64,000 nucleotides of DNA, taken from contig MKVB01000006.1 in assembly GCA_001899085.1 (NCBI GenBank), positions 208,611 through 272,610 of the forward strand, written 5' to 3'. Below the pieces are notes generated by a model. That model saw nothing but the letters and a program-made list of their open reading frames with translations, made no database searches and was not told the origin of the DNA. This document shows, piece after piece, positions 1 through 64,000 of this stretch. Each line of letters starts with the position of its first letter. Position 1 is the stretch's first letter. The DNA comes from Devosia sp. 66-14 (lineage in GTDB: Bacteria; Pseudomonadota; Alphaproteobacteria; Rhizobiales; Devosiaceae). Made by a program: the position numbers and the translations under genes.

Positions 1-421
1 GCGGCTGGCCATCGCTGGTGCGCGCCGCCGAGATGCCGCGCAGATCGACAGTAGCGCGCACGCGCTGGCGGTAGATCGGCCCCATCAACTCGGATTTCGA
101 CACGTTCACCGGACGATCGAACTTCACGGTCACCTCGTAGTGGTTCATGTCGGCCAGCAGCTGTACCCCGATCACCATGCCGATGAACGGCTGGCTGAGG
201 TAGGTGCCCTTGACGCGCTGGCCAACCTGCACCGGGCTGACCGCGCGTTCCGGCATCGCCGCTGACGCGGTGTTCCAGTCGCGGTAACCGTGCCGGCGGG
301 CGATTTCTTCGAGCGCTGCGCCCTGCCCGAGCGGATTGCCCTGCAACGCGCGTTCGGCGCGCAGCGCCTTGGCCTCGGCCTTGAGGGTGGCGGCACTGGG
401 GGTATCGAGAGAGAAAGTCAT
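1..421 (-). CDS. Glyoxalase-superfamily-like protein, 3' end cut by window edge
   Basis: 140 codons are visible from an ATG at 421 down to the window edge, with no stop, so the C-terminus is missing. The N-terminus has a charged helix (LKAEAKALRAERALQG) followed by ALEEIARRHGYRDWNTASA. This helix plus HGYRDWNT pattern is typical of the short rhizobial proteins annotated as glyoxalase superfamily (Glyoxalase_8 type). A beta-rich segment around residues 60-120 (GQRVKGTYLSQPFIGMVIGV) follows. No catalytic metal site can be judged from the fragment and the biochemical role is unknown. The gene reads away from the TSUP gene, with a 268-nt spacer in which I see no gene. Family call by pattern only; moderately sure. 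Confidence 0.6.
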   Translation of the reverse strand, partial: MTFSLDTPSAATLKAEAKALRAERALQGNPLGQGAALEEIARRHGYRDWNTASAAMPERAVSPVQVGQRVKGTYLSQPFIGMVIGVQLLADMNHYEVTVKFDRPVNVSKSELMGPIYRQRVRATVDLRGISAARTSDGQP

Positions 422-689
422 GTCGGTCCTCTTCAACAGAGGCGGATTTCTTCATGGGGGCTCGCCTTGCCATGAACCGCCTCGAAGGGAACGATCATGA
501 GATGCGTCACGGATGATCCGCGGCTGGACTTTACCATCGGGTTTCCCCGGCGAGCGGCAGGCGCCAGCAGCACGCGCGACATGTGGTGGATCGAGGCGGT
601 TTTGTCAACTTGCCGCCATTCGTGCAGATGATGGCCGAAATCACCGTTTGTCGTTGGAGTGCGGCGGCGCGACGGGTTAGGGAACTCGC

Positions 690-1460
690 ATGACCGAGAT
701 CCTCCTGCTCGCCGCCGGGCTCATTGCCGGCACGCTCAACTCGCTGGCCGGCGGCGGCTCGTTCGTGCTGTTTCCGGCGCTGCTCGCGGCAGGCGTGCCG
801 CCGGTCATTGCCAATGCATCCAACACCTACGCCTCGCTGCCCGGCTACATGAGCGGCGCTGCCGGGTTCTGGAAGGATATCGTCAAGCATCGCGACAAGC
901 TGCTGCCCTACACGGGCATCGCGCTGATCTTCGGCTTTGTCGGCGCTGAACTGCTGCTGCATGTTTCGAACGAAGCATTCGGCAAGATAGTCCCCTGGCT
1001 GATGCTGTTCGCCGTGCTCATGTTCGCCTTCGGCGGCCGGATCAACGCGTTCATCGCCCGTCGCGCCGGAGCGGCGCGGGGAATGAAGATTGCCGGCACC
1101 GTGGCGATCTATGCGCTGCTGGCGGCATTGTGCGTCTATGGCGGGTTCTTCAATGCCGGGCTCGGTATCCTGCTGCTGGCCTTCCTGGCGCTGGCCGGGC
1201 TGCCCGACATCCATGCCATGAACGGGCTGAAGAGCTGGATTTCGAGCGCGGTGGCGCTGATCGCCGTGGTGCGCTTTGCGCTCTCGGGCTCGATCGACTG
1301 GTATCATGGCTCGTTCGCGCTGGTCGGCGCGACGATCGGCGGCTATGTCGCGGCGCGGCTGTCGCATCGCGTGCCCACACTATGGCTGCGGGCCCTCGTC
1401 ATCATCTATGCGAGCGGGTTGACGGTGTGGTTTTTCTGGCAGGCATACGGCGCCGCATAG
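690..1460 (+). CDS. TSUP (TauE/SafE) family membrane permease
   Basis: A 256-residue, very hydrophobic protein with about eight predicted membrane segments and the internal duplication typical of the TSUP family, whose members export or take up sulfite, sulfonates or other organic anions. The family glycine-rich start is clear: AGTLNSLAGGGSFVLFPALL near residues 12-31, followed by NASNTYASLPGY. The second half repeats the theme with GGFFNAGLGILLLAFL near residue 150. An AGGGA-type Shine-Dalgarno lies 7 nt before the ATG. It is monocistronic, with unrelated genes on either side. The substrate cannot be read from sequence. Confidence 0.85.
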   Translation: MTEILLLAAGLIAGTLNSLAGGGSFVLFPALLAAGVPPVIANASNTYASLPGYMSGAAGFWKDIVKHRDKLLPYTGIALIFGFVGAELLLHVSNEAFGKIVPWLMLFAVLMFAFGGRINAFIARRAGAARGMKIAGTVAIYALLAALCVYGGFFNAGLGILLLAFLALAGLPDIHAMNGLKSWISSAVALIAVVRFALSGSIDWYHGSFALVGATIGGYVAARLSHRVPTLWLRALVIIYASGLTVWFFWQAYGAA

Positions 1461-1558
1461 CGAAGACTTATCACTGTCATATATCGGCTGACCCCTATCG
1501 CCGCGGCGGGCGATGATTTACTGTTTCCGGCGCGGTACCAGGGGTGCAGGTTGCTTCG

Positions 1559-2611
1559 ATGAACAGACTTGTGGCGTTTCTGGTTGCCGCATTTCTCGTG
1601 CTGGGCGGTCAATCAATTGCAGCGGAAGCGACAGGGACTGCGCTCGCAGTGGACGTCGATGCCCGCGCCGAGCTCGGCGGCAATGTCCGCGTGCTGACTG
1701 CCGGTGCGGACCTGGCAATCGGCGAGACCGTGATCACCGATGCCCATGGCCTGGTGCAGATCAAGTTCTCGGACGAGACCGAACTGGTGGTGGGGCCCAA
1801 CTCGCAACTGGTGCTGGAAGACTACCTGCTGCGCAACGACGGCTCGGTCGGCAAGCTCGCGCTCAACGCGCTTTCGGGCTCGTTCCGGTTCGTCACCGGT
1901 AATTCCAGGAAGGACGACTATGCGATCAAGACGCCGACCGGCACGATCGGCATTCGCGGTACGGCCTTCGATTTCTTCGTCGCGGACGGGGTGACGCGGG
2001 TGCTGATGTACCACGGCACGGCGATCCTGTGCGGCACCGGCAATTCGTGCGTCACGATGGCTGGGACCTGCGAAGTGGGGCAGACCGACAGCCGGCAATC
2101 GGAACTGCTCGGCGCCTCGTTCACCGCCGACACCACACAGCGGGACTCGCTGCGCCAGAGCTTTCGCTATGCGGACAACCAGCAGCCACTGCTGGAATCG
2201 TTCCGTATCGATCAGGTCCCGGAGTGTCAGCTGTCCGGCCCCACCCGCGCGGCGGCGACCAGCATCGCGCAGGTGGTCGAGGTTTGTCAGCCGGTGATTG
2301 CGGAACAATATCAGGGTGTTGTTGCCCGCTGGGGCGAATGCGGCGCCGCGGTTGCCGGCTACCTCGCCGGGCTCGATCTGCCGGCGGACCAGCAGATCGC
2401 CGATCTGGCGGCAGAACTCGCAGACCTGTTCGAGCCGGGCCCGAACTGCAGCGCCAACGAAACCGAGCTGCCCGAAGCACTGTTGCTGGCGGCCGGGCAA
2501 TCGGCGGACCAGGGGCAACAGGAGGCGATCAGCGAGATCGCCGCCACCATCCGCGACTGCAGCGCCATACAGACGCGCGCGATCCAACCGGCGCAGGCCA
2601 GCCCGAACTGA
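1559..2611 (+). CDS. Secreted FecR-domain protein, paralog 1 (long C-terminal tail)
   Basis: 350 residues from the ATG at 1559 (a GTG at 1544 is possible, but only the ATG has a GCAGG element at normal spacing). A signal peptide (MNRLVAFLVAAFLVLGGQSIAA) precedes a FecR-like beta-jellyroll (about residues 45-155) with [38 protein letters not shown] and [17 protein letters not shown]. Three cysteines follow in the spacing ILC-x5-C-x6-C, and a fourth sits near EC in VPECQL; the two paralogs at 5849 and 10746 share this pattern. Unlike them, it has about 120 extra helical residues with four further cysteines. There is no FecI sigma factor or TonB receptor nearby, so iron signalling is not supported. 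Likely periplasmic; function unknown. Confidence 0.8.
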   Translation: MNRLVAFLVAAFLVLGGQSIAAEATGTALAVDVDARAELGGNVRVLTAGADLAIGETVITDAHGLVQIKFSDETELVVGPNSQLVLEDYLLRNDGSVGKLALNALSGSFRFVTGNSRKDDYAIKTPTGTIGIRGTAFDFFVADGVTRVLMYHGTAILCGTGNSCVTMAGTCEVGQTDSRQSELLGASFTADTTQRDSLRQSFRYADNQQPLLESFRIDQVPECQLSGPTRAAATSIAQVVEVCQPVIAEQYQGVVARWGECGAAVAGYLAGLDLPADQQIADLAAELADLFEPGPNCSANETELPEALLLAAGQSADQGQQEAISEIAATIRDCSAIQTRAIQPAQASPN

Positions 2612-2620
2612 GCGGCGCCA

Positions 2621-4708
2621 TCAGTCGCGGCGGATCCACACCGACGTATCGTGGAAGGCGGCGCCGCCGAAGGGACGCACCTGATCCGAACCGATCAGCG
2701 TGTTGATACCGACGCCGTTGCGATGCGCCGAGTTGGGGTGGATGCCCTCGGCGATCAGCACGCCGCGCTGCATGCCATCGAAGAACACCGCCTTGAGGGC
2801 GACTTCGCCACGACGGTTGCCCAGGGTGACCGGGTCACCATTGGCAATGCCGAGATCGGCGGCATCCTCAGGGTGCACGAAGACCGTCGGCTCGGGCTGA
2901 CGCTTCCGGCTGCCGGCAGTCTCGGCGAAGGTGGAGTTGAGGAAACTGCGCGATGGACTGGTGGCGAGGCGGAACGGCGTCTCGGCGTCGACCCGTTCGG
3001 TGACGTCCCAGTGGTCGGCAAAGCGAGGCATCTCGGAGGGATCGCAGACCCAGTTATAGCCCTTGAGCCGCGCCACTGCGTCCCAATCCGGCTCGAAGCG
3101 ATAGCGCCTGTCGGGCCAGGCGAAACCGTCGGCGAAGCGCGCCTTCTCGGCCGGCCAGGCGCCGTCGATAAAGCCGGTCTTCTCGATCTCGTCGAGTTCG
3201 CCGAAGTTCGAGCGGCGGAAAGTCTCGGCGACCATCTCGCGATCGGTGAGATGCATCGAGGGATGGTCGGTGCCGAGGCGGCGCAGCAGTTCGTTGACCA
3301 CCTCGAAATTGGAGCGGCACTCGCCGGGAGCATCGACCAGCTTGGGGCCATAGAGCAGGCGGGTATGACCGCCGCGGCGGTAATAGTCGTTGTGCTCGAG
3401 GAACATGGTGGCGGGCAGTACGATATCGGCGAGCTTTGCCGTATCGGTCATGAACTGCTCGTGCACCACGGTGAACAGGTCGTCGCGCGCGAACCCGGCG
3501 CGCGTCAGGCCCTGCTCCGGGCTGACATTGACCGGATTGGTATTCTGGATGAACAGCGCCTTGACCGGGCCGCCGCCATTCAGCGCCTTTTCATCCCCGG
3601 TCAGCACCTTGCCGATCTCGCACATGTCGAGCTCGCGCCCGCCCGGGCCCATGTCGGCGCCGGTGATCATCGACTTGTCGAGCTTCCAGGAGCCCGAATT
3701 GGAGTGAAAGGCCCCACCGCCCTGGTGCTGCCAGCTGCCGGTCATCGCCGCGACCGAGAGCGCCGCATGCATCGAGGTCGAGCCGTTGCGCTGGCGCGTG
3801 AAGCCGTAGCCGAGGCGGAAGTAGGTTCTTGGCGTGGTGCCGACGAGATGGGCGAAGGCTTCGATCTCGGCCACATCAAGGCCGGTGATGGCTGCCGCCC
3901 ATTGCGGGGTACGCGTCGCAAGGTGCGCTTCGAACTCAGGCGAAAAGTCGGTGTACTTCGCCATGTAGTCGCGGTCGGCGAGACCATCGCGCAGCAGCAC
4001 GTGCATCACCGCGACGGCCAGCGCGCCATCGGTTCCCGGCCGTACCACCAGGGCCATGTCGGCCTGCTCCATGGTGGCGTTGCGGTAGATATCGATGGCG
4101 ACGATCCTGGCGCCGCGCTCCTTGCGGGCGCGGACGGCGTGGGTCATCACGTTGACCTGGGTGGCAACGGCGTTGGTGCCCCAGATGACGACGCAATCGC
4201 TTTCGGCCATCGACTCGGGGTTCGGCCCGGCGAGGACACCAGTGCCGGCGATGAAGCCCGGCCACGCGGTGCCGGTGCAGATGGTGTCGTATTGCAGCGA
4301 GTAGCCGCGGGCATGGCGCAGCCGCTCGATGCCGTCGCGGTGCACATGCCCCATGGTGCCGGCGTAGAAATAGGGCCAGATCGCCTCGGGGCCATTGGCG
4401 GCCTCGATCGCGAGCCAGCGCGCCACGATCTCGTCGAAAGCCTCGTCCCAGCTGATCCGCTGCCACTCGCCGGATCCCTTTTTGCCAACGCGGCGAAGGG
4501 GATGGGTCAGGCGGTTCGGGTGATGAATCCGTTCGGCATAGCGGGCCACCTTTTCGCAGATGACGCCCGCCGTATACGGATCGTCCTTGGCGCCACGGAC
4601 CCTGCCGATGGTCCGCGCGTCGATCACCTCGACGTCGAGCGCGCAGGTCGATGGGCAATCGTGCGGGCAAACCGAACGGGCAGTGCGGGGCGTCGTAATG
4701 GCGTTCAT
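2621..4708 (-). CDS. Molybdopterin oxidoreductase (DMSO-reductase superfamily)
   Basis: 695 residues, a normal length for a soluble catalytic subunit of the DMSO-reductase superfamily. The N-terminus carries a [4Fe-4S] motif, CPHDCPSTC followed by GVICEK near residue 49 (C-x3-C-x3-C-x~30-C). Cofactor-binding blocks follow: WDEAFDEI, the segment YDTICTGTAWPG where the molybdenum ligand normally falls, VIWGTNAVATQ, and a C-terminal molydopterin dinucleotide-binding barrel from about residue 575 (PFRLATSPSRSFLNSTF, GIANGDPVTLGNRRG). There is no Tat signal, so it is probably cytoplasmic. No iron-sulfur or membrane subunit gene is adjacent. Substrate unknown; related enzymes act as formate- or thiosulfate-type dehydrogenases. 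It faces paralog 1 of the FecR proteins tail to tail, 10 nt apart. Confidence 0.88.
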   Translation of the reverse strand: MNAITTPRTARSVCPHDCPSTCALDVEVIDARTIGRVRGAKDDPYTAGVICEKVARYAERIHHPNRLTHPLRRVGKKGSGEWQRISWDEAFDEIVARWLAIEAANGPEAIWPYFYAGTMGHVHRDGIERLRHARGYSLQYDTICTGTAWPGFIAGTGVLAGPNPESMAESDCVVIWGTNAVATQVNVMTHAVRARKERGARIVAIDIYRNATMEQADMALVVRPGTDGALAVAVMHVLLRDGLADRDYMAKYTDFSPEFEAHLATRTPQWAAAITGLDVAEIEAFAHLVGTTPRTYFRLGYGFTRQRNGSTSMHAALSVAAMTGSWQHQGGGAFHSNSGSWKLDKSMITGADMGPGGRELDMCEIGKVLTGDEKALNGGGPVKALFIQNTNPVNVSPEQGLTRAGFARDDLFTVVHEQFMTDTAKLADIVLPATMFLEHNDYYRRGGHTRLLYGPKLVDAPGECRSNFEVVNELLRRLGTDHPSMHLTDREMVAETFRRSNFGELDEIEKTGFIDGAWPAEKARFADGFAWPDRRYRFEPDWDAVARLKGYNWVCDPSEMPRFADHWDVTERVDAETPFRLATSPSRSFLNSTFAETAGSRKRQPEPTVFVHPEDAADLGIANGDPVTLGNRRGEVALKAVFFDGMQRGVLIAEGIHPNSAHRNGVGINTLIGSDQVRPFGGAAFHDTSVWIRRD

Positions 4709-4861
4709 GGCGCGGATGATTTATCACGCAGCTCCGTACGGTAACAGAGCGGCCGATCGCGCGTGATGTCACGCCGCGCCATATCGAACGAACGCTGGCC
4801 GCGGCCACCGATGGCGATGGCCGCAGATTTCACCTGAGGGAGGTCAGCGGTGCTTGGCCGA

Positions 4862-5053
4862 TTATTCTTCGGCGCGGATCTTCTTCAGTTCCGCATTGTA
4901 GATGCGCAGGCTGAGGTAGATCGCGAAGGTAAAGCACACGATGCCGGTGATCTGCGACAGCGGCAGGGCAGCAAACAGCGGCAGGTGCTTGGCGGCGATC
5001 AGGGCGACAACGAGCATGAGGACAGACACGACCTCAGCAGAGCGGAACAGCAT
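4862..5053 (-). CDS. Small two-helix membrane protein, unknown function
   Basis: 63 residues with two predicted membrane helices (about 8-22 and 33-49) and a charged tail, NAELKKIRAEE. An AGGGGAG ribosome-binding element lies directly upstream of the ATG at 5053. The opposite-strand reading frame lacks membrane or domain character, so this strand is the likelier coding one. I do not recognise the family. It lies downstream of sugE on the same strand, but 180 nt away with a stem-loop between them, so co-transcription is doubtful. Confidence 0.55.
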   Translation of the reverse strand: MLFRSAEVVSVLMLVVALIAAKHLPLFAALPLSQITGIVCFTFAIYLSLRIYNAELKKIRAEE

Positions 5054-5145
5054 GGCTCCCCTTTACTTTCATTTCGAGATGCGCTGACGCTCGGCGCGGA
5101 ATAGCTCCGCATCACGGAGCCCCCGCAAATCACGTTACGGAAAAG

Positions 5146-5171
5146 CGCAAAAGGTTCCATCAACTTTTGCG
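5146..5171 (-). terminator. Stem-loop between sugE and the small membrane protein
   Basis: An 8-bp perfect stem (CGCAAAAG / CTTTTGCG) closes a 10-nt loop and is extended by weaker pairing to flanking CGG/CCG. On the minus strand it follows sugE by about 60 nt. No long uridine run follows (CTTTTCC only), so a terminator role is tentative. A second small hairpin (GCTCCG / CGGAGC) lies at 5104-5120. Confidence 0.35.
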
Positions 5172-5233
5172 TTATCCGAGAATTTTGGCCCGGCAGGCTG
5201 GCGCGGAAGCAACAGCTCCCCTGCCCCGCCGTT

Positions 5234-5548
5234 TCAGCTGACCAGCTTGAGACCGACGATGCCGGCGACGATCAGCCCGATACTGGCCAGCCTGAGGGCC
5301 GTCGCCGGCTCCTGGAACAGCAGCATGCCGAGCACGGCCGTGCCGATGGTGCCGATGCCGGTCCAGATGGCGTAGCCGGTGCCGACCGGCAGCTCACGCA
5401 GCGCGATACCGAGCAGAACCACGCTGGCAACCATGGCGGCGACGGTGATGGCGGTCGGCCCGATCCGGCTGAAGCCATCGGTATATTTGAGACCGATCGC
5501 CCAGACGACCTCCAGCAATCCGGCGATGACGAGAAAGACCCAGGCCAT
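5234..5548 (-). CDS. sugE: Guanidinium exporter, SMR family (SugE/Gdx)
   Basis: 104 residues with four membrane helices, the standard small multidrug resistance length (about 105). [21 protein letters not shown] carries the membrane glutamate (E14) that binds substrate and proton, and the helix-4 region ends [15 protein letters not shown]. The Gdx/SugE subgroup exports guanidinium rather than polyaromatic cations. The ATG at 5548 has AAGGAG 9 nt upstream; a longer in-frame extension is non-homologous. Two hairpins with ACGR loops just upstream look like a guanidine-II riboswitch, which independently supports the guanidinium assignment. It works as a dual-topology dimer in the inner membrane. 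Confidence 0.92.
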
Positions 5549-5566
5549 GGAAATCTGCTCCTTGCG

Positions 5567-5646
5567 CGGGCCGTCCCGGCTGAATTTCGGGGATCGCGAG
5601 AGGGATCGCGAGAGTGCGACCCTGGGATCGCCGGGGTCGTCCCCAG
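5567..5646 (-). promoter_or_regulatory. Guanidine-II (mini-ykkC) riboswitch upstream of sugE
   Basis: On the minus strand there are two hairpins with ACGR tetraloops. P1 (5631-5646) is CTGGGG-ACGA-CCCCGG, 6 bp with one G-U pair. P2 (5567-5578) is CGGG-ACGG-CCCG, 4 bp. The linker is 52 nt. P2 ends 3 nt before the AAGGAG ribosome-binding site (5558-5563), which fits translational control in which guanidinium stabilises the hairpins and frees the site. A TATATC hexamer (5655-5660 on the complement) lies just upstream of P1 and could be the -10. Paired ACGR hairpins are the defining feature of this class, and gdx is one of its usual targets. Seen by eye, not by covariance search. Confidence 0.8.
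5590..5613. repeat. Perfect 12-bp tandem duplication in the riboswitch linker
   Basis: The unit GGGATCGCGAGA occurs twice in direct succession (5590-5601 and 5602-5613). It lies wholly within the linker between the two guanidine-II hairpins and accounts for 12 of its 52 nt. Confidence 0.9.
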
Positions 5647-5848
5647 CGGCGCCCGATATAGGACCGCACGGCGACAATGAGAAGTGCAGGAGGCGCAGAT
5701 CTGCGGGTCCGGGACAGCAAATCGCTGCAAGCGGCGCTTGCATGCGTCGAGGGCTGGCGCTTCCACTAATACTTGTGTAGTAGACGCGCCGATCGCACCC
5801 GCCGGGGGGCCGGGCGATATCCATGTCAATGCATAGCTGAGGACGCAT

Positions 5849-6676
5849 ATGCACAAGATGATATGGCGAGCCCCCCTCGCCTGCGCACTGGTTGCGCTCG
5901 GTTTTCTATCTTTCTCCGGTTCTGCTCTGGCCGCCAGCGGCAAGGCGCTGGGCGTCAAGCCGGCGGCCGCAGTCGAAACCAAGTCCGACACCAAGACGCT
6001 GACGGTCGGCGCCGACGTGTTCATCGGTGATCGCGTGGTCACCGGCGCGGACGGACAGGTGCAGATCAAGTTCACCGACCAGACCGAACTGGTGGTCGGC
6101 CCCAACTCGGCGCTGCTGATCGAGGACTACCTGCTGCGGCAGGACGATTCTGCCGGCAAGTTCGCCATCAATGCGCTGTCGGGCACTTTCCGTTTCACCA
6201 CCGGGCGAGCGCCGAAGGACCGCTACATCATCAAGACCCCGACTGGCACGATCGGCGTGCGCGGGACCTCGTTCGACTTCAATTCGAGCAGCGAGGAAAC
6301 CAAGGTCCTGCTGTATCACGGCCAGGTCATCCTCTGTAACCTCGACAAGACCTGCGTGACGCTCGACGACACCTGCGAGCTGGGCGCCTACGACCTCGGC
6401 CGGTCCGAGATTCTGGGGCACACCGACGACTTCAAGGGCGCCGCCCGCGAAGATCTGAAAGCTTCGTTCCGCTACGCCCAGTCACAGGCTCCGCTGCTCG
6501 GCGCGTTCCGGGTCGAGGAGGCCAAGGAGTGTTTCCAAAAGGGGTTCGTGGCCAATACGCCACGTAACCTGCTGGACGGGGACAGCAACGGCACCCCGGT
6601 CGTCGACAACGAGGAACCTATCCCCGATGGCTGCTGGCCCGACGAGTCGGCCGAGGGCGGCTACATGTGCAACTGA
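5849..6676 (+). CDS. Secreted FecR-domain protein, paralog 2
   Basis: 275 residues. A signal peptide ends near ALAASG (residue 30). The FecR domain spans about 48-160 with [38 protein letters not shown] and [17 protein letters not shown]. Cysteines fall at 163, 169, 176 and 228, the same places as in the paralogs, plus C262 and C274 in an acidic, proline-containing tail. GAGGA precedes the ATG by about 6 nt. Much closer to paralog 3 (10746) than to paralog 1. FecR proteins normally span the inner membrane and relay signals to a sigma factor; this one has a cleavable signal, no membrane helix and no FecI neighbour, so it is probably a periplasmic or surface protein of unknown role. It is divergent from sugE. 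Confidence 0.82.
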
Positions 6677-6715
6677 GCCGGCGCTCAGGGGCCAAGCCAC
6701 TAAAGCATTGGCGCG

Positions 6716-6747
6716 CCCCCGCGATTCTACAGTAGGGATCGCGGGGG
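6716..6747 (+). promoter_or_regulatory. 10-bp stem-loop enclosing the MFS gene's ribosome-binding site
   Basis: The perfect stem CCCCCGCGAT (6716-6725) / ATCGCGGGGG (6738-6747) has a 12-nt loop. Its 3' arm contains the purine-rich GGGGG that, with the following AGA, is the only Shine-Dalgarno candidate for the ATG at 6760. It could therefore sequester the site, or simply terminate transcription from the FecR gene upstream; no uridine run follows. Confidence 0.5.
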
Positions 6748-6759
6748 AGAATTCCTGCC

Positions 6760-7962
6760 ATGACCGAGACTGCCCAGCCGCGTCTGCCGATGGCGGCGCT
6801 CATTTCCGCCAGCCTGTTGTCGATCGGCGTGGGCTATGCCTCGACCGCCCCCTACGACGCGATCATCGCCATCGATGCGCTGCAGATCGGACACGGCGAT
6901 TTCGCCCTGATCCTGACGCTGGCCTCGATTGTGGGGGTGGTCGCCTCGGTGGCACTCGGCTGGCTGTCTGACCGGATCGGCGACCGCCGGCTGCTGATGC
7001 TGGCCACCACGCTGCTCGGCGCCGTCGGCATGGGCCTGATGTACTGGCTGCGCAGCCCGATGGCGTTCGTCATCGCCTATTGCGTGATCCTGCCGTTCGG
7101 CAACTCGGCGTTCAGCCAGACCTTTGCCTATGCCCGGGTCTACTACGACCAGACCCGCCCCAAGGACGCCGAGTTCCGCATCACCGTGCTGCGTTCGATC
7201 TATGCGGCATCGTGGGTGATGGTACCGCCGCTCGCCGGCTGGATCGCCGCGGTCTACCAGGTGTTCGACGTCTACCTGCTGGCGGCCGCCGCCTATCTCG
7301 TATGCGGGGCGATCTCGCTGACGATGCTGGCCGACCCCGCCACCCGCGTCGTCTCCGCCCCGCCCACGCCAAATACCGACGGCAAGGGCGGCATCGCGCT
7401 GCCGATGCTGGTCGGCATCTGCGGGGTGCTGCTGATCAACGTGGCGATCAAGGTCAGCGGCACGGCGACGCCGCTGGCGATGGTCAGCCATTTCGGCGGC
7501 AATATCGGAGATGTCGGCATCGCCGCCGGCATCGGAGCCTTGCTCGAGATTCCGCTGATGCTGGCCTGGGGGTTTCTCGGCCGGCGGTTCAGGAAACATA
7601 CGCTGATCGCAGCCGGGGCGCTGATCTATGCGCTCTACCAGGTGCTGCTGACGCAGGCGAGCGGGGTGACCGAGGTGTTCTGGCTGCAGGTGCCGCGGGC
7701 GGTAGCCATCGCGGTGCTGATGAGCGTTCCGATCAGCTACATGCAGGAGGCGATCCGCGGCCGCGTCGGCCTGTCGACCTCATTGCTCGACGTGACGGTG
7801 GTCGCCTCCGGCATGCTCTCGGCCGGGATTTTCGGCGTGGTGGCGGCGCCGGGGCGCTATCTCGAGCTGTTCTGGGTCGCGGCGGTGCTGGCCACCTGCG
7901 GCGCGGCTGTGCTGCTGGTGGCGCATAATGTGCTGCAACGGCGGCCGGCCGTGCAGCATTGA
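6760..7962 (+). CDS. Major facilitator superfamily permease
   Basis: 400 residues with about twelve membrane helices in two halves. The MFS loop 2-3 signature is present as GWLSDRIGDRRLLML near residues 67-81, and the second half has its counterpart WGFLGRRFRKHTLI near residue 270. Overall character (PYDAIIAIDALQ, many small residues, a 12-helix pattern without a long central loop) resembles the sugar-efflux SetA-like group, but the substrate is not determinable. A stem-loop overlaps the ribosome-binding site. The next gene on the same strand starts 44 nt downstream, so the two could be co-transcribed. Confidence 0.85.
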   Translation: MTETAQPRLPMAALISASLLSIGVGYASTAPYDAIIAIDALQIGHGDFALILTLASIVGVVASVALGWLSDRIGDRRLLMLATTLLGAVGMGLMYWLRSPMAFVIAYCVILPFGNSAFSQTFAYARVYYDQTRPKDAEFRITVLRSIYAASWVMVPPLAGWIAAVYQVFDVYLLAAAAYLVCGAISLTMLADPATRVVSAPPTPNTDGKGGIALPMLVGICGVLLINVAIKVSGTATPLAMVSHFGGNIGDVGIAAGIGALLEIPLMLAWGFLGRRFRKHTLIAAGALIYALYQVLLTQASGVTEVFWLQVPRAVAIAVLMSVPISYMQEAIRGRVGLSTSLLDVTVVASGMLSAGIFGVVAAPGRYLELFWVAAVLATCGAAVLLVAHNVLQRRPAVQH

Positions 7963-8006
7963 CAGCCGACGCGGCCCGGGCAAGCTCCGGCTGAGGAGAC
8001 AACGCG

Positions 8007-8795
8007 ATGGACAAGGCAAGTTCCGAGCACGGCCTGACCCGTCTGCGCTCGACCCTGAGGCTGCTCTATCATGGCAGTTCGAGCACGGCGCTGCGCTTCC
8101 AGTTCGCGGTGCTGCTGGTCGATCTGGCGATCATCGCCTTCTTCATCGCCACGCCGCTGCTGCGCGACCGACCGAGCTTCATCTGGATCGATGTGGCGGT
8201 GGCCGTGCTGCTGATCGCCGATCTCGTGGCGCGCGGCCTCGCCTCGACCGACCCGCTGCGCTGGCTCCGGCAACCGACGACGATCGTCGATGTGTTCATC
8301 CTCATCACCCTGCTGCTGCCGGCATGGCTGGCCAATTTCGGCTTCCTGCGCATCCTGCGGCTCTGGACGCTGTCGCAGAGCGGCGTGCTGTGGCGGCCGC
8401 TGAAGAAGTTCAAGCTGACGCAGTATCGCGAACAGGGCGAAGCCATCGTCAACATCGTGACGTTCCTGTTCCTGGTGTCAGGCTTCGTGCTGACGTTCTT
8501 CGCCAGCCCCGGCTCCGGCATCGAAGGCTATGTCGATGCGCTCTACTTCACCGTCACCTCGGTGACGACGACCGGATATGGCGACGTGACGCTGCCCGGC
8601 ACCGCCGGCAAGCTGACCTCGATTGCGGTGATGATCATCGGCATCACGCTGTTCGTGCGCCTCGCGCAATCGCTGTTCCGCCCGCACAAGGTGCTCTTTC
8701 CCTGCCCGCAATGCGGGCTGCAACGGCACGACCCCGATGCCGTCCACTGCAAAGCCTGCGGCCACCTGCTGAATATCCCCGACCCCGGGAACTAG
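8007..8795 (+). CDS. Potassium-channel-like protein with C-terminal zinc ribbon
   Basis: 262 residues. Membrane helices near 33-50, 58-76, 92-110, 147-166 and 202-222 frame a pore loop with the selectivity filter TTTGYGD at 187-193, the potassium-channel signature. The segment before the pore helix (FGFLRILRLW) has only a few positive charges, so voltage sensing is uncertain. The cytosolic tail carries CPQC (233-236) and CKAC (248-251), a four-cysteine zinc ribbon that is unusual on a channel. AGGAGA precedes the ATG. Its TAG stop overlaps the stop of the convergent glutaminase gene by three bases. Confidence 0.85.
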   Translation: MDKASSEHGLTRLRSTLRLLYHGSSSTALRFQFAVLLVDLAIIAFFIATPLLRDRPSFIWIDVAVAVLLIADLVARGLASTDPLRWLRQPTTIVDVFILITLLLPAWLANFGFLRILRLWTLSQSGVLWRPLKKFKLTQYREQGEAIVNIVTFLFLVSGFVLTFFASPGSGIEGYVDALYFTVTSVTTTGYGDVTLPGTAGKLTSIAVMIIGITLFVRLAQSLFRPHKVLFPCPQCGLQRHDPDAVHCKACGHLLNIPDPGN

Positions 8796-10627
8796 CGCGA
8801 CAGGGCGCGGATCTCGGCATTGGCGCGGCGCAGGCGCTCGGCGAGACTGGCGCCCACCGCCATCACCAGCGCGTTGTGTGCGGCCGGGGCGTTGGCCGCA
8901 AGGTCCTCGAGGCCATCGCGATCCAGCACCAGCGCGATACCGGCACTGACGGCGACGACGTCGGCGGTTCGGGGTGAGTGCCCGAACAGCGCCAGCTCGC
9001 CGAACACGGTGCCCGGCTCGACGGTGCTGACGCGGTGGCTCGGGGCGTTGCCGACCCGCACGGTGATATCGACATGCCCCTGGGTGAGGAAGAACAGCTC
9101 GTCGGCCCGGGCATTCTGGGCGATCAGCTTGGTGCCGGGCTCAAAGGACAGCGGGCGGAGCCGCTTCACCAAAGCGGCCAGCATGGCCTCGTCGAGACCG
9201 GCAAGCAGGTCGAACTCGGCGAGCGGCACGGTCGCGTCGGTCTGGCCGGTGCCGGCCTGTTCGAGGAGCCGGTCCTCGAAATATTCCAGCGCCTGGTCGA
9301 CATTGGGGAAGTGGATGTCCTGCTCGAAGCTATGCGGCAACTCGCCGGAAATGCTGACGACAGCGAAGCCCTTGCCGGCTTCCTGCAGGGTGCGGCGGGC
9401 GGTGTTGAGCAGGGTGACCGCGACACCATCGATGCGCAGCACGCGGGTCAGATCGAGGACGAAATAGTAGGCGCTGTCGAGGTCCTCGATGATCCGCCGC
9501 GTGACCCGTTCGGCCTCGATGAAGCCGAGTTCGGCCTGCAGCTCGTAGACGGCGATCAAGTGACCATAGCGATCGAGTTTCCGAGCCTGCTCGTGGCGGC
9601 GGACGCGCTTGGAGTGCACCTCGTCGGAGCGGTAGACACGGCGCAGCGGCACGAGGCCGCCGCCGCGATCCTCGAACAGATGCAGGCGGAAATTGGCCGA
9701 GATGTCCTCGCAGACCTTGACGCCGCGGGCACTGTTGCCGACTGCGTCGAGGCGGGGCGAGAAGGTGCCGATGCCGAGCTGGCCGGGGAGGACCGCGGCA
9801 ATGCCGCCCCCTACTCCACTCTTGGCCGGCAGGCCGACGCTGAACTGCCAGCCGCCGGCGTAGTCGTACATGCCGCAGGTGTTCATCACCGAGAGCACGG
9901 AGCGGACATTGTCGGTGCTGATGGCGCGTTGCCGCGTCACCGGATTGACACCGCCATTTGCGAGGGTGGCACCGATCATTGCCAGGTCGCGCGCACGGAC
10001 GAGCAGCGAACACTGGCGGAAGTAGAGGTCGAGATGCTCGTTGACGTCGCCCGAGATCATGCCGGCATTGAGCTCGAGGTAGGCGATGGCGCGGTTGCGG
10101 TTTCCGGTGACGGTCTCGGAGCGGTACACCGCCTCGTCGAGATCGAGGATGCGACCGGTGAAGCGCTGGAAGATATCGAGGATGCGCTGGTAGCGCTCGG
10201 CGTGGTCGGTGCCCTTGATCATGGCGCTGGCAGCGATGGCGCCGGCATTGACCATCGGATTGAACGGCCGGTTGTTGCGCTCGTCGAAGGTGATGGAGTT
10301 GAAGGCTTCGCCGGACGGCTCGACGCCGATATGGCGCAGCACCTCCTCGCGGCCGTGATCTTCCAATGCGAGAGCGTAGATCACTGCCTTGGAGACTGAC
10401 TGGATAGTGAAAAGCGCGTCGGTGTCGCCGACTTCGTAGACAAAACCGTCGGTAGTGGCGAAGGCCAGCGAGAACCGATCGGGATCGACTGCTGATAACT
10501 CGGGGATGTAGCTTGCCAACTCACCCGAAAGGTTGGGACGGTGCCGGGTGTAGAGGTCGTTGAGATATTGCCATACGGGCAATTCCTTGGGGGATATCCC
10601 GGTCGACCGCAGATCGACTTGTTGCAT
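8792..10627 (-). CDS. glsA: Glutaminase A with STAS and cyclic-nucleotide-binding domains
   Basis: 611 residues, about twice a simple glutaminase (about 310). The N-terminal 1-310 is a serine-dependent glutaminase of beta-lactamase-like fold: FTIQSVSK with S77 and K80, FNPMVNAGAIA, RNRAIAYLE and a C-terminal VCEDIS block. It hydrolyses L-glutamine to glutamate and ammonia. A STAS domain follows (about 345-455; YVLDLTRVLRIDGVAV-like strand and helix), then a cyclic-nucleotide-binding domain (about 480-600; VEPGTVFGELALFGHSPRTADV, the phosphate-binding cassette). The fusion suggests control by a nucleotide or partner protein; this is inference. Start ATG 10627; it is divergent from FecR paralog 3. 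Confidence 0.92.
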   Translation of the reverse strand: MQQVDLRSTGISPKELPVWQYLNDLYTRHRPNLSGELASYIPELSAVDPDRFSLAFATTDGFVYEVGDTDALFTIQSVSKAVIYALALEDHGREEVLRHIGVEPSGEAFNSITFDERNNRPFNPMVNAGAIAASAMIKGTDHAERYQRILDIFQRFTGRILDLDEAVYRSETVTGNRNRAIAYLELNAGMISGDVNEHLDLYFRQCSLLVRARDLAMIGATLANGGVNPVTRQRAISTDNVRSVLSVMNTCGMYDYAGGWQFSVGLPAKSGVGGGIAAVLPGQLGIGTFSPRLDAVGNSARGVKVCEDISANFRLHLFEDRGGGLVPLRRVYRSDEVHSKRVRRHEQARKLDRYGHLIAVYELQAELGFIEAERVTRRIIEDLDSAYYFVLDLTRVLRIDGVAVTLLNTARRTLQEAGKGFAVVSISGELPHSFEQDIHFPNVDQALEYFEDRLLEQAGTGQTDATVPLAEFDLLAGLDEAMLAALVKRLRPLSFEPGTKLIAQNARADELFFLTQGHVDITVRVGNAPSHRVSTVEPGTVFGELALFGHSPRTADVVAVSAGIALVLDRDGLEDLAANAPAAHNALVMAVGASLAERLRRANAEIRALSR

Positions 10628-10745
10628 ACAATTGACTCGCTGATGCCTAATGCGTAGTCAGATTAATCATTGTGCTATGCTTTGAGCAATAACGCTTCTG
10701 AATGACCCGAGCGGGGACGGCCAGAGTGGTGGGGAACAACACAAT

Positions 10746-11567
10746 ATGAGCACTTTCAAAGGTATGGCGGCCGCAGGGCTGTGGGTGGCATTGACGCTGA
10801 CGGCCCTGCCGGCAATGGCGGCGAGCGGCACGGCGCTGGGCGTCAATCCGCAGGCGGAGGCCGATACGTCGGGTCAGTCGCGGGTGTTGACCGTCGGCGC
10901 CGACATCTTCATCGGCGACAAGGTGAGCACCGGCGCCAAGGGCCAGGTGCAGATCAAGTTTTCCGACAAGACCGAGCTGGTGGTCGGCCCGAACTCTTCG
11001 CTGCTGATCGAGGATTACCTGCTGCGCGAGGATCAGTCGGCCGGCAAGCTGGCGATCAACGCGCTGTCGGGGACGTTTCGTTTCGCAACCGGCGGCGCGC
11101 CGAAGGATCGCTATGTCATCAAGACGCCGACCGGCACCATCGGCGTGCGGGGCACGGCGTTCGACTTCAACGTGGATGCGGAAGGCACCGAGGTGCTGCT
11201 GTTCCATGGCGCGGTCCGGCTGTGCAATCTCGCCGGCACCTGCGTCACGCTGGATGATACCTGCGAGATCGGCACCTACGACCTGACCCAGTCGACGATC
11301 CTCGGCGACCCCGCCGACCTGACCAAGGACCAGCGCGCCGCGCTGAAGGCGAACTTCAAGTATGCCGAGGTGCAGAGCCCGCTGCTGCGGCAGTTCTGGG
11401 TGGAGAACGCCCGGCAGTGCTTCAACAAGGGCTTCGTCAACGACACACCGCGGAGCCTGATGGACGGCGATGACGACACGCCGGCGGTCGAGCAGCCGTG
11501 TGGAGACAACGGGTGCTGCGGTGACAGTAACTGCTGCGGCGAAGACGACTCGGAGTGTGCGAACTAG
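10746..11567 (+). CDS. Secreted FecR-domain protein, paralog 3 (cysteine-rich tail)
   Basis: 273 residues. A signal peptide ends near ALPAMAAS; the FecR domain (about 45-158) matches paralog 2 closely ([55 protein letters not shown]). The shared four cysteines are followed by a tail with six cysteines in 20 residues (CGDNGCCGDSNCC...C), acidic and probably disulfide-bonded or metal-binding. GGGGAA lies upstream of the ATG, and an extended -10-like TGCTATGCT lies at 10672-10680. No FecI or FecA is nearby. Function unknown. Confidence 0.82.
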   Translation: MSTFKGMAAAGLWVALTLTALPAMAASGTALGVNPQAEADTSGQSRVLTVGADIFIGDKVSTGAKGQVQIKFSDKTELVVGPNSSLLIEDYLLREDQSAGKLAINALSGTFRFATGGAPKDRYVIKTPTGTIGVRGTAFDFNVDAEGTEVLLFHGAVRLCNLAGTCVTLDDTCEIGTYDLTQSTILGDPADLTKDQRAALKANFKYAEVQSPLLRQFWVENARQCFNKGFVNDTPRSLMDGDDDTPAVEQPCGDNGCCGDSNCCGEDDSECAN

Positions 11568-11582
11568 GGCCGGCGCGCCTCG

Positions 11583-11768
11583 CTACAGCTCGTCGAAGGG
11601 CACGCCGCCCCTCGACTTGCTGTCCCTGGGGCTCTCGACGATCTGCACGACGACGCGCTCGGCCGGCACGTTGAAGTTCTTCACCACCGCCTCGGTGATG
11701 TCCTTCATCAGCGCCTTCTTGGATTGCGCCGAGCGGCCCTCGACGATGTGAACGAGGATTTCGGGCAC
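11583..11768 (-). CDS. 4-oxalocrotonate tautomerase-type enzyme
   Basis: 61 residues, the standard 4-OT monomer length. GTG start gives MPEILVHIVEG, so proline 1, the catalytic base, is exposed after methionine removal. The helix SAQSKKALMKDITEAVVKNFNV and strand VVVQIVESPRD follow the 4-OT fold. Family members interconvert keto and enol forms of 2-hydroxymuconate-like acids as hexamers; the true substrate is unknown because no aromatic degradation genes are adjacent. It follows the next tautomerase with only one base between, so the two are one operon and may form a hetero-oligomer. Confidence 0.82.
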   Translation of the reverse strand: MPEILVHIVEGRSAQSKKALMKDITEAVVKNFNVPAERVVVQIVESPRDSKSRGGVPFDEL

Positions 11769-11769
11769 G

Positions 11770-12048
11770 TCAGGCCTTCAATGTCTTCGGCTTGGACTTG
11801 GCTTTGGGCTTGTCTTTGGCCTTGGCGACCTTGGGCGCCTTGGCGGCCTTGGCCTCCGCCTCTCGTATCTTGGCCACGGATGTGCCCATGTGGCCCCAGT
11901 TCTTGTTGTCGACCTCTTCGATGACGACAAAGGTATATTCGGGCTTCTTGTTCAGGATGCGCTGCAGCATCTCGGTCGTCTCTTTGTAGATCTGCAGCTT
12001 CTGCTCGTAAGTCGCGCCGTCGGTGATCTCGATACGAACGTAAGGCAT
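11770..12048 (-). CDS. Tautomerase with lysine/alanine/proline-rich C-terminal tail
   Basis: 92 residues from the ATG at 12048, chosen over the one 15 nt upstream because it puts proline directly after methionine (MPYVRIEITDGATYEQKLQIY), as catalysis requires. Residues 1-60 are a 4-OT-type domain (MLQRILNKKPEYTFVVIEEVDNKNWG). Residues 61-92 are built almost only from K, A, P with few others (AKAAKAPKVAKAKDKPKAK...), like histone-H1-type bacterial tails. Such a tail is not part of the family; it may bind nucleic acid or another polyanion. Paired with the downstream 61-residue tautomerase. Confidence 0.78.
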   Translation of the reverse strand: MPYVRIEITDGATYEQKLQIYKETTEMLQRILNKKPEYTFVVIEEVDNKNWGHMGTSVAKIREAEAKAAKAPKVAKAKDKPKAKSKPKTLKA

Positions 12049-12099
12049 GGTTTCCTCCCCCAAAGCCGGGGGGAGGATGCGGCAGCCGAGGTACGCTCG

Positions 12100-14118
12100 T
12101 CAACCGAGCGGATCGTAGCCCTTTTTCGGCTTCTTGCGCGGGGCGCTGGCAACGGCATCGGCCGGCGGATCGCGCTTCTCGCGGTTCTTGTATTTCGGCT
12201 TGCCCTTGTCCTTGGGATTCACCTTCGGCTTCTCGGTGGGCTTCCGATTGAACAGCACCGGCTCGCGGGCCGCCGGCGGTGCATCGAAGGCCACCGGCGG
12301 GGTGATCTCACGGGCCGGCTTGGTGGCGAGCTTGGCGCCCTTGTCGGAGCGCACCTTGTAGCGCGGGCCATCTTCGCGGTGGGGCTTGTCGTAGCGCGGC
12401 GCGTCGTCGTGCTTCTTGAAACGCGGGGCGCTGTCGCGGTTGTAACCCTTCTTGTTGGCGTTGGAGGGCGGGCCGGACGCCGCAATGGTGGTGTTGGCCT
12501 CGATCTGCCCGCCGACGCGACCGATGGCGGCGGCAAAGGCATCGGCCTTGTCGGCGGCGATCTCGAAGCGGGTCTCGGTGTCGAGGATCTTGATCGAGCC
12601 GACATCGCGCTTGGTGACATCGCCGGCCTTGCAGATCATCGGCAGGATCCACTTGGGATCGGCGCGGCGGTTGCGGCCGATCGACAGGGTGAACCAGCGA
12701 CCGTCCTGCATTGGCTCGGGTTTGCCACGTGGCGCGCCGTCCTCGTCGAGGAAGCGCTTGTCGCGACGCGGCGGCTTTTCGTTGAAAGCAGGGATCGCCT
12801 GCTCCGAGACTTCCTCGGGCGCCGGACGGGCGGCGAGCTCGCGCCGGATATAGGCCGCGGCCAGCTGCTCGGGGGTGAGGCGGGCCAGCAGCTCGGCGAC
12901 GAAACCGGCCTCGGCCTCGTCGGGGGCGCTCATCTCGGTGGCGCCGGCGAGGATCTGCTCGCGGTTGCGGGCGTCGATCTCGGCAATCGTCGGGGCGCCG
13001 CGGCTGGTGGCCTCGAGGTTGGCGGCGCGCAGCACGCGAGCCGCAGCGCTGCGGCGGTGCAGCGGCACGATCAGCGCACAGATGCCTTTGCGGCCGGCAC
13101 GGCCGGTGCGGCCGGAGCGATGCAGCAGCGTCTCGGGGTTGGAAGGCACGTCGGCATGGATGACGAGGTCGAGGTTGGGCAAGTCGATGCCCCGGGCCGC
13201 AACGTCGGTCGCGACGCAGACCCGGGCGCGACCGTCGCGCATCGCCTGCAGCGCGTTGGAGCGCTCGGCCTGGGTCAGTTCGCCCGACAGGGCCACTACC
13301 GGGAAGCCGCGGTTGGCGAGGCGGGCAGTGAGGTGTTTCACCGACTCGCGGGTGTGGCAGAAGACGATGGTGTTGGAGCTGTCGTGCAGCAGCAGCATGT
13401 TGATGACGGCGTGCTCGCGCTCGTCGTTACGCACCACAATCTGCTGGTACTCGATATCGGCGTGCTGCTCGCCGGCGCTGGTGGCGACAAGGCGCAGCGC
13501 GTCGCGCTGGAAGGTCTTGGCCAAGTCGGCGATGGCGCGCGGTACGGTCGCCGAGAACAACAGGGTCCGGCGGCTCTCGGGCGCGGCTTCGAGGATGAAC
13601 TCGAGGTCCTCCCGGAAGCCCAGATCGAGCATTTCGTCGGCCTCGTCGAGCACCACCGCCCGGACCTGGCTGAGGTCGAGCGCCCCCTTCGAGATATGGT
13701 CGCGCAGACGCCCCGGCGTGCCCACGACGATGTGCGCGCCACGTTCCAGCGCCCGCCGCTCGGTGCGGATATCCATGCCCCCTACCCCGGCGGCGATCTG
13801 GGCGCCGGTCTCGGCATAGAGCCATTGCAGCTCGCGCTGGACCTGCAGGGCCAGCTCACGGGTCGGGGCGATCAGCAGCGCCAGCGGCGTTGTCGCATGG
13901 GCGAACCGCTCTGCCTCGCCCAGCAGCGTCGGGGCGATCGCCATGCCGAAGGCCACCGTCTTGCCCGAACCGGTCTGTGCCGACACCAGCAGATCCCGCT
14001 CCGCGGCCTCCGGCGCGAGCACGCTCAGCTGCACCGGGGTCAGCGTGTCGTAACCGCGCGCAGCAAGGGCGACGGCGAGCTGCGGATGGATGGTCTCGGG
14101 GAGGTTCACGGGGTGCAT
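12100..14118 (-). CDS. DEAD-box RNA helicase with DbpA-type RNA-binding domain
   Basis: 672 residues from the ATG at 14118. An in-frame extension to 14241 is rejected because it reads through the intergenic palindromic repeat. Motifs in order: Q motif TLTPVQ, motif I AQTGSGKT, PTRELA, GTPGR, DEAD (VVLDEADEMLD), SAT, then helicase domain 2 with ARGID and HRSGRTGRAGRKG. A DbpA-type C-terminal domain follows (WFTLSIGRNRRADPKWILPMI...DVGSIKI), then a long basic tail of about 110 residues rich in K, R, P. It likely remodels ribosomal or structured mRNA in ATP-dependent fashion. Confidence 0.92.
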   Translation of the reverse strand: MHPVNLPETIHPQLAVALAARGYDTLTPVQLSVLAPEAAERDLLVSAQTGSGKTVAFGMAIAPTLLGEAERFAHATTPLALLIAPTRELALQVQRELQWLYAETGAQIAAGVGGMDIRTERRALERGAHIVVGTPGRLRDHISKGALDLSQVRAVVLDEADEMLDLGFREDLEFILEAAPESRRTLLFSATVPRAIADLAKTFQRDALRLVATSAGEQHADIEYQQIVVRNDEREHAVINMLLLHDSSNTIVFCHTRESVKHLTARLANRGFPVVALSGELTQAERSNALQAMRDGRARVCVATDVAARGIDLPNLDLVIHADVPSNPETLLHRSGRTGRAGRKGICALIVPLHRRSAAARVLRAANLEATSRGAPTIAEIDARNREQILAGATEMSAPDEAEAGFVAELLARLTPEQLAAAYIRRELAARPAPEEVSEQAIPAFNEKPPRRDKRFLDEDGAPRGKPEPMQDGRWFTLSIGRNRRADPKWILPMICKAGDVTKRDVGSIKILDTETRFEIAADKADAFAAAIGRVGGQIEANTTIAASGPPSNANKKGYNRDSAPRFKKHDDAPRYDKPHREDGPRYKVRSDKGAKLATKPAREITPPVAFDAPPAAREPVLFNRKPTEKPKVNPKDKGKPKYKNREKRDPPADAVASAPRKKPKKGYDPLG

Positions 14119-14160
14119 CTTTGCTGTTTGCTCGATGAGTACTACACCCACCGGGTCATT

Positions 14161-14232
14161 CCCGCGAAAGCGGGAACCTCTGTTCTCTGGCCTGCTGCGT
14201 GATCGCGAACGGGAGGTTCCCGCTTTCGCGGG
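14161..14232. repeat. Palindromic intergenic element, inverted pair
   Basis: A 20-bp arm at 14161-14180 (CCCGCGAAAGCGGGAACCTC) is repeated exactly in inverse orientation at 14213-14232, with a 32-bp spacer. Each arm itself contains a hairpin, CCCGC-GAAA-GCGGG. The same 20-mer recurs at 61747-61766 and partly at 60885-60902, so this is a dispersed REP-like element. It lies between the helicase and ndk genes. Confidence 0.85.
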
Positions 14233-14259
14233 GGGTAACATCGTGGTCGCGGCACTAGC

Positions 14260-14289
14260 AAAACAAAAGGGCCGCCCGGAGGCGGCCCT
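14260..14289 (-). terminator. Intrinsic terminator of ndk
   Basis: A 9-bp stem AGGGCCGCC / GGCGGCCCT with a 4-nt loop (14268-14289). Read on the minus strand it is followed by TTTTGTTTT, a good uridine run, 25 nt after the ndk stop. Confidence 0.85.
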
Positions 14290-14313
14290 CGGAAATCGCT
14301 ATCGGATCGGCGA

Positions 14314-14736
14314 TCAGCCGACGATCTCGTCGTCGCTGAAGAAGAACTTGATCTCTTCCTTGGCGGTCTCGGGAGCGTCCGAACCGTGCACCGAGTTCTC
14401 GCCGACGGAGACGGCATAGAGCTTGCGGATGGTGCCCTCGGCGGCGTTGGCCGGGTTGGTGGCGCCCATCACTTCGCGGTTCTTCAGGATGGCGTTCTCG
14501 CCTTCCAGCACCTGCACGACGACCGGGCCCGAGGTCATGGTCTCGACCAGTTCGCCAAAGAACGGACGTTCCTTATGCACGGCATAGAAGCCCTCGGCCT
14601 GGGCGCGCGACATCTTGATCTTCTTCAGCGCGACCGGACGCAGGCCGTTCTTTTCGAACACGGCAAGGATGTTGCCGATCAGGTTGCGGCGGACCGCGTC
14701 GGGCTTGATGATGGAGAAGGTGCGCTCAATGGCCAT
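14314..14736 (-). CDS. ndk: Nucleoside diphosphate kinase
   Basis: 140 residues, exactly the family length. It transfers the gamma phosphate from ATP to nucleoside diphosphates through a phosphohistidine. [15 protein letters not shown] opens the domain; the active-site histidine is in [10 protein letters not shown] near residue 117, with the binding lysine in the IIKPDA segment and the arginine in [14 protein letters not shown] at 14736; longer upstream frames are not homologous. It has its own promoter and terminator, so it is a single-gene unit. Confidence 0.97.
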
Positions 14737-14774
14737 GTGTCTGGTCCTTGGAGTGGGTCTGAATTGGGTGCGGC

Positions 14775-14803
14775 CTTCTAACGGGTAGGCGTGACGGGCG
14801 CAA
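14775..14803 (-). promoter_or_regulatory. Sigma-70-type promoter of ndk
   Basis: On the minus strand, TTGCGC (14798-14803) and TAGAAG (14775-14780) are separated by exactly 17 nt, with the -10 ending 38 nt before the ndk ATG. Confidence 0.55.
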
Positions 14804-14844
14804 GACGGGCGTTTGTCGCCGGCAATGCAGCAAGCGGAGGGCCG

Positions 14845-15309
14845 ATGGCCTCTGAGTATGAGATCCGGGCGGCAGTCGCCGCCGATCAGCCGGCGTTGCT
14901 CGCCCTCGTCTGGAAGACGGTGATGGCGAGCGAGCGCGACCGCAAGGCGTTGCTCGCCCATCCGGAATTCGTGCAGGTGCCGGTCGAGCAGCTGACGTCG
15001 GCCAATGCCTGTGTCGCCGACGACGGGAGGACTCTCGCCGGTTTCGCCGTGGTGCTGCGGCGGCCGGATGGTGAGGCGGAACTCGACGGCCTGTTCGTCG
15101 ACCCGGCAGTGCAGCGCCTCGGCATCGGGCGCCGGCTGGTCGAAAAAGCCACTCAACTGGCACGCGCCATGGGCGCCACCGAGCTGCACGTCATTGCCAA
15201 TGACGGTGCCCTCGCCTTCTACCAGGCGGTCGGCTTCGTCCAGACCGGCGTAGGGGAGACGCAGTTCGGTACAGCGCCGGTCATGCGCCTGACGCTGGAA
15301 GACGGTTAG
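14845..15309 (+). CDS. GNAT-family N-acetyltransferase
   Basis: 154 residues from the ATG at 14845, preceded by AGCGGAGG. The GNAT fold is visible: [19 protein letters not shown] start, strand FAVVLRR, then [23 protein letters not shown], the acetyl-CoA pyrophosphate loop (Q-x-x-G-x-G/R), and [18 protein letters not shown]. Members acetylate amines on small molecules or protein termini; the acceptor is unknown. The stop overlaps the stop of the convergent gene by three bases. Confidence 0.88.
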
Positions 15310-15707
15310 TCCTTCGGCGCCGGCGGTACGCAATCCGGCGTGGCCGGGGCAATGTCGACCTTGCCTTCGGCCTGTACCTCGCCGCCAGGGCTGACCAGCT
15401 GCACATCGAGCGCCGAGACCTCGGCCACCGCGTTGATCGCACCGGTATGGGTCACCTTCACCGCCTGCATGGTGCAGACGTCGGCGGTGGAAACGATCGG
15501 AATGGTGACTGTCGCAGTGCCGGATTCGACCAGGTCGACGCTGCCATTGCCGGTCTGCTCGCAGGCACCGCCTTCGTAGCTGAACGTCAGCGACACCATC
15601 TCGGAGTTGAGACGGCAAGCGGCCAGATCGTTCAGCGGAGCCAGTTCCTGGGCGAGGGCCGCGCCGGAGACGAGGCAGAGGGCGAGGGTGGCGGGGATGA
15701 GGCGCAT
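15306..15707 (-). CDS. Predicted periplasmic protein, unknown function
   Basis: 133 residues from the ATG at 15707. A clear signal peptide ([20 protein letters not shown]) with AxA cleavage is followed by a mainly beta domain with four cysteines (ACRLN, GGACEQ, ADVCTM, PDCVPP), likely two disulfides. Annotated relatives are simply periplasmic or secreted proteins; I do not recognise a domain. It is divergent from the ABC-F gene and convergent with the acetyltransferase. Confidence 0.65.
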
Positions 15708-15804
15708 TGGACTTCTCCGGGTTCTCAGTCTATTGGGTCGGCTTCGATTTGACCCTATCTCACACCTAACGCATTCCGCGCGCCGCGGATGCATCGGCCG
15801 CGCC

Positions 15805-17691
15805 ATGTTGACCATTACCGATCTCAGTTATCGCATCCAGGGTCGTCCCCTGTTCGAGAATGCCTCGCTTGTTCTGCCCGACGGATCCAAAACCGGTTTC
15901 GTGGGCAAGAACGGCACGGGCAAGACGACGCTGTTCCAGCTCATCCTGGGGCAGATCGCGCCCGAGGGCGGCAGCATCGAGGTCAACAAGAAGGCCCGGA
16001 TCGGCGCGGTGGCGCAGGAAGCCGTGGCGAGCTCGATCAGCGTGCTGGACGTGGTGCTGTCGGCCGACAAGGAGCGGACGGCCCTGCTGGCGGAGGCAGA
16101 AACGGCGACCGACCCGCATCGGATCGGCGACATTCACACACGCCTTGCCGAGATCGACGCGCATACCGCCGAAGCGCGAGCCTCGACGATTCTCAAGGGC
16201 CTCGGGTTCGAAAAGGACCGGCAACTGGGGCCGACCTCGGAGCTGTCGGGCGGCTGGCGCATGCGCGTATCGCTGGCGGGCGTGCTGTTCTCGCAACCGG
16301 ACCTGCTGCTGCTCGACGAGCCGACCAACTATCTCGATCTCGAAGGCACGCTGTGGCTCGAGAAGTATCTCGCCACCTACCCCTACACCGTGTTCATGAT
16401 CAGCCACGACCGGGACCTGCTCAACAAGGCGGTCAATTCGATCGCCCATCTCGAGCATCGGAAGTTGACCTTCTACAAGGGCAATTACGACACGTTCGAA
16501 GAGACGCGCCGGATGCAGATGGAGCTCAACAACAAGAGCCGCGAGAAGACGCTCGACCAGATCGCCCACCTGCAGAAATTCGTCGACCGCTTCAAGGCCA
16601 AGGCCACCAAGGCCAAGCAGGCGCAGGCGCGCGTGAAAATGATCGCCAAGCTGAAGCCGCCGGCGGCGATGTTCGACGAGAGCTCGTCGCCGTTCAATTT
16701 CCCCGACCCCAAGAAGGTCCCGGCTTCGCCGATGATGACGTTCGACAACGTCTCGGTGGGCTATGGCGACAAGGTGATCCTCAGGCACATCACCAACCGG
16801 ATCGACCCCGACGACCGCATCGCGCTGATCGGCGTCAACGGCAACGGCAAGTCGACCTTCGCCAAGCTCCTCTCGGGCGACCTCAAGCCGATGGGCGGCG
16901 AGATGCGCAAGGGCAAGGGGCTGGAGATCGCCTATTTCGCCCAGCATCAGCTCGACAAGCTGAAGCCGGAGCAGACGCCGTTCGAGCACGTCGTCGAGCT
17001 GATGCCCTATGACAGCGAGGCCAAGCGCCGGTCGCGCGTGGCGCAGATGGGGCTCACCACCTCGCGGATGGACACCAAGGTGAAGAACCTGTCGGGCGGT
17101 GAACGCGCCCGCCTGCTGCTGGGGCTGATCACCTTCGGCGGACCGGGCATGCTGATCCTCGACGAGCCGACCAACCATCTCGATATCGACAGCCGCGACG
17201 CGCTGGTGGCAGCGCTCAACGATTATTCGGGGGCCGTGCTGATCATCAGCCACGATCGCCACCTGATCGACGCGACGGTCGATAAACTTTGGATCGCGCA
17301 GAACGGCACGATCGAGGAATTCGACGAGGATCTCGACACTTACCAGCGCCTGTTGACGTCCAACAGCAACGGCAAGGGCAAGAAGGAAGCGGCGGCGCTG
17401 GTGGTCGAAGACCGCAAGGCGGCGCGCCAGGATGCCGCGGCCAAGCGCGCCGAAGTGGCGCCTCTGCGCAAGTCGATCAAGGATCTCGAACAGAAGCTCG
17501 GCCGGCTGCGCGCCGAACTGGCGCGGGTGGACGGCTTCCTCGCCGACCCCAAGACCTATGACGGCGCGCCCGAGCGGGTGATCCTGCTGGGCAAGGACAA
17601 GGCGCGGTTCGAGGGAGAGATCGCCCGGGTCGAGGAAAACTGGCTGACGCTCAGCGAAGAGCTGGAGCAGGCCGAGAGGGCGATGGGATGA
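15805..17691 (+). CDS. ABC-F family ATPase (Uup-like)
   Basis: 628 residues, two ABC cassettes in one chain without membrane segments. Cassette 1: Walker A GKNGTGKTT, signature LSGGWRMRVSLA, Walker B LLLLDEPTNYLDLE. Cassette 2: Walker A GVNGNGKST, signature LSGGERARLLL, Walker B LILDEPTNHLDID. The linker between (about residues 240-320) is a charged helix pair (LDQIAHLQKFVDRFKAKATKAKQAQAR), the P-site tRNA interaction motif. A C-terminal coiled coil from about 545 is rich in K, E, R. ABC-F proteins act on the ribosome. ATG at 15805; upstream in-frame extension overlaps the divergent gene. Confidence 0.93.
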   Translation: MLTITDLSYRIQGRPLFENASLVLPDGSKTGFVGKNGTGKTTLFQLILGQIAPEGGSIEVNKKARIGAVAQEAVASSISVLDVVLSADKERTALLAEAETATDPHRIGDIHTRLAEIDAHTAEARASTILKGLGFEKDRQLGPTSELSGGWRMRVSLAGVLFSQPDLLLLDEPTNYLDLEGTLWLEKYLATYPYTVFMISHDRDLLNKAVNSIAHLEHRKLTFYKGNYDTFEETRRMQMELNNKSREKTLDQIAHLQKFVDRFKAKATKAKQAQARVKMIAKLKPPAAMFDESSSPFNFPDPKKVPASPMMTFDNVSVGYGDKVILRHITNRIDPDDRIALIGVNGNGKSTFAKLLSGDLKPMGGEMRKGKGLEIAYFAQHQLDKLKPEQTPFEHVVELMPYDSEAKRRSRVAQMGLTTSRMDTKVKNLSGGERARLLLGLITFGGPGMLILDEPTNHLDIDSRDALVAALNDYSGAVLIISHDRHLIDATVDKLWIAQNGTIEEFDEDLDTYQRLLTSNSNGKGKKEAAALVVEDRKAARQDAAAKRAEVAPLRKSIKDLEQKLGRLRAELARVDGFLADPKTYDGAPERVILLGKDKARFEGEIARVEENWLTLSEELEQAERAMG

Positions 17692-18119
17692 AGACGATGA
17701 CGGCGAGCGAGGTCGTGGCCCTGCTCGGCATGGAGCCCCATCCTGAAGGCGGCTTCTACAAGCAGACCTTCGCCGATACGCTCAACAGCACCGGCCGGCC
17801 GCATTCGACGCTGATCTACTACCTGCTCAGCGACCGGCAGACCGGCGCCTGGCATCGGGTGGACGCGGCGGAGGTGTGGCACTGGTATGCCGGCGCGCCG
17901 ATGCGGCTCGACATCTCGCGTGACGGCAAGCTGGTCAGTGCGCATGCGCTGGGCAACGACCTCGTCGCCGGCGAGCGACCGCAACTGGTGATCCCCGGCA
18001 ATGCCTGGCAACGCGCCGCCTGCCTCGGCGACTGGACGCTGGTCGGCTGCACCGTGGCGCCCGGGTTCCAGTTCTCGAAGTTCGAGCAGGCGGAACCTGG
18101 CTGGGAGCCAGGGGCCTAG
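17688..18119 (+). CDS. DUF985 cupin protein
   Basis: 143 residues. MTASEVVALLGMEPHPEGGFYKQTF is the typical start of DUF985 cupins. The barrel continues with STLIYYLLSDRQTGAWHRV, AEVWHWYAGAPMRL and WTLVGCTVAPGFQFSKFEQA; the histidines in WHRV and WHWY are candidate metal ligands. The start overlaps the stop of the ABC-F gene by four bases (ATGA), so the two are translationally coupled. Biochemical role unknown. Confidence 0.85.
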   Translation: MKTMTASEVVALLGMEPHPEGGFYKQTFADTLNSTGRPHSTLIYYLLSDRQTGAWHRVDAAEVWHWYAGAPMRLDISRDGKLVSAHALGNDLVAGERPQLVIPGNAWQRAACLGDWTLVGCTVAPGFQFSKFEQAEPGWEPGA

Positions 18120-18141
18120 CCGCCCTTCAGGAAGCGACGGC

Positions 18142-18588
18142 CTACCCCTTCTTCGCCCACTTGCCGTTGCCGTCCTGCTGCCAGTAGGTGACTGCGTTGC
18201 CGTCGCGCAGCGCTTTCCATGCCGCGCGAGCTTCGGTCACCGCATCAGGGTCGTGGCCGGAGAACATGAAGACGATGCGCTGATAGCCTTCACCCGATTG
18301 CGGTACGGCGCGATCGACGAAGAAGCGGACTTCGGCATTGTTGGGGTTGTGCGGGCGCGTGGTGATCAGCACCGGCTGCAGGTGGTCGGCATCGCCGCCG
18401 GCGAGCGAGTGGGGCAGGAAGCTGTCGTCGCGATAGGTCCAGAGCATGTCGTCGAGCACCCGGGCCCGCTCGTCACTGCCGGTTTCGACGACGACGCTCC
18501 AACCGCGTTCCAGCGATTTCTCCAGCAGCACCGGCAAGACGCGCTCGAGCGGTTGGCTCTCGAGGTGATAGAACAGGATCTCGGTCAC
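18142..18588 (-). CDS. holC: DNA polymerase III subunit chi
   Basis: 148 residues. The chi fold is recognisable: [30 protein letters not shown], then LDDMLWTYRDDSFLPHSL, the usual chi central block, and EARAAWKALRDGNAVTYWQQD near the C-terminus. Chi links the clamp loader to single-strand-binding protein. GTG start overlapping the previous gene's TGA by four bases, so it belongs to a pepA-membrane protein-holC operon; pepA-holC adjacency is common in proteobacteria. Confidence 0.93.
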   Translation of the reverse strand: MTEILFYHLESQPLERVLPVLLEKSLERGWSVVVETGSDERARVLDDMLWTYRDDSFLPHSLAGGDADHLQPVLITTRPHNPNNAEVRFFVDRAVPQSGEGYQRIVFMFSGHDPDAVTEARAAWKALRDGNAVTYWQQDGNGKWAKKG

Positions 18589-19163
18589 GCGGCCTCCTCG
18601 CTCGGCGGCACGGCGCCATTGCGCAGGGCGAGCGCGGTCAGTGTGTCGGCGAGCAGCGCGGCCGGACGATCCATGGCGCGCACCGGGATGTTGGCGAGGC
18701 CCGCGGCCGGCTGGCGGAACCCCGCAGTGCCGGCGCGGTAGGGACTGAGGCGGGTTTCGCGCGGCGTCTTGAGCGCCAGCAGCACACCACCGCCCCCGGG
18801 GGCCGGCGCGACCTCGACCACCTCGGCCCAGGCGATCGGCGCATCGCTGACGCGGCGGTCGAAGACGCCGTGTTCATCGATGGTCAGCACGGGCCGCTCG
18901 AGGCGCAGGTCGCCGATCACCACGCTGCCGACGGCGAGAAAGAACACTGCTACCGCAAGCGTCGGCAGGGCCAGCAGGGTCAGCTCGACGCTGGGGTGCA
19001 TGCCGAGGAGCCCGATGAGGCTCATCAACAGCAGCAGGCTGGGCAGCAGCGCGACCAGCCCGGCGAACAGGGCGATGGCCGCGACCGGCGGCAGCCACAA
19101 GCGCGAGGGATTGGCGACGAGCGGCAGATCGGCAAGTGCGCCGGAGGTTTGGGCGCCAGTCAT
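18585..19163 (-). CDS. Predicted two-helix membrane protein
   Basis: 192 residues from the ATG at 19163, which overlaps the pepA stop by four bases. Two strong membrane helices (about 25-50 and 60-88) precede a soluble beta-rich domain that resembles the pleckstrin-like bPH/STM3941 type of small membrane proteins ([42 protein letters not shown]). That resemblance is by pattern only. Sandwiched between pepA and holC and co-transcribed with both. Confidence 0.7.
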
Positions 19164-20656
19164 TTGGCCTCGTAATTGTCGCGCACCAGCCGGTCGAGCA
19201 GCGCCACACCGAAGCCGGAGGCCCAGGCGGTGTTGGTCTCGCTGCTGGGCGAGGCCAGCGCCACGGCGGCAATATCGAGATGCGCCCATGGCACATCGTT
19301 GACGAAGCGGGCGAGAAACTGCGCGGCGGTGATCGAGCCGGCCGGACGGCCGCCCGAGTTCTTGATGTCGGCGAAGCGGCTGTCGATCTGTTTGTCGTAG
19401 GCGGCGCCCATGGGCAGGCGCCAGAGTTTTTCGCCGGTGGCGAGGCCAGCGGCCAGCAGCCTGGCCGACAGGTCATCGTTATTGGAGAAAAGTCCCGCGT
19501 GATCGCTGCCGAGCGCCACGCCGATGGCGCCCGTGAGGGTCGCGAGATTGATCATGAACTTCGGCTTGAACCTGTCCTGGGTGTACCAGAGCGCGTCGGC
19601 GAGAACCAGGCGCCCCTCGGCGTCGGTGTTGACGATCTCGATGGTGGTACCGCTCATCGCGGTGAGGATATCGCCGGGACGATAGGCGGTGCCCGAGGGC
19701 ATGTTCTCGACCAGCCCGATCACGCCGATGGCGTTGACCTTGGCCTTGCGGGCGGCCAGCGCGTGCATCAGCCCGGTGACGGCCGCGGCGCCGCCCATAT
19801 CGCCCTTCATGTCTTCCATGCCGAGGCCCGGCTTCAGCGAGATGCCGCCGGAATCGAACACCACGCCCTTGCCGATGAAGGCGATCGGCTGCTCCTTTGC
19901 CTTGCCGCCGTTCCAGCGCATGATGACGAGGCGCGGCGGGCGGGCCGAGCCCTGCGCCACGCCGAGCAAGGCGTTCATGCCGAGCTTGCGCATGGCCTTC
20001 TCGTCGAGTTGCTCGATCTCGACACCCAGCTCGGCAAGCTTGGCGGCCTCGGCGGCGAACTCCAGCGTGCCCAGCACATTGGGCGGCAGGTGGATCAGAT
20101 CGCGCGCCAGCAGCGTGCCTTCGGCGGTCGCCTGCCGGTCGGCGATGGCCTTGTCGACCGCCGGCTTGCCATCGACGTGCAGGGTCACCGCAAGGGCGCC
20201 GTCGGCGCCGTCGTCGGGCTTTTTGGCCTTGTAGGCGTCGAACTTGTAGTGCCTGAGGCGCAGGCCGGCGGCGAGTTCGGCCACCTGTTCGGGCGTCATG
20301 CCGGCTTCATCGAGCAGCACCGCGACCTTGTTGGCCTTGAGATTGGCCAGCTTGCCGGCGAGCGAACCACCCCGATCGGTCCAGGCGGAGAGGCTGCTCC
20401 CCTGCCCGGCCTTGCCGCTGCCGAGCACCAGCAGGCGATCTGCCTTGACGCCGGCGGGCGCCAGCAGGTCGATGACCTGGCCCTGCTTGCCCTTGAAGTT
20501 CGCCGCTGCGGCGATCCTCGTCCAATCTAGCCCGGTTGCCTGCCAGACGTCGGCGGCGCCACCGGTCGGAGCGGTGTCCTCGGCGACGTAGACGACCAGC
20601 GTGCCGGTCGCCTTGAGCGGCAGGGCGGCGGTCTTGATCTCGATCCGGTTCGGCAT
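19160..20656 (-). CDS. pepA: Leucyl aminopeptidase (M17)
   Basis: 498 residues, the normal size. The M17 signature NTDAEGRL (near residue 350) and the metal/lysine block [17 protein letters not shown] (near residue 265) are intact, as is GDMGGAAAV. The N-terminal half (1-170) is the poorly conserved regulatory domain. It removes N-terminal amino acids using two metal ions as a hexamer; in some bacteria it also binds DNA. ATG at 20656; first gene of the pepA-membrane protein-holC operon. Confidence 0.96.
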
Positions 20657-20713
20657 GGGATGAAATACCTTGTGGTGAGGGGGCGGACGGGGTCCGCAAC
20701 AGGACGTTGTCGA

Positions 20714-20741
20714 CTGATAGTGGCTACGCCCGTCGCGTCAA
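20714..20741 (-). promoter_or_regulatory. Candidate promoter of pepA
   Basis: On the minus strand TTGACG (20736-20741) and TATCAG (20714-20719) are spaced 16 nt, ending 57 nt before the pepA ATG. Confidence 0.45.
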
Positions 20742-20881
20742 TCCCGCAACACCCGGTGGGCAACGGCCACCACCCTGCCCGATTGGCTTGCCAAGCGTGG
20801 GGGAGCGCGGGCAAAGTCCGCCCGGTTCATCGCGCCGGGGGCAGCCCGGCAGGTGGATGCGCGTCGGAACCCCGTGTAGGC

Positions 20882-21970
20882 ATGACTCGGCTAGGCACTT
20901 ATCTTTTCAGGCTTTTTGCCGCCGAAGCCGCTGCGCTGTTCGGGGTCGCGCTGACGATCCTGTACCTGGTCCAGCTGCTGAGAATCGTCGAGGTCGGCGC
21001 CGTCCGCGATCGGGGGCTCGGGACGCTGTTCTGGCAGACCATCCTGGGGTTGCCGCAGCTTGCCATCGCCTTTCTCTACGTGTGCCTCGCCATCGGGCTG
21101 GCCCGGGCGCTGCGCGCCATGCAGGCGTCGCGGGAACTCCACATCGTCCACGTATCGCAACGGCAGCCGGTGCTGCTGGGCACCATCCTTGGCTATGCCG
21201 CGGTCGGCACGCTGCTGGTGCTGCTGCTGTCGCATGTCGTGGCCCCGTGGGCGAGTCGCGAGAACAACCAGATCAAGGCGCAGGCGGCGGCCGACCTGGT
21301 GGGGCGCTCACTGGTGCCCAACCGCTTTGCCGAGCTGGGCGACGGCGTGACGATTACCGTCGGTGGTCGCGGCGCGGACGGCGAGATCACCTCGTTTTTC
21401 GCCGACGATCGCCGTGACGAGCACACCCGACGCACCTACATCGCCGACTCGGCGCTGATCACCGCCGACGAGTTCGGCTACGTCCTGCAACTGGCCGACG
21501 GAACCATCCAGTATCGCACCGCCGATGGGCAGTTCTCGGAGATTTCCTTCGTCCGTTACGACATTGCGCTGGAGCGCCTGACCGGCGACGAGGACACGGG
21601 CGAGCGGCGCGGCGACCAGAGCACCTACGGCATCATCACGCGCGGGCTCACCGAAGGCGAGTGGCCCGCCGAGTCGCTCCGCCGCATCGCCGAGCGCACC
21701 TCGGATGGCTTCCGGGTGCTGACGCTCTGCCTGTTCGTGGCGGCGATCAGCGCATTCCCCTCGGGTCGCCGCAAGGAACCGGTGTTGCCGGTGGAGATCG
21801 CGGTGCTGGGGGTGGTGCTGCTCGAGCGCGCCGTCACCTCCTACGCCCCGGTTGCGGGCTGGGCCCGCGAGACCAGCGGGGTGATCGTACTGATCATGCT
21901 CTCGGTGGCCATTCTGCTCTACCGGCTGCGGGTGTTCGCGCCCCTGCCCCGGGAGGTCCACAGCCGATGA
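20882..21970 (+). CDS. lptF: LPS export ABC transporter permease LptF
   Basis: 362 residues from the ATG at 20882; the upstream in-frame stretch is not homologous. Six membrane helices in a 3+3 arrangement flank a periplasmic beta-jellyroll (about 125-265). MTRLGTYLFRLFAAEAAALFG and the helix-3 segment with SHVVAPWASRENNQIK are typical LptF/YjgP features. With LptG it forms the inner-membrane permease that lifts lipopolysaccharide toward LptC-A-D. Its stop overlaps the lptG start (ATGA). Divergent from pepA, as in many proteobacteria. Confidence 0.95.
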   Translation: MTRLGTYLFRLFAAEAAALFGVALTILYLVQLLRIVEVGAVRDRGLGTLFWQTILGLPQLAIAFLYVCLAIGLARALRAMQASRELHIVHVSQRQPVLLGTILGYAAVGTLLVLLLSHVVAPWASRENNQIKAQAAADLVGRSLVPNRFAELGDGVTITVGGRGADGEITSFFADDRRDEHTRRTYIADSALITADEFGYVLQLADGTIQYRTADGQFSEISFVRYDIALERLTGDEDTGERRGDQSTYGIITRGLTEGEWPAESLRRIAERTSDGFRVLTLCLFVAAISAFPSGRRKEPVLPVEIAVLGVVLLERAVTSYAPVAGWARETSGVIVLIMLSVAILLYRLRVFAPLPREVHSR

Positions 21971-23031
21971 ACCGGATCGACTGGATCATCGTCCGGCGGT
22001 TGGGCAGCAATGTCGGGCTGACGCTCGTGGTGCTGTTCGTCATCGTACTCCTGGCCGAGTCGCTGAACACCACTCGTTTTGCCGCGCTGTCGGCCACCGG
22101 CGGTCAGGCGCTGGCGCTGACGGCCGTGGTGCTGTCGGCGGCGCGCTGGCTGATCGATACGTTGCCGCTGACTTTCCTCGTCGGGACGGTCGCGGGCCTG
22201 CTCAACCTGCAGGCAACGCGCGAGATGACGGTGATCAAATCCTCGGGCCAATCGGTCTGGCGGGTAATGGTGGCGCCGCTGGCCATCACCATTTTCGGCG
22301 GCGTGGTGATCACGCTGGTTGTCGATACCGCGGTGATCCAGTTCAACCGCACGCTGTCGCCGAGCAGCACATCGAGCGGCGAGGTCGGCCGAGCCGGCAC
22401 ATTGTGGCTCGACGAGCGGCAGGGCGATATCCACTACATTCTCGAAGCCGGCTATGTGAACCCGTCGGGGACGGCACTGGGCGGGGTGAACGTGTTTCTG
22501 ATGGACTCGCCGCGCGACCGCATCGAGGCGGCATCGGCCGAACTGGCGGGGGGCGAATGGGTGATGGCGGAAGCGACCCGCTACCGCTCCAACGAGATGC
22601 CCGAGGCGATGACCGATTTCCGGCTGCCGACGGCGCGCACGCCGGGTGACATGCGGGCTCGCATCGCCTCGATCAAGGACATGACGGTGTGGGAGCTGGC
22701 CGGATCGCTGGCGGCCAAGCTCAGCGACTCGCGGGAACGCGCCGAGACCGAAACCCGGTTCCTGCGGCTGCTTGCGCTGCCACTCACATTGTGTGGCTCG
22801 CTGGTCATTGCGTTCGCATTTACGGCCGGTTATCGAAGAACCAATAAGTATGGTGGGGCGGTACTTTATGGTATCGTCCTTGGCGTCCTGGTTTACGTTG
22901 TAACCGAGATGGCCGGACGTGCCGGGGGCGCCGGCGTGATGCATCCGGTCATTGCAGTTGCGGGGCCGGCAGTGGTGGCGATCGTCATCGGAGTGACGGT
23001 GCTGCTCAACAGGGAAGACGGGCGGACGTGA
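21967..23031 (+). CDS. lptG: LPS export ABC transporter permease LptG
   Basis: 354 residues with six membrane helices and a central periplasmic jellyroll. MNRIDWIIVRRLGSNVGLTLVVLF, LQATREMTVIKSSGQSVWRVM (the coupling helix that contacts the LptB ATPase) and the C-terminal TNKYGGAVLYGIVLGVLVYVV are family features. It starts inside the lptF stop and its own stop overlaps the lptD start, so the three are translationally coupled. The ATPase gene lptB is not in the window. Confidence 0.95.
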   Translation: MNRIDWIIVRRLGSNVGLTLVVLFVIVLLAESLNTTRFAALSATGGQALALTAVVLSAARWLIDTLPLTFLVGTVAGLLNLQATREMTVIKSSGQSVWRVMVAPLAITIFGGVVITLVVDTAVIQFNRTLSPSSTSSGEVGRAGTLWLDERQGDIHYILEAGYVNPSGTALGGVNVFLMDSPRDRIEAASAELAGGEWVMAEATRYRSNEMPEAMTDFRLPTARTPGDMRARIASIKDMTVWELAGSLAAKLSDSRERAETETRFLRLLALPLTLCGSLVIAFAFTAGYRRTNKYGGAVLYGIVLGVLVYVVTEMAGRAGGAGVMHPVIAVAGPAVVAIVIGVTVLLNREDGRT

Positions 23032-25331
23032 GCAAGATGCGCCGCGACCGGGGGATGGGGACGCGCCTGCGCCAGTTCGGCGCGGTGGTTGCGCTCGCCC
23101 TCCTGGCAGCTTCGCCCGCCGCCGCGCAGTTCCTGCCCGAGGGCTTCTTTGCCACGCTGCCCGAACCCGGCGCGCCGGCAAAGGTCGAGGCCAATGTCCT
23201 CTCCTACGACCGCAGCAGCGACGTGATCAGCGCGCAGGGCCGCGTACTGATGCAGTACGAAGGCTATTCGATCGCCTGCGAGGACCTGCGCTACGAGCAG
23301 AAGACCGGCAACCTGACCTGCGTGGGCAACGTCCAGCTGCTCGACCCCGCGGGCAACCAGTACACCGCGCAGAACATCGAAGTTACAGGCGGGATGAAGC
23401 AGGCCTTCATCCAGTCGCTGACCCTCACCACCACCGACGGGGCGAGGGTGACGGCAAACGACGTGCAGTATTCCAGCACGCTCGAGACGGTGCTCAACCA
23501 GGCGACCTACACGCCCTGCGGAGACTGCATCGACGCCAAGGGCAACCGTATCGGCTGGAAGGTGAAAGCGGCCAAGCTGATCCAGAACTCCGAGACCAAG
23601 ACCATCTATTTCGAGCAGCCATCGCTCGAGGTGCTGGGCATCCCGGTGGCCTGGCTGCCCTGGTTGTCGCTGCCCGATCCGAGCGCCAAGCAGAGCAACG
23701 GCTTCCTGTTGCCCAGCGTCAACTACAAGGCCGAGTATGGCGGCCGTATCACCGCGCCCTACTTTATCAATGTCGGCGACGACACGCAGATCCTGCTGGC
23801 GCCGTCGCTGATGTCGCGCCAAGGCTTCCTGATGGCGGCCGAGTGGCAGCAGCGCTTCGATTACGGCACGTTCACGGTCAAGGCGTCGGGTATCTACCAG
23901 CTCGATCCGGGTGCCTTCTCGGGAATCGGCAACCGTGAATGGCGCGGCGCCATCCAGAGTTCGGGGCGCTTCGAGCCGGTGGCGGACTGGACCGTGGGCT
24001 GGTCGTACAGCGCCTTCACCGACGCCGCCTATTTCGACGATTACGACTTCAACACCGACGACTGGGTGACCAACGAGGTCTACGCCACCCACCTGAGCAG
24101 CGACTTTTACGCCGACGTGCGGCTGCAGCAGTTCCTGAAACTGGGTCAGTTCGGCACCCAGGCTGCCGCCGATTCGGCGCAGGCGCAGCAGGCGGTGACG
24201 CTGCCGAACGCGCGCGGCGCGGGATATTTCGACCTCGGCGAATGGGGCCAGGTGCGGGCCAACGGCAACCTGCTCGGCGTACAGCGGGACGAGGACGCCG
24301 CGGCGCTTTATGCCGGCATTCCCTACGTCTTCGGCTACGAGGGCGCCAAGACGCACGCCTCGGGCGAGCTGAGCTGGCAGAACCAGATCATCGCGCCGGG
24401 CGGCGTGGTGGTGACGCCTTATCTCGGCCTGCGGGCGGACATCACCAACTACGACAGCGGCGACGCGGTCAGCGCGGGCGAGCCGGCCGACCAGTTCCTG
24501 TTCGAAGCGACGCCGATCGCCGCAGTGGACTTCCGCTGGCCCTTATTCGCCACCAGCGGGCTCGACACGCACCTGCTCGAGCCGATCGCGCAACTGGTCT
24601 ATCGCGGCAGCGACACCTCGCTGGTGGGGATCACCAACGACAACGCGCACAGCTTCGTACTCGATGACACCAACCTCTTCTCCTATGACCGCTTCACCGG
24701 CAGCGACCGGCAGGAAACCGGTCTGCGCGCCAATATCGGGGCGCGCTACCTCGCCAACTTCTCGGCCGGCCAATGGCTGGAGATCATCGCCGGCCAGAGC
24801 TTCCGCCTCGCTGGAGTGAACGCGTTCGGGACGGTCGATCCGGTCAATACCGGCGTCGGCAGCGGGCTCGAGGACGATGCGTCTTACATCGTGCTCGGAG
24901 CGCGCGGCTCGCCCTATGACGGGCTGACGCTGGGCGCCAAGATGCAGCTCGACCCCAACGGGCCGCGCGTGGCCCGGGCCGGTCTCGGCGGCACCTACGC
25001 CGTCGGGCCCTATTCGATCGGCAGCGACTATGTCTACCTGCCGGCGGATCCGGCGACCGGCGTGGTGGCGGACCAGCACGAGGTGACGGTACGGGCCAGC
25101 ACGCCGCTGCCGCTCGACTACTGGCGCGCCAATGGCAGCCTGTCGTGGAACGTCGCCGCCAATGAATGGCTCGAGGCGCGCGGCGAGTTGATCTACGACG
25201 ACGGCTTCTTCCTCGCCGGTGGCTTCGCGCAAGCCAACGCGGCGACGCATGAGACCCCCAATTCGGTTACGTTCGGCGTGCAGTTCAAACTGAAGGCGCC
25301 GGGGGCCGAATTCGGGATCATCAACTATTGA
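23028..25331 (+). CDS. lptD: LPS-assembly outer-membrane protein LptD
   Basis: 767 residues, GTG start overlapping lptG by four bases. Signal peptide to about residue 33 (LALLAASPAAAQ). An N-terminal OstA/LptA-like jellyroll (about 50-165: VLSYDRSSDVISAQGRVLMQYEGY, VGNVQLLDPAGNQY) precedes a 26-strand-type barrel domain (LptD superfamily block PWLSLPDPSAKQSNGFLLPSV). Cysteines in the pattern IACEDLRY, LTCVGN, PCGDC could form the disulfides LptD needs. It inserts LPS into the outer leaflet with LptE, which is not visible here. Confidence 0.95.
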   Translation: MSKMRRDRGMGTRLRQFGAVVALALLAASPAAAQFLPEGFFATLPEPGAPAKVEANVLSYDRSSDVISAQGRVLMQYEGYSIACEDLRYEQKTGNLTCVGNVQLLDPAGNQYTAQNIEVTGGMKQAFIQSLTLTTTDGARVTANDVQYSSTLETVLNQATYTPCGDCIDAKGNRIGWKVKAAKLIQNSETKTIYFEQPSLEVLGIPVAWLPWLSLPDPSAKQSNGFLLPSVNYKAEYGGRITAPYFINVGDDTQILLAPSLMSRQGFLMAAEWQQRFDYGTFTVKASGIYQLDPGAFSGIGNREWRGAIQSSGRFEPVADWTVGWSYSAFTDAAYFDDYDFNTDDWVTNEVYATHLSSDFYADVRLQQFLKLGQFGTQAAADSAQAQQAVTLPNARGAGYFDLGEWGQVRANGNLLGVQRDEDAAALYAGIPYVFGYEGAKTHASGELSWQNQIIAPGGVVVTPYLGLRADITNYDSGDAVSAGEPADQFLFEATPIAAVDFRWPLFATSGLDTHLLEPIAQLVYRGSDTSLVGITNDNAHSFVLDDTNLFSYDRFTGSDRQETGLRANIGARYLANFSAGQWLEIIAGQSFRLAGVNAFGTVDPVNTGVGSGLEDDASYIVLGARGSPYDGLTLGAKMQLDPNGPRVARAGLGGTYAVGPYSIGSDYVYLPADPATGVVADQHEVTVRASTPLPLDYWRANGSLSWNVAANEWLEARGELIYDDGFFLAGGFAQANAATHETPNSVTFGVQFKLKAPGAEFGIINY

Positions 25332-25460
25332 GTTCGATCGACGCAATCGATCGGGTATGCAACTTCTCCTGATCCCGGCCCAACCGATTTTGGCCGTATT
25401 CTTCCAACATTGAGTTGGCCGAGCCGGGGGCGATCCGGTGGCCTTCCCAAAGAACTGAAA

Positions 25461-26348
25461 ATGGTGACGACAATGCTCCGCCTCATCGCTGCAATGCTGA
25501 TCGGCTTAACCCTGAGCGTCATGCCGGCTTTTGCCGCGACCAAGGTGACGGTCAACGGCGTGCCGATTTCGGATATCGAGATCGCCCAGCGCACCAAACT
25601 GCTGGCGCTCGAAGGCGGCGGCGGCACCAAGAAGGCGATGGAGCAGTTGATCGACGAGCAGCTGCAGATCCAGGAAGCCAAGCGGATGAACATCGTCATC
25701 TCCGACCAGCAGGTCGATGACGCGTTCCAGCAGGTCGCCCGCAACATCAAGGTGTCGACCGACAAGCTGCGCCAGATCCTGCAGCAGGCCGGCGTCAACA
25801 TGGACACCATGCGGGCCCGCCTGCGCGCCGCCATCGCCTGGCAGCAGGTCAGCGGCATGGTGGTCGCCTCGCGCGTCAAGGTGTCGGACCTCGACCTCGA
25901 GAAGGCTGCCGAAGCCAAGCTCGACCAGGCCTCGAGCTATGACTACATCCTCAAGGAAATCCTGTTCATCAGCACGGCAGGCAATGCCTCGGCCCGCACC
26001 GGCCAGGCCAACAAGTACCGCGCAGCGTTCAAGGGCTGCGACAGCGCCGTGCAGGTGTCGCTGAACTTTACCGACGCCGCGGTGCGCGACATGGGCCGCC
26101 GCCACGCCACGCAGTTGCCGGACGCCCTGGCCAGCGAGCTGGCCAAGCTGAACGTCGGCGGCATCACCAAGCCGCGCGTCACCGAAGCCGGCGTGTCGAT
26201 GCTGGCGGTCTGCGCCAAGAACGAGGCGCGCGACACCACGTTCCTCAAGAACAAGCTGCGCAACGAGCAGGGCAGCGAGGCGATGAAGACCGAGGCCGAG
26301 AAGTTCAAGGCCGAGCTGCGCCAGAAGGCCAAGATCATCTACAGCTAA
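25461..26348 (+). CDS. SurA-like periplasmic chaperone
   Basis: 295 residues. The start is the ATG at 25461 (a second ATG at 25473 is possible). A signal peptide (LIGLTLSVMPAFAA) is followed by a SurA-type N-terminal domain: VNGVPISDIEIAQRTKLL, EQLIDEQLQIQEAKRMNIVISDQQVDDAF, RARLRAAIAWQQV. The C-terminal part lacks an obvious complete parvulin PPIase core, so it may be a chaperone only. SurA helps fold outer-membrane barrels including LptD, which fits its place directly after lptD. Confidence 0.85.
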   Translation: MVTTMLRLIAAMLIGLTLSVMPAFAATKVTVNGVPISDIEIAQRTKLLALEGGGGTKKAMEQLIDEQLQIQEAKRMNIVISDQQVDDAFQQVARNIKVSTDKLRQILQQAGVNMDTMRARLRAAIAWQQVSGMVVASRVKVSDLDLEKAAEAKLDQASSYDYILKEILFISTAGNASARTGQANKYRAAFKGCDSAVQVSLNFTDAAVRDMGRRHATQLPDALASELAKLNVGGITKPRVTEAGVSMLAVCAKNEARDTTFLKNKLRNEQGSEAMKTEAEKFKAELRQKAKIIYS

Positions 26349-26361
26349 CGGAGTGTTGCCG

Positions 26362-26383
26362 GCCCGGCGGGAAAACGCCGGGC
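26362..26383 (+). terminator. Strong stem-loop after the surA-like gene
   Basis: The perfect 8-bp stem GCCCGGCG / CGCCGGGC has the 6-nt loop GGAAAA, starting 13 nt after the stop codon. Only TTCGCG follows, so there is no proper uridine run. Confidence 0.5.
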
Positions 26384-26417
26384 TTCGCGACAGTTTGGCT
26401 TAGCAAGTCCATGTCAG

Positions 26418-26446
26418 GAGCCGTTCGGCGCCAGGTCGAACGGCTC
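26418..26446 (+). promoter_or_regulatory. Second stem-loop between surA-like gene and pdxA
   Basis: Perfect 10-bp stem GAGCCGTTCG / CGAACGGCTC with a 9-nt loop, 62 nt before the pdxA start. It follows the previous stem-loop by 34 nt; role unclear (second terminator, mRNA-stability element or protein site). Confidence 0.5.
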
Positions 26447-26508
26447 TAGGTCAGTCGGCAGCGACGGACCGGGGCGGCGCCGCTGCGACGCGAACATACG
26501 AGGACATC

Positions 26509-27537
26509 TTGGCCGACACCCACCAGCCGCTTGCCGTCAGCATGGGCGAACCCGCGGGCATCGGACCCGACCTGGTCCTGCGCCTCTACGCCAGGCGCGC
26601 CGAACTCGGGCTGCCCCCCTTCATCGTCTATGGCCACATCGATTTCCTGCGCGCCCGCGCCGCGCGCCTGCGGCTGCCGATCGCGCTGACCGAGAGCACC
26701 CCACTCGACGCAGGCGCGCATTTCGACGAGGCGTTGCCGATCGTGCATGTCGACGGGCTGGTGCCCGACAAGCCGGGCGAGCCTACGCCGCTGTCGGGCA
26801 AGGTGGTGATCGAGTCGATCTCCCGCGCGGTGGAGGCGAGCCTCACCGGGGAATGCCGCGCCATCGTTACGGCGCCGATCCACAAGGCGGCGCTCTACTC
26901 GGCAGGTTTCAAGTATCCGGGCCATACCGAGTTCCTCGCAGCGCTCTGCGCGCAAGGCGAGTCAGTTCCCACGCCGGTGATGATGCTGGCGCACGAGGCC
27001 TTGCGGGTCATCCCGGCGACGATCCATGTGCCGATCCGTGCGGTGCCGGCGCTCGTGACGTTCGAACTGGTGGTCACCACCGGACGGATCGTCGCGCACA
27101 GCCTGCGCACCCGCTTCGGCATTGCCGAGCCGCGGATCGGCTTTGCCGGGCTCAACCCGCACGCCAGCGAGGGCGGCAATATCGGCACCGAGGACTATGA
27201 CACCGTCGGCCCGGCCATCGCGCATCTGCAGCACGAGGGGATCCTGGCCGAAGGCCCGATGCCTGCCGACACGCTGTTCCACCTGCCGCACTGGCGGAAG
27301 TACGACGCCGTGGTCGCGATGTATCACGACCAGGCGCTGATCCCGATCAAGACCGTGGCGTTCGACCAGGCGGTGAACGTGACGCTCGGCCTGCCGATCG
27401 TCCGCACCTCGCCTGACCATGGCACCGCCTTTGACCTGGCAGGAACCGGCAAGGGCTCTGACGCGAGCTTCCTCAATGCGATCCGGCTGGCCGATGAGCT
27501 GACCGGCGGCGTGGCGCAACGGGCGGCGGCGCAGTAG
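26509..27537 (+). CDS. pdxA: 4-hydroxythreonine-4-phosphate dehydrogenase
   Basis: 342 residues from a TTG start at 26509 behind GAGGAC. Motifs of PdxA are intact: VSMGEPAGIGPDLVL, TAPIHKAALYSAGFKYPGHTEFLA (metal-binding histidine in GHTEF), GLNPHASEGGNIG and YHDQALIPIK, TSPDHGTAFDLAGTG. It oxidises 4-phosphohydroxy-threonine with NAD for pyridoxal 5'-phosphate synthesis, using zinc or magnesium ions. The pdxA-rsmA neighbourhood is classic, but here a DUF305 gene on the opposite strand separates them. Confidence 0.95.
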   Translation: MADTHQPLAVSMGEPAGIGPDLVLRLYARRAELGLPPFIVYGHIDFLRARAARLRLPIALTESTPLDAGAHFDEALPIVHVDGLVPDKPGEPTPLSGKVVIESISRAVEASLTGECRAIVTAPIHKAALYSAGFKYPGHTEFLAALCAQGESVPTPVMMLAHEALRVIPATIHVPIRAVPALVTFELVVTTGRIVAHSLRTRFGIAEPRIGFAGLNPHASEGGNIGTEDYDTVGPAIAHLQHEGILAEGPMPADTLFHLPHWRKYDAVVAMYHDQALIPIKTVAFDQAVNVTLGLPIVRTSPDHGTAFDLAGTGKGSDASFLNAIRLADELTGGVAQRAAAQ

Positions 27538-27547
27538 GGCACCGTCG

Positions 27548-27570
27548 ACGGGCCGCCGCAGGCGGCCCGT
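27548..27570. terminator. Bidirectional terminator-like hairpin between pdxA and the DUF305 gene
   Basis: Perfect 10-bp stem ACGGGCCGCC / GGCGGCCCGT with a 3-nt loop between two convergent genes, 10 nt after pdxA. No uridine run on either side. Confidence 0.6.
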
Positions 27571-27584
27571 CCGCTCCGATATGG

Positions 27585-28019
27585 CTATTGCGGCTGCTTT
27601 TCCAGCCAGGCCCGCATGTCGGCGATTTCCTTTTCCTGGGCGGTGATCACCGCCTGCGCCATCTCCCGGACCCACGGGTCATCGCCATGCTTCAGTTCGG
27701 CCTTGGCCATGTCGATGGCGCCCTGGTGGTGCGGGATCATCGAGCAGACGAACGCCACATCGATATCGCTGGCTGTGCCGCCGGCCATCATATCGGTGTT
27801 CATCGCATCCATACCGGCCATCAGATCGGCGTGGGCCGGCGATGCGCCCTGATCATGTTGCATGGCCATGGGCGCTGCCGCGGCCGGAGCATTGGCGAGG
27901 CAGATCGGCGGCAGGCCCGCAGCAGGGGCGGCGGCGCCGTGGCCGGCATGGCTCTCCTGCGCGACGGCCGGAAGGGTTAGCGCCAGCAGCAGGGCGGCGG
28001 CAACAACGGACTTGTGCAT
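27585..28019 (-). CDS. DUF305 (CopM-type) periplasmic protein
   Basis: 144 residues from the ATG at 28019. A signal peptide ([15 protein letters not shown]) leads to a His/Met-rich linker ([32 protein letters not shown]) and then the DUF305 core: [23 protein letters not shown]. The HHQGAIDMA block is the family signature. Relatives such as CopM bind copper, and the histidine and methionine runs fit metal binding here. It lies antisense between pdxA and rsmA, so it looks inserted into an otherwise conserved run. Its own promoter must be in 28020-28144. Confidence 0.88.
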
Positions 28020-28144
28020 CTTGGTCTCCTTGGACGTCTCCGCCCCGAGCAGGGGGCGGCCATGTCCTCGTTCCTGCACCTTCCCACCATGGCAAGGTCA
28101 AGCGCCCATTTGCCTTCCCCGCTAAATCCGCTATCCCCGGTGCC

Positions 28145-28975
28145 ATGCAGATCGACAACCTTCCCCCGCTTCGCGAGATCATCGCCGCGCATGACCTGAG
28201 GGCCAGAAAGGAGCTCGGGCAGAACTTCCTGCTCGATCTCAACCTGACGGCGCGCATCGCGCGGGTCGCCGGCCCGTTGCAGGCCGCAACCGTGATCGAG
28301 GTCGGGCCCGGCCCAGGCGGGCTGACGCGGGCGCTGCTGGCTGAAGGCGCGAAGAAAGTCATCGCCATCGAACGGGATGAGCGCACCCTGCCCGCCCTGG
28401 CACAGATCGCCGAAGCCTATCCCGGGCGGCTGGAGGTGATCTCCGGCGACGCGCTGGAGGTCGATTACGCGGCGCTGGCCGACGGCCCTACCCGCATCGT
28501 TTCGAACCTGCCCTACAATATCGGCACCGAGCTGCTGACCCGCTGGCTCACGGTCGAAAGCTGGCCGCCGTTTTTCGAGAGCCTGACGCTGATGTTCCAG
28601 CGTGAGGTGGCCGAGCGCATCGTCGCCAAGCCGGGCGACAACCATTACGGCCGGCTCGGCGTGCTGTGCGGCTGGCGCACCGATGCGCGGATCGCCTTCA
28701 ACGTCGGTCGCGAAGCGTTCACCCCACCGCCAAAGGTCACCTCCAGCGTGGTGCACCTCAAGCCAAAGCCGACCGATGACGGCGTCGCCGTGCGCGACCT
28801 CGAAGCGGTGACCCGGGCGGCGTTCGGGCAGCGCCGCAAGATGGTGCGCCAGAGCCTCAAATCGCTCGGCGTGCCCATGGAGCCCCTGCTGGCCGCCGCC
28901 GAGCTCAGGGGCGACGAGCGCGCCGAGGTGTTACCGGTCGAGACGTTCCTGAAGCTGGCGCGGGCGCGGCGCTGA
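28145..28975 (+). CDS. rsmA: 16S rRNA (adenine1518/1519-N6) dimethyltransferase
   Basis: 276 residues. ATG 28145 chosen because KsgA/RsmA proteins begin with a short leader before KELGQNFL, here [18 protein letters not shown]-binding [12 protein letters not shown] (near residue 53), motif [12 protein letters not shown] and the C-terminal [12 protein letters not shown] and [12 protein letters not shown] are all present. It dimethylates two adenosines near the 3' end of 16S rRNA late in 30S maturation. The next gene overlaps by one base. Confidence 0.96.
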
Positions 28976-29232
28976 TGGGCGGCGTGATCGCCATCGTAGT
29001 GGCGCTGCTGGCGTTCGGCATTCCGATCGCCGTGCCGCTATTCGCGCAGCGCTGGCGGACGCTGGTCCTCCTGCTGGTGCTGGGCGTGCTGTTCTTCGGC
29101 TGGGTGACCCTGGACCTCGCCGCGCCCGACGGCATCACGCAGGCACTCGGGCCGTTCACCTTCGGCCTGATGCTGTTCGGCTTCGCCGCCGGGGCGATCG
29201 CCAAGTTCGTGATGCTGTTGTCGCGGCGATAA
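28975..29232 (+). CDS. Small three-helix membrane protein
   Basis: 85 residues, three predicted membrane helices (2-20, 27-46, 62-80), with the ATG sharing one base with the rsmA stop. It is almost entirely hydrophobic with a RWR between the first two helices and a C-terminal SRR. I do not recognise a family; translational coupling to rsmA is likely. Confidence 0.6.
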   Translation: MGGVIAIVVALLAFGIPIAVPLFAQRWRTLVLLLVLGVLFFGWVTLDLAAPDGITQALGPFTFGLMLFGFAAGAIAKFVMLLSRR

Positions 29233-29249
29233 CGCGGTGCGGTGATGAC

Positions 29250-29543
29250 TCAGCCGCTGACGGTCGGGCGTGTCACCGCGCCGTCGCCGCTGATTTCGAT
29301 CTCGGCGACCGAAACGGTGCGTTTGAGGATGGCCGCCGCCTTGACCAGCAGCGCGGTCTTGATTTCCGACGGGCTCATCTTGTCATGGGTGTTGGCCCAG
29401 ACACGCAAAGTGAGGTTGTGATCGAAGATCTCGGGAGCACGCGTCTCGCGCAGCAAGACCTTCACCTTGGCCTGGGTCCGATCAGCAAAGGTCGGATGCC
29501 GATGCATCTCGTCGATGCTGCACGCTTTCACTTCGAACGGCAT
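29250..29543 (-). CDS. Conserved-looking hypothetical protein
   Basis: 97 residues from the ATG at 29543, preceded by GGGGGAC 8 nt upstream (a TTG six bases earlier is possible). Mixed alpha-beta with regular hydrophobic spacing (AKVKVLLRET, LTLRVWANTHDKMSPSEIKTALLVKAAAIL, VSVAEIEI), few low-complexity residues. No membrane segment or signal peptide, and I do not recognise the family. The opposite-strand frame across it is less protein-like. Confidence 0.55.
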   Translation of the reverse strand: MPFEVKACSIDEMHRHPTFADRTQAKVKVLLRETRAPEIFDHNLTLRVWANTHDKMSPSEIKTALLVKAAAILKRTVSVAEIEISGDGAVTRPTVSG

Positions 29544-29608
29544 GCTCAAGTCCCCCGCGAGGGTAGGTTCCGCTCAATTCCGACGTTCCGAAACTGTAGC
29601 CAAGCGAA

Positions 29609-29638
29609 CCATCCACAGATGCCAGAGGCTTATCCACA
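29609..29638. promoter_or_regulatory. Consensus DnaA box plus a degenerate box 21 bp away
   Basis: TTATCCACA at 29630-29638 is a perfect DnaA box; CCATCCACA at 29609-29617 matches seven of nine bases in the same orientation, exactly 21 bp (two helical turns) earlier. They lie in the 183-bp noncoding gap between the gmk stop and the hypothetical gene. Confidence 0.4.
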
Positions 29639-29654
29639 GGCAGCTGTCGGAAGA

Positions 29655-29673
29655 GTTAAGGTGCACCCTTAAC
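29655..29673. promoter_or_regulatory. 19-bp interrupted palindrome
   Basis: GTTAAGG-TGCAC-CCTTAAC with perfect 7-bp arms, 16 bp from the DnaA box. It contains TTAA-N9-TTAA, two bases too widely spaced for a canonical CtrA site. It could bind an unknown regulator or act as a short hairpin. Confidence 0.4.
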
Positions 29674-29726
29674 GATTTGATTGCGCCTTGATGACGCTTG
29701 GAGGCTCGCAACCCTCCGGACTCTTG

Positions 29727-30365
29727 TTAAAGAGAGTCTATCTGATCCTGCAAGTCTTTGACGAACTTATCCAATTGGATGAAGCGCGGGCGGGCGAGAC
29801 GAGCTGCTGCGAGAATAGTGCGAACGCGCGAGGTGGAATCCTCGAGATCCTCGTTGACCAGTACATAGTCGTACTCGTTGTAGTGCTGCATCTCGATGCG
29901 GGCGTTCTTCAGCCGCTTGTCGATGGTGCCGGCGCTGTCCTGCGCGCGACGCTCGAGGCGCTTGCGCAATTCCTTGATCGAGGGCGGCAGGATGAAGATG
30001 GTCACCATGTCGGGGCGGCACTTCTCGTAGAGCTGCAGCGTGCCCTGGAAATCGATGTCGAACAGGATGTCGCGGCCGGCCGACAGCCGCTCCTCGACCC
30101 GCGAACGCGGCGTGCCATAGAAATTGCCGTGGACTTCGGCGCTCTCCAGCAGCTCGCCGTCCTCGCGCATCTTCTTGAAGGTCGGCACGTCGATGAAGTG
30201 ATAGTGCTTGCCGTCGATCTCGTCGGTACGGCGGGCACGCGTGGTCACCGAGACCGACAGCGCGATGTTCGGATCATCCTCGAACAGGGCGCGGGAGATC
30301 GATGATTTGCCCGCCCCGGACGGCGAGGCGAGAACCAGCATCACTCCGCGTCGCGTGAATTCCAT
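29727..30365 (-). CDS. gmk: Guanylate kinase
   Basis: 212 residues. P-loop ASPSGAGKSSI, SVTTRARRTDEIDGKHYHFI (GMP binding), DFQGTLQL and IFILPPSIKELRKRL are all standard. It phosphorylates GMP to GDP. It is the last gene of the fabD-fabG-acpP-fabF-mltG-yicC-gmk series on this strand, with 60 nt between it and yicC. A small hairpin GACTCT/AGAGTC overlaps its stop. Confidence 0.97.
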   Translation of the reverse strand: MEFTRRGVMLVLASPSGAGKSSISRALFEDDPNIALSVSVTTRARRTDEIDGKHYHFIDVPTFKKMREDGELLESAEVHGNFYGTPRSRVEERLSAGRDILFDIDFQGTLQLYEKCRPDMVTIFILPPSIKELRKRLERRAQDSAGTIDKRLKNARIEMQHYNEYDYVLVNEDLEDSTSRVRTILAAARLARPRFIQLDKFVKDLQDQIDSL

Positions 30366-30425
30366 TCGTATTTCGTCCTTTTGCCCTGCGCATGGCGCTC
30401 GGCCGCTTCGCGGCGCTCGCCGGGG

Positions 30426-31316
30426 TCACTCGATATTCTGGACCTGCTCGCGGAGCTGATCGATCACGGCCTTCAGATCGAGGCCGATGGCTGTCAGGGC
30501 CACGTCGTTGGATTTGGAGCAAAGCGTATTCGCTTCGCGGTTAAATTCCTGTGACAGGAAGTCGAGCTTGCGACCCACCGGGCCGCCGCTCGCGAGCAGC
30601 TGGCGGGCCGCGGCAATGTGGGCGCCGAGCCGGTCCAACTCCTCGCGGATATCGGCCTTGGTGGCCAGCAGCACGGCTTCCTGCGCCAGCCGCTCGTCGG
30701 ACAGGGTCGGGCTCGCCTCGCTGAGATCGGCGACCTGCTGCCGGAGGCGGGCGAGGATGGCATCGCGACTGCGGCCGGGATGGATTTCGGCCGCCTTGGT
30801 GAGGGCAGCGATCTCGTCGATGCGCTCGGAGAGGATCGCAGCGATGCGCGCCCCCTCCTCGCGCCGTGCCGCGGCAAGGCCGGCCACCGCTTCGGCGACC
30901 GCGGTCAGGATGGCAGCGCTGAGCGCCTCTTCGTCATCGGCCGAGAGCGCGGTCTCGTGCTGCTCCAGCACACCGCGCAGAGCGAGGATGCCGTCGAGAC
31001 GCGGCTTGTCGGCGTCGAGACGACTCTCCAGCCATCTGAAGCCTTCGAGGACCGCTTCGAGCGCCTGATGGTTGACGACGACGCGGCCGCCCTCGCCTTC
31101 GCGATCGACAGTTAGCGACACTGTCAGCGAGCCGCGGGTGATCGACTTGCCGATCACCCTGCGGATTTCGGCCTCCAGCACATCGAAGCCCGCAGCCAAG
31201 CGCAACCGCAGGTCGAGGCCGCGGCCGTTGACCGACTTGATCTCGACGGTAAAGCCGACGCCCGGCAGCGCACCGGCGGCGCGGGCATAGCCGGTCATGC
31301 TGGCGAGTGGCGCCAT
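30426..31316 (-). CDS. yicC: YicC/YloC-family endoribonuclease
   Basis: 296 residues, the typical length. N-terminal SMTGYARAAGALPGVGFTVEIKSVNGRGLDLRLRL and C-terminal GRKLDFLSQEFNREANTLCSKSNDVALTAIGLDLK are the two family signatures (YicC N and DUF1732). YicC proteins are RNA endonucleases; in E. coli the family member targets a small RNA. Its ATG overlaps the mltG stop by one base, so the two are coupled. Confidence 0.93.
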   Translation of the reverse strand: MAPLASMTGYARAAGALPGVGFTVEIKSVNGRGLDLRLRLAAGFDVLEAEIRRVIGKSITRGSLTVSLTVDREGEGGRVVVNHQALEAVLEGFRWLESRLDADKPRLDGILALRGVLEQHETALSADDEEALSAAILTAVAEAVAGLAAARREEGARIAAILSERIDEIAALTKAAEIHPGRSRDAILARLRQQVADLSEASPTLSDERLAQEAVLLATKADIREELDRLGAHIAAARQLLASGGPVGRKLDFLSQEFNREANTLCSKSNDVALTAIGLDLKAVIDQLREQVQNIE

Positions 31317-32458
31317 TACTGCGCGGGCTCGACGGGTTCGCCGGCGTCCTCGGCCTGCTGGGCTTCCAGCGCTTCCTTGGCGGCCTCGGCATCGGCCTCG
31401 GCCGCTGCCTTGCGGTAGAGCGCCACGTTCTTCCGATGCTGCGCATAGGTCTCGGCGAACAGGTGCCCGTCGGACGGGCTGGCGCTCTTAGCGACGAAAT
31501 AGAGATCCTTGATCGCCGCCGGGTGGGCGACGGCGCGCAGCGCATCCTCGCCGGGATTGGCGATCGGGCCGGGCGGCAGGCCGTCGATCTGGTAGGTGTT
31601 GTACGCCGTCTTGGCCTTGAGTTCGGACGAGGTCGGGCTGCGGTTCAGCACCGCCTTGCCCTCGGTGACGCCATAGAGGACCGTCGGGTCGGTCTGCAGG
31701 CGCATGTTCTTCTTCAGCCGGTTGATGAACACGGCGGCGACCTGCGGGCGCTCGCTGGCCACACCGGTCTCCTTCTCGACGATCGAGGCCATGGTCACCA
31801 GCTCGGCCGGCGACTTGATCACCGCGTCGATGGCGGGGTCGCGGCCGGCCCAGATCTCGTCGACCTTCTTCTTCATCTCGGCCTGCATCTTTTCGAGCAC
31901 CGAGGCGCGCGTGTCGCCGGGGAAGAAATCGTAGCGCACCGCGAGCAGCGTCCCTTCGGCGGGGATCGGCACCAGCTCGCCGGTGAGGTTCGGCCCCTCG
32001 GCATTCAGCCGTTCGGCCACCTGGAACGAGGTGTCGCCGGGAATGACGTTGACGAAGAAATCGAGCGGCTTGCCCTCGGTGATCTCGGTGAGGATATCCG
32101 CCATCGAGGCATTGGGTTGCAGCGCATAGACGCCGGCCTTGATGCTGCCCTGCTTCTTGAGGCCGATCGAGCCGGCGCGGAAAATCAGCGAACTCGGGAT
32201 CAACTGGCCCTGTGGAATGAGGCCCTGCTCTTCCAGCCGTTGCGCCGTGGTGCCGATCGAGGCGCCCTTCTCGACGACAAAGTTGGTCTCGGCCTTCACT
32301 GCGCCGGGGGCATAGAACTGGTTGGCGGTGTAAAGGAAGACGCCGACGACGACGAGGATGCCGAGAACGAGCAGGGTGAGCAGCGCGTTGATGACACTGA
32401 GCAAGCCGCCGCCCCGCCGTTTCTTGCGGGCTCGTTTCTCGCTGCGCTCGTTAGCCAT
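31316..32458 (-). CDS. mltG: Endolytic murein transglycosylase MltG
   Basis: 380 residues. A basic N-terminus (KRARKKRRGGG) precedes one membrane helix (about 22-46), then the YceG/MltG domain: IVEKETGVASERPQVAAVFINRLKKNMRLQTDPTVLYG, with the catalytic glutamate in VEKE, and NTYQIDGLPPGPIANPG. It cleaves nascent glycan strands in the periplasm. The acidic Ala/Glu-rich tail (EAEDAGEPVEPAQ-like) is variable. It follows fabF by about 90 nt. Confidence 0.95.
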   Translation of the reverse strand: MANERSEKRARKKRRGGGLLSVINALLTLLVLGILVVVGVFLYTANQFYAPGAVKAETNFVVEKGASIGTTAQRLEEQGLIPQGQLIPSSLIFRAGSIGLKKQGSIKAGVYALQPNASMADILTEITEGKPLDFFVNVIPGDTSFQVAERLNAEGPNLTGELVPIPAEGTLLAVRYDFFPGDTRASVLEKMQAEMKKKVDEIWAGRDPAIDAVIKSPAELVTMASIVEKETGVASERPQVAAVFINRLKKNMRLQTDPTVLYGVTEGKAVLNRSPTSSELKAKTAYNTYQIDGLPPGPIANPGEDALRAVAHPAAIKDLYFVAKSASPSDGHLFAETYAQHRKNVALYRKAAAEADAEAAKEALEAQQAEDAGEPVEPAQ

Positions 32459-32548
32459 CGGTCGGACCTCCAGAAACGCGCACTAATCGCTTGAAAAATG
32501 ACATCAATACGAACCCGGCCGCCGCTGCGGCGTCCAGGTCCGGTTGCT

Positions 32549-33817
32549 TCAGTTCGCCTTGCGGAAGATCAGCGAGGCATTGGTGCCGCCAAAGCCGAAA
32601 GAATTCGAGAGGGCGACGTTGACCTCTTTCTTTCTGGGCGTGTGGGGAACCAGGTCGATCACCGAATTGACCGAGGGATTGTCGAGATTGATGGTCGGCG
32701 GGACGATGCTGTCGCGCATGGCGAGCAGGCAGAAGATCGCCTCGACGGAGCCAGCCGCGCCAAGCAGGTGCCCGATGGCCGACTTGGTGGAGCTCATCGC
32801 CGCCTTGGGTGCGGCATCGCCCAGCATGCGGGTCACCGAGCCCAGTTCGATCTCATCGCCGAGCGGCGTCGAGGTGCCGTGGGCATTGATGTAGTCGATC
32901 TCGGAGGGGTCGATGCCGGCGCGCTTGATCGCCATCTGCATGCAGCGGAAGCCACCATCGCCGTCCTCTGAGGGGGCGGTGATGTGGTAGGCGTCGCCGC
33001 TCAGGCCATAACCGATGACTTCGCCGTAGATCTTGGCGCCGCGGGCCTTGGCGCGCTCGTATTCCTCGAGCACGACGATGCCGGCGCCCTCGCCCATGAC
33101 GAAACCATCGCGGTCCTTGTCGTAGGGACGCGAGGCCTTCTCGGGCTGGTCGTTGAAGCCGGTGGACAGCGCGCGGCAGGCCGCGAAGCCGGCGATCGAG
33201 ATGCGGTTCACCGGCGATTCAGCGCCACCGGCCACCATAACGTCGGCATCGCCCAGCATGATGAGCCGGGCCGCATCGCCGATGGCGTGCGCACCGGTCG
33301 AGCAGGCCGTCACCACCGAGTGGTTCGGGCCCTTCAGGCCGAAGCGGATCGAGACATTGCCCGACGCCATGTTGATGATGCGGCCCGGGATGAAGAACGG
33401 GCTGACGCGGCGCGGGCCCTTCTCGTGCAGGATGATCGAGGTCTCGTAGATCCCCCCGATACCCCCGATGCCCGAGCCGATCAGCGTGCCGATGCGGTGC
33501 TTTTCTTCTTCGGTCCGAGGTTGGACGCCGGCGTCTTCGATGGCCTGCGTCGCCGCCGCCATGGCGTAGACGATAAAAGGATCAACCTTGCGTTGCTCCT
33601 TGGTGTCCATCCACTCGTCGGGGTTGAACTTGCCGTCGGCGTAGCTGCCCAACGGGATCCGGTGGGCGATCTGGCAAGCGATATCGTCGACCTGGAAGTC
33701 GTCGATGCGCTTGGCACCGCTCCTGGATGCGAGGATGTTGGCCCAGGTTGGTTCGATCCCACAGCCCAAAGGGCTGACGATCCCCATCCCGGTGACGACG
33801 ACGCGGCGCAGTTCCAT
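32549..33817 (-). CDS. fabF: Beta-ketoacyl-ACP synthase II
   Basis: 422 residues. The condensing triad is present: cysteine in VVTACSTGAHAIGD, histidines in NAHGTSTPLGD and AIGHLLGAAGSVEA. MELRRVVVTGMGIVSPLGCG is the family start. It elongates acyl chains by condensing malonyl-ACP with acyl-ACP. It lies 27 nt downstream of acpP, the universal acpP-fabF pairing. Confidence 0.97.
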   Translation of the reverse strand: MELRRVVVTGMGIVSPLGCGIEPTWANILASRSGAKRIDDFQVDDIACQIAHRIPLGSYADGKFNPDEWMDTKEQRKVDPFIVYAMAAATQAIEDAGVQPRTEEEKHRIGTLIGSGIGGIGGIYETSIILHEKGPRRVSPFFIPGRIINMASGNVSIRFGLKGPNHSVVTACSTGAHAIGDAARLIMLGDADVMVAGGAESPVNRISIAGFAACRALSTGFNDQPEKASRPYDKDRDGFVMGEGAGIVVLEEYERAKARGAKIYGEVIGYGLSGDAYHITAPSEDGDGGFRCMQMAIKRAGIDPSEIDYINAHGTSTPLGDEIELGSVTRMLGDAAPKAAMSSTKSAIGHLLGAAGSVEAIFCLLAMRDSIVPPTINLDNPSVNSVIDLVPHTPRKKEVNVALSNSFGFGGTNASLIFRKAN

Positions 33818-33844
33818 CGAAGAAGAGCCGTTAGCTGTCGGCGA

Positions 33845-34081
33845 TCAGCCGACGGCCTTGGTCAGATAGGCGACGGCGTCGCCGAAGGTCTGGATCGATT
33901 CCGCGGCATCGTCCGGGATCTCGACGTTGAACTCTTCTTCGAAAGCCATGACCAGCTCGACCTGATCGAGCGAATCCGCGCCCAGATCGTCGATGAAGCT
34001 GGCTTTATCGACGACCTTTTCCGCATCAACGTTCAGGTGTTCGACCACGATCTTGCGGACGCGATCAGCGATATCGCTCAT
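33845..34081 (-). CDS. acpP: Acyl carrier protein
   Basis: 78 residues, acidic, four-helix. The phosphopantetheine serine is in [18 protein letters not shown] near residue 37. It carries growing acyl chains in fatty acid synthesis and donates to LPS and other lipids. Its own promoter lies about 100 nt upstream, consistent with the high level acyl carrier protein needs. Confidence 0.97.
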
Positions 34082-34180
34082 ATTTGACTTCCCTTGTTAC
34101 CAAACAGGTTGTTCGTTCGTACGCGGCCCCAGACACCGGAACTGTCCGGGCCCACCGACCTTTGCCGCCGTTCGCGACAG

Positions 34181-34209
34181 ACTGTAGGCGCGGCTTCGTA
34201 CCCTCGCAA
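34181..34209 (-). promoter_or_regulatory. Sigma-70-type promoter of acpP-fabF
   Basis: On the minus strand TTGCGA (34204-34209) and TACAGT (34181-34186) are spaced exactly 17 nt; transcription would start about 90 nt before the acpP ATG. The rest of the 296-nt gap 34082-34377 holds no gene or strong hairpin that I can see. Confidence 0.6.
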
Positions 34210-34377
34210 GTACGGGCCGAACCCGAAATCAGGGCGGAGGTAACATACTTCCCCCGCCATTGCCATATTGCGCAAGGCCCGGTTTCCCCAGCCTTCGGCT
34301 CCGATACACCTTTCTTTTGTCGCGCTCGCGAACCGCAGAAGTCTACGGCTTTTGCCGCTGGCGCTCCGACAATCGGA

Positions 34378-35118
34378 TCAGAGCATCACCATACCGCCGT
34401 TGACGTTCAACGTGTGGCCGGTGATGTAGCCGGCCTCGTTGCTGGCGAGGAAGACCACTGCGGCGGCAACCTCGTCGGCGGCGCCGAGCCGGCCGGCCGG
34501 CACCTTACCCAGAATGCTTTCGCGCTGCTTATCGTTCAATTCGTCGGTCATGGCCGAGCCGATGAAGCCGGGCGCCACGGTGTTGACGGTGATGTTGCGC
34601 GAGGCGACCTCATAGGCCAGCGCCTTGCTCATGCCGATGAGGCCGGCCTTGGACGCGGCATAATTGCCCTGCCCCGGGTTGCCGACGACGCCGACCACCG
34701 AAGTGATGCCGATGATGCGGCCGAAACGCTGCTTCATCATGCCGCGCAGCACGGCGCGGGTCAGGTGGAAGGCCGAGGTGAGGTTCACCGCCAGCACCTC
34801 GTCCCACTCTTCATCCTTCATGCGCATGAAGAGGTTGTCGCGAGTGACGCCGGCATTGTTGACCAGGATATCGATGCCACCCAGCGCCGCCTCGGCCGAG
34901 GGGATGAGCTTATCCACCGCATCGAGGTCGGAGAGGTTGGTGGGCAGGATCGGGTGATCGCCACCGCCGAGCAGGTCGCGGGTCTCTTCGAGGGCGCCGA
35001 CGCGGGTGCCGCTCAGCGCGACGCGGGCGCCCGAAGCCGCCAGCGCCTTGGCGATTTCACGGCCGATGCCGCCCGAAGCGCCGGTAACGAGGGCGCGTTT
35101 GCCCGTCAGATCAAACAT
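34378..35118 (-). CDS. fabG: 3-oxoacyl-ACP reductase
   Basis: 246 residues, classical short-chain dehydrogenase: NADPH site TGASGGIGREIA, NNAGVTRDN, catalytic serine in ITSVVG, YAASKAGLIG (Tyr and Lys) and C-terminal GHTLNVNGGMVML. It reduces beta-ketoacyl-ACP. It follows fabD by 26 nt and precedes acpP by a 296-nt gap containing a separate promoter. Confidence 0.96.
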   Translation of the reverse strand: MFDLTGKRALVTGASGGIGREIAKALAASGARVALSGTRVGALEETRDLLGGGDHPILPTNLSDLDAVDKLIPSAEAALGGIDILVNNAGVTRDNLFMRMKDEEWDEVLAVNLTSAFHLTRAVLRGMMKQRFGRIIGITSVVGVVGNPGQGNYAASKAGLIGMSKALAYEVASRNITVNTVAPGFIGSAMTDELNDKQRESILGKVPAGRLGAADEVAAAVVFLASNEAGYITGHTLNVNGGMVML

Positions 35119-35144
35119 TTACGGACTCCTCAGGAGAAACTGAT

Positions 35145-36095
35145 TCAAGCGCCGAGTTCGGCGAGGAACGCATCGAGATCGGCCGGCGTACCGATCGATA
35201 CCGCCGCCGTTTCCGGGGCGATGCGCTTGGCGAGGCCGGAAAGCACCTTGCCCGAGCCGAGCTCGACCAGCTGGGTCACACCGCCATCTTTCACCAGCCA
35301 GCCGACGCATTCGGTCCAGCGCACCATGCCGGTGACCTGCTCGACGAGGCGCTTCTTGATCTCTTCGGGGTCGGTGATAGGCTTGGCCAGCACGTTGGCG
35401 ACCACCGGCACGACCGGGGCGTTCACCGTAACCTGGTTGAGCGCATGCTCCATGGCGTCGGCGGCCGGGCGCATCAGGGCGCAATGGAACGGTGCGCTGA
35501 CCGGCAGCGGCAAAGCGCGCTTGGCACCGGCCGCCTTCAGGAGCTCGATGGCACGGCCGACCGCGCCGGCATGGCCCGAGATCACCACCTGACCGGGAGC
35601 ATTGTCATTGGCGACGCCGCAGACTTCACCGTCCTCGGCGTCGTTGGCGGCGCGCAGCACGGTTTCAAGATCGAGCCCGATGATCGCCGCCATGGCGCCC
35701 TGCCCGACCGGCACGGCCTGCTGCATGGCCTGGCCGCGGATCTTCAGCAGCCGCGCCGCATCGGCGAGGCTGAACGCGCCGGCCGCCGCCAGCGCCGAAT
35801 ATTCGCCGAGCGAATGGCCGGCGACATAAGCGGCATTGTCCTTGAGCGAGAAGCCGCGGCTCTCGAGCACGCGCGTCACCGCGACGGAGACCGCCATCAG
35901 CGCCGGCTGGGCGTTCTCGGTGAGGCGCAGCGTCTCATCCGGGCCTTCGAACATGATGGCGGAAAGCTTCTGGCCCAGCGCGTCGTCGACTTCGGCGAAG
36001 ACGTTGCGGGCCTCCTGGTAGGCGTCGGCAAGGTCCTTGCCCATGCCGACGGCCTGGCTGCCCTGCCCCGGAAAGGTGAATGCGCGCTTGGTCAA
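35145..36095 (-). CDS. fabD: Malonyl-CoA:ACP transacylase
   Basis: 316 residues from a TTG start behind GGAGG 8 nt upstream (MTKRAFTFPGQGSQAVGMG, the universal start). The active serine is in AGHSLGEYSALA near residue 95, with the histidine in APFHCALM. It loads malonyl groups onto ACP. First gene of the fabD-fabG pair. Confidence 0.96.
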   Translation of the reverse strand: MTKRAFTFPGQGSQAVGMGKDLADAYQEARNVFAEVDDALGQKLSAIMFEGPDETLRLTENAQPALMAVSVAVTRVLESRGFSLKDNAAYVAGHSLGEYSALAAAGAFSLADAARLLKIRGQAMQQAVPVGQGAMAAIIGLDLETVLRAANDAEDGEVCGVANDNAPGQVVISGHAGAVGRAIELLKAAGAKRALPLPVSAPFHCALMRPAADAMEHALNQVTVNAPVVPVVANVLAKPITDPEEIKKRLVEQVTGMVRWTECVGWLVKDGGVTQLVELGSGKVLSGLAKRIAPETAAVSIGTPADLDAFLAELGA

Positions 36096-36209
36096 GGTGG
36101 TGGCCTCCGCTGTTGTTCTTCGTCGTTGAAGCCGAGCCTAAGCCCCGCCCGGACAGGCGTCCAGTTGGCGGCGGCGTTTGCAGGAGGGGGATGGCAAAGT
36201 CAAGGCGGG

Positions 36210-37166
36210 CTAGTCGAACTTCACCGCCGTCGTGTTGGCGCCGCAGAGCAGCACGCCGACCTTTTCGCCGGGCGCCGGCACATAGCGTCCAGAGAGGACG
36301 GCGGCCATGGCCGCGGCGCCACCCGGCTCGACCGCCACGCGCAGCACGTCCCAGATGGCCTGCTGCGCCGCGACGATCGCCGCGTCGGTGACCAGCACCG
36401 AACGATCGATGAATCCCGAGAGCGCGAAGCTGAGGCTACCGATGCGACGGGCGCCGAGGCTGTCGGCCGCAACCCCGCTCACCGGCACGTCGACAGGGCG
36501 GCCCGCGGCGATGGCCTCGTGCAAGGTCGGCGCCCTCTCCGGCTCGACGCCGATAATGCGCACGCGCCCGGCAGCGGCTGCGGCGATGCCGCCGATCAGC
36601 CCGCCACCGCCCACCGCCACCAGCAAGGTGTCGAGCCCCGGCGCCTGCTCGAGCCATTCGAGCCCGACAGTGCCCTGCCCGCACAGCGTCTCGAACATGT
36701 CGTAGGCATGGATCTCGGTCAGGCCACGTTCGGTCGCGAAGGCATGGCTCGCGGCATAGGCATCAACATAGGTGTCGCCGCCAACGACGATCTCGGCCCC
36801 ATATTGCAGGATGCGATTGATCTTGGCCTCGGACGAGATGCGCGGCACGTAGATATGGGCCTTGATGCCGAGCCGGTGCGCCGCATAGGCGACGGCGGCA
36901 CCATGATTGCCGCCCGAAGCCGCCACCACGCCGCTCGCCGCGCCAGGCCGCATCAACAGGTTGGCAAAGGCGCCGCGCGCCTTGAAGGTGCCGGAGTGCT
37001 GCATGAACTCGAGCTTGAAGGAGAACGGTGCGCCGGAGAGCCCGAAATCGGCAGCCGCGACCTCGATAACCGGCGTGCGTCGGATGTGCGGGCGGATCAC
37101 CGCATCGGCGGCGCGGATCGCGTTGCGATCGGGCGGAGCAGACGCGACAGCTTCGGTGGTGGTCAT
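36210..37166 (-). CDS. Serine/threonine dehydratase-like PLP enzyme
   Basis: 318 residues from the ATG at 37166. Fold-type II PLP enzyme: lysine in HSGTFKARGAFANLL, phosphate-binding VGGGGLIGGIAAAA near residue 180, ASGGNHGAAVAYAAHRLGIKA. It lacks the C-terminal ACT domain of biosynthetic threonine deaminase, so catabolic threonine/serine dehydratase or a racemase relative is likelier than IlvA. Separate transcription unit from fabD. Confidence 0.88.
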   Translation of the reverse strand: MTTTEAVASAPPDRNAIRAADAVIRPHIRRTPVIEVAAADFGLSGAPFSFKLEFMQHSGTFKARGAFANLLMRPGAASGVVAASGGNHGAAVAYAAHRLGIKAHIYVPRISSEAKINRILQYGAEIVVGGDTYVDAYAASHAFATERGLTEIHAYDMFETLCGQGTVGLEWLEQAPGLDTLLVAVGGGGLIGGIAAAAAGRVRIIGVEPERAPTLHEAIAAGRPVDVPVSGVAADSLGARRIGSLSFALSGFIDRSVLVTDAAIVAAQQAIWDVLRVAVEPGGAAAMAAVLSGRYVPAPGEKVGVLLCGANTTAVKFD

Positions 37167-37247
37167 GGCGGTCCCGGCGAGTTTATCATAGTGGAGCCGC
37201 CCGGCCTGCCTAGCGCAAGTGTCGGGACGATGAAAGAGGCGGCGACG

Positions 37248-37445
37248 ATGGGCAAGATCAACTCTGAGTGGCACCGCGAACACAGGATGCCGGCCAATGC
37301 CACCAGGGCACAGCGCGCCGCCTGGCACTACGAGCATGCGCAGCACTGCGGCTGTCGGGCGCTGACGCCATCGATCACCTCGTTGCTGGTGTCGGAGGGA
37401 TATGAGATTCCGAGGCGAGCCGGGGAAGCGGCGGCATCAGACTGA
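37248..37445 (+). CDS. Conserved small rhizobial protein
   Basis: 65 residues from the ATG at 37248 (an in-frame ATG at 37230 is possible; GAGG precedes the later one). INSEWHREHRMPANATRAQRAAWHYEHAQHCGCR resembles a small, widely found rhizobial protein type with NAEWHRxxRMPxNxTxEQR and HCxCR. The H, C and W residues suggest metal or nucleic-acid contact, but the function is unknown. Identified by recalled pattern, not search. Confidence 0.65.
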   Translation: MGKINSEWHREHRMPANATRAQRAAWHYEHAQHCGCRALTPSITSLLVSEGYEIPRRAGEAAASD

Positions 37446-37448
37446 CCT

Positions 37449-37637
37449 TCAATCGAGCGGTGGGATCTCCCGCTCGGACGGCGTGGGGCCTGGGTTCAGC
37501 AGCGGATCGCGCCACACCGGCATCCCCGGCAACTGCCCTTCCGGCAGTTCCTTCTCGGTCGGCTCGGCATCGGGAATGTCCGACGGGATGGCGTCGGGTT
37601 GGGTCGCGGGAGGCGTCGGCTTTCTGCGGTCGGTCAT
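37449..37637 (-). CDS. Small proline-rich hypothetical protein
   Basis: 62 residues, low complexity, rich in P, E and D (TPPATQPDAIPSDIPDAEPTE, PTPSEREIPPLD). No domain, probably disordered. An AAGGAG ribosome-binding site 7 nt before the ATG is the main support for it being real. Confidence 0.5.
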   Translation of the reverse strand: MTDRRKPTPPATQPDAIPSDIPDAEPTEKELPEGQLPGMPVWRDPLLNPGPTPSEREIPPLD

Positions 37638-37724
37638 GGTGGTCTCCTTATCAGGGAGAAAGGTCCGGAGCGCCGATATCGTTCCGCTGCTGCCGCCCTG
37701 GTCTGCCCACGAATCCCGTGGCGC

Positions 37725-37753
37725 TTGCCTTCTGCAGGCTTTTCCCCTATAGC
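37725..37753 (+). promoter_or_regulatory. Sigma-70-type promoter of rpsF-rpsR-rplI
   Basis: TTGCCT (37725-37730), 17-nt spacer, TATAGC (37748-37753). The expected transcript has a roughly 170-nt leader before rpsF (37930) in which GGAGG/CCTCC pairing around 37790-37842 can form an imperfect hairpin. Such leaders carry an S6:S18-binding motif in other bacteria; I cannot confirm one by eye. Confidence 0.65.
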
Positions 37754-37929
37754 CCGCCTCGCATTCGTTCGGCCGGGGGCTGAACGGAGGGTTGGTGTAT
37801 TTTGCCAGCAGGGTTCGCCCGTCCTCCCGTGTTCCCGCTCTTTAGAAGACTGCTTTGATCGCCTTTCCGGCTTCAAAGGGGCTCCGCGCCGAGTGGAAGT
37901 GTTGTGAACCAACTTGAAGGAAGGCGCTT

Positions 37930-38343
37930 ATGGCCCTTTACGAACACATTTTCCTGGCTCGCCAGGACGTCTCCCCCACGCAGGTGGAAGAGCTGACCGC
38001 GGCTCTGACCGAAGTGCTCACCAACGGTGGCGGCAAGGTCACCAAGAACGAGTACTGGGGCCTGAAGTCGCTCTCGTACCGCATCAAGAAGAACCGCAAG
38101 GCGCACTACACCCTGCTCAACATCGACGCCCCGCACCAGGCTGTGGCCGAGATGGAGCGCCAGATGGGCATCAATGAAGACATCCTGCGCTTCATGACCA
38201 TCCGGGTGGATGAGCTCGAGGAAGGCCCGTCGGCCATGATGCAGAAGCGCGACCGCGATGACGACCGCGGCGACCGTCCGGGCGGCCCGCGTGGCGACCG
38301 TGGTGGTTTCGACCGCGGCGACCGCCGCCCGCGCCGCTTCTAA
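37930..38343 (+). CDS. rpsF: 30S ribosomal protein S6
   Basis: 137 residues. [49 protein letters not shown] and the C-terminal Asp/Arg/Gly-rich tail ([13 protein letters not shown]...) typical of alphaproteobacterial S6. It binds the 30S platform with S18, encoded next. AAGGAAGG precedes the ATG. Confidence 0.97.
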
Positions 38344-38365
38344 TCTCACGGAAGGATAAGCCAAG

Positions 38366-38620
38366 ATGGCCATCAAAGACCTGACCACGACCACGGCCCG
38401 CCGTCCGTTCCAGCGCCGCCGCAAGACCTGCCCGTTCTCGGGCCCGAACGCCCCCAAGATCGACTACAAGGACGTTCGCCTGCTGCAGCGCTACGTGTCG
38501 GAGCGCGGCAAGATCGTCCCCTCCCGCATCACTGCGGTTTCCGCCCTGAAGCAGCGCGAACTGGCCAAGGCCATCAAGCGCGCCCGCTTCATCGGCATCA
38601 TGCCCTACGCCGTTCAGTAA
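38366..38620 (+). CDS. rpsR: 30S ribosomal protein S18
   Basis: 84 residues. [41 protein letters not shown] and [11 protein letters not shown] are the S18 signatures. It partners S6 on the platform. It lies 22 nt after rpsF in the same operon. Confidence 0.97.
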
Positions 38621-38641
38621 GAACCGGCCCAGGGACTCGCT

Positions 38642-38666
38642 GGAGCTGCCGATCGTCGGCGGCTCC
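38642..38666 (+). promoter_or_regulatory. 11-bp stem-loop between rpsR and rplI
   Basis: Stem GGAGCTGCCGA / TCGGCGGCTCC (one G-U) with a 3-nt loop, 22 nt after the rpsR stop. No uridine run follows, so it may be a partial attenuator or processing site that separates S6/S18 from L9 expression. The gap 38621-38756 holds no gene. Confidence 0.5.
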
Positions 38667-38756
38667 TAACTGCCTCCCCGGACGCGATCAGGAAAGTTGC
38701 AGACTTTTCCGGTTCGAGAGCGTCTCACCAAGGGCAGGACAGCAAAGGACAGATAA

Positions 38757-39335
38757 ATGAAAGTCATTCTCCTCGAGCGTATCGGCAAGCACGGCCACAT
38801 CGGCGACGAAGTGTCGGTGAAGGACGGTTTCGCCCGTAACTTCCTGCTGCCGCAGCAGAAGGCGCTGCGCGCCACCGAAGCCAACCGCAAGCGGTTCGAG
38901 CGCGACCGCGCCGATATCGAGCAGCGCAACCAGGAGCGTCGCGAAGCCGCTGCGGGGATCGCGTCGGGCCTCAATGGCAAGTCGGTGATCATCATCCGCC
39001 AGGCCGGCGAAACCGGCCAGCTCTACGGCTCGGTGTCGTCGCGTGACGTGGCCGATGCGCTGATCTCGGACGGCTTTACCGTTTCGCGTTCGCAGGTCGA
39101 CCTCGCCAACCCGATCAAGACCGTCGGCGTTCACTCGGTGCCGCTGCACCTGCACGCCGAAGTTGCGGTGTCGATCACCGTCAACGTCGCCCGCTCGGAA
39201 GACGAGGCCGCCCGCCAGGCCTCCGGTGAAGATCTCACCGCGATCAACTACGACGACGAAGCTGCCGAAGAATTCGCAGCCGGCCAGGCCGAAGTCGGCT
39301 CCGCCGCATCCGAGGCCTTTGGCGACGACGAGTAA
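38757..39335 (+). CDS. rplI: 50S ribosomal protein L9
   Basis: 192 residues. Standard N-terminal domain [37 protein letters not shown], long connecting helix ([24 protein letters not shown]) and C-terminal domain. An acidic tail of about 40 residues beyond the usual L9 end ([16 protein letters not shown]...) is typical of the alphaproteobacterial proteins. Followed by a strong terminator. Confidence 0.96.
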
Positions 39336-39359
39336 GAACGTATCGCATCGATGCGCGAG

Positions 39360-39388
39360 AAGGCCGGGAGCGATCCCGGCCTTTTTTG
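39360..39388 (+). terminator. Intrinsic terminator of the S6-S18-L9 operon
   Basis: Perfect 10-bp stem AAGGCCGGGA / TCCCGGCCTT, GCGA loop, then TTTTTG. Located 25 nt after the rplI stop. Confidence 0.92.
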
Positions 39389-39644
39389 TTTTCTGGCGGG
39401 TTGGATCCGCAACGACAGCTGCAATCGTCAACAGGGTGCGCCGGCTGTCCGCCGGCCCGACCATCGGCCTGCAACCCAACGTCATGCGGAGAATTGAGGC
39501 CGAGAGCAATTCCGGGCTTTTGTTCGGGACGCGACTATTGCACCGGAGACACAGTTTGGCGTTTCATTGTTGTATGTCGATGGAATGGACTGGAACTGGT
39601 GGAAACGCCCTGACATATTCGCCGCACATTCTTTGGGGGATAAA

Positions 39645-40328
39645 TTGATCAGATTCGCTATTGCCGCACTTGGTGTGGCGCTGCTCTCCGGCACTTCGGC
39701 CATGGCCGCTGACCTCGTGGTGAACGAGCCGGTCGCCGAGGTGGCGGCGGTTTCCAACGGGTTCTACGCAACGTTCTTCGCCGGCGGCTCGTTCGCTTCG
39801 GGTGATACGACTGTCGATGTGGTCCCCGGCTTTGGCTTCACCCTGGAGACCGACCTCGATGGTGGCTTCATCATCGGTGGTGCCATCGGTACGACGCTGC
39901 ACGAGAACCTGCGCGGCGAAATCGAGTTCTCTTACATTCAGGCCGATGTCAACAGCTTCGCCAACACCCCGGTTCCCGATGACGCCGACCTGACCAGCAC
40001 TGGTTACAACGTGCTGGCGAACCTGTGGTACGACTTCACCAATGACAGCGGGTTTACGCCTTACATCGGCGCCGGCGTCGGCTATGGCAAGACGTCGGTT
40101 TCGGGCGACCTGCCGGGCGAAGTGACCGCCAGCGGCCTGCTCTATCAGCTCGGGGCGGGCGTGAAGTTCGATGTGGCCGATAACATCGCGCTGGACGTAG
40201 GCTATCGTTATCGTGTGCTTTCGGATGCGGACACCGAGGTCGACGGCCTGATGGTGCCTCCGGGCGTGGACGTGAAGACCGATGCGGTGAACCACATCGT
40301 GCAGGCCGGTATCACCTTCGGGTTCTAA
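39645..40328 (+). CDS. Outer-membrane beta-barrel protein
   Basis: 227 residues from a TTG at 39645, chosen because GGGGGA precedes it and it gives a proper signal peptide (LIRFAIAALGVALLSGTSAMAAD). A longer in-frame extension with ATG at 39567 would put an unlikely charged stretch before the signal. The mature part alternates hydrophobic and polar residues (GFYATFFAGGSF, YIGAGVGYGKTSV, LDVGYRYRVLSD) and ends with phenylalanine (ITFGF), the barrel-insertion signal. Resembles the rhizobial Omp25/31 class. Own terminator at 40352-40375. Confidence 0.85.
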   Translation: MIRFAIAALGVALLSGTSAMAADLVVNEPVAEVAAVSNGFYATFFAGGSFASGDTTVDVVPGFGFTLETDLDGGFIIGGAIGTTLHENLRGEIEFSYIQADVNSFANTPVPDDADLTSTGYNVLANLWYDFTNDSGFTPYIGAGVGYGKTSVSGDLPGEVTASGLLYQLGAGVKFDVADNIALDVGYRYRVLSDADTEVDGLMVPPGVDVKTDAVNHIVQAGITFGF

Positions 40329-40351
40329 GCCAGCCCGATCAGAGTTGCGCA

Positions 40352-40375
40352 GAGGCCGGGAGCGATCCCGGCCTC
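40352..40375 (+). terminator. Terminator of the outer-membrane barrel gene
   Basis: 10-bp stem GAGGCCGGGA / TCCCGGCCTC with a GCGA loop, 23 nt after the stop. Its 22-nt core is identical to that of the L9 terminator 1 kb upstream, but only TTGCATTT follows. Confidence 0.7.
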
Positions 40376-40382
40376 TTGCATT

Positions 40383-40859
40383 TCAGCGCCCCTCGGCCAG
40401 TACCTTGAGACCGGCCAGCCAGGAGGCGATCTGCGCTTCCAGTTGCGCGTCGGTGATGGCTTGCAGGGCGAGCGGACCGCTCATCGATTCTGTTGCGTGC
40501 AGCCTGGTTTCCGAACCAACACCTTCGAAACGATAGATGTGCACGGCCTCGAGGCCCGCGGCCTGCGTGGACCAGGTCAGGAGATGCCCCGGCTCTGCTC
40601 GGGCAAAACGTGAGCGGACCGGGACCGCACCGGCGGACCAGGTGAAGGCGCCGTCCTCCAGCGGCACCACGTCGCGGACATCGTCTCGAACCTGCGGCCA
40701 GTTCGACACGTCTCGCAACAGCCCCCAGACCAGGTCGGGCGGGCGAGCGATCGTTACCGTCCCCGATGCAGAAGCTGCTGCCCCGGGATCAAGCCGTGCA
40801 GCGCTGGCGAACGCCCAGGCCGAGGTTTCCTCAATCCGAACCATCCCGTCATTGATCAT
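40383..40859 (-). CDS. SRPBCC-family polyketide-cyclase-like protein
   Basis: 158 residues. The ATG at 40859 is preferred: an AAGGG lies 6 nt before it, whereas it directly abuts the ATG at 40865. SASGTVTIARPPDLVWGLLRDVSNWPQVRDDVRDV is the START/SRPBCC opening strand-helix; HIYRFEGVGSETRLHATESMSG and a C-terminal amphipathic helix complete it. The fold binds hydrophobic ligands; the ligand is unknown. It is divergent from a TetR regulator with a palindromic operator between. Confidence 0.8.
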   Translation of the reverse strand: MINDGMVRIEETSAWAFASAARLDPGAAASASGTVTIARPPDLVWGLLRDVSNWPQVRDDVRDVVPLEDGAFTWSAGAVPVRSRFARAEPGHLLTWSTQAAGLEAVHIYRFEGVGSETRLHATESMSGPLALQAITDAQLEAQIASWLAGLKVLAEGR

Positions 40860-40883
40860 GATCATCCCTTGTCGATACAGCAT

Positions 40884-40902
40884 ATCGATACACTGTATCG
40901 AT
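40884..40902. promoter_or_regulatory. TetR operator, 19-bp perfect palindrome
   Basis: ATCGATACA-C-TGTATCGAT, perfect 9-bp arms around one base, in the 117-bp divergent gap between the SRPBCC gene and the TetR gene. A separate half-site TCGATACA lies at 40872-40879. The arrangement fits autorepression plus control of the SRPBCC gene. Confidence 0.8.
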
Positions 40903-40976
40903 TCGAGGCGATCGTCAAACCTATGGTCGAACGACGTCGGGGTGCTAAGGAATGCTGACCATCAGCCGCGGAGACC

Positions 40977-41735
40977 GTGTTGGCCGGCGACGACATCGAC
41001 AGCTCACTTGCCGGGACCATCGCGCTGCTGTGGAGCGACCATGCCCGCCCGGTCGGGCGGAGCGGGCTGACCATCGACGACTTCGTCGCAGCGGCCACCG
41101 AGCTGGTATGTTCGCAAGGCCTTGAAGGGCTATCGATGCGCGCCATCGCAATGCGCCTTGGCGTGCGGACGATGGCCACCTACAGCTTCGCCCCAGGCAA
41201 GGCGGCGCTTCTGGCGCTGATGGTCGACCGGGCCTATCGCAATCTCTATCCGGCCGGCGCCTTGCCCTGCGGCCGCAACTGGCGCATCGGTCTGACCCAG
41301 ATTGCCGAGGCGAACCATAGGCTGTTTCTCGCCAATCGCTGGCTGCAGACGGCGCGCCCTGCTCGCTCGCCGATGGGACCACACGAAATCCAGAAGAACG
41401 AGACCGAACTGGCGGTGCTCGAGGGCATCGGCCTTACCGATTTCGAGATGGAACAGGCGCTGGCCACCGTGCTCAACCATGCCGCCAATACCGCAGCGCT
41501 GCAATCAGGGCTGCTGGCGGAGCGGGAGCAAACCGGTCTCGGCGATCCGGAGTGGTGGCGACAGGCAATGCCGCAGCTGGAGCGGTTCGTCGACCCCAAC
41601 CGGTTTCCGCTCACGGCGCGGGTCGGCCGGGCCGCCACCGAAGCGAGGCAAGGCGAGTTCTGGGGTGAGCGGGCTTTTCGCTTCGGTCTCGAACGCCTGC
41701 TGGATGGGATCGAGGCGCTGATCGCCGGCCGCTAG
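40977..41735 (+). CDS. TetR/AcrR-family transcriptional regulator
   Basis: 252 residues from a GTG at 40977. The helix-turn-helix is in TIDDFVAAATELVCSQGLEGLSMRAIAMRLGVRTMATYSFAPGKAALLALMVDRAY (residues 32-85), slightly inside the usual N-terminal position because of a roughly 20-residue leader. The C-terminal ligand-binding domain is helical. Divergent from its probable target, the SRPBCC gene, and its stop overlaps the convergent cytochrome gene by four bases. Confidence 0.88.
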   Translation: MLAGDDIDSSLAGTIALLWSDHARPVGRSGLTIDDFVAAATELVCSQGLEGLSMRAIAMRLGVRTMATYSFAPGKAALLALMVDRAYRNLYPAGALPCGRNWRIGLTQIAEANHRLFLANRWLQTARPARSPMGPHEIQKNETELAVLEGIGLTDFEMEQALATVLNHAANTAALQSGLLAEREQTGLGDPEWWRQAMPQLERFVDPNRFPLTARVGRAATEARQGEFWGERAFRFGLERLLDGIEALIAGR

Positions 41736-42265
41736 GCGGCGCCCACGCCCATCCGCGACAGCAGCCGGTCGCGGCGGATGAACTGGTGGTACAGCGCCGC
41801 CCCGATGTGGAGGGCGAGCAGGCCCAGCATCAGGCGCGTGGCGATGCCGTGGACGGCGCGCGGCAGCACCGTTTCGAGGTTTGGAAGCGTAGCCGAGCCG
41901 ATAATGGCCGGCAGCGCTCCCGAGAGGATGATCGTGGCGATGCCGCTCGAGGCCGTCACCAGCACCACCGCGTAGAGCGCAAAGTGCACGGCCCTGGCTG
42001 TGAGTTTCTGCCAGTTCGGCTGATCGGCCGGGAGCGCCGGATGGCGGTCGGCGACCAACCACCAGACGATGCGCAGCAAGGTCAGCAGCAGCACCCCTGC
42101 CCCCAGCGGAAGGTGCGCCCGCAGCAAGGCAAGCTTGGCCGCAGGGTCAACCTGCGCGGCGGCCAGAAGGCCGGTGACAAACAGCCCGACGATCATCAGG
42201 GCGGTGAGCCAATGGATGGCGATGGCGACGCTGCCATAACGGGTCGAACTGCTCTTGATCGACAT
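41732..42265 (-). CDS. Cytochrome b561-type membrane protein
   Basis: 177 residues from the ATG at 42265. Four membrane helices with heme-ligand histidines in AIAIHWLTALM, RAHLPLGAGVLL, AVHFALYAVVL and LGLLALHIGAALYHQF. This is the bacterial b561 (CybB) type that passes electrons from ubiquinol across the inner membrane. Divergent from a MarR regulator, with two inverted repeats between them. Confidence 0.9.
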   Translation of the reverse strand: MSIKSSSTRYGSVAIAIHWLTALMIVGLFVTGLLAAAQVDPAAKLALLRAHLPLGAGVLLLTLLRIVWWLVADRHPALPADQPNWQKLTARAVHFALYAVVLVTASSGIATIILSGALPAIIGSATLPNLETVLPRAVHGIATRLMLGLLALHIGAALYHQFIRRDRLLSRMGVGAA

Positions 42266-42301
42266 GGAGGCCTCCTTGCGTTTCGCTTGCATTCGGATTT
42301 A

Positions 42302-42334
42302 CATAGCACACTATGGAATTAAATAGCAAGCTAT
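42302..42334. promoter_or_regulatory. Two MarR-type inverted repeats
   Basis: CATAG-CACA-CTATG (42302-42315) and ATAGC-AA-GCTAT (42323-42334) lie in the 73-bp gap between cytochrome b561 and marR. The second ends 4 bp before the marR ATG. Binding there would repress both directions. Confidence 0.7.
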
Positions 42335-42338
42335 ACAC

Positions 42339-42773
42339 ATGAGCTATGTTCGCGAAACCTCGGCCGGTTACCTCACCAACTGGGCGGCGAGGCTGTTCGC
42401 GCGCGCCATCGAGCGGCGGCTGGCGGGTGGGAATTCCGGTCCGATGCCGGTGTTCTTCGCGTTGCAGGACGGAGGCGCGATGACGCAGAAGGCGCTGGCG
42501 CAGCTCGCCGCGGTGGAGCAGCCGACCATGGCCAACACGCTCAGCCGCATGGAACGAGACGGGCTGGTGCTGAGGACACCTGACCCGAACGATCGGCGCA
42601 GCGCCCGGGTGTCGCTGACGCCGCTTGGCCGCGAGCGGGCCAAGGCAGCTTTCGTTTCCGCCCTCGAGGTCAACGGCATCGCGACCGATGCCCTAGAACC
42701 CGAAGAGCGCGAGCTGTTCTACGGAATGATGCGCCGGATCATCGCGGCGCTGGAGCGCGACGCCGCGGTATGA
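42339..42773 (+). CDS. MarR-family transcriptional regulator
   Basis: 144 residues, the usual size. Winged helix: MTQKALAQLAAVEQPTMANTLSRMERDGLVLRTPDPNDRRSARVSLTPLGRE, with the wing NDRRSARVSLT. One cysteine-free sequence, so not a simple cysteine redox sensor like OhrR; the signal is unknown. Divergent from its probable target cytochrome b561. Confidence 0.9.
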   Translation: MSYVRETSAGYLTNWAARLFARAIERRLAGGNSGPMPVFFALQDGGAMTQKALAQLAAVEQPTMANTLSRMERDGLVLRTPDPNDRRSARVSLTPLGRERAKAAFVSALEVNGIATDALEPEERELFYGMMRRIIAALERDAAV

Positions 42774-42967
42774 GGGGTACGAATCGGCGGCCGACATGAC
42801 CGCACGAATGCAAACGCGCCGCCTTGGTTTCCCCCGCTTTCAACACTAACCACAGGCGTCGTCGCGATGACCCGATTCGGCCACCGCAGCGTCACATTTT
42901 CTAGTCGTCCGGGCCGGTGCCGCTGGTAAACCAATCCTTACACTTTGGGAGGAGACTTCGAGTCGCC

Positions 42968-44458
42968 ATGGCCGACAACAACGTGCATCGCCTGCGTCCG
43001 GAAGACGAGAAGGGCTTCCGCCTTGCGCCCCACAACGTGGAGGCGGAGCAGGCTTTGCTCGGAGCGATCCTGGTCAACAACGAGGCGTTCTACCGGGTCA
43101 GCGACTTCCTCGTGCCCGAGCATTTCTACGAGCCGATCCACCGCACCATCTATGAGGTGCTGGCCAAGATCATCCGCGCCGGCAAGACCGCGACGCCGAT
43201 CACCGCCAAGACCTACCTCGCCGACGCGCTGACCGCCGAAGTGACCATGCCGCAGTATCTGGCGCGGCTGGCGGCGGAGGCAACGACGGTGCTGAACGCG
43301 GCCGATTACGGCCAGTCGATCTATGATCTGGCGATCCGCCGCAACCTGATCCAGATCGGCGAGGAGATGGTGCAGATCGCCTACGACTCCGATGTCGAGG
43401 CGACGGCCAACAAGCAGATCGAAGAGGCCGAGAAAGCGCTGTTCGACCTGGCGGAAAAGGGCCGCTACGATGGCGGCTTCCAGAGCTTTTCGGCGGCCCT
43501 GACCGAAGCCATCAAGATGGCCGGCGAGGCCTATGGCCGCGACGGCACGCTGTCGGGCACCTCGACCGGGCTCACCGATCTCGACCGGCTGATGGGCGGG
43601 CTGCAGCGCTCCGACCTGATCATCCTCGCGGCACGTCCCGCCATGGGCAAGACCTCGCTCGCCACCAACATCGCCTTCCATGTGGCCAAGAGCTTTCGCG
43701 GCGAAGTGCAGGCGGATGGGCATTCAAAGACCGTCGACGGCGGGCATGTCGGCTTCTTCAGCCTCGAAATGAGCGCCGAGCAGCTGGCGACCCGTATTCT
43801 CGCCGAGCAGGCCGAGATCTCCTCGTCCGACATCCGGCGCGGCAATATCCACGAGAGCCAGTTTTCCAAACTGGTCGACACCTCGAACCTGATGGCGCAG
43901 GTGCCGCTCTATATCGACGATACCGGCGGCATCTCGGTGGCACAGCTCGCCGCCCGCGCCCGGCGCCTGAAGCGCCAGAAGGGGCTCGACCTGTTGATCG
44001 TCGACTACCTGCAGCTGCTCAGCGGTTCCTCCAAGAAGGCGAGCGAGAACCGCGTGCAGGAACTGACCGAGATCACCACCACGCTCAAGGCCCTGGCCAA
44101 GGAGCTGGAAGTGCCGATCATCGCGCTCAGCCAGCTCAGCCGACAGGTCGAAAACCGCGACGACAAGCATCCTCAGCTTGCGGACTTGCGCGAATCCGGT
44201 TCCATCGAGCAGGACGCCGACGTGGTGCTGTTTGTGTATCGCGAGGAATATTACCTCAAGAACAAGGAGCCCAAGGAGGGTACGCCGGAACACATGGCGT
44301 GGCAGGGCGAGATGGAACAGGTGCACGGCAAGGCCGAAGTCATCATCGGCAAGCAGCGTCACGGCCCCACGGGCACCGTGCAGGTGAGCTTTGAGGCGCA
44401 GTTCACGCGCTTCGGCAACCTGGCGCGAGCCGACTACCTGCCCGAAAGGATGGAATAG
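42968..44458 (+). CDS. dnaB: Replicative DNA helicase
   Basis: 496 residues from the ATG at 42968. N-terminal DnaB domain PHNVEAEQALLGAILVNNEAFYRVSDFL; RecA-like core with Walker A ARPAMGKTSLATNIA, Walker B LLIVDYLQLLSG, and DLRESGSIEQDADVVLFVYR. A short insertion (GEVQADGHSKTVDGGHV) after the P-loop helix is common in alphaproteobacteria. No intein. It unwinds DNA ahead of the replisome. Followed by alr 2 nt later. Confidence 0.97.
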   Translation: MADNNVHRLRPEDEKGFRLAPHNVEAEQALLGAILVNNEAFYRVSDFLVPEHFYEPIHRTIYEVLAKIIRAGKTATPITAKTYLADALTAEVTMPQYLARLAAEATTVLNAADYGQSIYDLAIRRNLIQIGEEMVQIAYDSDVEATANKQIEEAEKALFDLAEKGRYDGGFQSFSAALTEAIKMAGEAYGRDGTLSGTSTGLTDLDRLMGGLQRSDLIILAARPAMGKTSLATNIAFHVAKSFRGEVQADGHSKTVDGGHVGFFSLEMSAEQLATRILAEQAEISSSDIRRGNIHESQFSKLVDTSNLMAQVPLYIDDTGGISVAQLAARARRLKRQKGLDLLIVDYLQLLSGSSKKASENRVQELTEITTTLKALAKELEVPIIALSQLSRQVENRDDKHPQLADLRESGSIEQDADVVLFVYREEYYLKNKEPKEGTPEHMAWQGEMEQVHGKAEVIIGKQRHGPTGTVQVSFEAQFTRFGNLARADYLPERME

Positions 44459-44460
44459 TG

Positions 44461-45597
44461 ATGGCGGCACCGGCCATTGCGACCGGTTACGGCGGGCGAC
44501 TGACGGTCGACCTGGGGGCGCTGAAGCGCAACTGGCAGGCCCTCGACAAGGTGAGCCGCGGCGCGCTGACCGGCGCGGTGGTGAAGGCCGACGCCTATGG
44601 CACCGGCATCGCCCAGGCCTCGCGCGCCTTTTACGAGGCCGGTGCCCGCTTCTTCTTTGCCGCAACGCCCGACGAAGGCATCGCAGTGCGGGCGGCGTTG
44701 CCCGAGGACAGCCACATCTTCATCCTCTCGGGGCTCTACCCCGGCTCGGCGCCGCTCTATGTCGGCGAGCGGCTGATGCCGTGCCTTGCCTCGATTCCCA
44801 TGCTGGAGGAATGGCTGCAGGCCTGCGCCGCCTCCAACCAGGCACTGCCGGCGGCGCTGCATTTCGACACCGGCATCAACCGGCTCGGCTTCCGGCTCAA
44901 CGAGACCTCGATCGTCAAGCGGCTGGTCGACTCGATCGGCTACGCGCCGCAGATGATCATGAGCCACCTGGCCTGCGCGGACACCCCGGCGCATGAGAAG
45001 AACCGCACGCAGCTGGCGCTGTTCACCTCGGTGATGGCCCAGTTCCCTGGCGTTCCGGCCTCGCTCAGCAACTCGGCCGGGCTGATGAGCAACCGCGAGA
45101 ACCATTTCCAGATGGTTCGCCCGGGCATTGCGCTCTATGGCGGCCGCGCCGTCGCCGGCCGGCGCAACCCGATGGCCCCGGTGGTGACGCTGGAGGCGCC
45201 GGTGCTGATGACCAAGGACGTCAAGACCGGCGAAACAGTCGGCTATGGCGCCCTGCAGACGATGTCGCGCGACAGCCGTCTCGCCATCGTCGCCATCGGC
45301 TATGCCGACGGCTTCTTCCGCTCGCTGAGTTCGTCCAACAATCACCGCGGCACGCATGTGGTGATCCAGGGCCAGCCCTGCCCGGTGGTGGGTCGGGTGT
45401 CGATGGACATGATCGGGGTCGACATCACCGACCTGCCGCGGCCGCCGGCGCCGGGCGAGATGGTCGAGATCATCGGCAAGCAGGTCACCGTCGACGACCA
45501 TGCCGATATCGCCAACACCATCGGCTATGAAGTGCTGACCAGCCTCAAGGGCCGCTACTCGCGCAACTATATCGAGAGCGCCGCGCCGACGGCTTGA
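44461..45597 (+). CDS. alr: Alanine racemase
   Basis: 378 residues from the ATG at 44461 (a GTG at 44458 overlaps the dnaB stop). PLP lysine in VVKADAYGTG near residue 41, GINRLGF, SNSAGL, RPGIALYGG, tyrosine in VGYGALQTM and MDMIGVDITD all fit. It supplies D-alanine for peptidoglycan. The dnaB-alr order is frequent in alphaproteobacteria. Confidence 0.96.
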   Translation: MAAPAIATGYGGRLTVDLGALKRNWQALDKVSRGALTGAVVKADAYGTGIAQASRAFYEAGARFFFAATPDEGIAVRAALPEDSHIFILSGLYPGSAPLYVGERLMPCLASIPMLEEWLQACAASNQALPAALHFDTGINRLGFRLNETSIVKRLVDSIGYAPQMIMSHLACADTPAHEKNRTQLALFTSVMAQFPGVPASLSNSAGLMSNRENHFQMVRPGIALYGGRAVAGRRNPMAPVVTLEAPVLMTKDVKTGETVGYGALQTMSRDSRLAIVAIGYADGFFRSLSSSNNHRGTHVVIQGQPCPVVGRVSMDMIGVDITDLPRPPAPGEMVEIIGKQVTVDDHADIANTIGYEVLTSLKGRYSRNYIESAAPTA

Positions 45598-45616
45598 GCG
45601 GGAGGAAGGGACGGCT

Positions 45617-46609
45617 GTGACAGCGCTGCACTTCGCAACCCGGCTCAATTCGTTCGCCTCGCGACCGGACGCCGCATGGCCCGGGCTTACGGGAAAGCCG
45701 AGCGTCCTGCAGCTGACCGCGCGAGCGGCGACGGCGACCGGACTGACGCATGTCGATCTGAATTATCCTGATCACCTCGGCGCCGGCGTCGCTGCCACGG
45801 CGCAGGGCATTCGCGACCTGGGGCTGGAGATCAACGGCCTCGCGATGCGTTACTACACCGAGCCGGCGTTCAAGATCGGCGCATTCACCAATCCAGACCC
45901 CGCGATTCGACGCGCCGCCATCGACCTGACCAAGCGTGGCATCGATGCGGCGCTCGAGGCAGGCGCGCCGCTGATGACGCTGTGGCTGGGTCAGGACGGC
46001 TTCGACTACGCGCTGCAGGCGAACTACGACCGATTGTGGTCGATGGAGATCGACGGCATCCGCGAGGTGGCGGCGTACCAGCCGGAATGCGACATCAGCA
46101 TCGAGTACAAGCCGAACGAGCCGCGCTCCTATTCGCTGCTGCCCGATTGCGCGACGACACTGCTGGCGATCCGTGAGATCGGGCTTGCCAACCTGGGCGT
46201 GACTCTCGATTTCGCCCATTCTCTCTATGCTGACGAGCAGCCGGCTTTTGCCGCCGCACTGATCGCACGCCACAGCCGACTGCTCGGCGTGCACCTCAAT
46301 GACGGTTACGGCAAACGCGATGACGGGCTGATGGTGGGCGCGGTCAACACGCTCAAGACGATCGAGCTGCTGCGCCAGGTTCGACATGACGGCTACCAGG
46401 GGCCGATCTACTTCGACACCTTCCCCGATATGACCGGGCTCGACCCGGTGCACGAGTGCTCGGTCAACATCGCCACCGTGACCTCGATGATGGCCGTGGT
46501 CGACCGGCTCGATGCGTCCAACAGCCTGGACGAGGCCATGGCGCGACAGGACGCGGTATCGGTGCAGGCGATCGTGCAGGCCGCGTTGTCCGCGCCGCGG
46601 CCCGCATGA
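45617..46609 (+). CDS. Sugar isomerase/epimerase (TIM barrel)
   Basis: 330 residues. Xylose-isomerase-like barrel: LTHVDLNYPDHLG, GLAMRYYTEPAFKIGAFTNPDP, MTLWLGQDGFDYA, ISIEYKPNEPRSYSLL (metal glutamate), VTLDFAHSLYADE (aspartate), LLGVHLNDGYGKRDDGLMVG, IYFDTFPD. Size and motifs resemble L-rhamnose or tagatose-type isomerases or epimerases, but the sugar cannot be named. Its stop overlaps the following PfkB kinase by four bases, so the pair probably isomerises then phosphorylates one sugar. Confidence 0.85.
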   Translation: MTALHFATRLNSFASRPDAAWPGLTGKPSVLQLTARAATATGLTHVDLNYPDHLGAGVAATAQGIRDLGLEINGLAMRYYTEPAFKIGAFTNPDPAIRRAAIDLTKRGIDAALEAGAPLMTLWLGQDGFDYALQANYDRLWSMEIDGIREVAAYQPECDISIEYKPNEPRSYSLLPDCATTLLAIREIGLANLGVTLDFAHSLYADEQPAFAAALIARHSRLLGVHLNDGYGKRDDGLMVGAVNTLKTIELLRQVRHDGYQGPIYFDTFPDMTGLDPVHECSVNIATVTSMMAVVDRLDASNSLDEAMARQDAVSVQAIVQAALSAPRPA

Positions 46610-47472
46610 GCAACACTGTCGTCGTCTTCGGCAGCCTGCACTACGACATCACCGTCCAGACCCAGGCCTGGCCACAGCAAGGCGAAACGGCCGTCGGCCA
46701 ATCCTGGGCGCCGAAGCTCGGCGGCAAGGGGCGCAATCAGGCGGTGGCGGCGGCGAGGGCGGGCGCCAGCGTGGCAATGATCGGCGCCATCGGCGATGAC
46801 CAGTTCGGCGCGGCGTTGCGAGCCGATCTCGACGGTCGGAGGATCGACCATTCGCGCCTGCGCGTGATCGCTGGGGCGGGTTCGGGGATGAGCGTCGCGC
46901 TGTCGGACAAGACCGGCGACTACCGCGCGGTGATCGTCTCCGGCAGCAATCTGGCACTCGGCGCAGCAGATGTTCCGGACGCCTCGTTCTGGTCGGACAC
47001 TCGCGTGCTGATCCTGCAGAACGAGGTCCCGGACCCGGCCAACACCTTGGCTGCCGGCGCAGCTCGCGCATCGGGCAGCCTGGTCATCCTCAACGCCGCC
47101 CCTGCCCGGCCGCTGAGCGCCGATCTCGCGGCGCAGGTCGATCTGCTCGTTGTCAACGCCGGTGAAGCGGCGACCCTCGCCGGGTCACCCGAACCTGGCA
47201 CCCTCAACGAGGCAAAGTCGGCGGCGCTGCTTCTCGCGCGCAGCTTCCCGCAAGTGATCGTGACGGCCGGGGCGGCCGGGCTGGTATTTGCCGCTGGTGA
47301 CGAAACCCTGCTGATCGCCGCGGAGCCGGTCGCCGTGATCAGCACGCATGGCGCGGGCGATGCCTTTGTCGGCACGCTGGCCGCCGCGTTGGCTGGTGGG
47401 GTCGCCATGGGCACGGCGCTGTCCAGGGCCAACCATGCGGCGGCCGTGCTGGTGTCGGGCCAGGCTCACTAG
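46606..47472 (+). CDS. PfkB-family carbohydrate kinase (ribokinase-like)
   Basis: 288 residues. PfkB signature 1 region LGGKGRNQAVAAARAGASVAMIGAIGDDQFG near residue 40, and signature 2 ISTHGAGDAFVGTLAAAL near residue 250 with the catalytic aspartate. GGKGxNQAVAxAR is typical of ribokinases. It is coupled to the upstream isomerase. Transporter genes are absent, so the sugar arrives by another locus. Confidence 0.9.
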   Translation: MSNTVVVFGSLHYDITVQTQAWPQQGETAVGQSWAPKLGGKGRNQAVAAARAGASVAMIGAIGDDQFGAALRADLDGRRIDHSRLRVIAGAGSGMSVALSDKTGDYRAVIVSGSNLALGAADVPDASFWSDTRVLILQNEVPDPANTLAAGAARASGSLVILNAAPARPLSADLAAQVDLLVVNAGEAATLAGSPEPGTLNEAKSAALLLARSFPQVIVTAGAAGLVFAAGDETLLIAAEPVAVISTHGAGDAFVGTLAAALAGGVAMGTALSRANHAAAVLVSGQAH

Positions 47473-47638
47473 GCCGCCACCTCACGCGCTGCGCCCGGTT
47501 GCCTTGCACAATTGCGAGCGCTAGCCTGCCGAGGGCCGCTCCAGCCAAACCTGCCGCCGGGTTGAAGGGAGCTCTGCGGACAGCTTGCGACCGACCTCAG
47601 CCCTGGTCGACGCGTAATCGGCGGACGTCGACCCAGAG

Positions 47639-48022
47639 ATGAGGTCTGGCATGCCGTTTGGAGTTACGCCGTTTACGCGCGCAGGACTGCTATCGATCAA
47701 GCACGCGGTCCGCGACCGCTACCCGCAGATCAAGTCTGGGCACTTCGACGAGGCGATGGCCTATGCCTTGGGGTTCGATACCTATGCTGCGATGCTCCCG
47801 GTAATCGAACTGGCCGAGAAGTCGAGTGACATGTCGGCGGTGGCGAAACCCGACTGGTTCCTCGTGCGGCTGAACGATCTTGGATACGACCTCAACGAAA
47901 TGAAGCCGCTAAGTGCCTTCCTCTGGAGCCTGCCGATGGAGTTTGCGATGTCGGTGATGGCAACGGAACGCACCGAACGCGCCAGGTCGCTGCTCTCGCC
48001 CAAGGCGGCCAATGATGGCTGA
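47639..48022 (+). CDS. Hypothetical protein
   Basis: 127 residues, mainly helical (IKHAVRDRYPQIKSGHFDEAMAYALGFDTYAAMLPVIEL). The LGFDTYAAML element recalls a short helical motif of several proteobacterial hypotheticals, including the glyoxalase-like proteins, but no family is certain. A weak promoter-like TTGCCT-N17-TAGCCT lies at 47499-47527. Its last 11 nt overlap the next gene. Confidence 0.5.
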   Translation: MRSGMPFGVTPFTRAGLLSIKHAVRDRYPQIKSGHFDEAMAYALGFDTYAAMLPVIELAEKSSDMSAVAKPDWFLVRLNDLGYDLNEMKPLSAFLWSLPMEFAMSVMATERTERARSLLSPKAANDG

Positions 48023-48506
48023 CGATGTGCGGATATTGATCACCGGCAATAGCGGGTCGGGCAAGACCTGGCTGGGCGAGCGGCTGTCTGAGCGCCTGAC
48101 GGTGCCGCTGGTGCGCCTCGATGATGTCTATTGGCAGGATGCCTATGGCGGCAAGGAACGCGACAAGCAGGTGGTGTTCGACGAGGTGGCCGAACGTGCG
48201 ACCGAGGGGTCGTGGGTGATGGAGGGCGTCTATGGCTGGCTGTTGCCGGCCGCCCTGCCCCGCGCCACCGAGTTCATCTTCCTCGACCTGCCCCTCGATG
48301 AGTGTCTCGACAATGTCCGCCGTCGCGGCGGCCAGGGGGCGGAAGACGAGGCGTTTGCGGCCCTGCTGGCCTGGGCAGCCGAATACCCCAACCGGCAGAA
48401 CGCCAACTCCCGGCAGGCGCATCAGCGGATATGGGATGGTTTCGGTGGAGCCAAGCGCATCCTGCGCAGCCGCGCCGAGCTGGACGAGAACGTCCTGCAA
48501 CGCTGA
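48012..48506 (+). CDS. P-loop nucleoside/adenylate-kinase-like protein
   Basis: 164 residues. Walker A ILITGNSGSGKTWLGERLSERL at the N-terminus, LVRLDDVYW (substrate-type aspartates), EGVYGWLLP, EFIFLDLPLDECLDNVRRR. This matches the small AAA/adenylate-kinase-like group annotated as DNA topology modulation protein FlaR or shikimate-kinase-like. The true substrate is unknown. ATG at 48012 or 48015; overlaps the upstream gene, so they are co-translated. Confidence 0.75.
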   Translation: MMADDVRILITGNSGSGKTWLGERLSERLTVPLVRLDDVYWQDAYGGKERDKQVVFDEVAERATEGSWVMEGVYGWLLPAALPRATEFIFLDLPLDECLDNVRRRGGQGAEDEAFAALLAWAAEYPNRQNANSRQAHQRIWDGFGGAKRILRSRAELDENVLQR

Positions 48507-48507
48507 T

Positions 48508-49836
48508 CTAGCTGCCCAGCACGATCCGGGCCGTAAACCCGTCGGCGTGACCGGGACGTGGCGACAGCAGCTCAAGCCGGCCGCCGACCTGCCGGGTGAT
48601 GCTCTCGACAATGGCGAGGCCGAGGCCCGAGCCGGGGGCCTCGGCGCTGCCCCGCTCGAACCGACGCGCCAGCACCGCGAGACGATCGCCGGGCACGACC
48701 GGCCCGGCGTTGCTCACCTCGACAAAACCCGCGCCGACCGCGATCTCGACCGGGCCGCCGGATGGCCCGTGCAGCTGGGCATTCTCGAGCAGGTTGCGCA
48801 TGACGATGCCGAAGGCATCGAGGTCGAGCTGGGCGACGAGGCGGGCCCCGGGCGCCACCACCAGGGTGAGCCGCGGCCCGAAGGCGCGCTGCGCGTCGGC
48901 AGCGATCAGCCGCAAAGCCGGCAGCAGGTCGATCGGCTCGGCAAGCCGCGCCACCCCGGCCTCGGCCCGGGACAGCGCCAGCAGCTTGTCCGCCAGGGTC
49001 GATAGCCGATGCAGGGATTCCTCGACCCGGCGGGCCCGGGCCTGCGCCGCATGCCCGGCCAGTTCGTCCACCAGGCGCTGGGCCTGGGCGAGGCTGCCGG
49101 CGATCGGCGTGCGCAACTCGTGCGCGCTGTTGGCGGCAAGGGCGCGCTCGGCGTCGAAGGCGCCACGCAACCTGAGCAGAAGGCCGTCGATCGCGCTGGA
49201 AATGGGGCGCAGTTCCTGTGGGGCCGTCGCGTCTCCCACCGGCTCGAGGTTGGCGACGTCGCGGCGCGCCACCTCGTTTCCCAGCCGATGCAGCGGCCGC
49301 ATACCACGTTCGACGGCCCAGCGGATCCCGAGGATCGATGCGGGGATCAGCAGAAGCAGCGGCAATAGCAGTGCTGCGGCGCTGCCCCAGAGCGCGGCGT
49401 TCCGCCGTTCCACCGACTCGGCCACCTGGATGTAAAGGCCGGAGCGCGGGTCGCCCGTGGTGTAGATCCGCCATGGCGAGGCCGTGACGAACCCCTCGAC
49501 GAGCGGCGCGGCAAAAGGCTCCTCAGGTGCGTCGTGCGACCGCATGCGCAGGCCATCGGCATCGCGCACCTGGTAGACCACGTACTCCCCCCGCCCTGAC
49601 TCCGGCAGGCCCGGATGCCGACCGCCCGGGTCGTGGTCGCCATCGGTGTCATCGGTCAGCCCGTCAATGGCCAGCGGCAGAACACGTTCGGCAGTTTCGC
49701 GCAGCCCGCCGTCGAGCGTGCGCTCCAGTTCGCTGCGGACAACAAGCATGGTGACGAGGCCGCCAAGCAGCCACAGGGTCGTCGCGCCGACGGTCAGCAC
49801 CAGCACGAGATGACGGGTGATGCTGGGCTGGCTCAC
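48508..49836 (-). CDS. Sensor histidine kinase (TctE/QseC-like)
   Basis: 442 residues from a GTG at 49836 that overlaps the response-regulator stop by four bases. Two membrane helices (about 10-33 and 150-172) enclose a periplasmic sensor with an acidic DTDGDHDPGGRHPG segment. HAMP, then H-box SAHELRTPIAGSLAQAQRLVDEL, N-box LLENAQLHG, and G-box GSGLGLAIVES. It would phosphorylate the OmpR-type regulator encoded upstream; the signal is unknown. Confidence 0.93.
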   Translation of the reverse strand: MSQPSITRHLVLVLTVGATTLWLLGGLVTMLVVRSELERTLDGGLRETAERVLPLAIDGLTDDTDGDHDPGGRHPGLPESGRGEYVVYQVRDADGLRMRSHDAPEEPFAAPLVEGFVTASPWRIYTTGDPRSGLYIQVAESVERRNAALWGSAAALLLPLLLLIPASILGIRWAVERGMRPLHRLGNEVARRDVANLEPVGDATAPQELRPISSAIDGLLLRLRGAFDAERALAANSAHELRTPIAGSLAQAQRLVDELAGHAAQARARRVEESLHRLSTLADKLLALSRAEAGVARLAEPIDLLPALRLIAADAQRAFGPRLTLVVAPGARLVAQLDLDAFGIVMRNLLENAQLHGPSGGPVEIAVGAGFVEVSNAGPVVPGDRLAVLARRFERGSAEAPGSGLGLAIVESITRQVGGRLELLSPRPGHADGFTARIVLGS

Positions 49837-50492
49837 GGCGGCGCCAGCCGGTAGCCGAGGCCGCGCACCGTGTGGATCACGCCGGCTTCCAGCTTCCGGC
49901 GCAGCCGGCTGACATAGACCTCGACGGCGTTGCTTTCGACCTCGTCGCCAAAGCCGAACAGCGCATCTTCGAGCTGCGCCTTGGAGACCAGCGTTCCCGG
50001 GTGCTGCGCCAGGCGTTCCAGTACGGCCCATTCGCGGGCCGAGAGCTCGACCGGCCGACCCGATACCGTCGCGACACGGCGCGGCGCATCGACCTCGAGA
50101 GGGCCGATCACCAGCAAGGGATTGGGGTTGCCGGCATAGCGGCGGCCGACGGCGCCGAGCCGGGCCAGCAGTTCGCCCAGATCGAACGGCTTGACCAGGT
50201 AGTCATCGGCTCCGGCGTTCAGCCCATCGATGCGCATGCTCAGCTGGTCCATCGCCGTGGTGATGATCACCGGCGTGGTGTCGCCCTGGCGTCGCAGCGC
50301 CCGCAGGAACTCGAGCCCGCGCCCGTCGGGCAGGTTCAGATCGAGCAGGAGCACATCGTAGGGCATGGCGAAGCGGGCGGCCTCGGCTGCGTCGAGCCGA
50401 CGGACCCAGTCGGTCGCATGGCCATTGGCGACCAGATGATCGCGGACCGCCTGGCCGAGCATGTCATCGTCCTCCACCAGCAGCAGCCGCAT
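49833..50492 (-). CDS. OmpR-family response regulator
   Basis: 219 residues from the ATG at 50492. Receiver domain MRLLLVEDDDMLGQAV with the phospho-acceptor aspartate in DVLLLDLNLPDGRG and lysine in DYLVKPFD; winged-helix effector with ELSAREWAVLERLAQHPG and AVEVYVSRLRRKLEAG, HTVRGLGYRL. Resembles the TctD/QseB/PmrA group. First gene of the kinase pair; divergent from PepSY and cytochrome b561 genes, its likely targets. Confidence 0.94.
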   Translation of the reverse strand: MRLLLVEDDDMLGQAVRDHLVANGHATDWVRRLDAAEAARFAMPYDVLLLDLNLPDGRGLEFLRALRRQGDTTPVIITTAMDQLSMRIDGLNAGADDYLVKPFDLGELLARLGAVGRRYAGNPNPLLVIGPLEVDAPRRVATVSGRPVELSAREWAVLERLAQHPGTLVSKAQLEDALFGFGDEVESNAVEVYVSRLRRKLEAGVIHTVRGLGYRLAPP

Positions 50493-50639
50493 CGCAGATC
50501 TCCGAACACGGGCCCCGCATGCCACGCGATCCTGACACGAACCTTACGCGGGACCGGGCAAGCCGTCAGCACGGCGTAAGCGAGCTCAGCCAAACCGGTG
50601 CCGCCGGCGACAGGCCGGTGCCACGAAAGGGAAATCCCG

Positions 50640-50903
50640 ATGAAGAAGATGCTCGCCCTGGCGCTCGTCGCCGCAACGCTGGTCACGCCGGCCTTCGCTG
50701 CCGACGTGTGCAACGTTGCCGCCGCAAAGGCTCAACCCAAGGATGCGCTGAAGGCGCAGCTCGAAAAGGATGGCTGGGCCGTCAAGCAGATCAAGGACGA
50801 CAAGGGCTGCTACGAGGTCTACGCGAGCAAGGCCGACGGCACCCGGATGGAGAACCTGTTCGACCCCGAAACGCTGAAGATGCTCGATGTCGAAGCCGAT
50901 TGA
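50640..50903 (+). CDS. PepSY-domain periplasmic protein
   Basis: 87 residues from the ATG at 50640. A signal peptide (MLALALVAATLVTPAFAA) followed by a PepSY-like domain: LKAQLEKDGWAVKQIKDDKGCYEVYASKADGTRMENLFDPETLKML, two cysteines. Its last 17 bases overlap the cytochrome b561 gene, so they are translated together. Such PepSY/cytochrome b pairs often sit next to OmpR-type two-component genes. Confidence 0.88.
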   Translation: MKKMLALALVAATLVTPAFAADVCNVAAAKAQPKDALKAQLEKDGWAVKQIKDDKGCYEVYASKADGTRMENLFDPETLKMLDVEAD

Positions 50904-51444
50904 GCCAAGAGGCAAGATCCTGGTGTGGGACCCGCTGGTGCGGGTCCTGCACTGGGGGCTGGCCGCCAGCATCGCTGCGGCGTGGCTGACATCGGGGCAT
51001 CCCAAGGGGCTGCACCAGCTGGCGGGATACGTTGCCGGGGCGCTGATCGTCGTCCGGGTCGGCTGGGGGCTGTTCGGCCCGGGGCATGCGCGGTTCCTGA
51101 GCTTCGTGCGCGGGCCCAGGGCGACGTTGGGCTATCTGCGCGACATCACGCGCGGCGCCGAGCGGCGGCATATCGGGCACAACCCGGCCGGCGGCGCCAT
51201 GGTGGTGGCGCTGATCGCGACCGTTGCCGCGCAGGTGACGGTCGGCTGGCTGCAGACCACCGACGCGTTCTGGGGCGCCGAATGGATCGAGGTGCTGCAT
51301 GCGGCGCTGGCGCGGCAGATCCTGGTGCTGGTGGCCCTGCACCTGGGCGGCGTGCTGATCGCCAGCCTCCGCCACCGCGAGAACCTGCCGCTGGCGATGA
51401 TCACCGGCCGCAAGCGCGAGGCGACAGAGGACGACGTGGGGTGA
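50887..51444 (+). CDS. Cytochrome b561/b-type membrane protein
   Basis: 185 residues, four membrane helices with heme histidines in RVLHWGLAASIA, GLHQLAGYVAGAL, EVLHAALARQIL and VALHLGGVLIASLRH. KILVWDPLVRVLHWGLA is typical of Ni/Fe-hydrogenase-type cytochrome b domains used as stand-alone electron carriers. Overlaps the PepSY gene by 17 nt. Confidence 0.88.
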   Translation: MSKPIEPRGKILVWDPLVRVLHWGLAASIAAAWLTSGHPKGLHQLAGYVAGALIVVRVGWGLFGPGHARFLSFVRGPRATLGYLRDITRGAERRHIGHNPAGGAMVVALIATVAAQVTVGWLQTTDAFWGAEWIEVLHAALARQILVLVALHLGGVLIASLRHRENLPLAMITGRKREATEDDVG

Positions 51445-51455
51445 GCGGTCGCGCT

Positions 51456-52226
51456 TCACCCCTCCATGATCAGGTCATGCAGCCCGCCGGTCATGATGCC
51501 GCCCTCGACTGGCAGGTTGATGCCGGTGATCCAGGAGGCGTCGGCTGAAGCGAGGAAGGCGACCGCCGCGGCGATGTCCTCGGGCTCGCCGATGCGGCCG
51601 AGCGGGTATTTGCGGGCGCGCTTGCCGCCATCGTCTTCGCGAACCGTCCAGTTGCGGGTGCGGATGGTGCCGGGGCTGATCAGGTTGAACCGTACCCCGC
51701 GGCTGCCATAGCGGGCCGCGAAGTTCTTGGTGAGGATTTCGAGACCGGCCTTCGCCGCCGAGTAAGCGTAGCCGCCAAAGGCCCATTCGCCATTGATCGA
51801 GCCGATGCTGACGACATTGCTGCCCGGCCCGGCGGCGATGAGGGCCGGCAGGGCGGCGCGAACGCAGCGAAACGCACTGGTGAGATTGACGTTCAGCTTG
51901 CGCTCGAACAGCTCATCGGAGATCTCGCCCAGTGCCGGCTCATCCCAATCGCCACCGGCGGTGTTGACGAGCACGTTGAGCTGGCCGAAACGGCCGACGG
52001 CATCGGCAATCGAGGCGTCGACCGCGGCACGGTTGGTGAGATCGCAGACGGTTGCGAAGGCGCGGTGGCCCATCGCGACAAGCTCGGCGGCCACTGCCTC
52101 GGCCGCCGGGCCGTCGATATCGGAAACGGCGACCGCGGCGCCTTCAGCCGCAAGCCGCAATGCGGTGGCCCGGCCGATGCCGTGCCCTGCCCCGGTGACG
52201 TAAACCGCCTGCCCTTCGAACCGCAT
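51456..52226 (-). CDS. SDR-family oxidoreductase
   Basis: 256 residues from the ATG at 52226. Cofactor site VTGAGHGIGRATALRLA, DIDGPAAEAV (acidic residue after strand 2, so NAD(H) likely), NTAGGDWDEP, catalytic SIGSINGEWAFGGYAYSAAKAG and VRFNLISPGTI. Ends with a family-type INLPVEGGIMTGGLHDL. Substrate unknown, though sugar or polyol dehydrogenases have this look. Divergent from the VOC gene. Confidence 0.9.
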   Translation of the reverse strand: MRFEGQAVYVTGAGHGIGRATALRLAAEGAAVAVSDIDGPAAEAVAAELVAMGHRAFATVCDLTNRAAVDASIADAVGRFGQLNVLVNTAGGDWDEPALGEISDELFERKLNVNLTSAFRCVRAALPALIAAGPGSNVVSIGSINGEWAFGGYAYSAAKAGLEILTKNFAARYGSRGVRFNLISPGTIRTRNWTVREDDGGKRARKYPLGRIGEPEDIAAAVAFLASADASWITGINLPVEGGIMTGGLHDLIMEG

Positions 52227-52315
52227 GCCCGCACTCCTCAGTCTTGAAAAGACGGGCACCCTAACGGCAGCAGCGCGATCGAGCCAACCCACGTCTTGAC
52301 AGCCGGCGATCACTC

Positions 52316-52355
52316 GTATTCAACAATCGTGTTGATCAACAATTTCGTTGAATAC
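52316..52355. promoter_or_regulatory. Concentric 40-bp palindrome in front of the VOC gene
   Basis: The outer arms GTATTCAAC (52316-52324) and GTTGAATAC (52347-52355) and the inner palindrome GTTGATCAAC (52331-52340) share one centre, so half-sites repeat as two tandem CAAC-x6..7-GTTG operators. A TTGACA (52296-52301) lies upstream and the site covers its -10. CAGGAG and the ATG follow at 52367. Strong candidate for a repressor site. Confidence 0.75.
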
Positions 52356-52366
52356 AGGAGCACGTC

Positions 52367-52843
52367 ATGTCGCGGAAGCAGCCGACTTTCACCCAGACCA
52401 TGCAGCTGGGCATCGTGGTGCCTGATCTCGAGGCGGCAGTGCGCGCCTATGAAGAGCAATATGGCATCGGGCCATGGGACTTCATGGAGATCGGGCCAGA
52501 GAATGCCGAGAACGTGCTGGTCGACGGCCAGCCTGCGCAATGGAAATCGCGCATCGCCATGACCATGGTGGGCGGCGTGATGTGGGAATTGATCGAACCG
52601 CAGGACGAGGCCGACATGTTCGGTCGGTTCCTCGCCGAGCGCGGCGGTGTCGGCGGCGTGCACCATGTCGCGGTGCGGACGCCCGACTTCCGGCAGACGC
52701 TGGCGAACCAGGCGGCGCGGGGCGGCCGCTCGATCCTCAGTGGCAGCTTCACCGGCATCGAGGTGCACTACCTCGACAGCGCGCCCGATATCGGGGTGAT
52801 CCTCGAAGTGTTCAGCGGCATGCCCGACCTGGCCGGCGCATAG
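52367..52843 (+). CDS. VOC (glyoxalase/bleomycin-resistance) family protein
   Basis: 158 residues. Two beta-alpha-beta-beta-beta modules: MQLGIVVPDLEAAVRAYEEQYGIGPW and VHHVAVRTPDFRQTLANQAARG, ending VHYLDSAPDIGVILEVFSG. The histidine in VHHVAV and glutamate in ILEVF are the usual metal ligands; the first-module ligand is less clear. Methylmalonyl-CoA-epimerase-like in outline, but the substrate is unknown. The gene is headed by an unusual palindromic operator. Confidence 0.85.
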   Translation: MSRKQPTFTQTMQLGIVVPDLEAAVRAYEEQYGIGPWDFMEIGPENAENVLVDGQPAQWKSRIAMTMVGGVMWELIEPQDEADMFGRFLAERGGVGGVHHVAVRTPDFRQTLANQAARGGRSILSGSFTGIEVHYLDSAPDIGVILEVFSGMPDLAGA

Positions 52844-52849
52844 GTCGCT

Positions 52850-53962
52850 TCATGGCCCAGCCGCGCCGAGTGCCCATTGCAGCACCGGATCGCGACCGGC
52901 AATGAAATCGGCACGTGTCATGTCGATCCGCTGGTCCGGCTGGAACGTCACGTCCTGCTCGGCGCCAAAACGGTAGAGCCGTGTGGCCGCCGAAACCCTC
53001 AGTCCGGAGGCCGGCAGCGTGAACCAGCCATTCTCCTGGTAGCCATGGGGGCGCGCGCCGATCGGTTCGCCCACCAGGATCGCTTCGGTCTCACGGTGAA
53101 AATCGATGGCGTTGACCATGCTGGCCGAAAAAGTGCGACGACCGACCAGCACGAAGAGCTGGCCGGCGACCAGCCCCAACAGTTCGATGGGAACCAGCAG
53201 CCATTGCCGCCCGGCGAGAAAGTTGCCGCCGCCGTTCTGCCTGAGATCGACGACGAGCCGGTCGGCTGGTCGCTGCGCCAGCGTTTCGAACAGCCGGCCG
53301 GCATTGGCCTCGAGCCCGTCATAGGAACGGAACTGGACATAGACCGCATCCTGGTCGGCAAGCCGCGAGAACCAGAACGGTTCAGCCATTCGCTGCATCG
53401 ACAGCGGGGCGGCCTCGGCGGTCAGCAACGGCGCCTCATCTGCCGCGAGCGTCGTCACCGACTCGCGCCCGCCGGCATCGACGCAATGGAAGACAGGCGC
53501 GATCCCGAGGGCCGCCAGCACCTGCGGCTCGCGCATCAGCTCGACGCTCCGCGCCAGGATGTATCCCTGGTTTTCGCCCTGCGGGATGAGCCCTTGGAGG
53601 CGGCCCTGCACCGCCGCCGCAGGATGGTCGCCGATGGCCGTTATGCGGGCGCCGATCAGGGCTCGCTGCGCCGCCGCGGCGCGAATGACCGTCAGCTCTT
53701 CGCCGAACCAGCAGAACTCGGCCGGAAGTTTCGGTCGTGGCGGTGCGACGACGAAGGTATGGCCGTCGCCGATACTGGCGGCGATGCCGCGCAAACTGAC
53801 GAGTGCGGCGTCGTCGGACAGCTCGGGCAGCCGACGGGAAAGCTCGGCCACCTTCGCCTCGAACGCCGCCTGCGTGATGAGATGGAATGGGTGCCGGTGA
53901 CGGGTCACGATGCCGTCGGCCAGGTGCGCGAGGTCCGCCTGCCAGTCGATGACGCTTGCGAT
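52850..53962 (-). CDS. S41-family peptidase-like protein, start uncertain
   Basis: Conserved C-terminal protease/tail-specific fold: VDLRQNGGGNFLAG, catalytic-type serine in RRTFSASMVNAIDF, GEPIGARPHGYQENGWFTLPASG, IAGRDPVLQWAL. The usual start would be the GTG at 53908 (352 residues), but homologous-looking sequence continues 18 codons upstream (ASVIDWQADLAHLADGI), up to an ATC at 53960-53962 preceded by GGGGAG at 7 nt. No ATG, GTG or TTG lies in that open stretch. I set the limit at the ATC; start is a real uncertainty. No signal peptide is visible. Convergent with the VOC gene. Confidence 0.65.
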   Translation of the reverse strand: MASVIDWQADLAHLADGIVTRHRHPFHLITQAAFEAKVAELSRRLPELSDDAALVSLRGIAASIGDGHTFVVAPPRPKLPAEFCWFGEELTVIRAAAAQRALIGARITAIGDHPAAAVQGRLQGLIPQGENQGYILARSVELMREPQVLAALGIAPVFHCVDAGGRESVTTLAADEAPLLTAEAAPLSMQRMAEPFWFSRLADQDAVYVQFRSYDGLEANAGRLFETLAQRPADRLVVDLRQNGGGNFLAGRQWLLVPIELLGLVAGQLFVLVGRRTFSASMVNAIDFHRETEAILVGEPIGARPHGYQENGWFTLPASGLRVSAATRLYRFGAEQDVTFQPDQRIDMTRADFIAGRDPVLQWALGAAGP

Positions 53963-54130
53963 GGTCCGTCTCCCCGGTCGTCGATCGCGCCGACACTAGG
54001 GCATTTCGCCCTATGGTTGAATCGGCGAAATGCTCAAGGTCCTTGGCGTGCTGGTGTTTCTGCCGGCGGCGCCTTGACGTTGCCGGGCCCGGTGATCATC
54101 TGCGGCGTCTGAGCACAACGCAGGTAGCCC

Positions 54131-54802
54131 ATGACCCCTCCATTTTCCGGCTCTGCCGTCCATTCCTATGCCGACGGGCCGCCACGGCAGGTCCCCGGCT
54201 TCCACGGCCTGCACCGGATGGCGCGCATGCTGCTGGCCGAACGGGTTCCGGCCGATGGCCGGGTGCTCGTCCTCGGGGCGGGTGGCGGGCTGGAGCTCAG
54301 GGCGTTCGCCGAGGCGCAGCCCGGCTGGTCGTTCGACGGCGTCGATCCGTCGGCGGACATGCTGCGGCTGGCTGCGGAGATGACCTCCCCTTACGCCGAT
54401 CGGATTCGACTGCATGAGGGCTATATCGCCGACGCGCCGGAAGGACCGTTCGACGGGGCGACATCGATCCTGACATTCCATTTCATTGCACGGGCGCAAC
54501 GGCTGGAAACACTGCGGCAGCTGCATCGTCGGCTGAAGCCGGGGGCGCCATTGGTGCTGGCCCATATCAGCTTCGCCCAGACCGAGCCGGAGCGCTCAAT
54601 GTGGATCGCGCGGCACGTGGCGTTCGGCGCGCCCGACGGGGTCGACCCGGCGCAGCTGCAGAGTTCGCGCGAGGCGATCGGCACCCGGCTTTCCATCCTC
54701 GCCCCGGAGGACGAGGAAGCGATGCTGCGCGAAGCAGGATTTTCGGGTGTCAGCCTGTTCTATGCCGGGCTGAGCTTCCGCGGCTGGGTGGCCTATGCCT
54801 AG
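54131..54802 (+). CDS. Class I SAM-dependent methyltransferase
   Basis: 223 residues. SAM-binding motif I VLVLGAGGGLELRAF, acidic DGVDPSADMLRLA, motif post-I GATSILTFHFIARAQRL, and a C-terminal FSGVSLFYAGLSFRGWVAYA of the UbiE/Methyltransf_11/31 type. Acceptor unknown; the C-terminal shape is seen in tellurite or rRNA methyltransferase-like proteins. Monocistronic. Confidence 0.85.
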   Translation: MTPPFSGSAVHSYADGPPRQVPGFHGLHRMARMLLAERVPADGRVLVLGAGGGLELRAFAEAQPGWSFDGVDPSADMLRLAAEMTSPYADRIRLHEGYIADAPEGPFDGATSILTFHFIARAQRLETLRQLHRRLKPGAPLVLAHISFAQTEPERSMWIARHVAFGAPDGVDPAQLQSSREAIGTRLSILAPEDEEAMLREAGFSGVSLFYAGLSFRGWVAYA

Positions 54803-54872
54803 CAGCGCGGCCGCGGCCGTCGGCCAGGCGAGCAATGGAGGAGGACGGTCTTAACCGCCCTCCCCTCGCCGA

Positions 54873-56087
54873 TCATGGGCGCACGATACCGCCGTCGCGG
54901 CGGCGATCCTCGGCCATGTAGTGCGACTTGGCGGCCTTGTCCGGGTCGAGCAGCGCTTCGGCCTTCTTCACATCGATATCGATGCCGAGGCCGGGCTGCT
55001 CGTTGCCGTAGAGATAACCGCCTTCAAGGGTGGCATGGCCGGGGAACAGCTCATATTCCTCGGGCTTGAAGTGGTTCTCTTCCTGGATGCCGAACGCGGT
55101 CGAAGCGAGATCGACATGCATGGCGGCCATCTGGTTGACGGGGTCGTTGTCGCCACCTTCCTGCCAGGCGGTCTGCACGCCGAACCATTCGCACAGCGTC
55201 GCGATCTTGCGCGCCTGGGTGATGCCGCCGCCCTTCGAGATGCGGACGCGAACGAAATCGATCAGCCGCTCGGTGATCAGCGGCAGGTATTCGTGCGGGT
55301 TGACGAACAGCTCGCCCATCGCCTGCGGCGTGGCGCATTGCTGGCGTACCTGGCGGTACCAGCCGACCTGCTCGGGAGAGAGCAGATCCTCGAGGAAGTA
55401 CAGCCGGTAGGGTTCGAGGAGCTTGGCCAGTTGCACTGCATTGGTGGGCGCGAGGTGCTCGTGCACGTCGTGGGTGAATTTCGGCCCCCAGCCGAGTTTG
55501 TCGCGCAGGTGCGCGAACATCTCGGGGATGGCCTGCAGGTAGGCATCGTCGTCGAAGGCCTTGTCCTGCGGCCAGTGACCTTTGGGGCCGCGGGCATTGG
55601 CGCGGTCGAGGAAGCCGCCGCCGCCGTAATTGCCGAGCTGGCAGCGGATGACGGTATAGCCCTCCTCCCAGTAGCGCCGCACATCGTCCTCGAGCTCGGT
55701 GAGCGAGTTGCCCTGGGCATGGGCATAGGCGGCGACGGCGCTGCGGGTCTTGCCGCCGAGCAGCTGGTAGACCGGCATGCCGGCCTCCTTGCCCTTGATG
55801 TCCCAGAGCGCCATGTCGATGCCGGCCTGCGCGGTGTTGCCGATGGCTTCGTTGCGCCAGTAGCTCTGGGTGTAGACGGACTGCCAGATATCCTCGATGC
55901 GGCTGACGTCGCGACCGATCAGCAGCGGCGTGACGTTCTCGATCGCTGCCTGCACCACCTTGGCGCGATAGTGATCGGAGGCCGAGCCGATGCCGTAGAG
56001 GCCCGGCTGGTCGGTCAGAACCTTGACGAACAGCCAGGTGCCGTCGGCGCGCGTGCGGATCGTCTCGATCCCGGTGATCTTGGTCAT
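54873..56087 (-). CDS. ManD-type D-mannonate dehydratase / enolase superfamily
   Basis: 404 residues from the ATG at 56087, the ManD length. Enolase-superfamily ligands: aspartate in THDVHEHLAPTNAVQL, glutamate in YFLEDLL, glutamate in GELFVNPHEYLP; the His in HDVHEHL is the expected catalytic residue. ManD enzymes dehydrate D-mannonate or D-gluconate, and many relatives called RspA have low activity, so the true substrate may differ. It lies alone among unrelated genes with no uronate pathway nearby. Confidence 0.88.
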   Translation of the reverse strand: MTKITGIETIRTRADGTWLFVKVLTDQPGLYGIGSASDHYRAKVVQAAIENVTPLLIGRDVSRIEDIWQSVYTQSYWRNEAIGNTAQAGIDMALWDIKGKEAGMPVYQLLGGKTRSAVAAYAHAQGNSLTELEDDVRRYWEEGYTVIRCQLGNYGGGGFLDRANARGPKGHWPQDKAFDDDAYLQAIPEMFAHLRDKLGWGPKFTHDVHEHLAPTNAVQLAKLLEPYRLYFLEDLLSPEQVGWYRQVRQQCATPQAMGELFVNPHEYLPLITERLIDFVRVRISKGGGITQARKIATLCEWFGVQTAWQEGGDNDPVNQMAAMHVDLASTAFGIQEENHFKPEEYELFPGHATLEGGYLYGNEQPGLGIDIDVKKAEALLDPDKAAKSHYMAEDRRRDGGIVRP

Positions 56088-56289
56088 CTCTTCCCTATGT
56101 GAGCTTGTGCCGGCCGCTGGTCGGGCCGTTCGGAGTCGCGAGACGATGAGCTTGGCAATGCCCGGCGCCGGAGGCAAGTTGGGCGAAGGTCGAGCGCGCG
56201 GCTTTCACGCAATTTGTTCTCTTTTTGTTCTTGACTGCCGCTCAGCCTCACTGGTTCCTTAGCCGTCCCTGAAACGGAGGACCGATGAG

Positions 56290-56904
56290 ATGACCGACCT
56301 GCCACAGCTGTCGATGTTCGCTGAGGACACGCGGCCGCTCAAGTCCATCAGGGTGCCGCCGCGACAGGGCCGCGACCCGGTGTTCTTCGCCGTGCTGGTG
56401 GGCGGCGCGATCCGGCCCGTATTGCAGCAGATCGTCGACGAGCAGCGGCGCCTCAACGGGATCACCGCGGCACTGCTGCCGGCGACGACGCTTCACATCT
56501 CGCTGGTCGGCGTCGGCTTCTACCAGGAGTTGAGCGGCAGCGACCTGGCGGTCGCAATGGCCGCCGGCGACGCCATCGGCTTCCAGCCGTTCGACGTCGC
56601 CTTCACCCGGCTTGCCAGCTTCCGTCGCAAGGTCGGCTCGCCACCGCTGGTGCTGCGCCCCGGTTCGGACACACCGCTGGTGGAACTGGCGCGCCTGTTG
56701 CGCTGGGGCATGCTGGAGCGCGGCTTCGAAGTGCGCTCGGCGCCCAGCGAGGCGTTCCACCTGACGCTCTGCTACGATCGGGTGAATGCACCCGAACTGG
56801 TGCTGGAGCGGCCGCCGACGCTGCGGGTGGATGGGTTCGCACTGGTGCGGAGCTTTTATGGGCAGGGACGATATGAGGTGATCGGGGAGTGGCCACGACG
56901 GTAG
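56290..56904 (+). CDS. 2'-5' RNA ligase-like (2H phosphoesterase) protein
   Basis: 204 residues. Two H-x-T/S-x motifs mark the 2H phosphoesterase fold: LHISLVGVGF near residue 70 and FHLTLCYDRV near residue 155. These enzymes act on 2',3'-cyclic or 2'-5' phosphodiesters; the physiological RNA is unknown. Short N-terminal extension (MFAEDTRPLKSIRV). Precedes radA by 90 nt. Confidence 0.88.
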   Translation: MTDLPQLSMFAEDTRPLKSIRVPPRQGRDPVFFAVLVGGAIRPVLQQIVDEQRRLNGITAALLPATTLHISLVGVGFYQELSGSDLAVAMAAGDAIGFQPFDVAFTRLASFRRKVGSPPLVLRPGSDTPLVELARLLRWGMLERGFEVRSAPSEAFHLTLCYDRVNAPELVLERPPTLRVDGFALVRSFYGQGRYEVIGEWPRR

Positions 56905-56994
56905 TCGGCTGGCCGCCCCGCAGCACGTTCACTCTTCGTTCTTGTCTTTGCTCTTATAGTCGGCTACCTCTCGTCGACTCCCAGGGGCATCTTC

Positions 56995-58383
56995 ATGGCG
57001 CGTACCAAAACCTCTTATGTCTGCCAGGCCTGCGGCGCTCTGACCACCAAGTGGCAGGGGCGATGCGAGGCGTGCGGCGAGTGGAACACCATCGTCGAGG
57101 AAATCGTCGATTCGGGCGTCGGGGCCGGGCCGAAATCGGCGATCGCCGGGGGCCGGCCGATCGAACTGCTGCCGCTGGCTGGTGAAACCGAGACCGCGGC
57201 GCGGGTGGAGACCGGGATCGGGGAGCTCGACCGGGTGACCGGCGGCGGCTTCGTCATGGGTTCTGCGGTGCTGATCGGCGGAGATCCGGGCATCGGCAAA
57301 TCCACGCTGCTGCTGCAGGCGGCCGCGGCGCTGGCCGAACGCGGGCGCCGCATCGTCTATGTCTCGGGCGAAGAGGCGGTGGCGCAGATCAGGCTGCGGG
57401 CGCAACGGCTGGGGCTGGGCGACCGCGCCGTGCTGCTGGCCTCGGAAACCAATGTCGAAATCATCCTCGCGACGCTGCAGAACGGGCCGCCGCCTGACCT
57501 GGTGATCATCGATTCGATCCAGACGCTGTGGACCGACCGGGTCGAGAGCGCTCCAGGTACCGTCACGCAGGTGCGCACCTCGGCCCAGGCCCTGACCCGT
57601 TTCGCCAAGAAATCCGGCGCGGCGGTGGTGCTGGTCGGACACGTCACCAAGGACGGGCAGATCGCCGGCCCCCGGGTGGTGGAACACCTGGTCGATGCGG
57701 TGCTGTATTTCGAAGGCGACGCCAGCCATACGTTCCGCATCCTGCGCGGGGTGAAGAACCGCTACGGCGCCACCGACGAGATCGGCGTGTTCGAGATGTC
57801 GACGCTTGGCCTGCGCGAGGTGGCCAATCCATCGGCGTTGTTCCTCGACCAGCGCGACAAGGACGCCGCGGGCTCCGCGGTGTTCGCCGGCATGGAAGGC
57901 ACGCGCCCGATGCTGTGCGAAGTACAGGCGCTGGTCTCGCCCTCGCCGCTGGGCACGCCGCGGCGCGCGGTGATCGGCTGGGATTCGTCGCGGCTGTCGA
58001 TGGTGCTGGCGGTGCTGGAAACGCGCTGCGGGGTGCGGATCGGCGCCAACGATATCTACCTCAATGTCGCGGGCGGGCTGAAGATCAACGAGCCGGCGGC
58101 CGACCTAGCCGTGGCGGCGGCGCTGATCTCGTCGCTGACCGGCTCGCCGCTCCCCTCATCCAACGTCTATTTCGGCGAGATCTCGCTGGCTGGCGGAGTA
58201 CGGCCGGTGGCCCATGCGGCACAGCGCCTGCGCGAGGCGCAGAAGCTCGGTTTCCAAGGGGCGGTAACCGGCCGGCTGGGCAAGGGCGACGTGCCCAACG
58301 GCATTGCGGTGGGCGAGTATGCCGAGCTCGCAGAGCTCATCGGACGCATCGCGGCCCGCGGTCAGCGGCAGGCGGCGGAGTAG
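56995..58383 (+). CDS. radA: DNA repair protein RadA
   Basis: 462 residues. Zinc finger CQACG-x~9-CEACG at the N-terminus, Walker A GGDPGIGKSTLLLQ, SGEEAVAQIRLRAQRLGL, the RadA motif KNRYG (usually KNRFG) in GVKNRYGATDEIGVFEM, and a C-terminal Lon-protease-like domain (LAAGVRPVAHAAQRL, GRLGKGDVPNGIAVGE). A branch-migration ATPase in recombination. Upstream of cvpA and purF in the order usual for the group. Confidence 0.96.
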   Translation: MARTKTSYVCQACGALTTKWQGRCEACGEWNTIVEEIVDSGVGAGPKSAIAGGRPIELLPLAGETETAARVETGIGELDRVTGGGFVMGSAVLIGGDPGIGKSTLLLQAAAALAERGRRIVYVSGEEAVAQIRLRAQRLGLGDRAVLLASETNVEIILATLQNGPPPDLVIIDSIQTLWTDRVESAPGTVTQVRTSAQALTRFAKKSGAAVVLVGHVTKDGQIAGPRVVEHLVDAVLYFEGDASHTFRILRGVKNRYGATDEIGVFEMSTLGLREVANPSALFLDQRDKDAAGSAVFAGMEGTRPMLCEVQALVSPSPLGTPRRAVIGWDSSRLSMVLAVLETRCGVRIGANDIYLNVAGGLKINEPAADLAVAAALISSLTGSPLPSSNVYFGEISLAGGVRPVAHAAQRLREAQKLGFQGAVTGRLGKGDVPNGIAVGEYAELAELIGRIAARGQRQAAE

Positions 58384-58509
58384 CGCTTTGGCCACGCTTC
58401 CTGCTTTCCGTGAACATCGGCCATGCGCCCCTTCCTACGTGCTTGGCTTTGCCACGATTAATGGTTACACGGGACCTTGAAGCAGGTCCCCAGGGGCGGA
58501 TTTTCTACA

Positions 58510-59157
58510 ATGTTGACTGCATTCGACGTCGGCATCGGCGTTCTCGTCCTGATCTCGGCGATTCTGGCTACGGCACGTGGATTCACGCGTGAAATCCTGT
58601 CGTTAGCGACCTGGGCCGGCTCCGCGGCGATCGCCGCCTATGCCTATTTCAACCACAAGGAAATCGCGCGCGGCTACATTGCCGAGCCGATCGTGGCAGA
58701 CATCGTGACGGTGCTGGGCACCTTCATCGTGGCGCTGATCATCCTGCACCTGATCACCATGCGGATCGCCGATTTCGTGGTCGACAGCCGCATCGGGCCG
58801 CTCGACCGCACGCTCGGTTTCATCTTCGGCGTCGCCCGCGGCGTGCTGATCGCAGTGATCGTGGTGGTGTTCGGGCTGTGGCTGATGCCGGCGAACCTGC
58901 CGTCCTGGGCCGCCGAGTCGCGTTCGCTGCCGATCCTGAGAAATTTCGGCGACAGCCTGATTGCGTTGCTGCCCCCCGATCTCGAAAAGCAGGTTACCGA
59001 TCTGCTGCATCGCGGTGCCGGCGGCACGGGCGAGGATGCCTCGCCTGACGACGTGCCCGCGCCGGATGCCGACGTGCCCAACGACGAGGGCACCGATCAG
59101 CTGGAGAATGATGCGCCGCTGGAGCCGCCGACCGACGGAGCAGCCGCCAGAACCTGA
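58510..59157 (+). CDS. cvpA: CvpA family membrane protein
   Basis: 215 residues, four membrane helices (about 5-24, 31-49, 66-88, 104-124). MLTAFDVGIGVLVLISAILATARGFTREILSL is the CvpA signature. An acidic, proline-rich cytosolic tail (DDVPAPDADVPNDEGTDQLEND) extends the C-terminus. CvpA is linked to colicin V production and envelope homeostasis. It precedes purF, a common arrangement. Confidence 0.9.
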   Translation: MLTAFDVGIGVLVLISAILATARGFTREILSLATWAGSAAIAAYAYFNHKEIARGYIAEPIVADIVTVLGTFIVALIILHLITMRIADFVVDSRIGPLDRTLGFIFGVARGVLIAVIVVVFGLWLMPANLPSWAAESRSLPILRNFGDSLIALLPPDLEKQVTDLLHRGAGGTGEDASPDDVPAPDADVPNDEGTDQLENDAPLEPPTDGAAART

Positions 59158-59249
59158 TGAAATTCGGGTGAGCGCATTGCATATTCGTGACCGGGGCCGC
59201 ATCTGCGGTCCCGTCTTCTTTGGACCGTTCTGAAACCAAAGGTGCCCGC

Positions 59250-60740
59250 ATGACCCAAAACGCCAAGCCGATCGCGGAGTGGGACCATGATACACTGCGC
59301 GAAGAGTGCGGCGTCTTCGGCATCCTCGGCCACCCCGAGGCGGCAACCCTCACGGCGCTCGGGCTGCATGCGCTGCAGCATCGCGGCCAGGAAGCGGCCG
59401 GTATCGTCAGCTTCGACGGCAAGCAGTTCCATTCCGAACGCCAGCTCGGCCTGGTCGGCGACCACTTTACCGACCCGGCCACCGTCGGGCGGCTGCCCGG
59501 GCATCTCGCCATGGGCCATGTGCGCTACTCGACCACCGGCGAGACGATCCTGCGCAACGTGCAGCCGCTGTTCGCCGAGCTGGAAGTGGGCGGCATCGCC
59601 ATTGCCCATAACGGCAACTTCACCAACGGGCTGACGCTGAGAAAGCAACTGATCTCGCAGGGCGCGATCTGCCAGTCGACCTCGGATACCGAGGTGGTGC
59701 TGCATCTCATCGCCCGCTCGAAAAAGGTCGCCTCCTCCGATCGCTTCATCGATGCGCTGATGCATCTCGAGGGCGCTTTCGCGCTGGTGGCGATGACCCG
59801 CACCAAGCTGATCGGGGCCCGCGATGCCAACGGCATCCGTCCGCTGGTGCTGGGCGATCTCGACGGCAAGCCGATCTTTGCGTCGGAAACCTGCGCGCTC
59901 GACATCATCGGCGCCAAGTTCGTGCGCGATGTCGAGAACGGCGAAGTGGTGATCTGCGAAACGCAGCCCGACGGCAGCATCACCATCGACTCGGTGAAGC
60001 CGTTCGCGCCGCGGCCCGAGCGCATCTGCCTGTTCGAGTATGTGTATTTCGCCCGTCCGGACTCGATCGTCGCCGGCCGCCCGGTTTATTCGGCGCGCAA
60101 GCGCATGGGCATCAACCTCGCCAGGGAAGCGCCGGTCGAGGCCGATGTCGTGGTGCCGGTGCCCGATGGCGGCACGCCCGCGGCGATCGGCTACGCCCAG
60201 GCGAGCGGCATCCCGTTCGAGCTGGGCATCATCCGCAACCACTATGTCGGGCGCACCTTCATCGAGCCGACCCAGTCAATCCGGGCCTTCGGCGTCAAGC
60301 TCAAGCACTCGGCCAACCGGGCCGAGATCGAAGGCAAGCGTGTCGTGCTGATCGACGATTCGATCGTGCGCGGCACCACTTCGGTCAAGATCGTGCAGAT
60401 GATCCGCGATGCCGGCGCCAGCGAGGTGCATATCCGCGTCGCCTCGCCGATGATCTTTCACTCCGACTATTACGGCATCGACACGCCGGATCCGGAGAAC
60501 CTCATCGCCAACCAGCACCCCGACCTCGAATCGATGTGCCGCTTCATCGGTGCGGATTCCCTGGCGTTCCTCTCGATCGACGGGCTCTACGACGCGGTCG
60601 GCGGGGTGAAGCGCAATCCGCTGAGCCCGCAATTCACCGACCATCACTTCACCGGCGACTACCCGACCAAGCTCACCGACCTAAATGGCCGCGGCAAGAA
60701 CGATCCCAAGACGCTGTCGCTGATGAAGGAAGCGAGCTGA
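59250..60740 (+). CDS. purF: Amidophosphoribosyltransferase
   Basis: 496 residues from the ATG at 59250. A propeptide of about 20 residues ends at EECGVFGI, whose cysteine becomes the N-terminal glutaminase nucleophile. GHVRYSTTG, NGNFTNG and the phosphoribosyl site VVLIDDSIVRGTTSVKI are all intact. It makes phosphoribosylamine, the first committed purine step. The propeptide type here resembles that of other Gram-negative enzymes with EEC processing. A GC hairpin at 60745-60767 follows without a uridine run. Confidence 0.96.
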   Translation: MTQNAKPIAEWDHDTLREECGVFGILGHPEAATLTALGLHALQHRGQEAAGIVSFDGKQFHSERQLGLVGDHFTDPATVGRLPGHLAMGHVRYSTTGETILRNVQPLFAELEVGGIAIAHNGNFTNGLTLRKQLISQGAICQSTSDTEVVLHLIARSKKVASSDRFIDALMHLEGAFALVAMTRTKLIGARDANGIRPLVLGDLDGKPIFASETCALDIIGAKFVRDVENGEVVICETQPDGSITIDSVKPFAPRPERICLFEYVYFARPDSIVAGRPVYSARKRMGINLAREAPVEADVVVPVPDGGTPAAIGYAQASGIPFELGIIRNHYVGRTFIEPTQSIRAFGVKLKHSANRAEIEGKRVVLIDDSIVRGTTSVKIVQMIRDAGASEVHIRVASPMIFHSDYYGIDTPDPENLIANQHPDLESMCRFIGADSLAFLSIDGLYDAVGGVKRNPLSPQFTDHHFTGDYPTKLTDLNGRGKNDPKTLSLMKEAS

Positions 60741-60884
60741 CCGGGCGCCGGCCTGTCACGCCGGCGCGCAGCCACTCGATGTCATCATCACAGCTGGTGC
60801 GAACGGAATGGATTCCGGGCGCGCGACGGGATGACGCCGGGTTTGTAGTCGCGCCCATGGACCTTCCGCCGCATCGCCAACGGA

Positions 60885-60902
60885 GATTCCCGCTTTCGCG
60901 GG
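60885..60902. repeat. Dispersed palindromic element, partial copy
   Basis: 18 bp (GATTCCCGCTTTCGCGGG) matching the minus-orientation arm of the 14161-14232 element with two bases changed. It lies in a 211-bp gap between purF and the next SDR gene that also contains a GGATTCCGGG-type inverted repeat stretch (60808-60835). Confidence 0.75.
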
Positions 60903-60951
60903 AGTGACGCCGTGGGTAGAAGCAGCCAGCGTTTTCAACGGAACCTCACGC

Positions 60952-61683
60952 ATGACAACCTCCCTCGCCGGCAAGATCGTCCTCGTTACCGGCGCATCGC
61001 GCGGCATCGGCTACCAAGCGGCGCTCGAGGCGGGACGACGCGGGGCGCATGTGATTGCGGTGGCGCGCACCATTGGCGGGCTCGAGGAGCTCGACGATGA
61101 AATCCAGAAAGCCGGCAGCAGCGCCACGCTGGTGCCGATGGACCTGCTGGAGTTCGACGCCATCGACCGGCTGGGGCTGGCGATCTTCGAGCGCTGGGGG
61201 CATCTCGACGGGTTCGTGGCCAACGCGGCGATGCTGAGCGAGTTGCGGCCGCTGGCGCATGTCGAGCCCAAGGAGTTCGACAAGCTGATGGGCCTCAACG
61301 TCACCGCAAATTACCGGTTGGTCCGCTCCCTCGACCTGCTGCTGCGCCAATCGGCGGCGGGCCGCGTGGTCTTCGTCTCCTCGTCGTCGGCGCATTCGGC
61401 GCGCCCCAACTGGGGCCCGCATGCGGCCAGCAAGGCTGCCGTCGAAGCATTGGCCAAGAGCTATGCGGCCGAAGTCGGCGGCATCACGCCGGTGCGGGTC
61501 AATGCATTCTACCCGGGCGCCGTGCGCACCGCGATGCGGGCCAAGGCGATGCCGGGTGAAAACCCCGACACCCTGCCCCGTCCCGCGGTGCTGGCCCCCA
61601 AGCTGATCGATATGATCGCGCCCGAGTTCACCGAGAACCGCATGCTGTTCGACTGGGAAAAGTCGGAGCTGCGGCCGCTGTAA
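60952..61683 (+). CDS. SDR-family protein with His in place of catalytic Tyr
   Basis: 243 residues from the ATG at 60952. Cofactor site VTGASRGIGYQAALEAG and VANAAM are intact, the serine SSSSAHSA is present, but the Y-x-x-x-K motif reads HAASK (GPHAASKAAVEAL): the catalytic tyrosine is a histidine, one base change from TAT to CAT. Relatives next to purF in rhizobia keep the tyrosine. It may be inactive as a dehydrogenase or have altered chemistry. Confidence 0.88.
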   Translation: MTTSLAGKIVLVTGASRGIGYQAALEAGRRGAHVIAVARTIGGLEELDDEIQKAGSSATLVPMDLLEFDAIDRLGLAIFERWGHLDGFVANAAMLSELRPLAHVEPKEFDKLMGLNVTANYRLVRSLDLLLRQSAAGRVVFVSSSSAHSARPNWGPHAASKAAVEALAKSYAAEVGGITPVRVNAFYPGAVRTAMRAKAMPGENPDTLPRPAVLAPKLIDMIAPEFTENRMLFDWEKSELRPL

Positions 61684-61746
61684 GCGCCCGTCTCCCCGGA
61701 TACCGAGAAAACGGAGATCAGCCTTCGGCCGTGTGCCCCCTGAGCG

Positions 61747-61766
61747 GAGGTTCCCGCTTTCGCGGG
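61747..61766. repeat. Dispersed palindromic element, exact copy
   Basis: GAGGTTCCCGCTTTCGCGGG, identical over 20 bp to 14213-14232, in the 99-bp gap between the SDR and CorC/HlyC genes. Confidence 0.85.
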
Positions 61767-61782
61767 ACTGCCAGGGAAGCGG

Positions 61783-63087
61783 CTAGTTCAGCCGCGTCAC
61801 CATGATCTTGTCGATGCGGCGGCCGTCGAGGTCGAGCACTTCGAAACGCCAATGGCCGCGCTCGAAAGTCTCGCCCACCGCCGGCAGGTGGTTGAGCTCG
61901 GCCAGCACGAAGCCGGCGACGGTCTCGAACTTGGCGTCCTTGGGCACAGGAACGCCCAGATGCGCCTGGAACTCGTCGACCTGCATCCAGCCCGAGACGA
62001 GGAACGAGCCGTCCTCGCGGGTGACATAGGCCTTCTCGTCGCCCTCTTCTTCCTGGAAAGCGCCGGTGATCGCCTCGAGGATGTCGCCCGGGGTGACGAT
62101 ACCTTCGAAATGACCGTACTCGTCAAAGACCAGCGCCATGTGCACCAACGAGCCGCGGATGGCCTTCAGGACGTCGAGAGCGCTGGAGCGATCCATCACC
62201 ACGGGCGCCTGCTTGACCAGCGTGCGCATGTCGAGCGGCGTGGCGGAGAGCACGTTCTCGACCAGATCCTTGCGGACGATCACGCCGACGATCGAGTCCA
62301 CGGCGCCGTCCTGCACCGGCAGCACCGAGTGACGGGTGGCACGAAGCTTTTCGATCATTTCCTCATGCGTCTCGCTCAGATCGAGGAGCTCGACATCGAG
62401 GCGCGGCGTCATCAGGCCACGCGCCGAGCGATCGGCAAGGCGCATGACACCCGAGATCATGTGGCGTTCCTCGGTCTCGAGCACGCCGGCGTGCTCGGCC
62501 TCGGCGATGAGGGTCTTCACCTCTTCATCGGTCACCCGTTCATCGGCCTCACCGCTCTGACCGAGCAGGCGCAGCACCAGTTTGCCGGAAATATCCAGGA
62601 ACCAGACCAGCGGCGCGGCGATCGACGCGATGAACGCCATGGCGGGCGCAACGCGGGCCGCAACGCCTTCCGAATCGCGCAGGGCGACCTGCTTGGGCAC
62701 CAGTTCGCCGATTATCAGTGACAGATAGGTGATGATGATGACGACGATGCCGACGCCGAGCGGCGCGGCAACCGATGGATTGATGCCGGCGCCGGCCAGC
62801 GTCGCGCCCAGCCGTTCACCGAGCGTGGCGCCCGAAAAGGCGCCCGAGAGGACGCCGACGAGGGTAATGCCGATCTGCACCGAGGAGAGGAACTTGCCAG
62901 GATCTTCCTGGAGTTTCAGTGCGACGGAGGCGCCGCGCTTGCCTTCAGCGGCGAGAACTTTGAGGCGCGCAGGGCGGGACGAGACCACCGCCAGTTCGCT
63001 CATTGCAAGCAGGCCGTTGACCAGTGTCAGGACGGCGACAATCAGGATTTCGAGGAACAATGTCGTTTCAAGGTTGCGGCCCCGCAC
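61783..63087 (-). CDS. CorC/HlyC-type CNNM transporter-like membrane protein
   Basis: 434 residues. The N-terminal DUF21 membrane domain (four helices, about 10-175) has LEILIVAVLTLVNGLLAMSELAVVSSR; a CBS pair (about 205-335) has ARGLMTPRLDVELLDL and VLDVLKAIRGSLVHMALVFDEYGHFEGIVTPGDILEAI; a CorC_HlyC transporter-associated domain ends it (GWMQVDEFQAHLGV). Linked to magnesium or cobalt resistance and efflux in relatives. Monocistronic. Confidence 0.9.
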   Translation of the reverse strand: MRGRNLETTLFLEILIVAVLTLVNGLLAMSELAVVSSRPARLKVLAAEGKRGASVALKLQEDPGKFLSSVQIGITLVGVLSGAFSGATLGERLGATLAGAGINPSVAAPLGVGIVVIIITYLSLIIGELVPKQVALRDSEGVAARVAPAMAFIASIAAPLVWFLDISGKLVLRLLGQSGEADERVTDEEVKTLIAEAEHAGVLETEERHMISGVMRLADRSARGLMTPRLDVELLDLSETHEEMIEKLRATRHSVLPVQDGAVDSIVGVIVRKDLVENVLSATPLDMRTLVKQAPVVMDRSSALDVLKAIRGSLVHMALVFDEYGHFEGIVTPGDILEAITGAFQEEEGDEKAYVTREDGSFLVSGWMQVDEFQAHLGVPVPKDAKFETVAGFVLAELNHLPAVGETFERGHWRFEVLDLDGRRIDKIMVTRLN

Positions 63088-63182
63088 TCAGCATCGGGTC
63101 GCTTAAGAGGCGCGGAGTATAGCGACAGTGCGTGAGGGCGCAATGCGATGTTCTGTTGCGCCGACTCGCGATTGACCCGCGG

Positions 63183-64000
63183 TCACGGACTGGCATCGAC
63201 GATCGTCTGCAGGGAGTCGGCGTCGCGGCGGGGCGGTGCGCCGAACAACCGCTTGTACTCCCGGCTGAACTGCGAGGCGCTTTCGTACCCGACGGCGTAG
63301 CCCACCGTGCCGGCTTCGGCGTGCTCGATGACGAGACGCCGGCGCGCCTCGTGCAGCCGGATATGCTTCTGGTATTGCAATGGGCTGAGCCCAGTCACCG
63401 CCTTGAAGCGGCGGTGAAACACCGAAACGCTCATGCCGGCGACCGTCGCCATGGCCTCGACGCTCAGATGCTCGGCGAAATGCTGACGCACCCAGGCCAT
63501 CGACCGGCGGATGTGAGACAGGCGCGAGTCGGAACCGGCGATCTGCCGGAGCAGCGCGCCCTGCGGCCCGGTCAGAAGGCGGAACATCAGCTCGTGTTCG
63601 AGGTTAGGCCCCATGACCCGGATCTCCTCGGGCCGATCGAGCAGGTCCACGAGGCGCCGCCAGGTATCGAGCAATGCTGGACTGGCCTGGCTGACGCCGA
63701 AGCCCGAGGCGGCGGTCTGCTCTTGCATCCCGCGCATGTCGAGCAGCAGCGAGGAGATCACCGCAGCGTCGAGGTTGAGGTTGACCGCAAGGTACGGCTC
63801 CGCCGGCGACGCCTCGCTGATCTGGCCCATAGCCGTGAGTTCAGCGGCGACGATGATGCAGTCCCCGGCGCCGTATTCGAGCACCCGAGTGCCGATGAAG
63901 GTGCGCTTGGCGCCCTGCAAGACCAGGCAAACCACCGGATCGTAGACCAGCGCCGCCGGTTCGGTCGGCTGGTCGAGTCGGTAGATGCGCAGCCTCGGCA
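63183..64000 (-). CDS. AraC-family regulator, 5' end cut by window edge
   Basis: 272 codons are visible in frame to the edge (from 63998), beginning PRLRIYRLDQPTEPAALVYDP; the true start is beyond. The N-terminal AraC_N-type domain (VVCLVLQGAKRTFIGTRVL) and the C-terminal pair of helix-turn-helices (HLSVEAMATVAGMSVSVFHRRFKAVTG, GYAVGYESASQFSREYKRLFG) are intact. A GTG at 63935 would give 250 residues but truncates the conserved N-terminus. Relatives are annotated as AraC-type transcriptional regulators, usually controlling an adjacent oxidoreductase, which would be beyond the edge. Confidence 0.9.
   Translation of the reverse strand, partial: PRLRIYRLDQPTEPAALVYDPVVCLVLQGAKRTFIGTRVLEYGAGDCIIVAAELTAMGQISEASPAEPYLAVNLNLDAAVISSLLLDMRGMQEQTAASGFGVSQASPALLDTWRRLVDLLDRPEEIRVMGPNLEHELMFRLLTGPQGALLRQIAGSDSRLSHIRRSMAWVRQHFAEHLSVEAMATVAGMSVSVFHRRFKAVTGLSPLQYQKHIRLHEARRRLVIEHAEAGTVGYAVGYESASQFSREYKRLFGAPPRRDADSLQTIVDASP

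Follow-up and report, generated by a model that had tools for sequence, protein, structure and literature searches.

Three FecR-domain genes in a partly conserved block

The window, meaning the whole stretch of 64,000 nucleotides of Devosia sp. 66-14 DNA analysed here, lies on contig C6 of a 5.72 Mb genome in 13 contigs, and carries three genes for FecR-domain proteins set among genes of other kinds (Table 1). Each product combines a signal-peptide-like N-terminus, a FecR domain (PF04773) well over the Pfam cut-off and four conserved cysteines (C1 to C4) whose spacing, C-x5-C-x6-C-x51-C, is identical across the three proteins; the preliminary description, which had reported three such paralogs with a shared cysteine pattern, is confirmed on these points. 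The C1-C3 cluster occupies residues 158-171 in paralog 1 and 163-176 in paralog 2, and no other Pfam domain was found in the three proteins at E<=0.1. Paralog 1 continues into a C-terminal region, at about residues 236-341, that is predicted to be helical and contains four more cysteines, paralog 2 into an acidic tail with two more, and paralog 3 into a cysteine-rich acidic tail. When the C-terminal region of paralog 1 was searched with Foldseek the top five rows were FecR-type or retention-module structures and the remainder were weak, so that this region has no convincing match of its own.

Table 1. Features of the window discussed in the text.
Feature	Position	Strand	Remarks
TauE/SafE-family transporter	690..1460	+	Block flank; outside the proposed function
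FecR paralog 1	1559..2611	+	350 aa; between TauE and molybdopterin oxidoreductase
SugE-type SMR transporter	5234..5554	-	Upstream boundary of the paralog 2 slot
FecR paralog 2	5849..6676	+	275 aa; divergent from SugE
Ion-channel protein	8007..8795	+	C-terminal zinc-ribbon-like segment (Zn_ribbon_3, below its cut-off)
Glutaminase fused to STAS and cyclic-nucleotide-binding domains	8792..10627	-	
FecR paralog 3	10746..11567	+	273 aa; divergent from the glutaminase-STAS-cNMP-binding gene
C1-C3 cluster of paralog 3	11223..11264	+	Residues 160, 166, 173
Tautomerase	11770..12063	-	Downstream block boundary; DEAD-box gene next

By hydropathy, the N-terminus of each protein includes a hydrophobic stretch that carries AxA-like sites, and no protein has a strongly hydrophobic internal stretch, the highest later window reaching 1.36; nor is there a lipobox in the first 40 residues of any of them. 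These features fit exported, soluble proteins, a location predicted from hydropathy. The window proteins score below the curated cut-offs of the LapA-type retention module (NF033682; 23.3-25.9 bits against 50), of LipL45 (33.8-37.7 bits against 350) and of Lsa33 (20.5-36.2 bits against 420).

Seven other genes were annotated between 690 and 12048, encoding the TauE transporter, a molybdopterin oxidoreductase, SugE, an MFS transporter, the ion channel, the glutaminase-STAS-cNMP-binding protein and the tautomerase. Neither a sigma factor nor a TonB-dependent receptor is among them, in agreement with the earlier remark that FecI and FecA are missing nearby. The order TauE, molybdopterin oxidoreductase, SugE, FecR, tautomerase, DEAD-box is common in part to relatives (our genome sets overlap, the same locus appearing, for example, as L039/L081, L044/L079, L054/L083, L056/L078 and L063/L080). 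In L039 one FecR gene lies directly between SugE and tautomerase; L063 has two FecR genes with the channel gene between them; and in L044, L056 and L060 a single FecR gene is followed by MFS and channel genes before the tautomerase, which in L056 and L060 is also preceded by glutaminase. The window has two FecR genes in the SugE-tautomerase stretch and a third between TauE and the oxidoreductase. Relatives of paralog 2 are divergent from SugE in L039, L044, L056, L060 and L063, while the counterpart of paralog 1 in L098 is a 70% identical protein encoded beside the oxidoreductase. We infer that the window copies arose from one slot by duplication. That they are interspersed with unrelated genes, as described earlier, agrees with a conserved block whose counterparts in relatives hold one or two FecR genes and vary in the genes that separate them. 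Plasmid spread of the block was not apparent in the near search, which returned eight records; the five that were listed hit only the molybdopterin oxidoreductase.

The divergent pairing of the glutaminase-STAS-cNMP-binding gene with a FecR gene is also seen in L054, and this gene is a possible cyclic-nucleotide link to paralog 3. Relatives of the ion-channel gene lie near a FecR orphan, as defined below, in L044, L056, L060, L063, L103 and L117.

A fourth paralog beside a CHASE2-cyclase gene

PF04773 matches five places in the genome, three in the window, one on contig C3 and one on contig C4, and CHASE2 (PF05226) matches two, on C3 and C4. The FecR gene of C3 (L037, 7842-8660, minus strand) encodes a close fourth paralog of the three window proteins; 22 bases downstream of it comes a co-oriented gene whose 721-residue product combines CHASE2 with an adenylate/guanylate cyclase domain. 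The fifth FecR gene, on C4, is more distantly related and faces a CHASE2-EAL gene in convergent orientation; it is unmatched by a profile of the three window proteins (E<=0.01) and by the family profile (E<=1e-12). Each of the two CHASE2 genes thus has a FecR gene of its own next to it, and the three window copies, which no CHASE2 gene adjoins, are orphans. A small single-domain cyclic-nucleotide-binding protein is also encoded in L037 (9221-9775, minus strand), and its relatives occur near the FecR-CHASE2-cyclase pair in many loci.

Linkage was counted in 61 genomes, comprising this one and 60 relatives, with matches taken at E<=0.001. There were 107 FecR and 74 CHASE2 matches, and a FecR match lay within 1.5 kb of 37 of the CHASE2 matches, within 3 kb of 47 and within 5 kb of 49, against an expectation of about 0.34 pairs within 3 kb if placement is uniform, genomes are assumed to measure 4.3 Mb and kinship is ignored. 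Conversely, CHASE2 is found within 3 kb for 50 of the 107 FecR matches. In 35 of the 47 pairs both genes run the same way and FecR comes first, on the 5' side; in the other 12 they are on opposite strands. The remaining 27 of the 74 CHASE2 matches lack a FecR match at 3 kb or less, some being at contig ends and others not. When the best 80 of 135 relatives in named genomes were retained, a CHASE2 gene was present in 51 of these 80 loci (19/41 for L077-L117 and 32/39 for L118-L156); the FecR gene upstream of CHASE2 in L115, missed by our simple-script gene caller, was placed by its tblastn match. Class-wide, the family profile matched 108 of 290 genomes at E<=1e-12.

The arrangement varies among these loci. 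In L128 (Pseudomonas) the FecR gene is followed by an OmpA-family gene and then by a convergent CHASE2-cyclase gene, and in L145 (Azonexus) an OmpA-family gene again follows FecR and CHASE2 is divergent. Two betaproteobacterial loci encode large GAF and HD_5 proteins beside their FecR/CHASE2 genes (L145, 8988-11984; L125, 10574-13630). A contig labelled Alcaligenaceae, L116, holds a truncated alphaproteobacterial-type gene 55% identical to the query and is possibly misplaced.

Cysteines conserved as pairs

Within the family-level set C1 and C2 are present in 32 of 33 proteins and C3 and C4 in all 33, the single exception lacking C1 and C2 together, so the cysteine pattern is conserved in orthologs as the preliminary description supposed; further tail cysteines are not conserved in these 33 proteins. 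A larger set of 102 different FecR proteins, which takes in those from same-order regions, includes 54 with all four cysteines, six with only C1 and C2, two with only C3 and C4 and 39 with none, while L116 shows C1 to C3 because its contig ends; counting by exact alignment columns gave the same counts. Both sets contain related sequences, only identical ones having been merged. Among the 39 cysteine-free sequences, 37 stop at or short of the C3 column and so tell little; information comes from L224 and L226, which extend beyond it, and from the sequences that hold one or both pairs. Half a pair occurs in no complete protein of the 102, and some relatives in other families of the order have C1-C2 but lack C3-C4. 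As C1/C2 and C3/C4 are gained or lost as pairs, disulfides C1-C2 and C3-C4 are predicted from this co-occurrence. The CHASE2-linked FecR gene of L113 (Bauldia, 7848-9191) encodes a protein with C3-C4 but not C1-C2, and with 20 cysteines in total, most of them in the tail.

Orphan copies across the genus

All 19 genomes examined from the window's genus contain its FecR type, and the count of copies and neighbours gave 39 full-length copies, 15 near a co-oriented CHASE2 gene and 24 without one. Counted among the 15 linked copies is a tandem pair in G008, before a CHASE2 fragment that has two stop codons and lies at a contig end; the linked copy of G017, cut by a contig end beside CHASE2, is excluded from the 39, and the CHASE2 of G005, which adjoins a FecR gene of another type, is excluded from the linked count. 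CHASE2 itself was matched in 17 of the 19 genomes.

In a tree of 33 proteins the orphans are scattered among the linked copies: the label changes five times, and well-supported branches force at least two of these changes ('linked' denoting, here and in the 33-protein cysteine set, a co-oriented CHASE2 gene within two genes). Paralog 1 is paired with L055 (98/98), paralog 2 belongs to a starred set made up of six orphans, and paralog 3 is placed with the orphan group, though its support there (87/76) is not starred. By type, the window copies go with the cyclase-linked FecR proteins. Estimates of dN/dS are 0.29 for paralog 1 against L098 and 0.36 against the more distant L055, 0.15-0.22 for paralog 2 against L060, L056 and L044, and 0.32 for paralog 3 against L077. 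Values of 0.15-0.36 indicate purifying selection, by which the window genes are maintained.

In two genomes, G001 and G016, the cyclase and its usual neighbour genes are kept with no FecR gene between them, and FecR orphans are found elsewhere, two in G001 and one in G016; these empty slots are what action in trans would allow. Two further genomes with orphans, G010 and G013, gave no CHASE2 match (in G013 the cyclase domain alone was matched, at 34%); a usual neighbour gene of the cyclase locus was likewise not found in either, and they therefore decide nothing.

Candidate regulatory sequences

No box of a cAMP regulator is clearly enriched upstream of the FecR genes. The CRP-type box is TGTGA-N6-TCACA, and with up to one mismatch it was found in none of 33 FecR upstream regions and none of 475 others. 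The motif TGTT-N8-AACA, again with up to one mismatch, lies upstream of 4 of 33 FecR genes and 20 of 475 other genes, numbers too small for a claim. Some GC-rich palindromes are commoner upstream of FecR genes, on five to seven genes each. The Clr box, with its consensus as given in the accessible text of PMC5498481, matched the window six times at up to one mismatch, against 5.7 expected, and never just upstream of a window FecR gene.

Discussion

Sequence comparison provides strong evidence that the window proteins are dispersed paralogs of a CHASE2-linked FecR protein. Given a paralog in the same genome beside a receptor that presumably makes cAMP, they are probably envelope-sensing partners, and neither iron regulators nor a wholly new system. 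The earlier suggestion of an undescribed system therefore falls, as the window copies are kin of the FecR protein encoded just before the CHASE2-cyclase gene on C3 and FecR-CHASE2 clusters are already known, having been published for Campylobacterota and Burkholderia (described in the accessible portions of PMC9239204 and PMC5192318). What was called a separate, secreted, disulfide-bonded family is real, probably secreted and cysteine-paired, but a variant of a known module. What looks new is the orphans, the 24 of 39 copies in the genus without a co-oriented CHASE2 gene: no report of an orphan FecR expansion or of paired cysteines was found in the accessible text of the papers examined, which leave out most subscription journals, and a search for FecR in Devosia turned up nothing related, judged by title.

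Several published systems resemble this one. Campylobacterota adenylate cyclases carry CHASE2 and, in most cases, cluster with a gene for a FecR-domain protein, termed outer-membrane there, in clusters that add phosphodiesterase and TPR genes (PMC9239204, as far as its accessible text goes); Devosia differs in its extra FecR copies far from the cyclase and its two cysteine pairs. In the BiofilmReg operon of Burkholderia an exported LysM-FecR protein likewise adjoins a CHASE2 receptor, but with a histidine kinase as the receptor and a LysM domain in the FecR protein (PMC5192318, accessible text). In Sinorhizobium meliloti, going by the accessible text of PMC5498481, SMc02177 is a FecR-domain target of Clr, predicted to be non-cytoplasmic and needed to limit secondary infection, although its mutants still respond to the plant signal; cleavable signal peptides are named there for two sister proteins and not for SMc02177. 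The likeness is taken from the published description. Its locus number falls between SMc02176 (CyaD1, a CHASE2-type cyclase) and smc02178, which is placed near cyaD1 and clr (PMC5498481, same text), and the numbers suggest adjacency. CHASE2 cyclases of the same species are described as responding to a plant ribosomal protein via the outer-membrane barrel NsrA (PMC13001267, accessible text), and a gene for a FecR-domain lipoprotein is reported in the pmxA locus of Myxococcus (PMC8844925, accessible text).

We propose a model, to which we give roughly an even chance, in which secreted FecR proteins bind CHASE2 receptors and the orphans act in trans. The FecR protein would be exported via its signal peptide and would fold in the periplasm as a FecR beta-solenoid held by two disulfides, of which C1-C2 would span a hairpin and C3-C4 would fasten the C-terminal helix to the solenoid. 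It would then bind the sensor domain of CHASE2 and set the output of the cyclase, presumably cAMP, in response to a signal that may be an envelope or an external cue. Orphan copies, working in trans, would offer this CHASE2 receptor a choice of partners. Several observations count against the model: no CHASE2 gene lies beside the window copies, 27 CHASE2 matches lack a nearby FecR match, G010 and G013 have orphans but gave no CHASE2 match, S. meliloti smc02177 mutants still perceive the plant signal, and no cAMP-regulator box stands out upstream of the FecR genes. The model might be extended to a many-to-one adaptor system, in which diverged, disulfide-locked and freely secreted FecR proteins compete for or share a single CHASE2-cyclase, their variable tails sensing distinct envelope cues, which the conserved FecR core would report as cAMP; we think this fuller version unlikely.

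An obvious alternative is that the window proteins control iron uptake as FecR sigma regulators, whether classical or degenerate. They do have the periplasmic FecR (CJM) domain of these regulators, with the fold of PupR (PMC7186176, accessible text), and the alignment of paralog 3 to PupR stops at PupR residue 251, where the STN domain, placed at residues 250-324 in that text, begins. Yet the anti-sigma domain DUF4880 (PF16220) was found in none of the three proteins (E<=0.1) nor anywhere in the genome (E<=0.01), and STN (PF07660), a model that may miss the regulators' own STN, had no match in the genome at E<=0.01, where control searches matched the two in three and five of 14 control genomes, respectively. 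The single transmembrane helix that separates the cytoplasmic and periplasmic parts of such regulators was also not found, the only hydrophobic segment by hydropathy being N-terminal, and neither a FecI partner nor a transducer was found, the seven annotated neighbours including no sigma factor. With no match to DUF4880 or to the STN model in the genome and no internal hydrophobic segment by hydropathy, classical FecR regulators were rejected; the window proteins are not of the FecI/FecA type, distinct from membrane-anchored regulators as had been suggested, and we consider an iron-regulatory reading in any form scarcely credible.

A more serious competitor is that after duplication the orphans broke away from the CHASE2 module and became neofunctionalised surface, matrix or metal-binding envelope proteins that function by themselves, through their variable tails. 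We regard this as possible but somewhat doubtful, since orphans have kept the FecR core and the cysteine pairs just as linked copies have, orphans are present in the very two genomes where the linked copy is missing, and family scans identified no surface-attachment motif. It could also be supposed that the window proteins partner CHASE2-EAL receptors, and so act in cyclic-di-GMP rather than cyclase signalling, as the second CHASE2 gene of the genome has an EAL domain and a FecR gene beside it. That FecR gene is the more distant one on C4, which neither profile matches, and the window copies group with the cyclase-linked type, so that this option is very improbable.

The strong linkage of FecR with CHASE2, the genomes with empty slots and the predicted disulfide pairs make these proteins candidates for a missing periplasmic link, in a soil bacterium that is not known as a pathogen. 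A 2026 paper on Leptospira reads FecR-domain genes as iron regulation (PMC13066512, accessible text); the present findings suggest that a 'FecR' annotation need not imply it.
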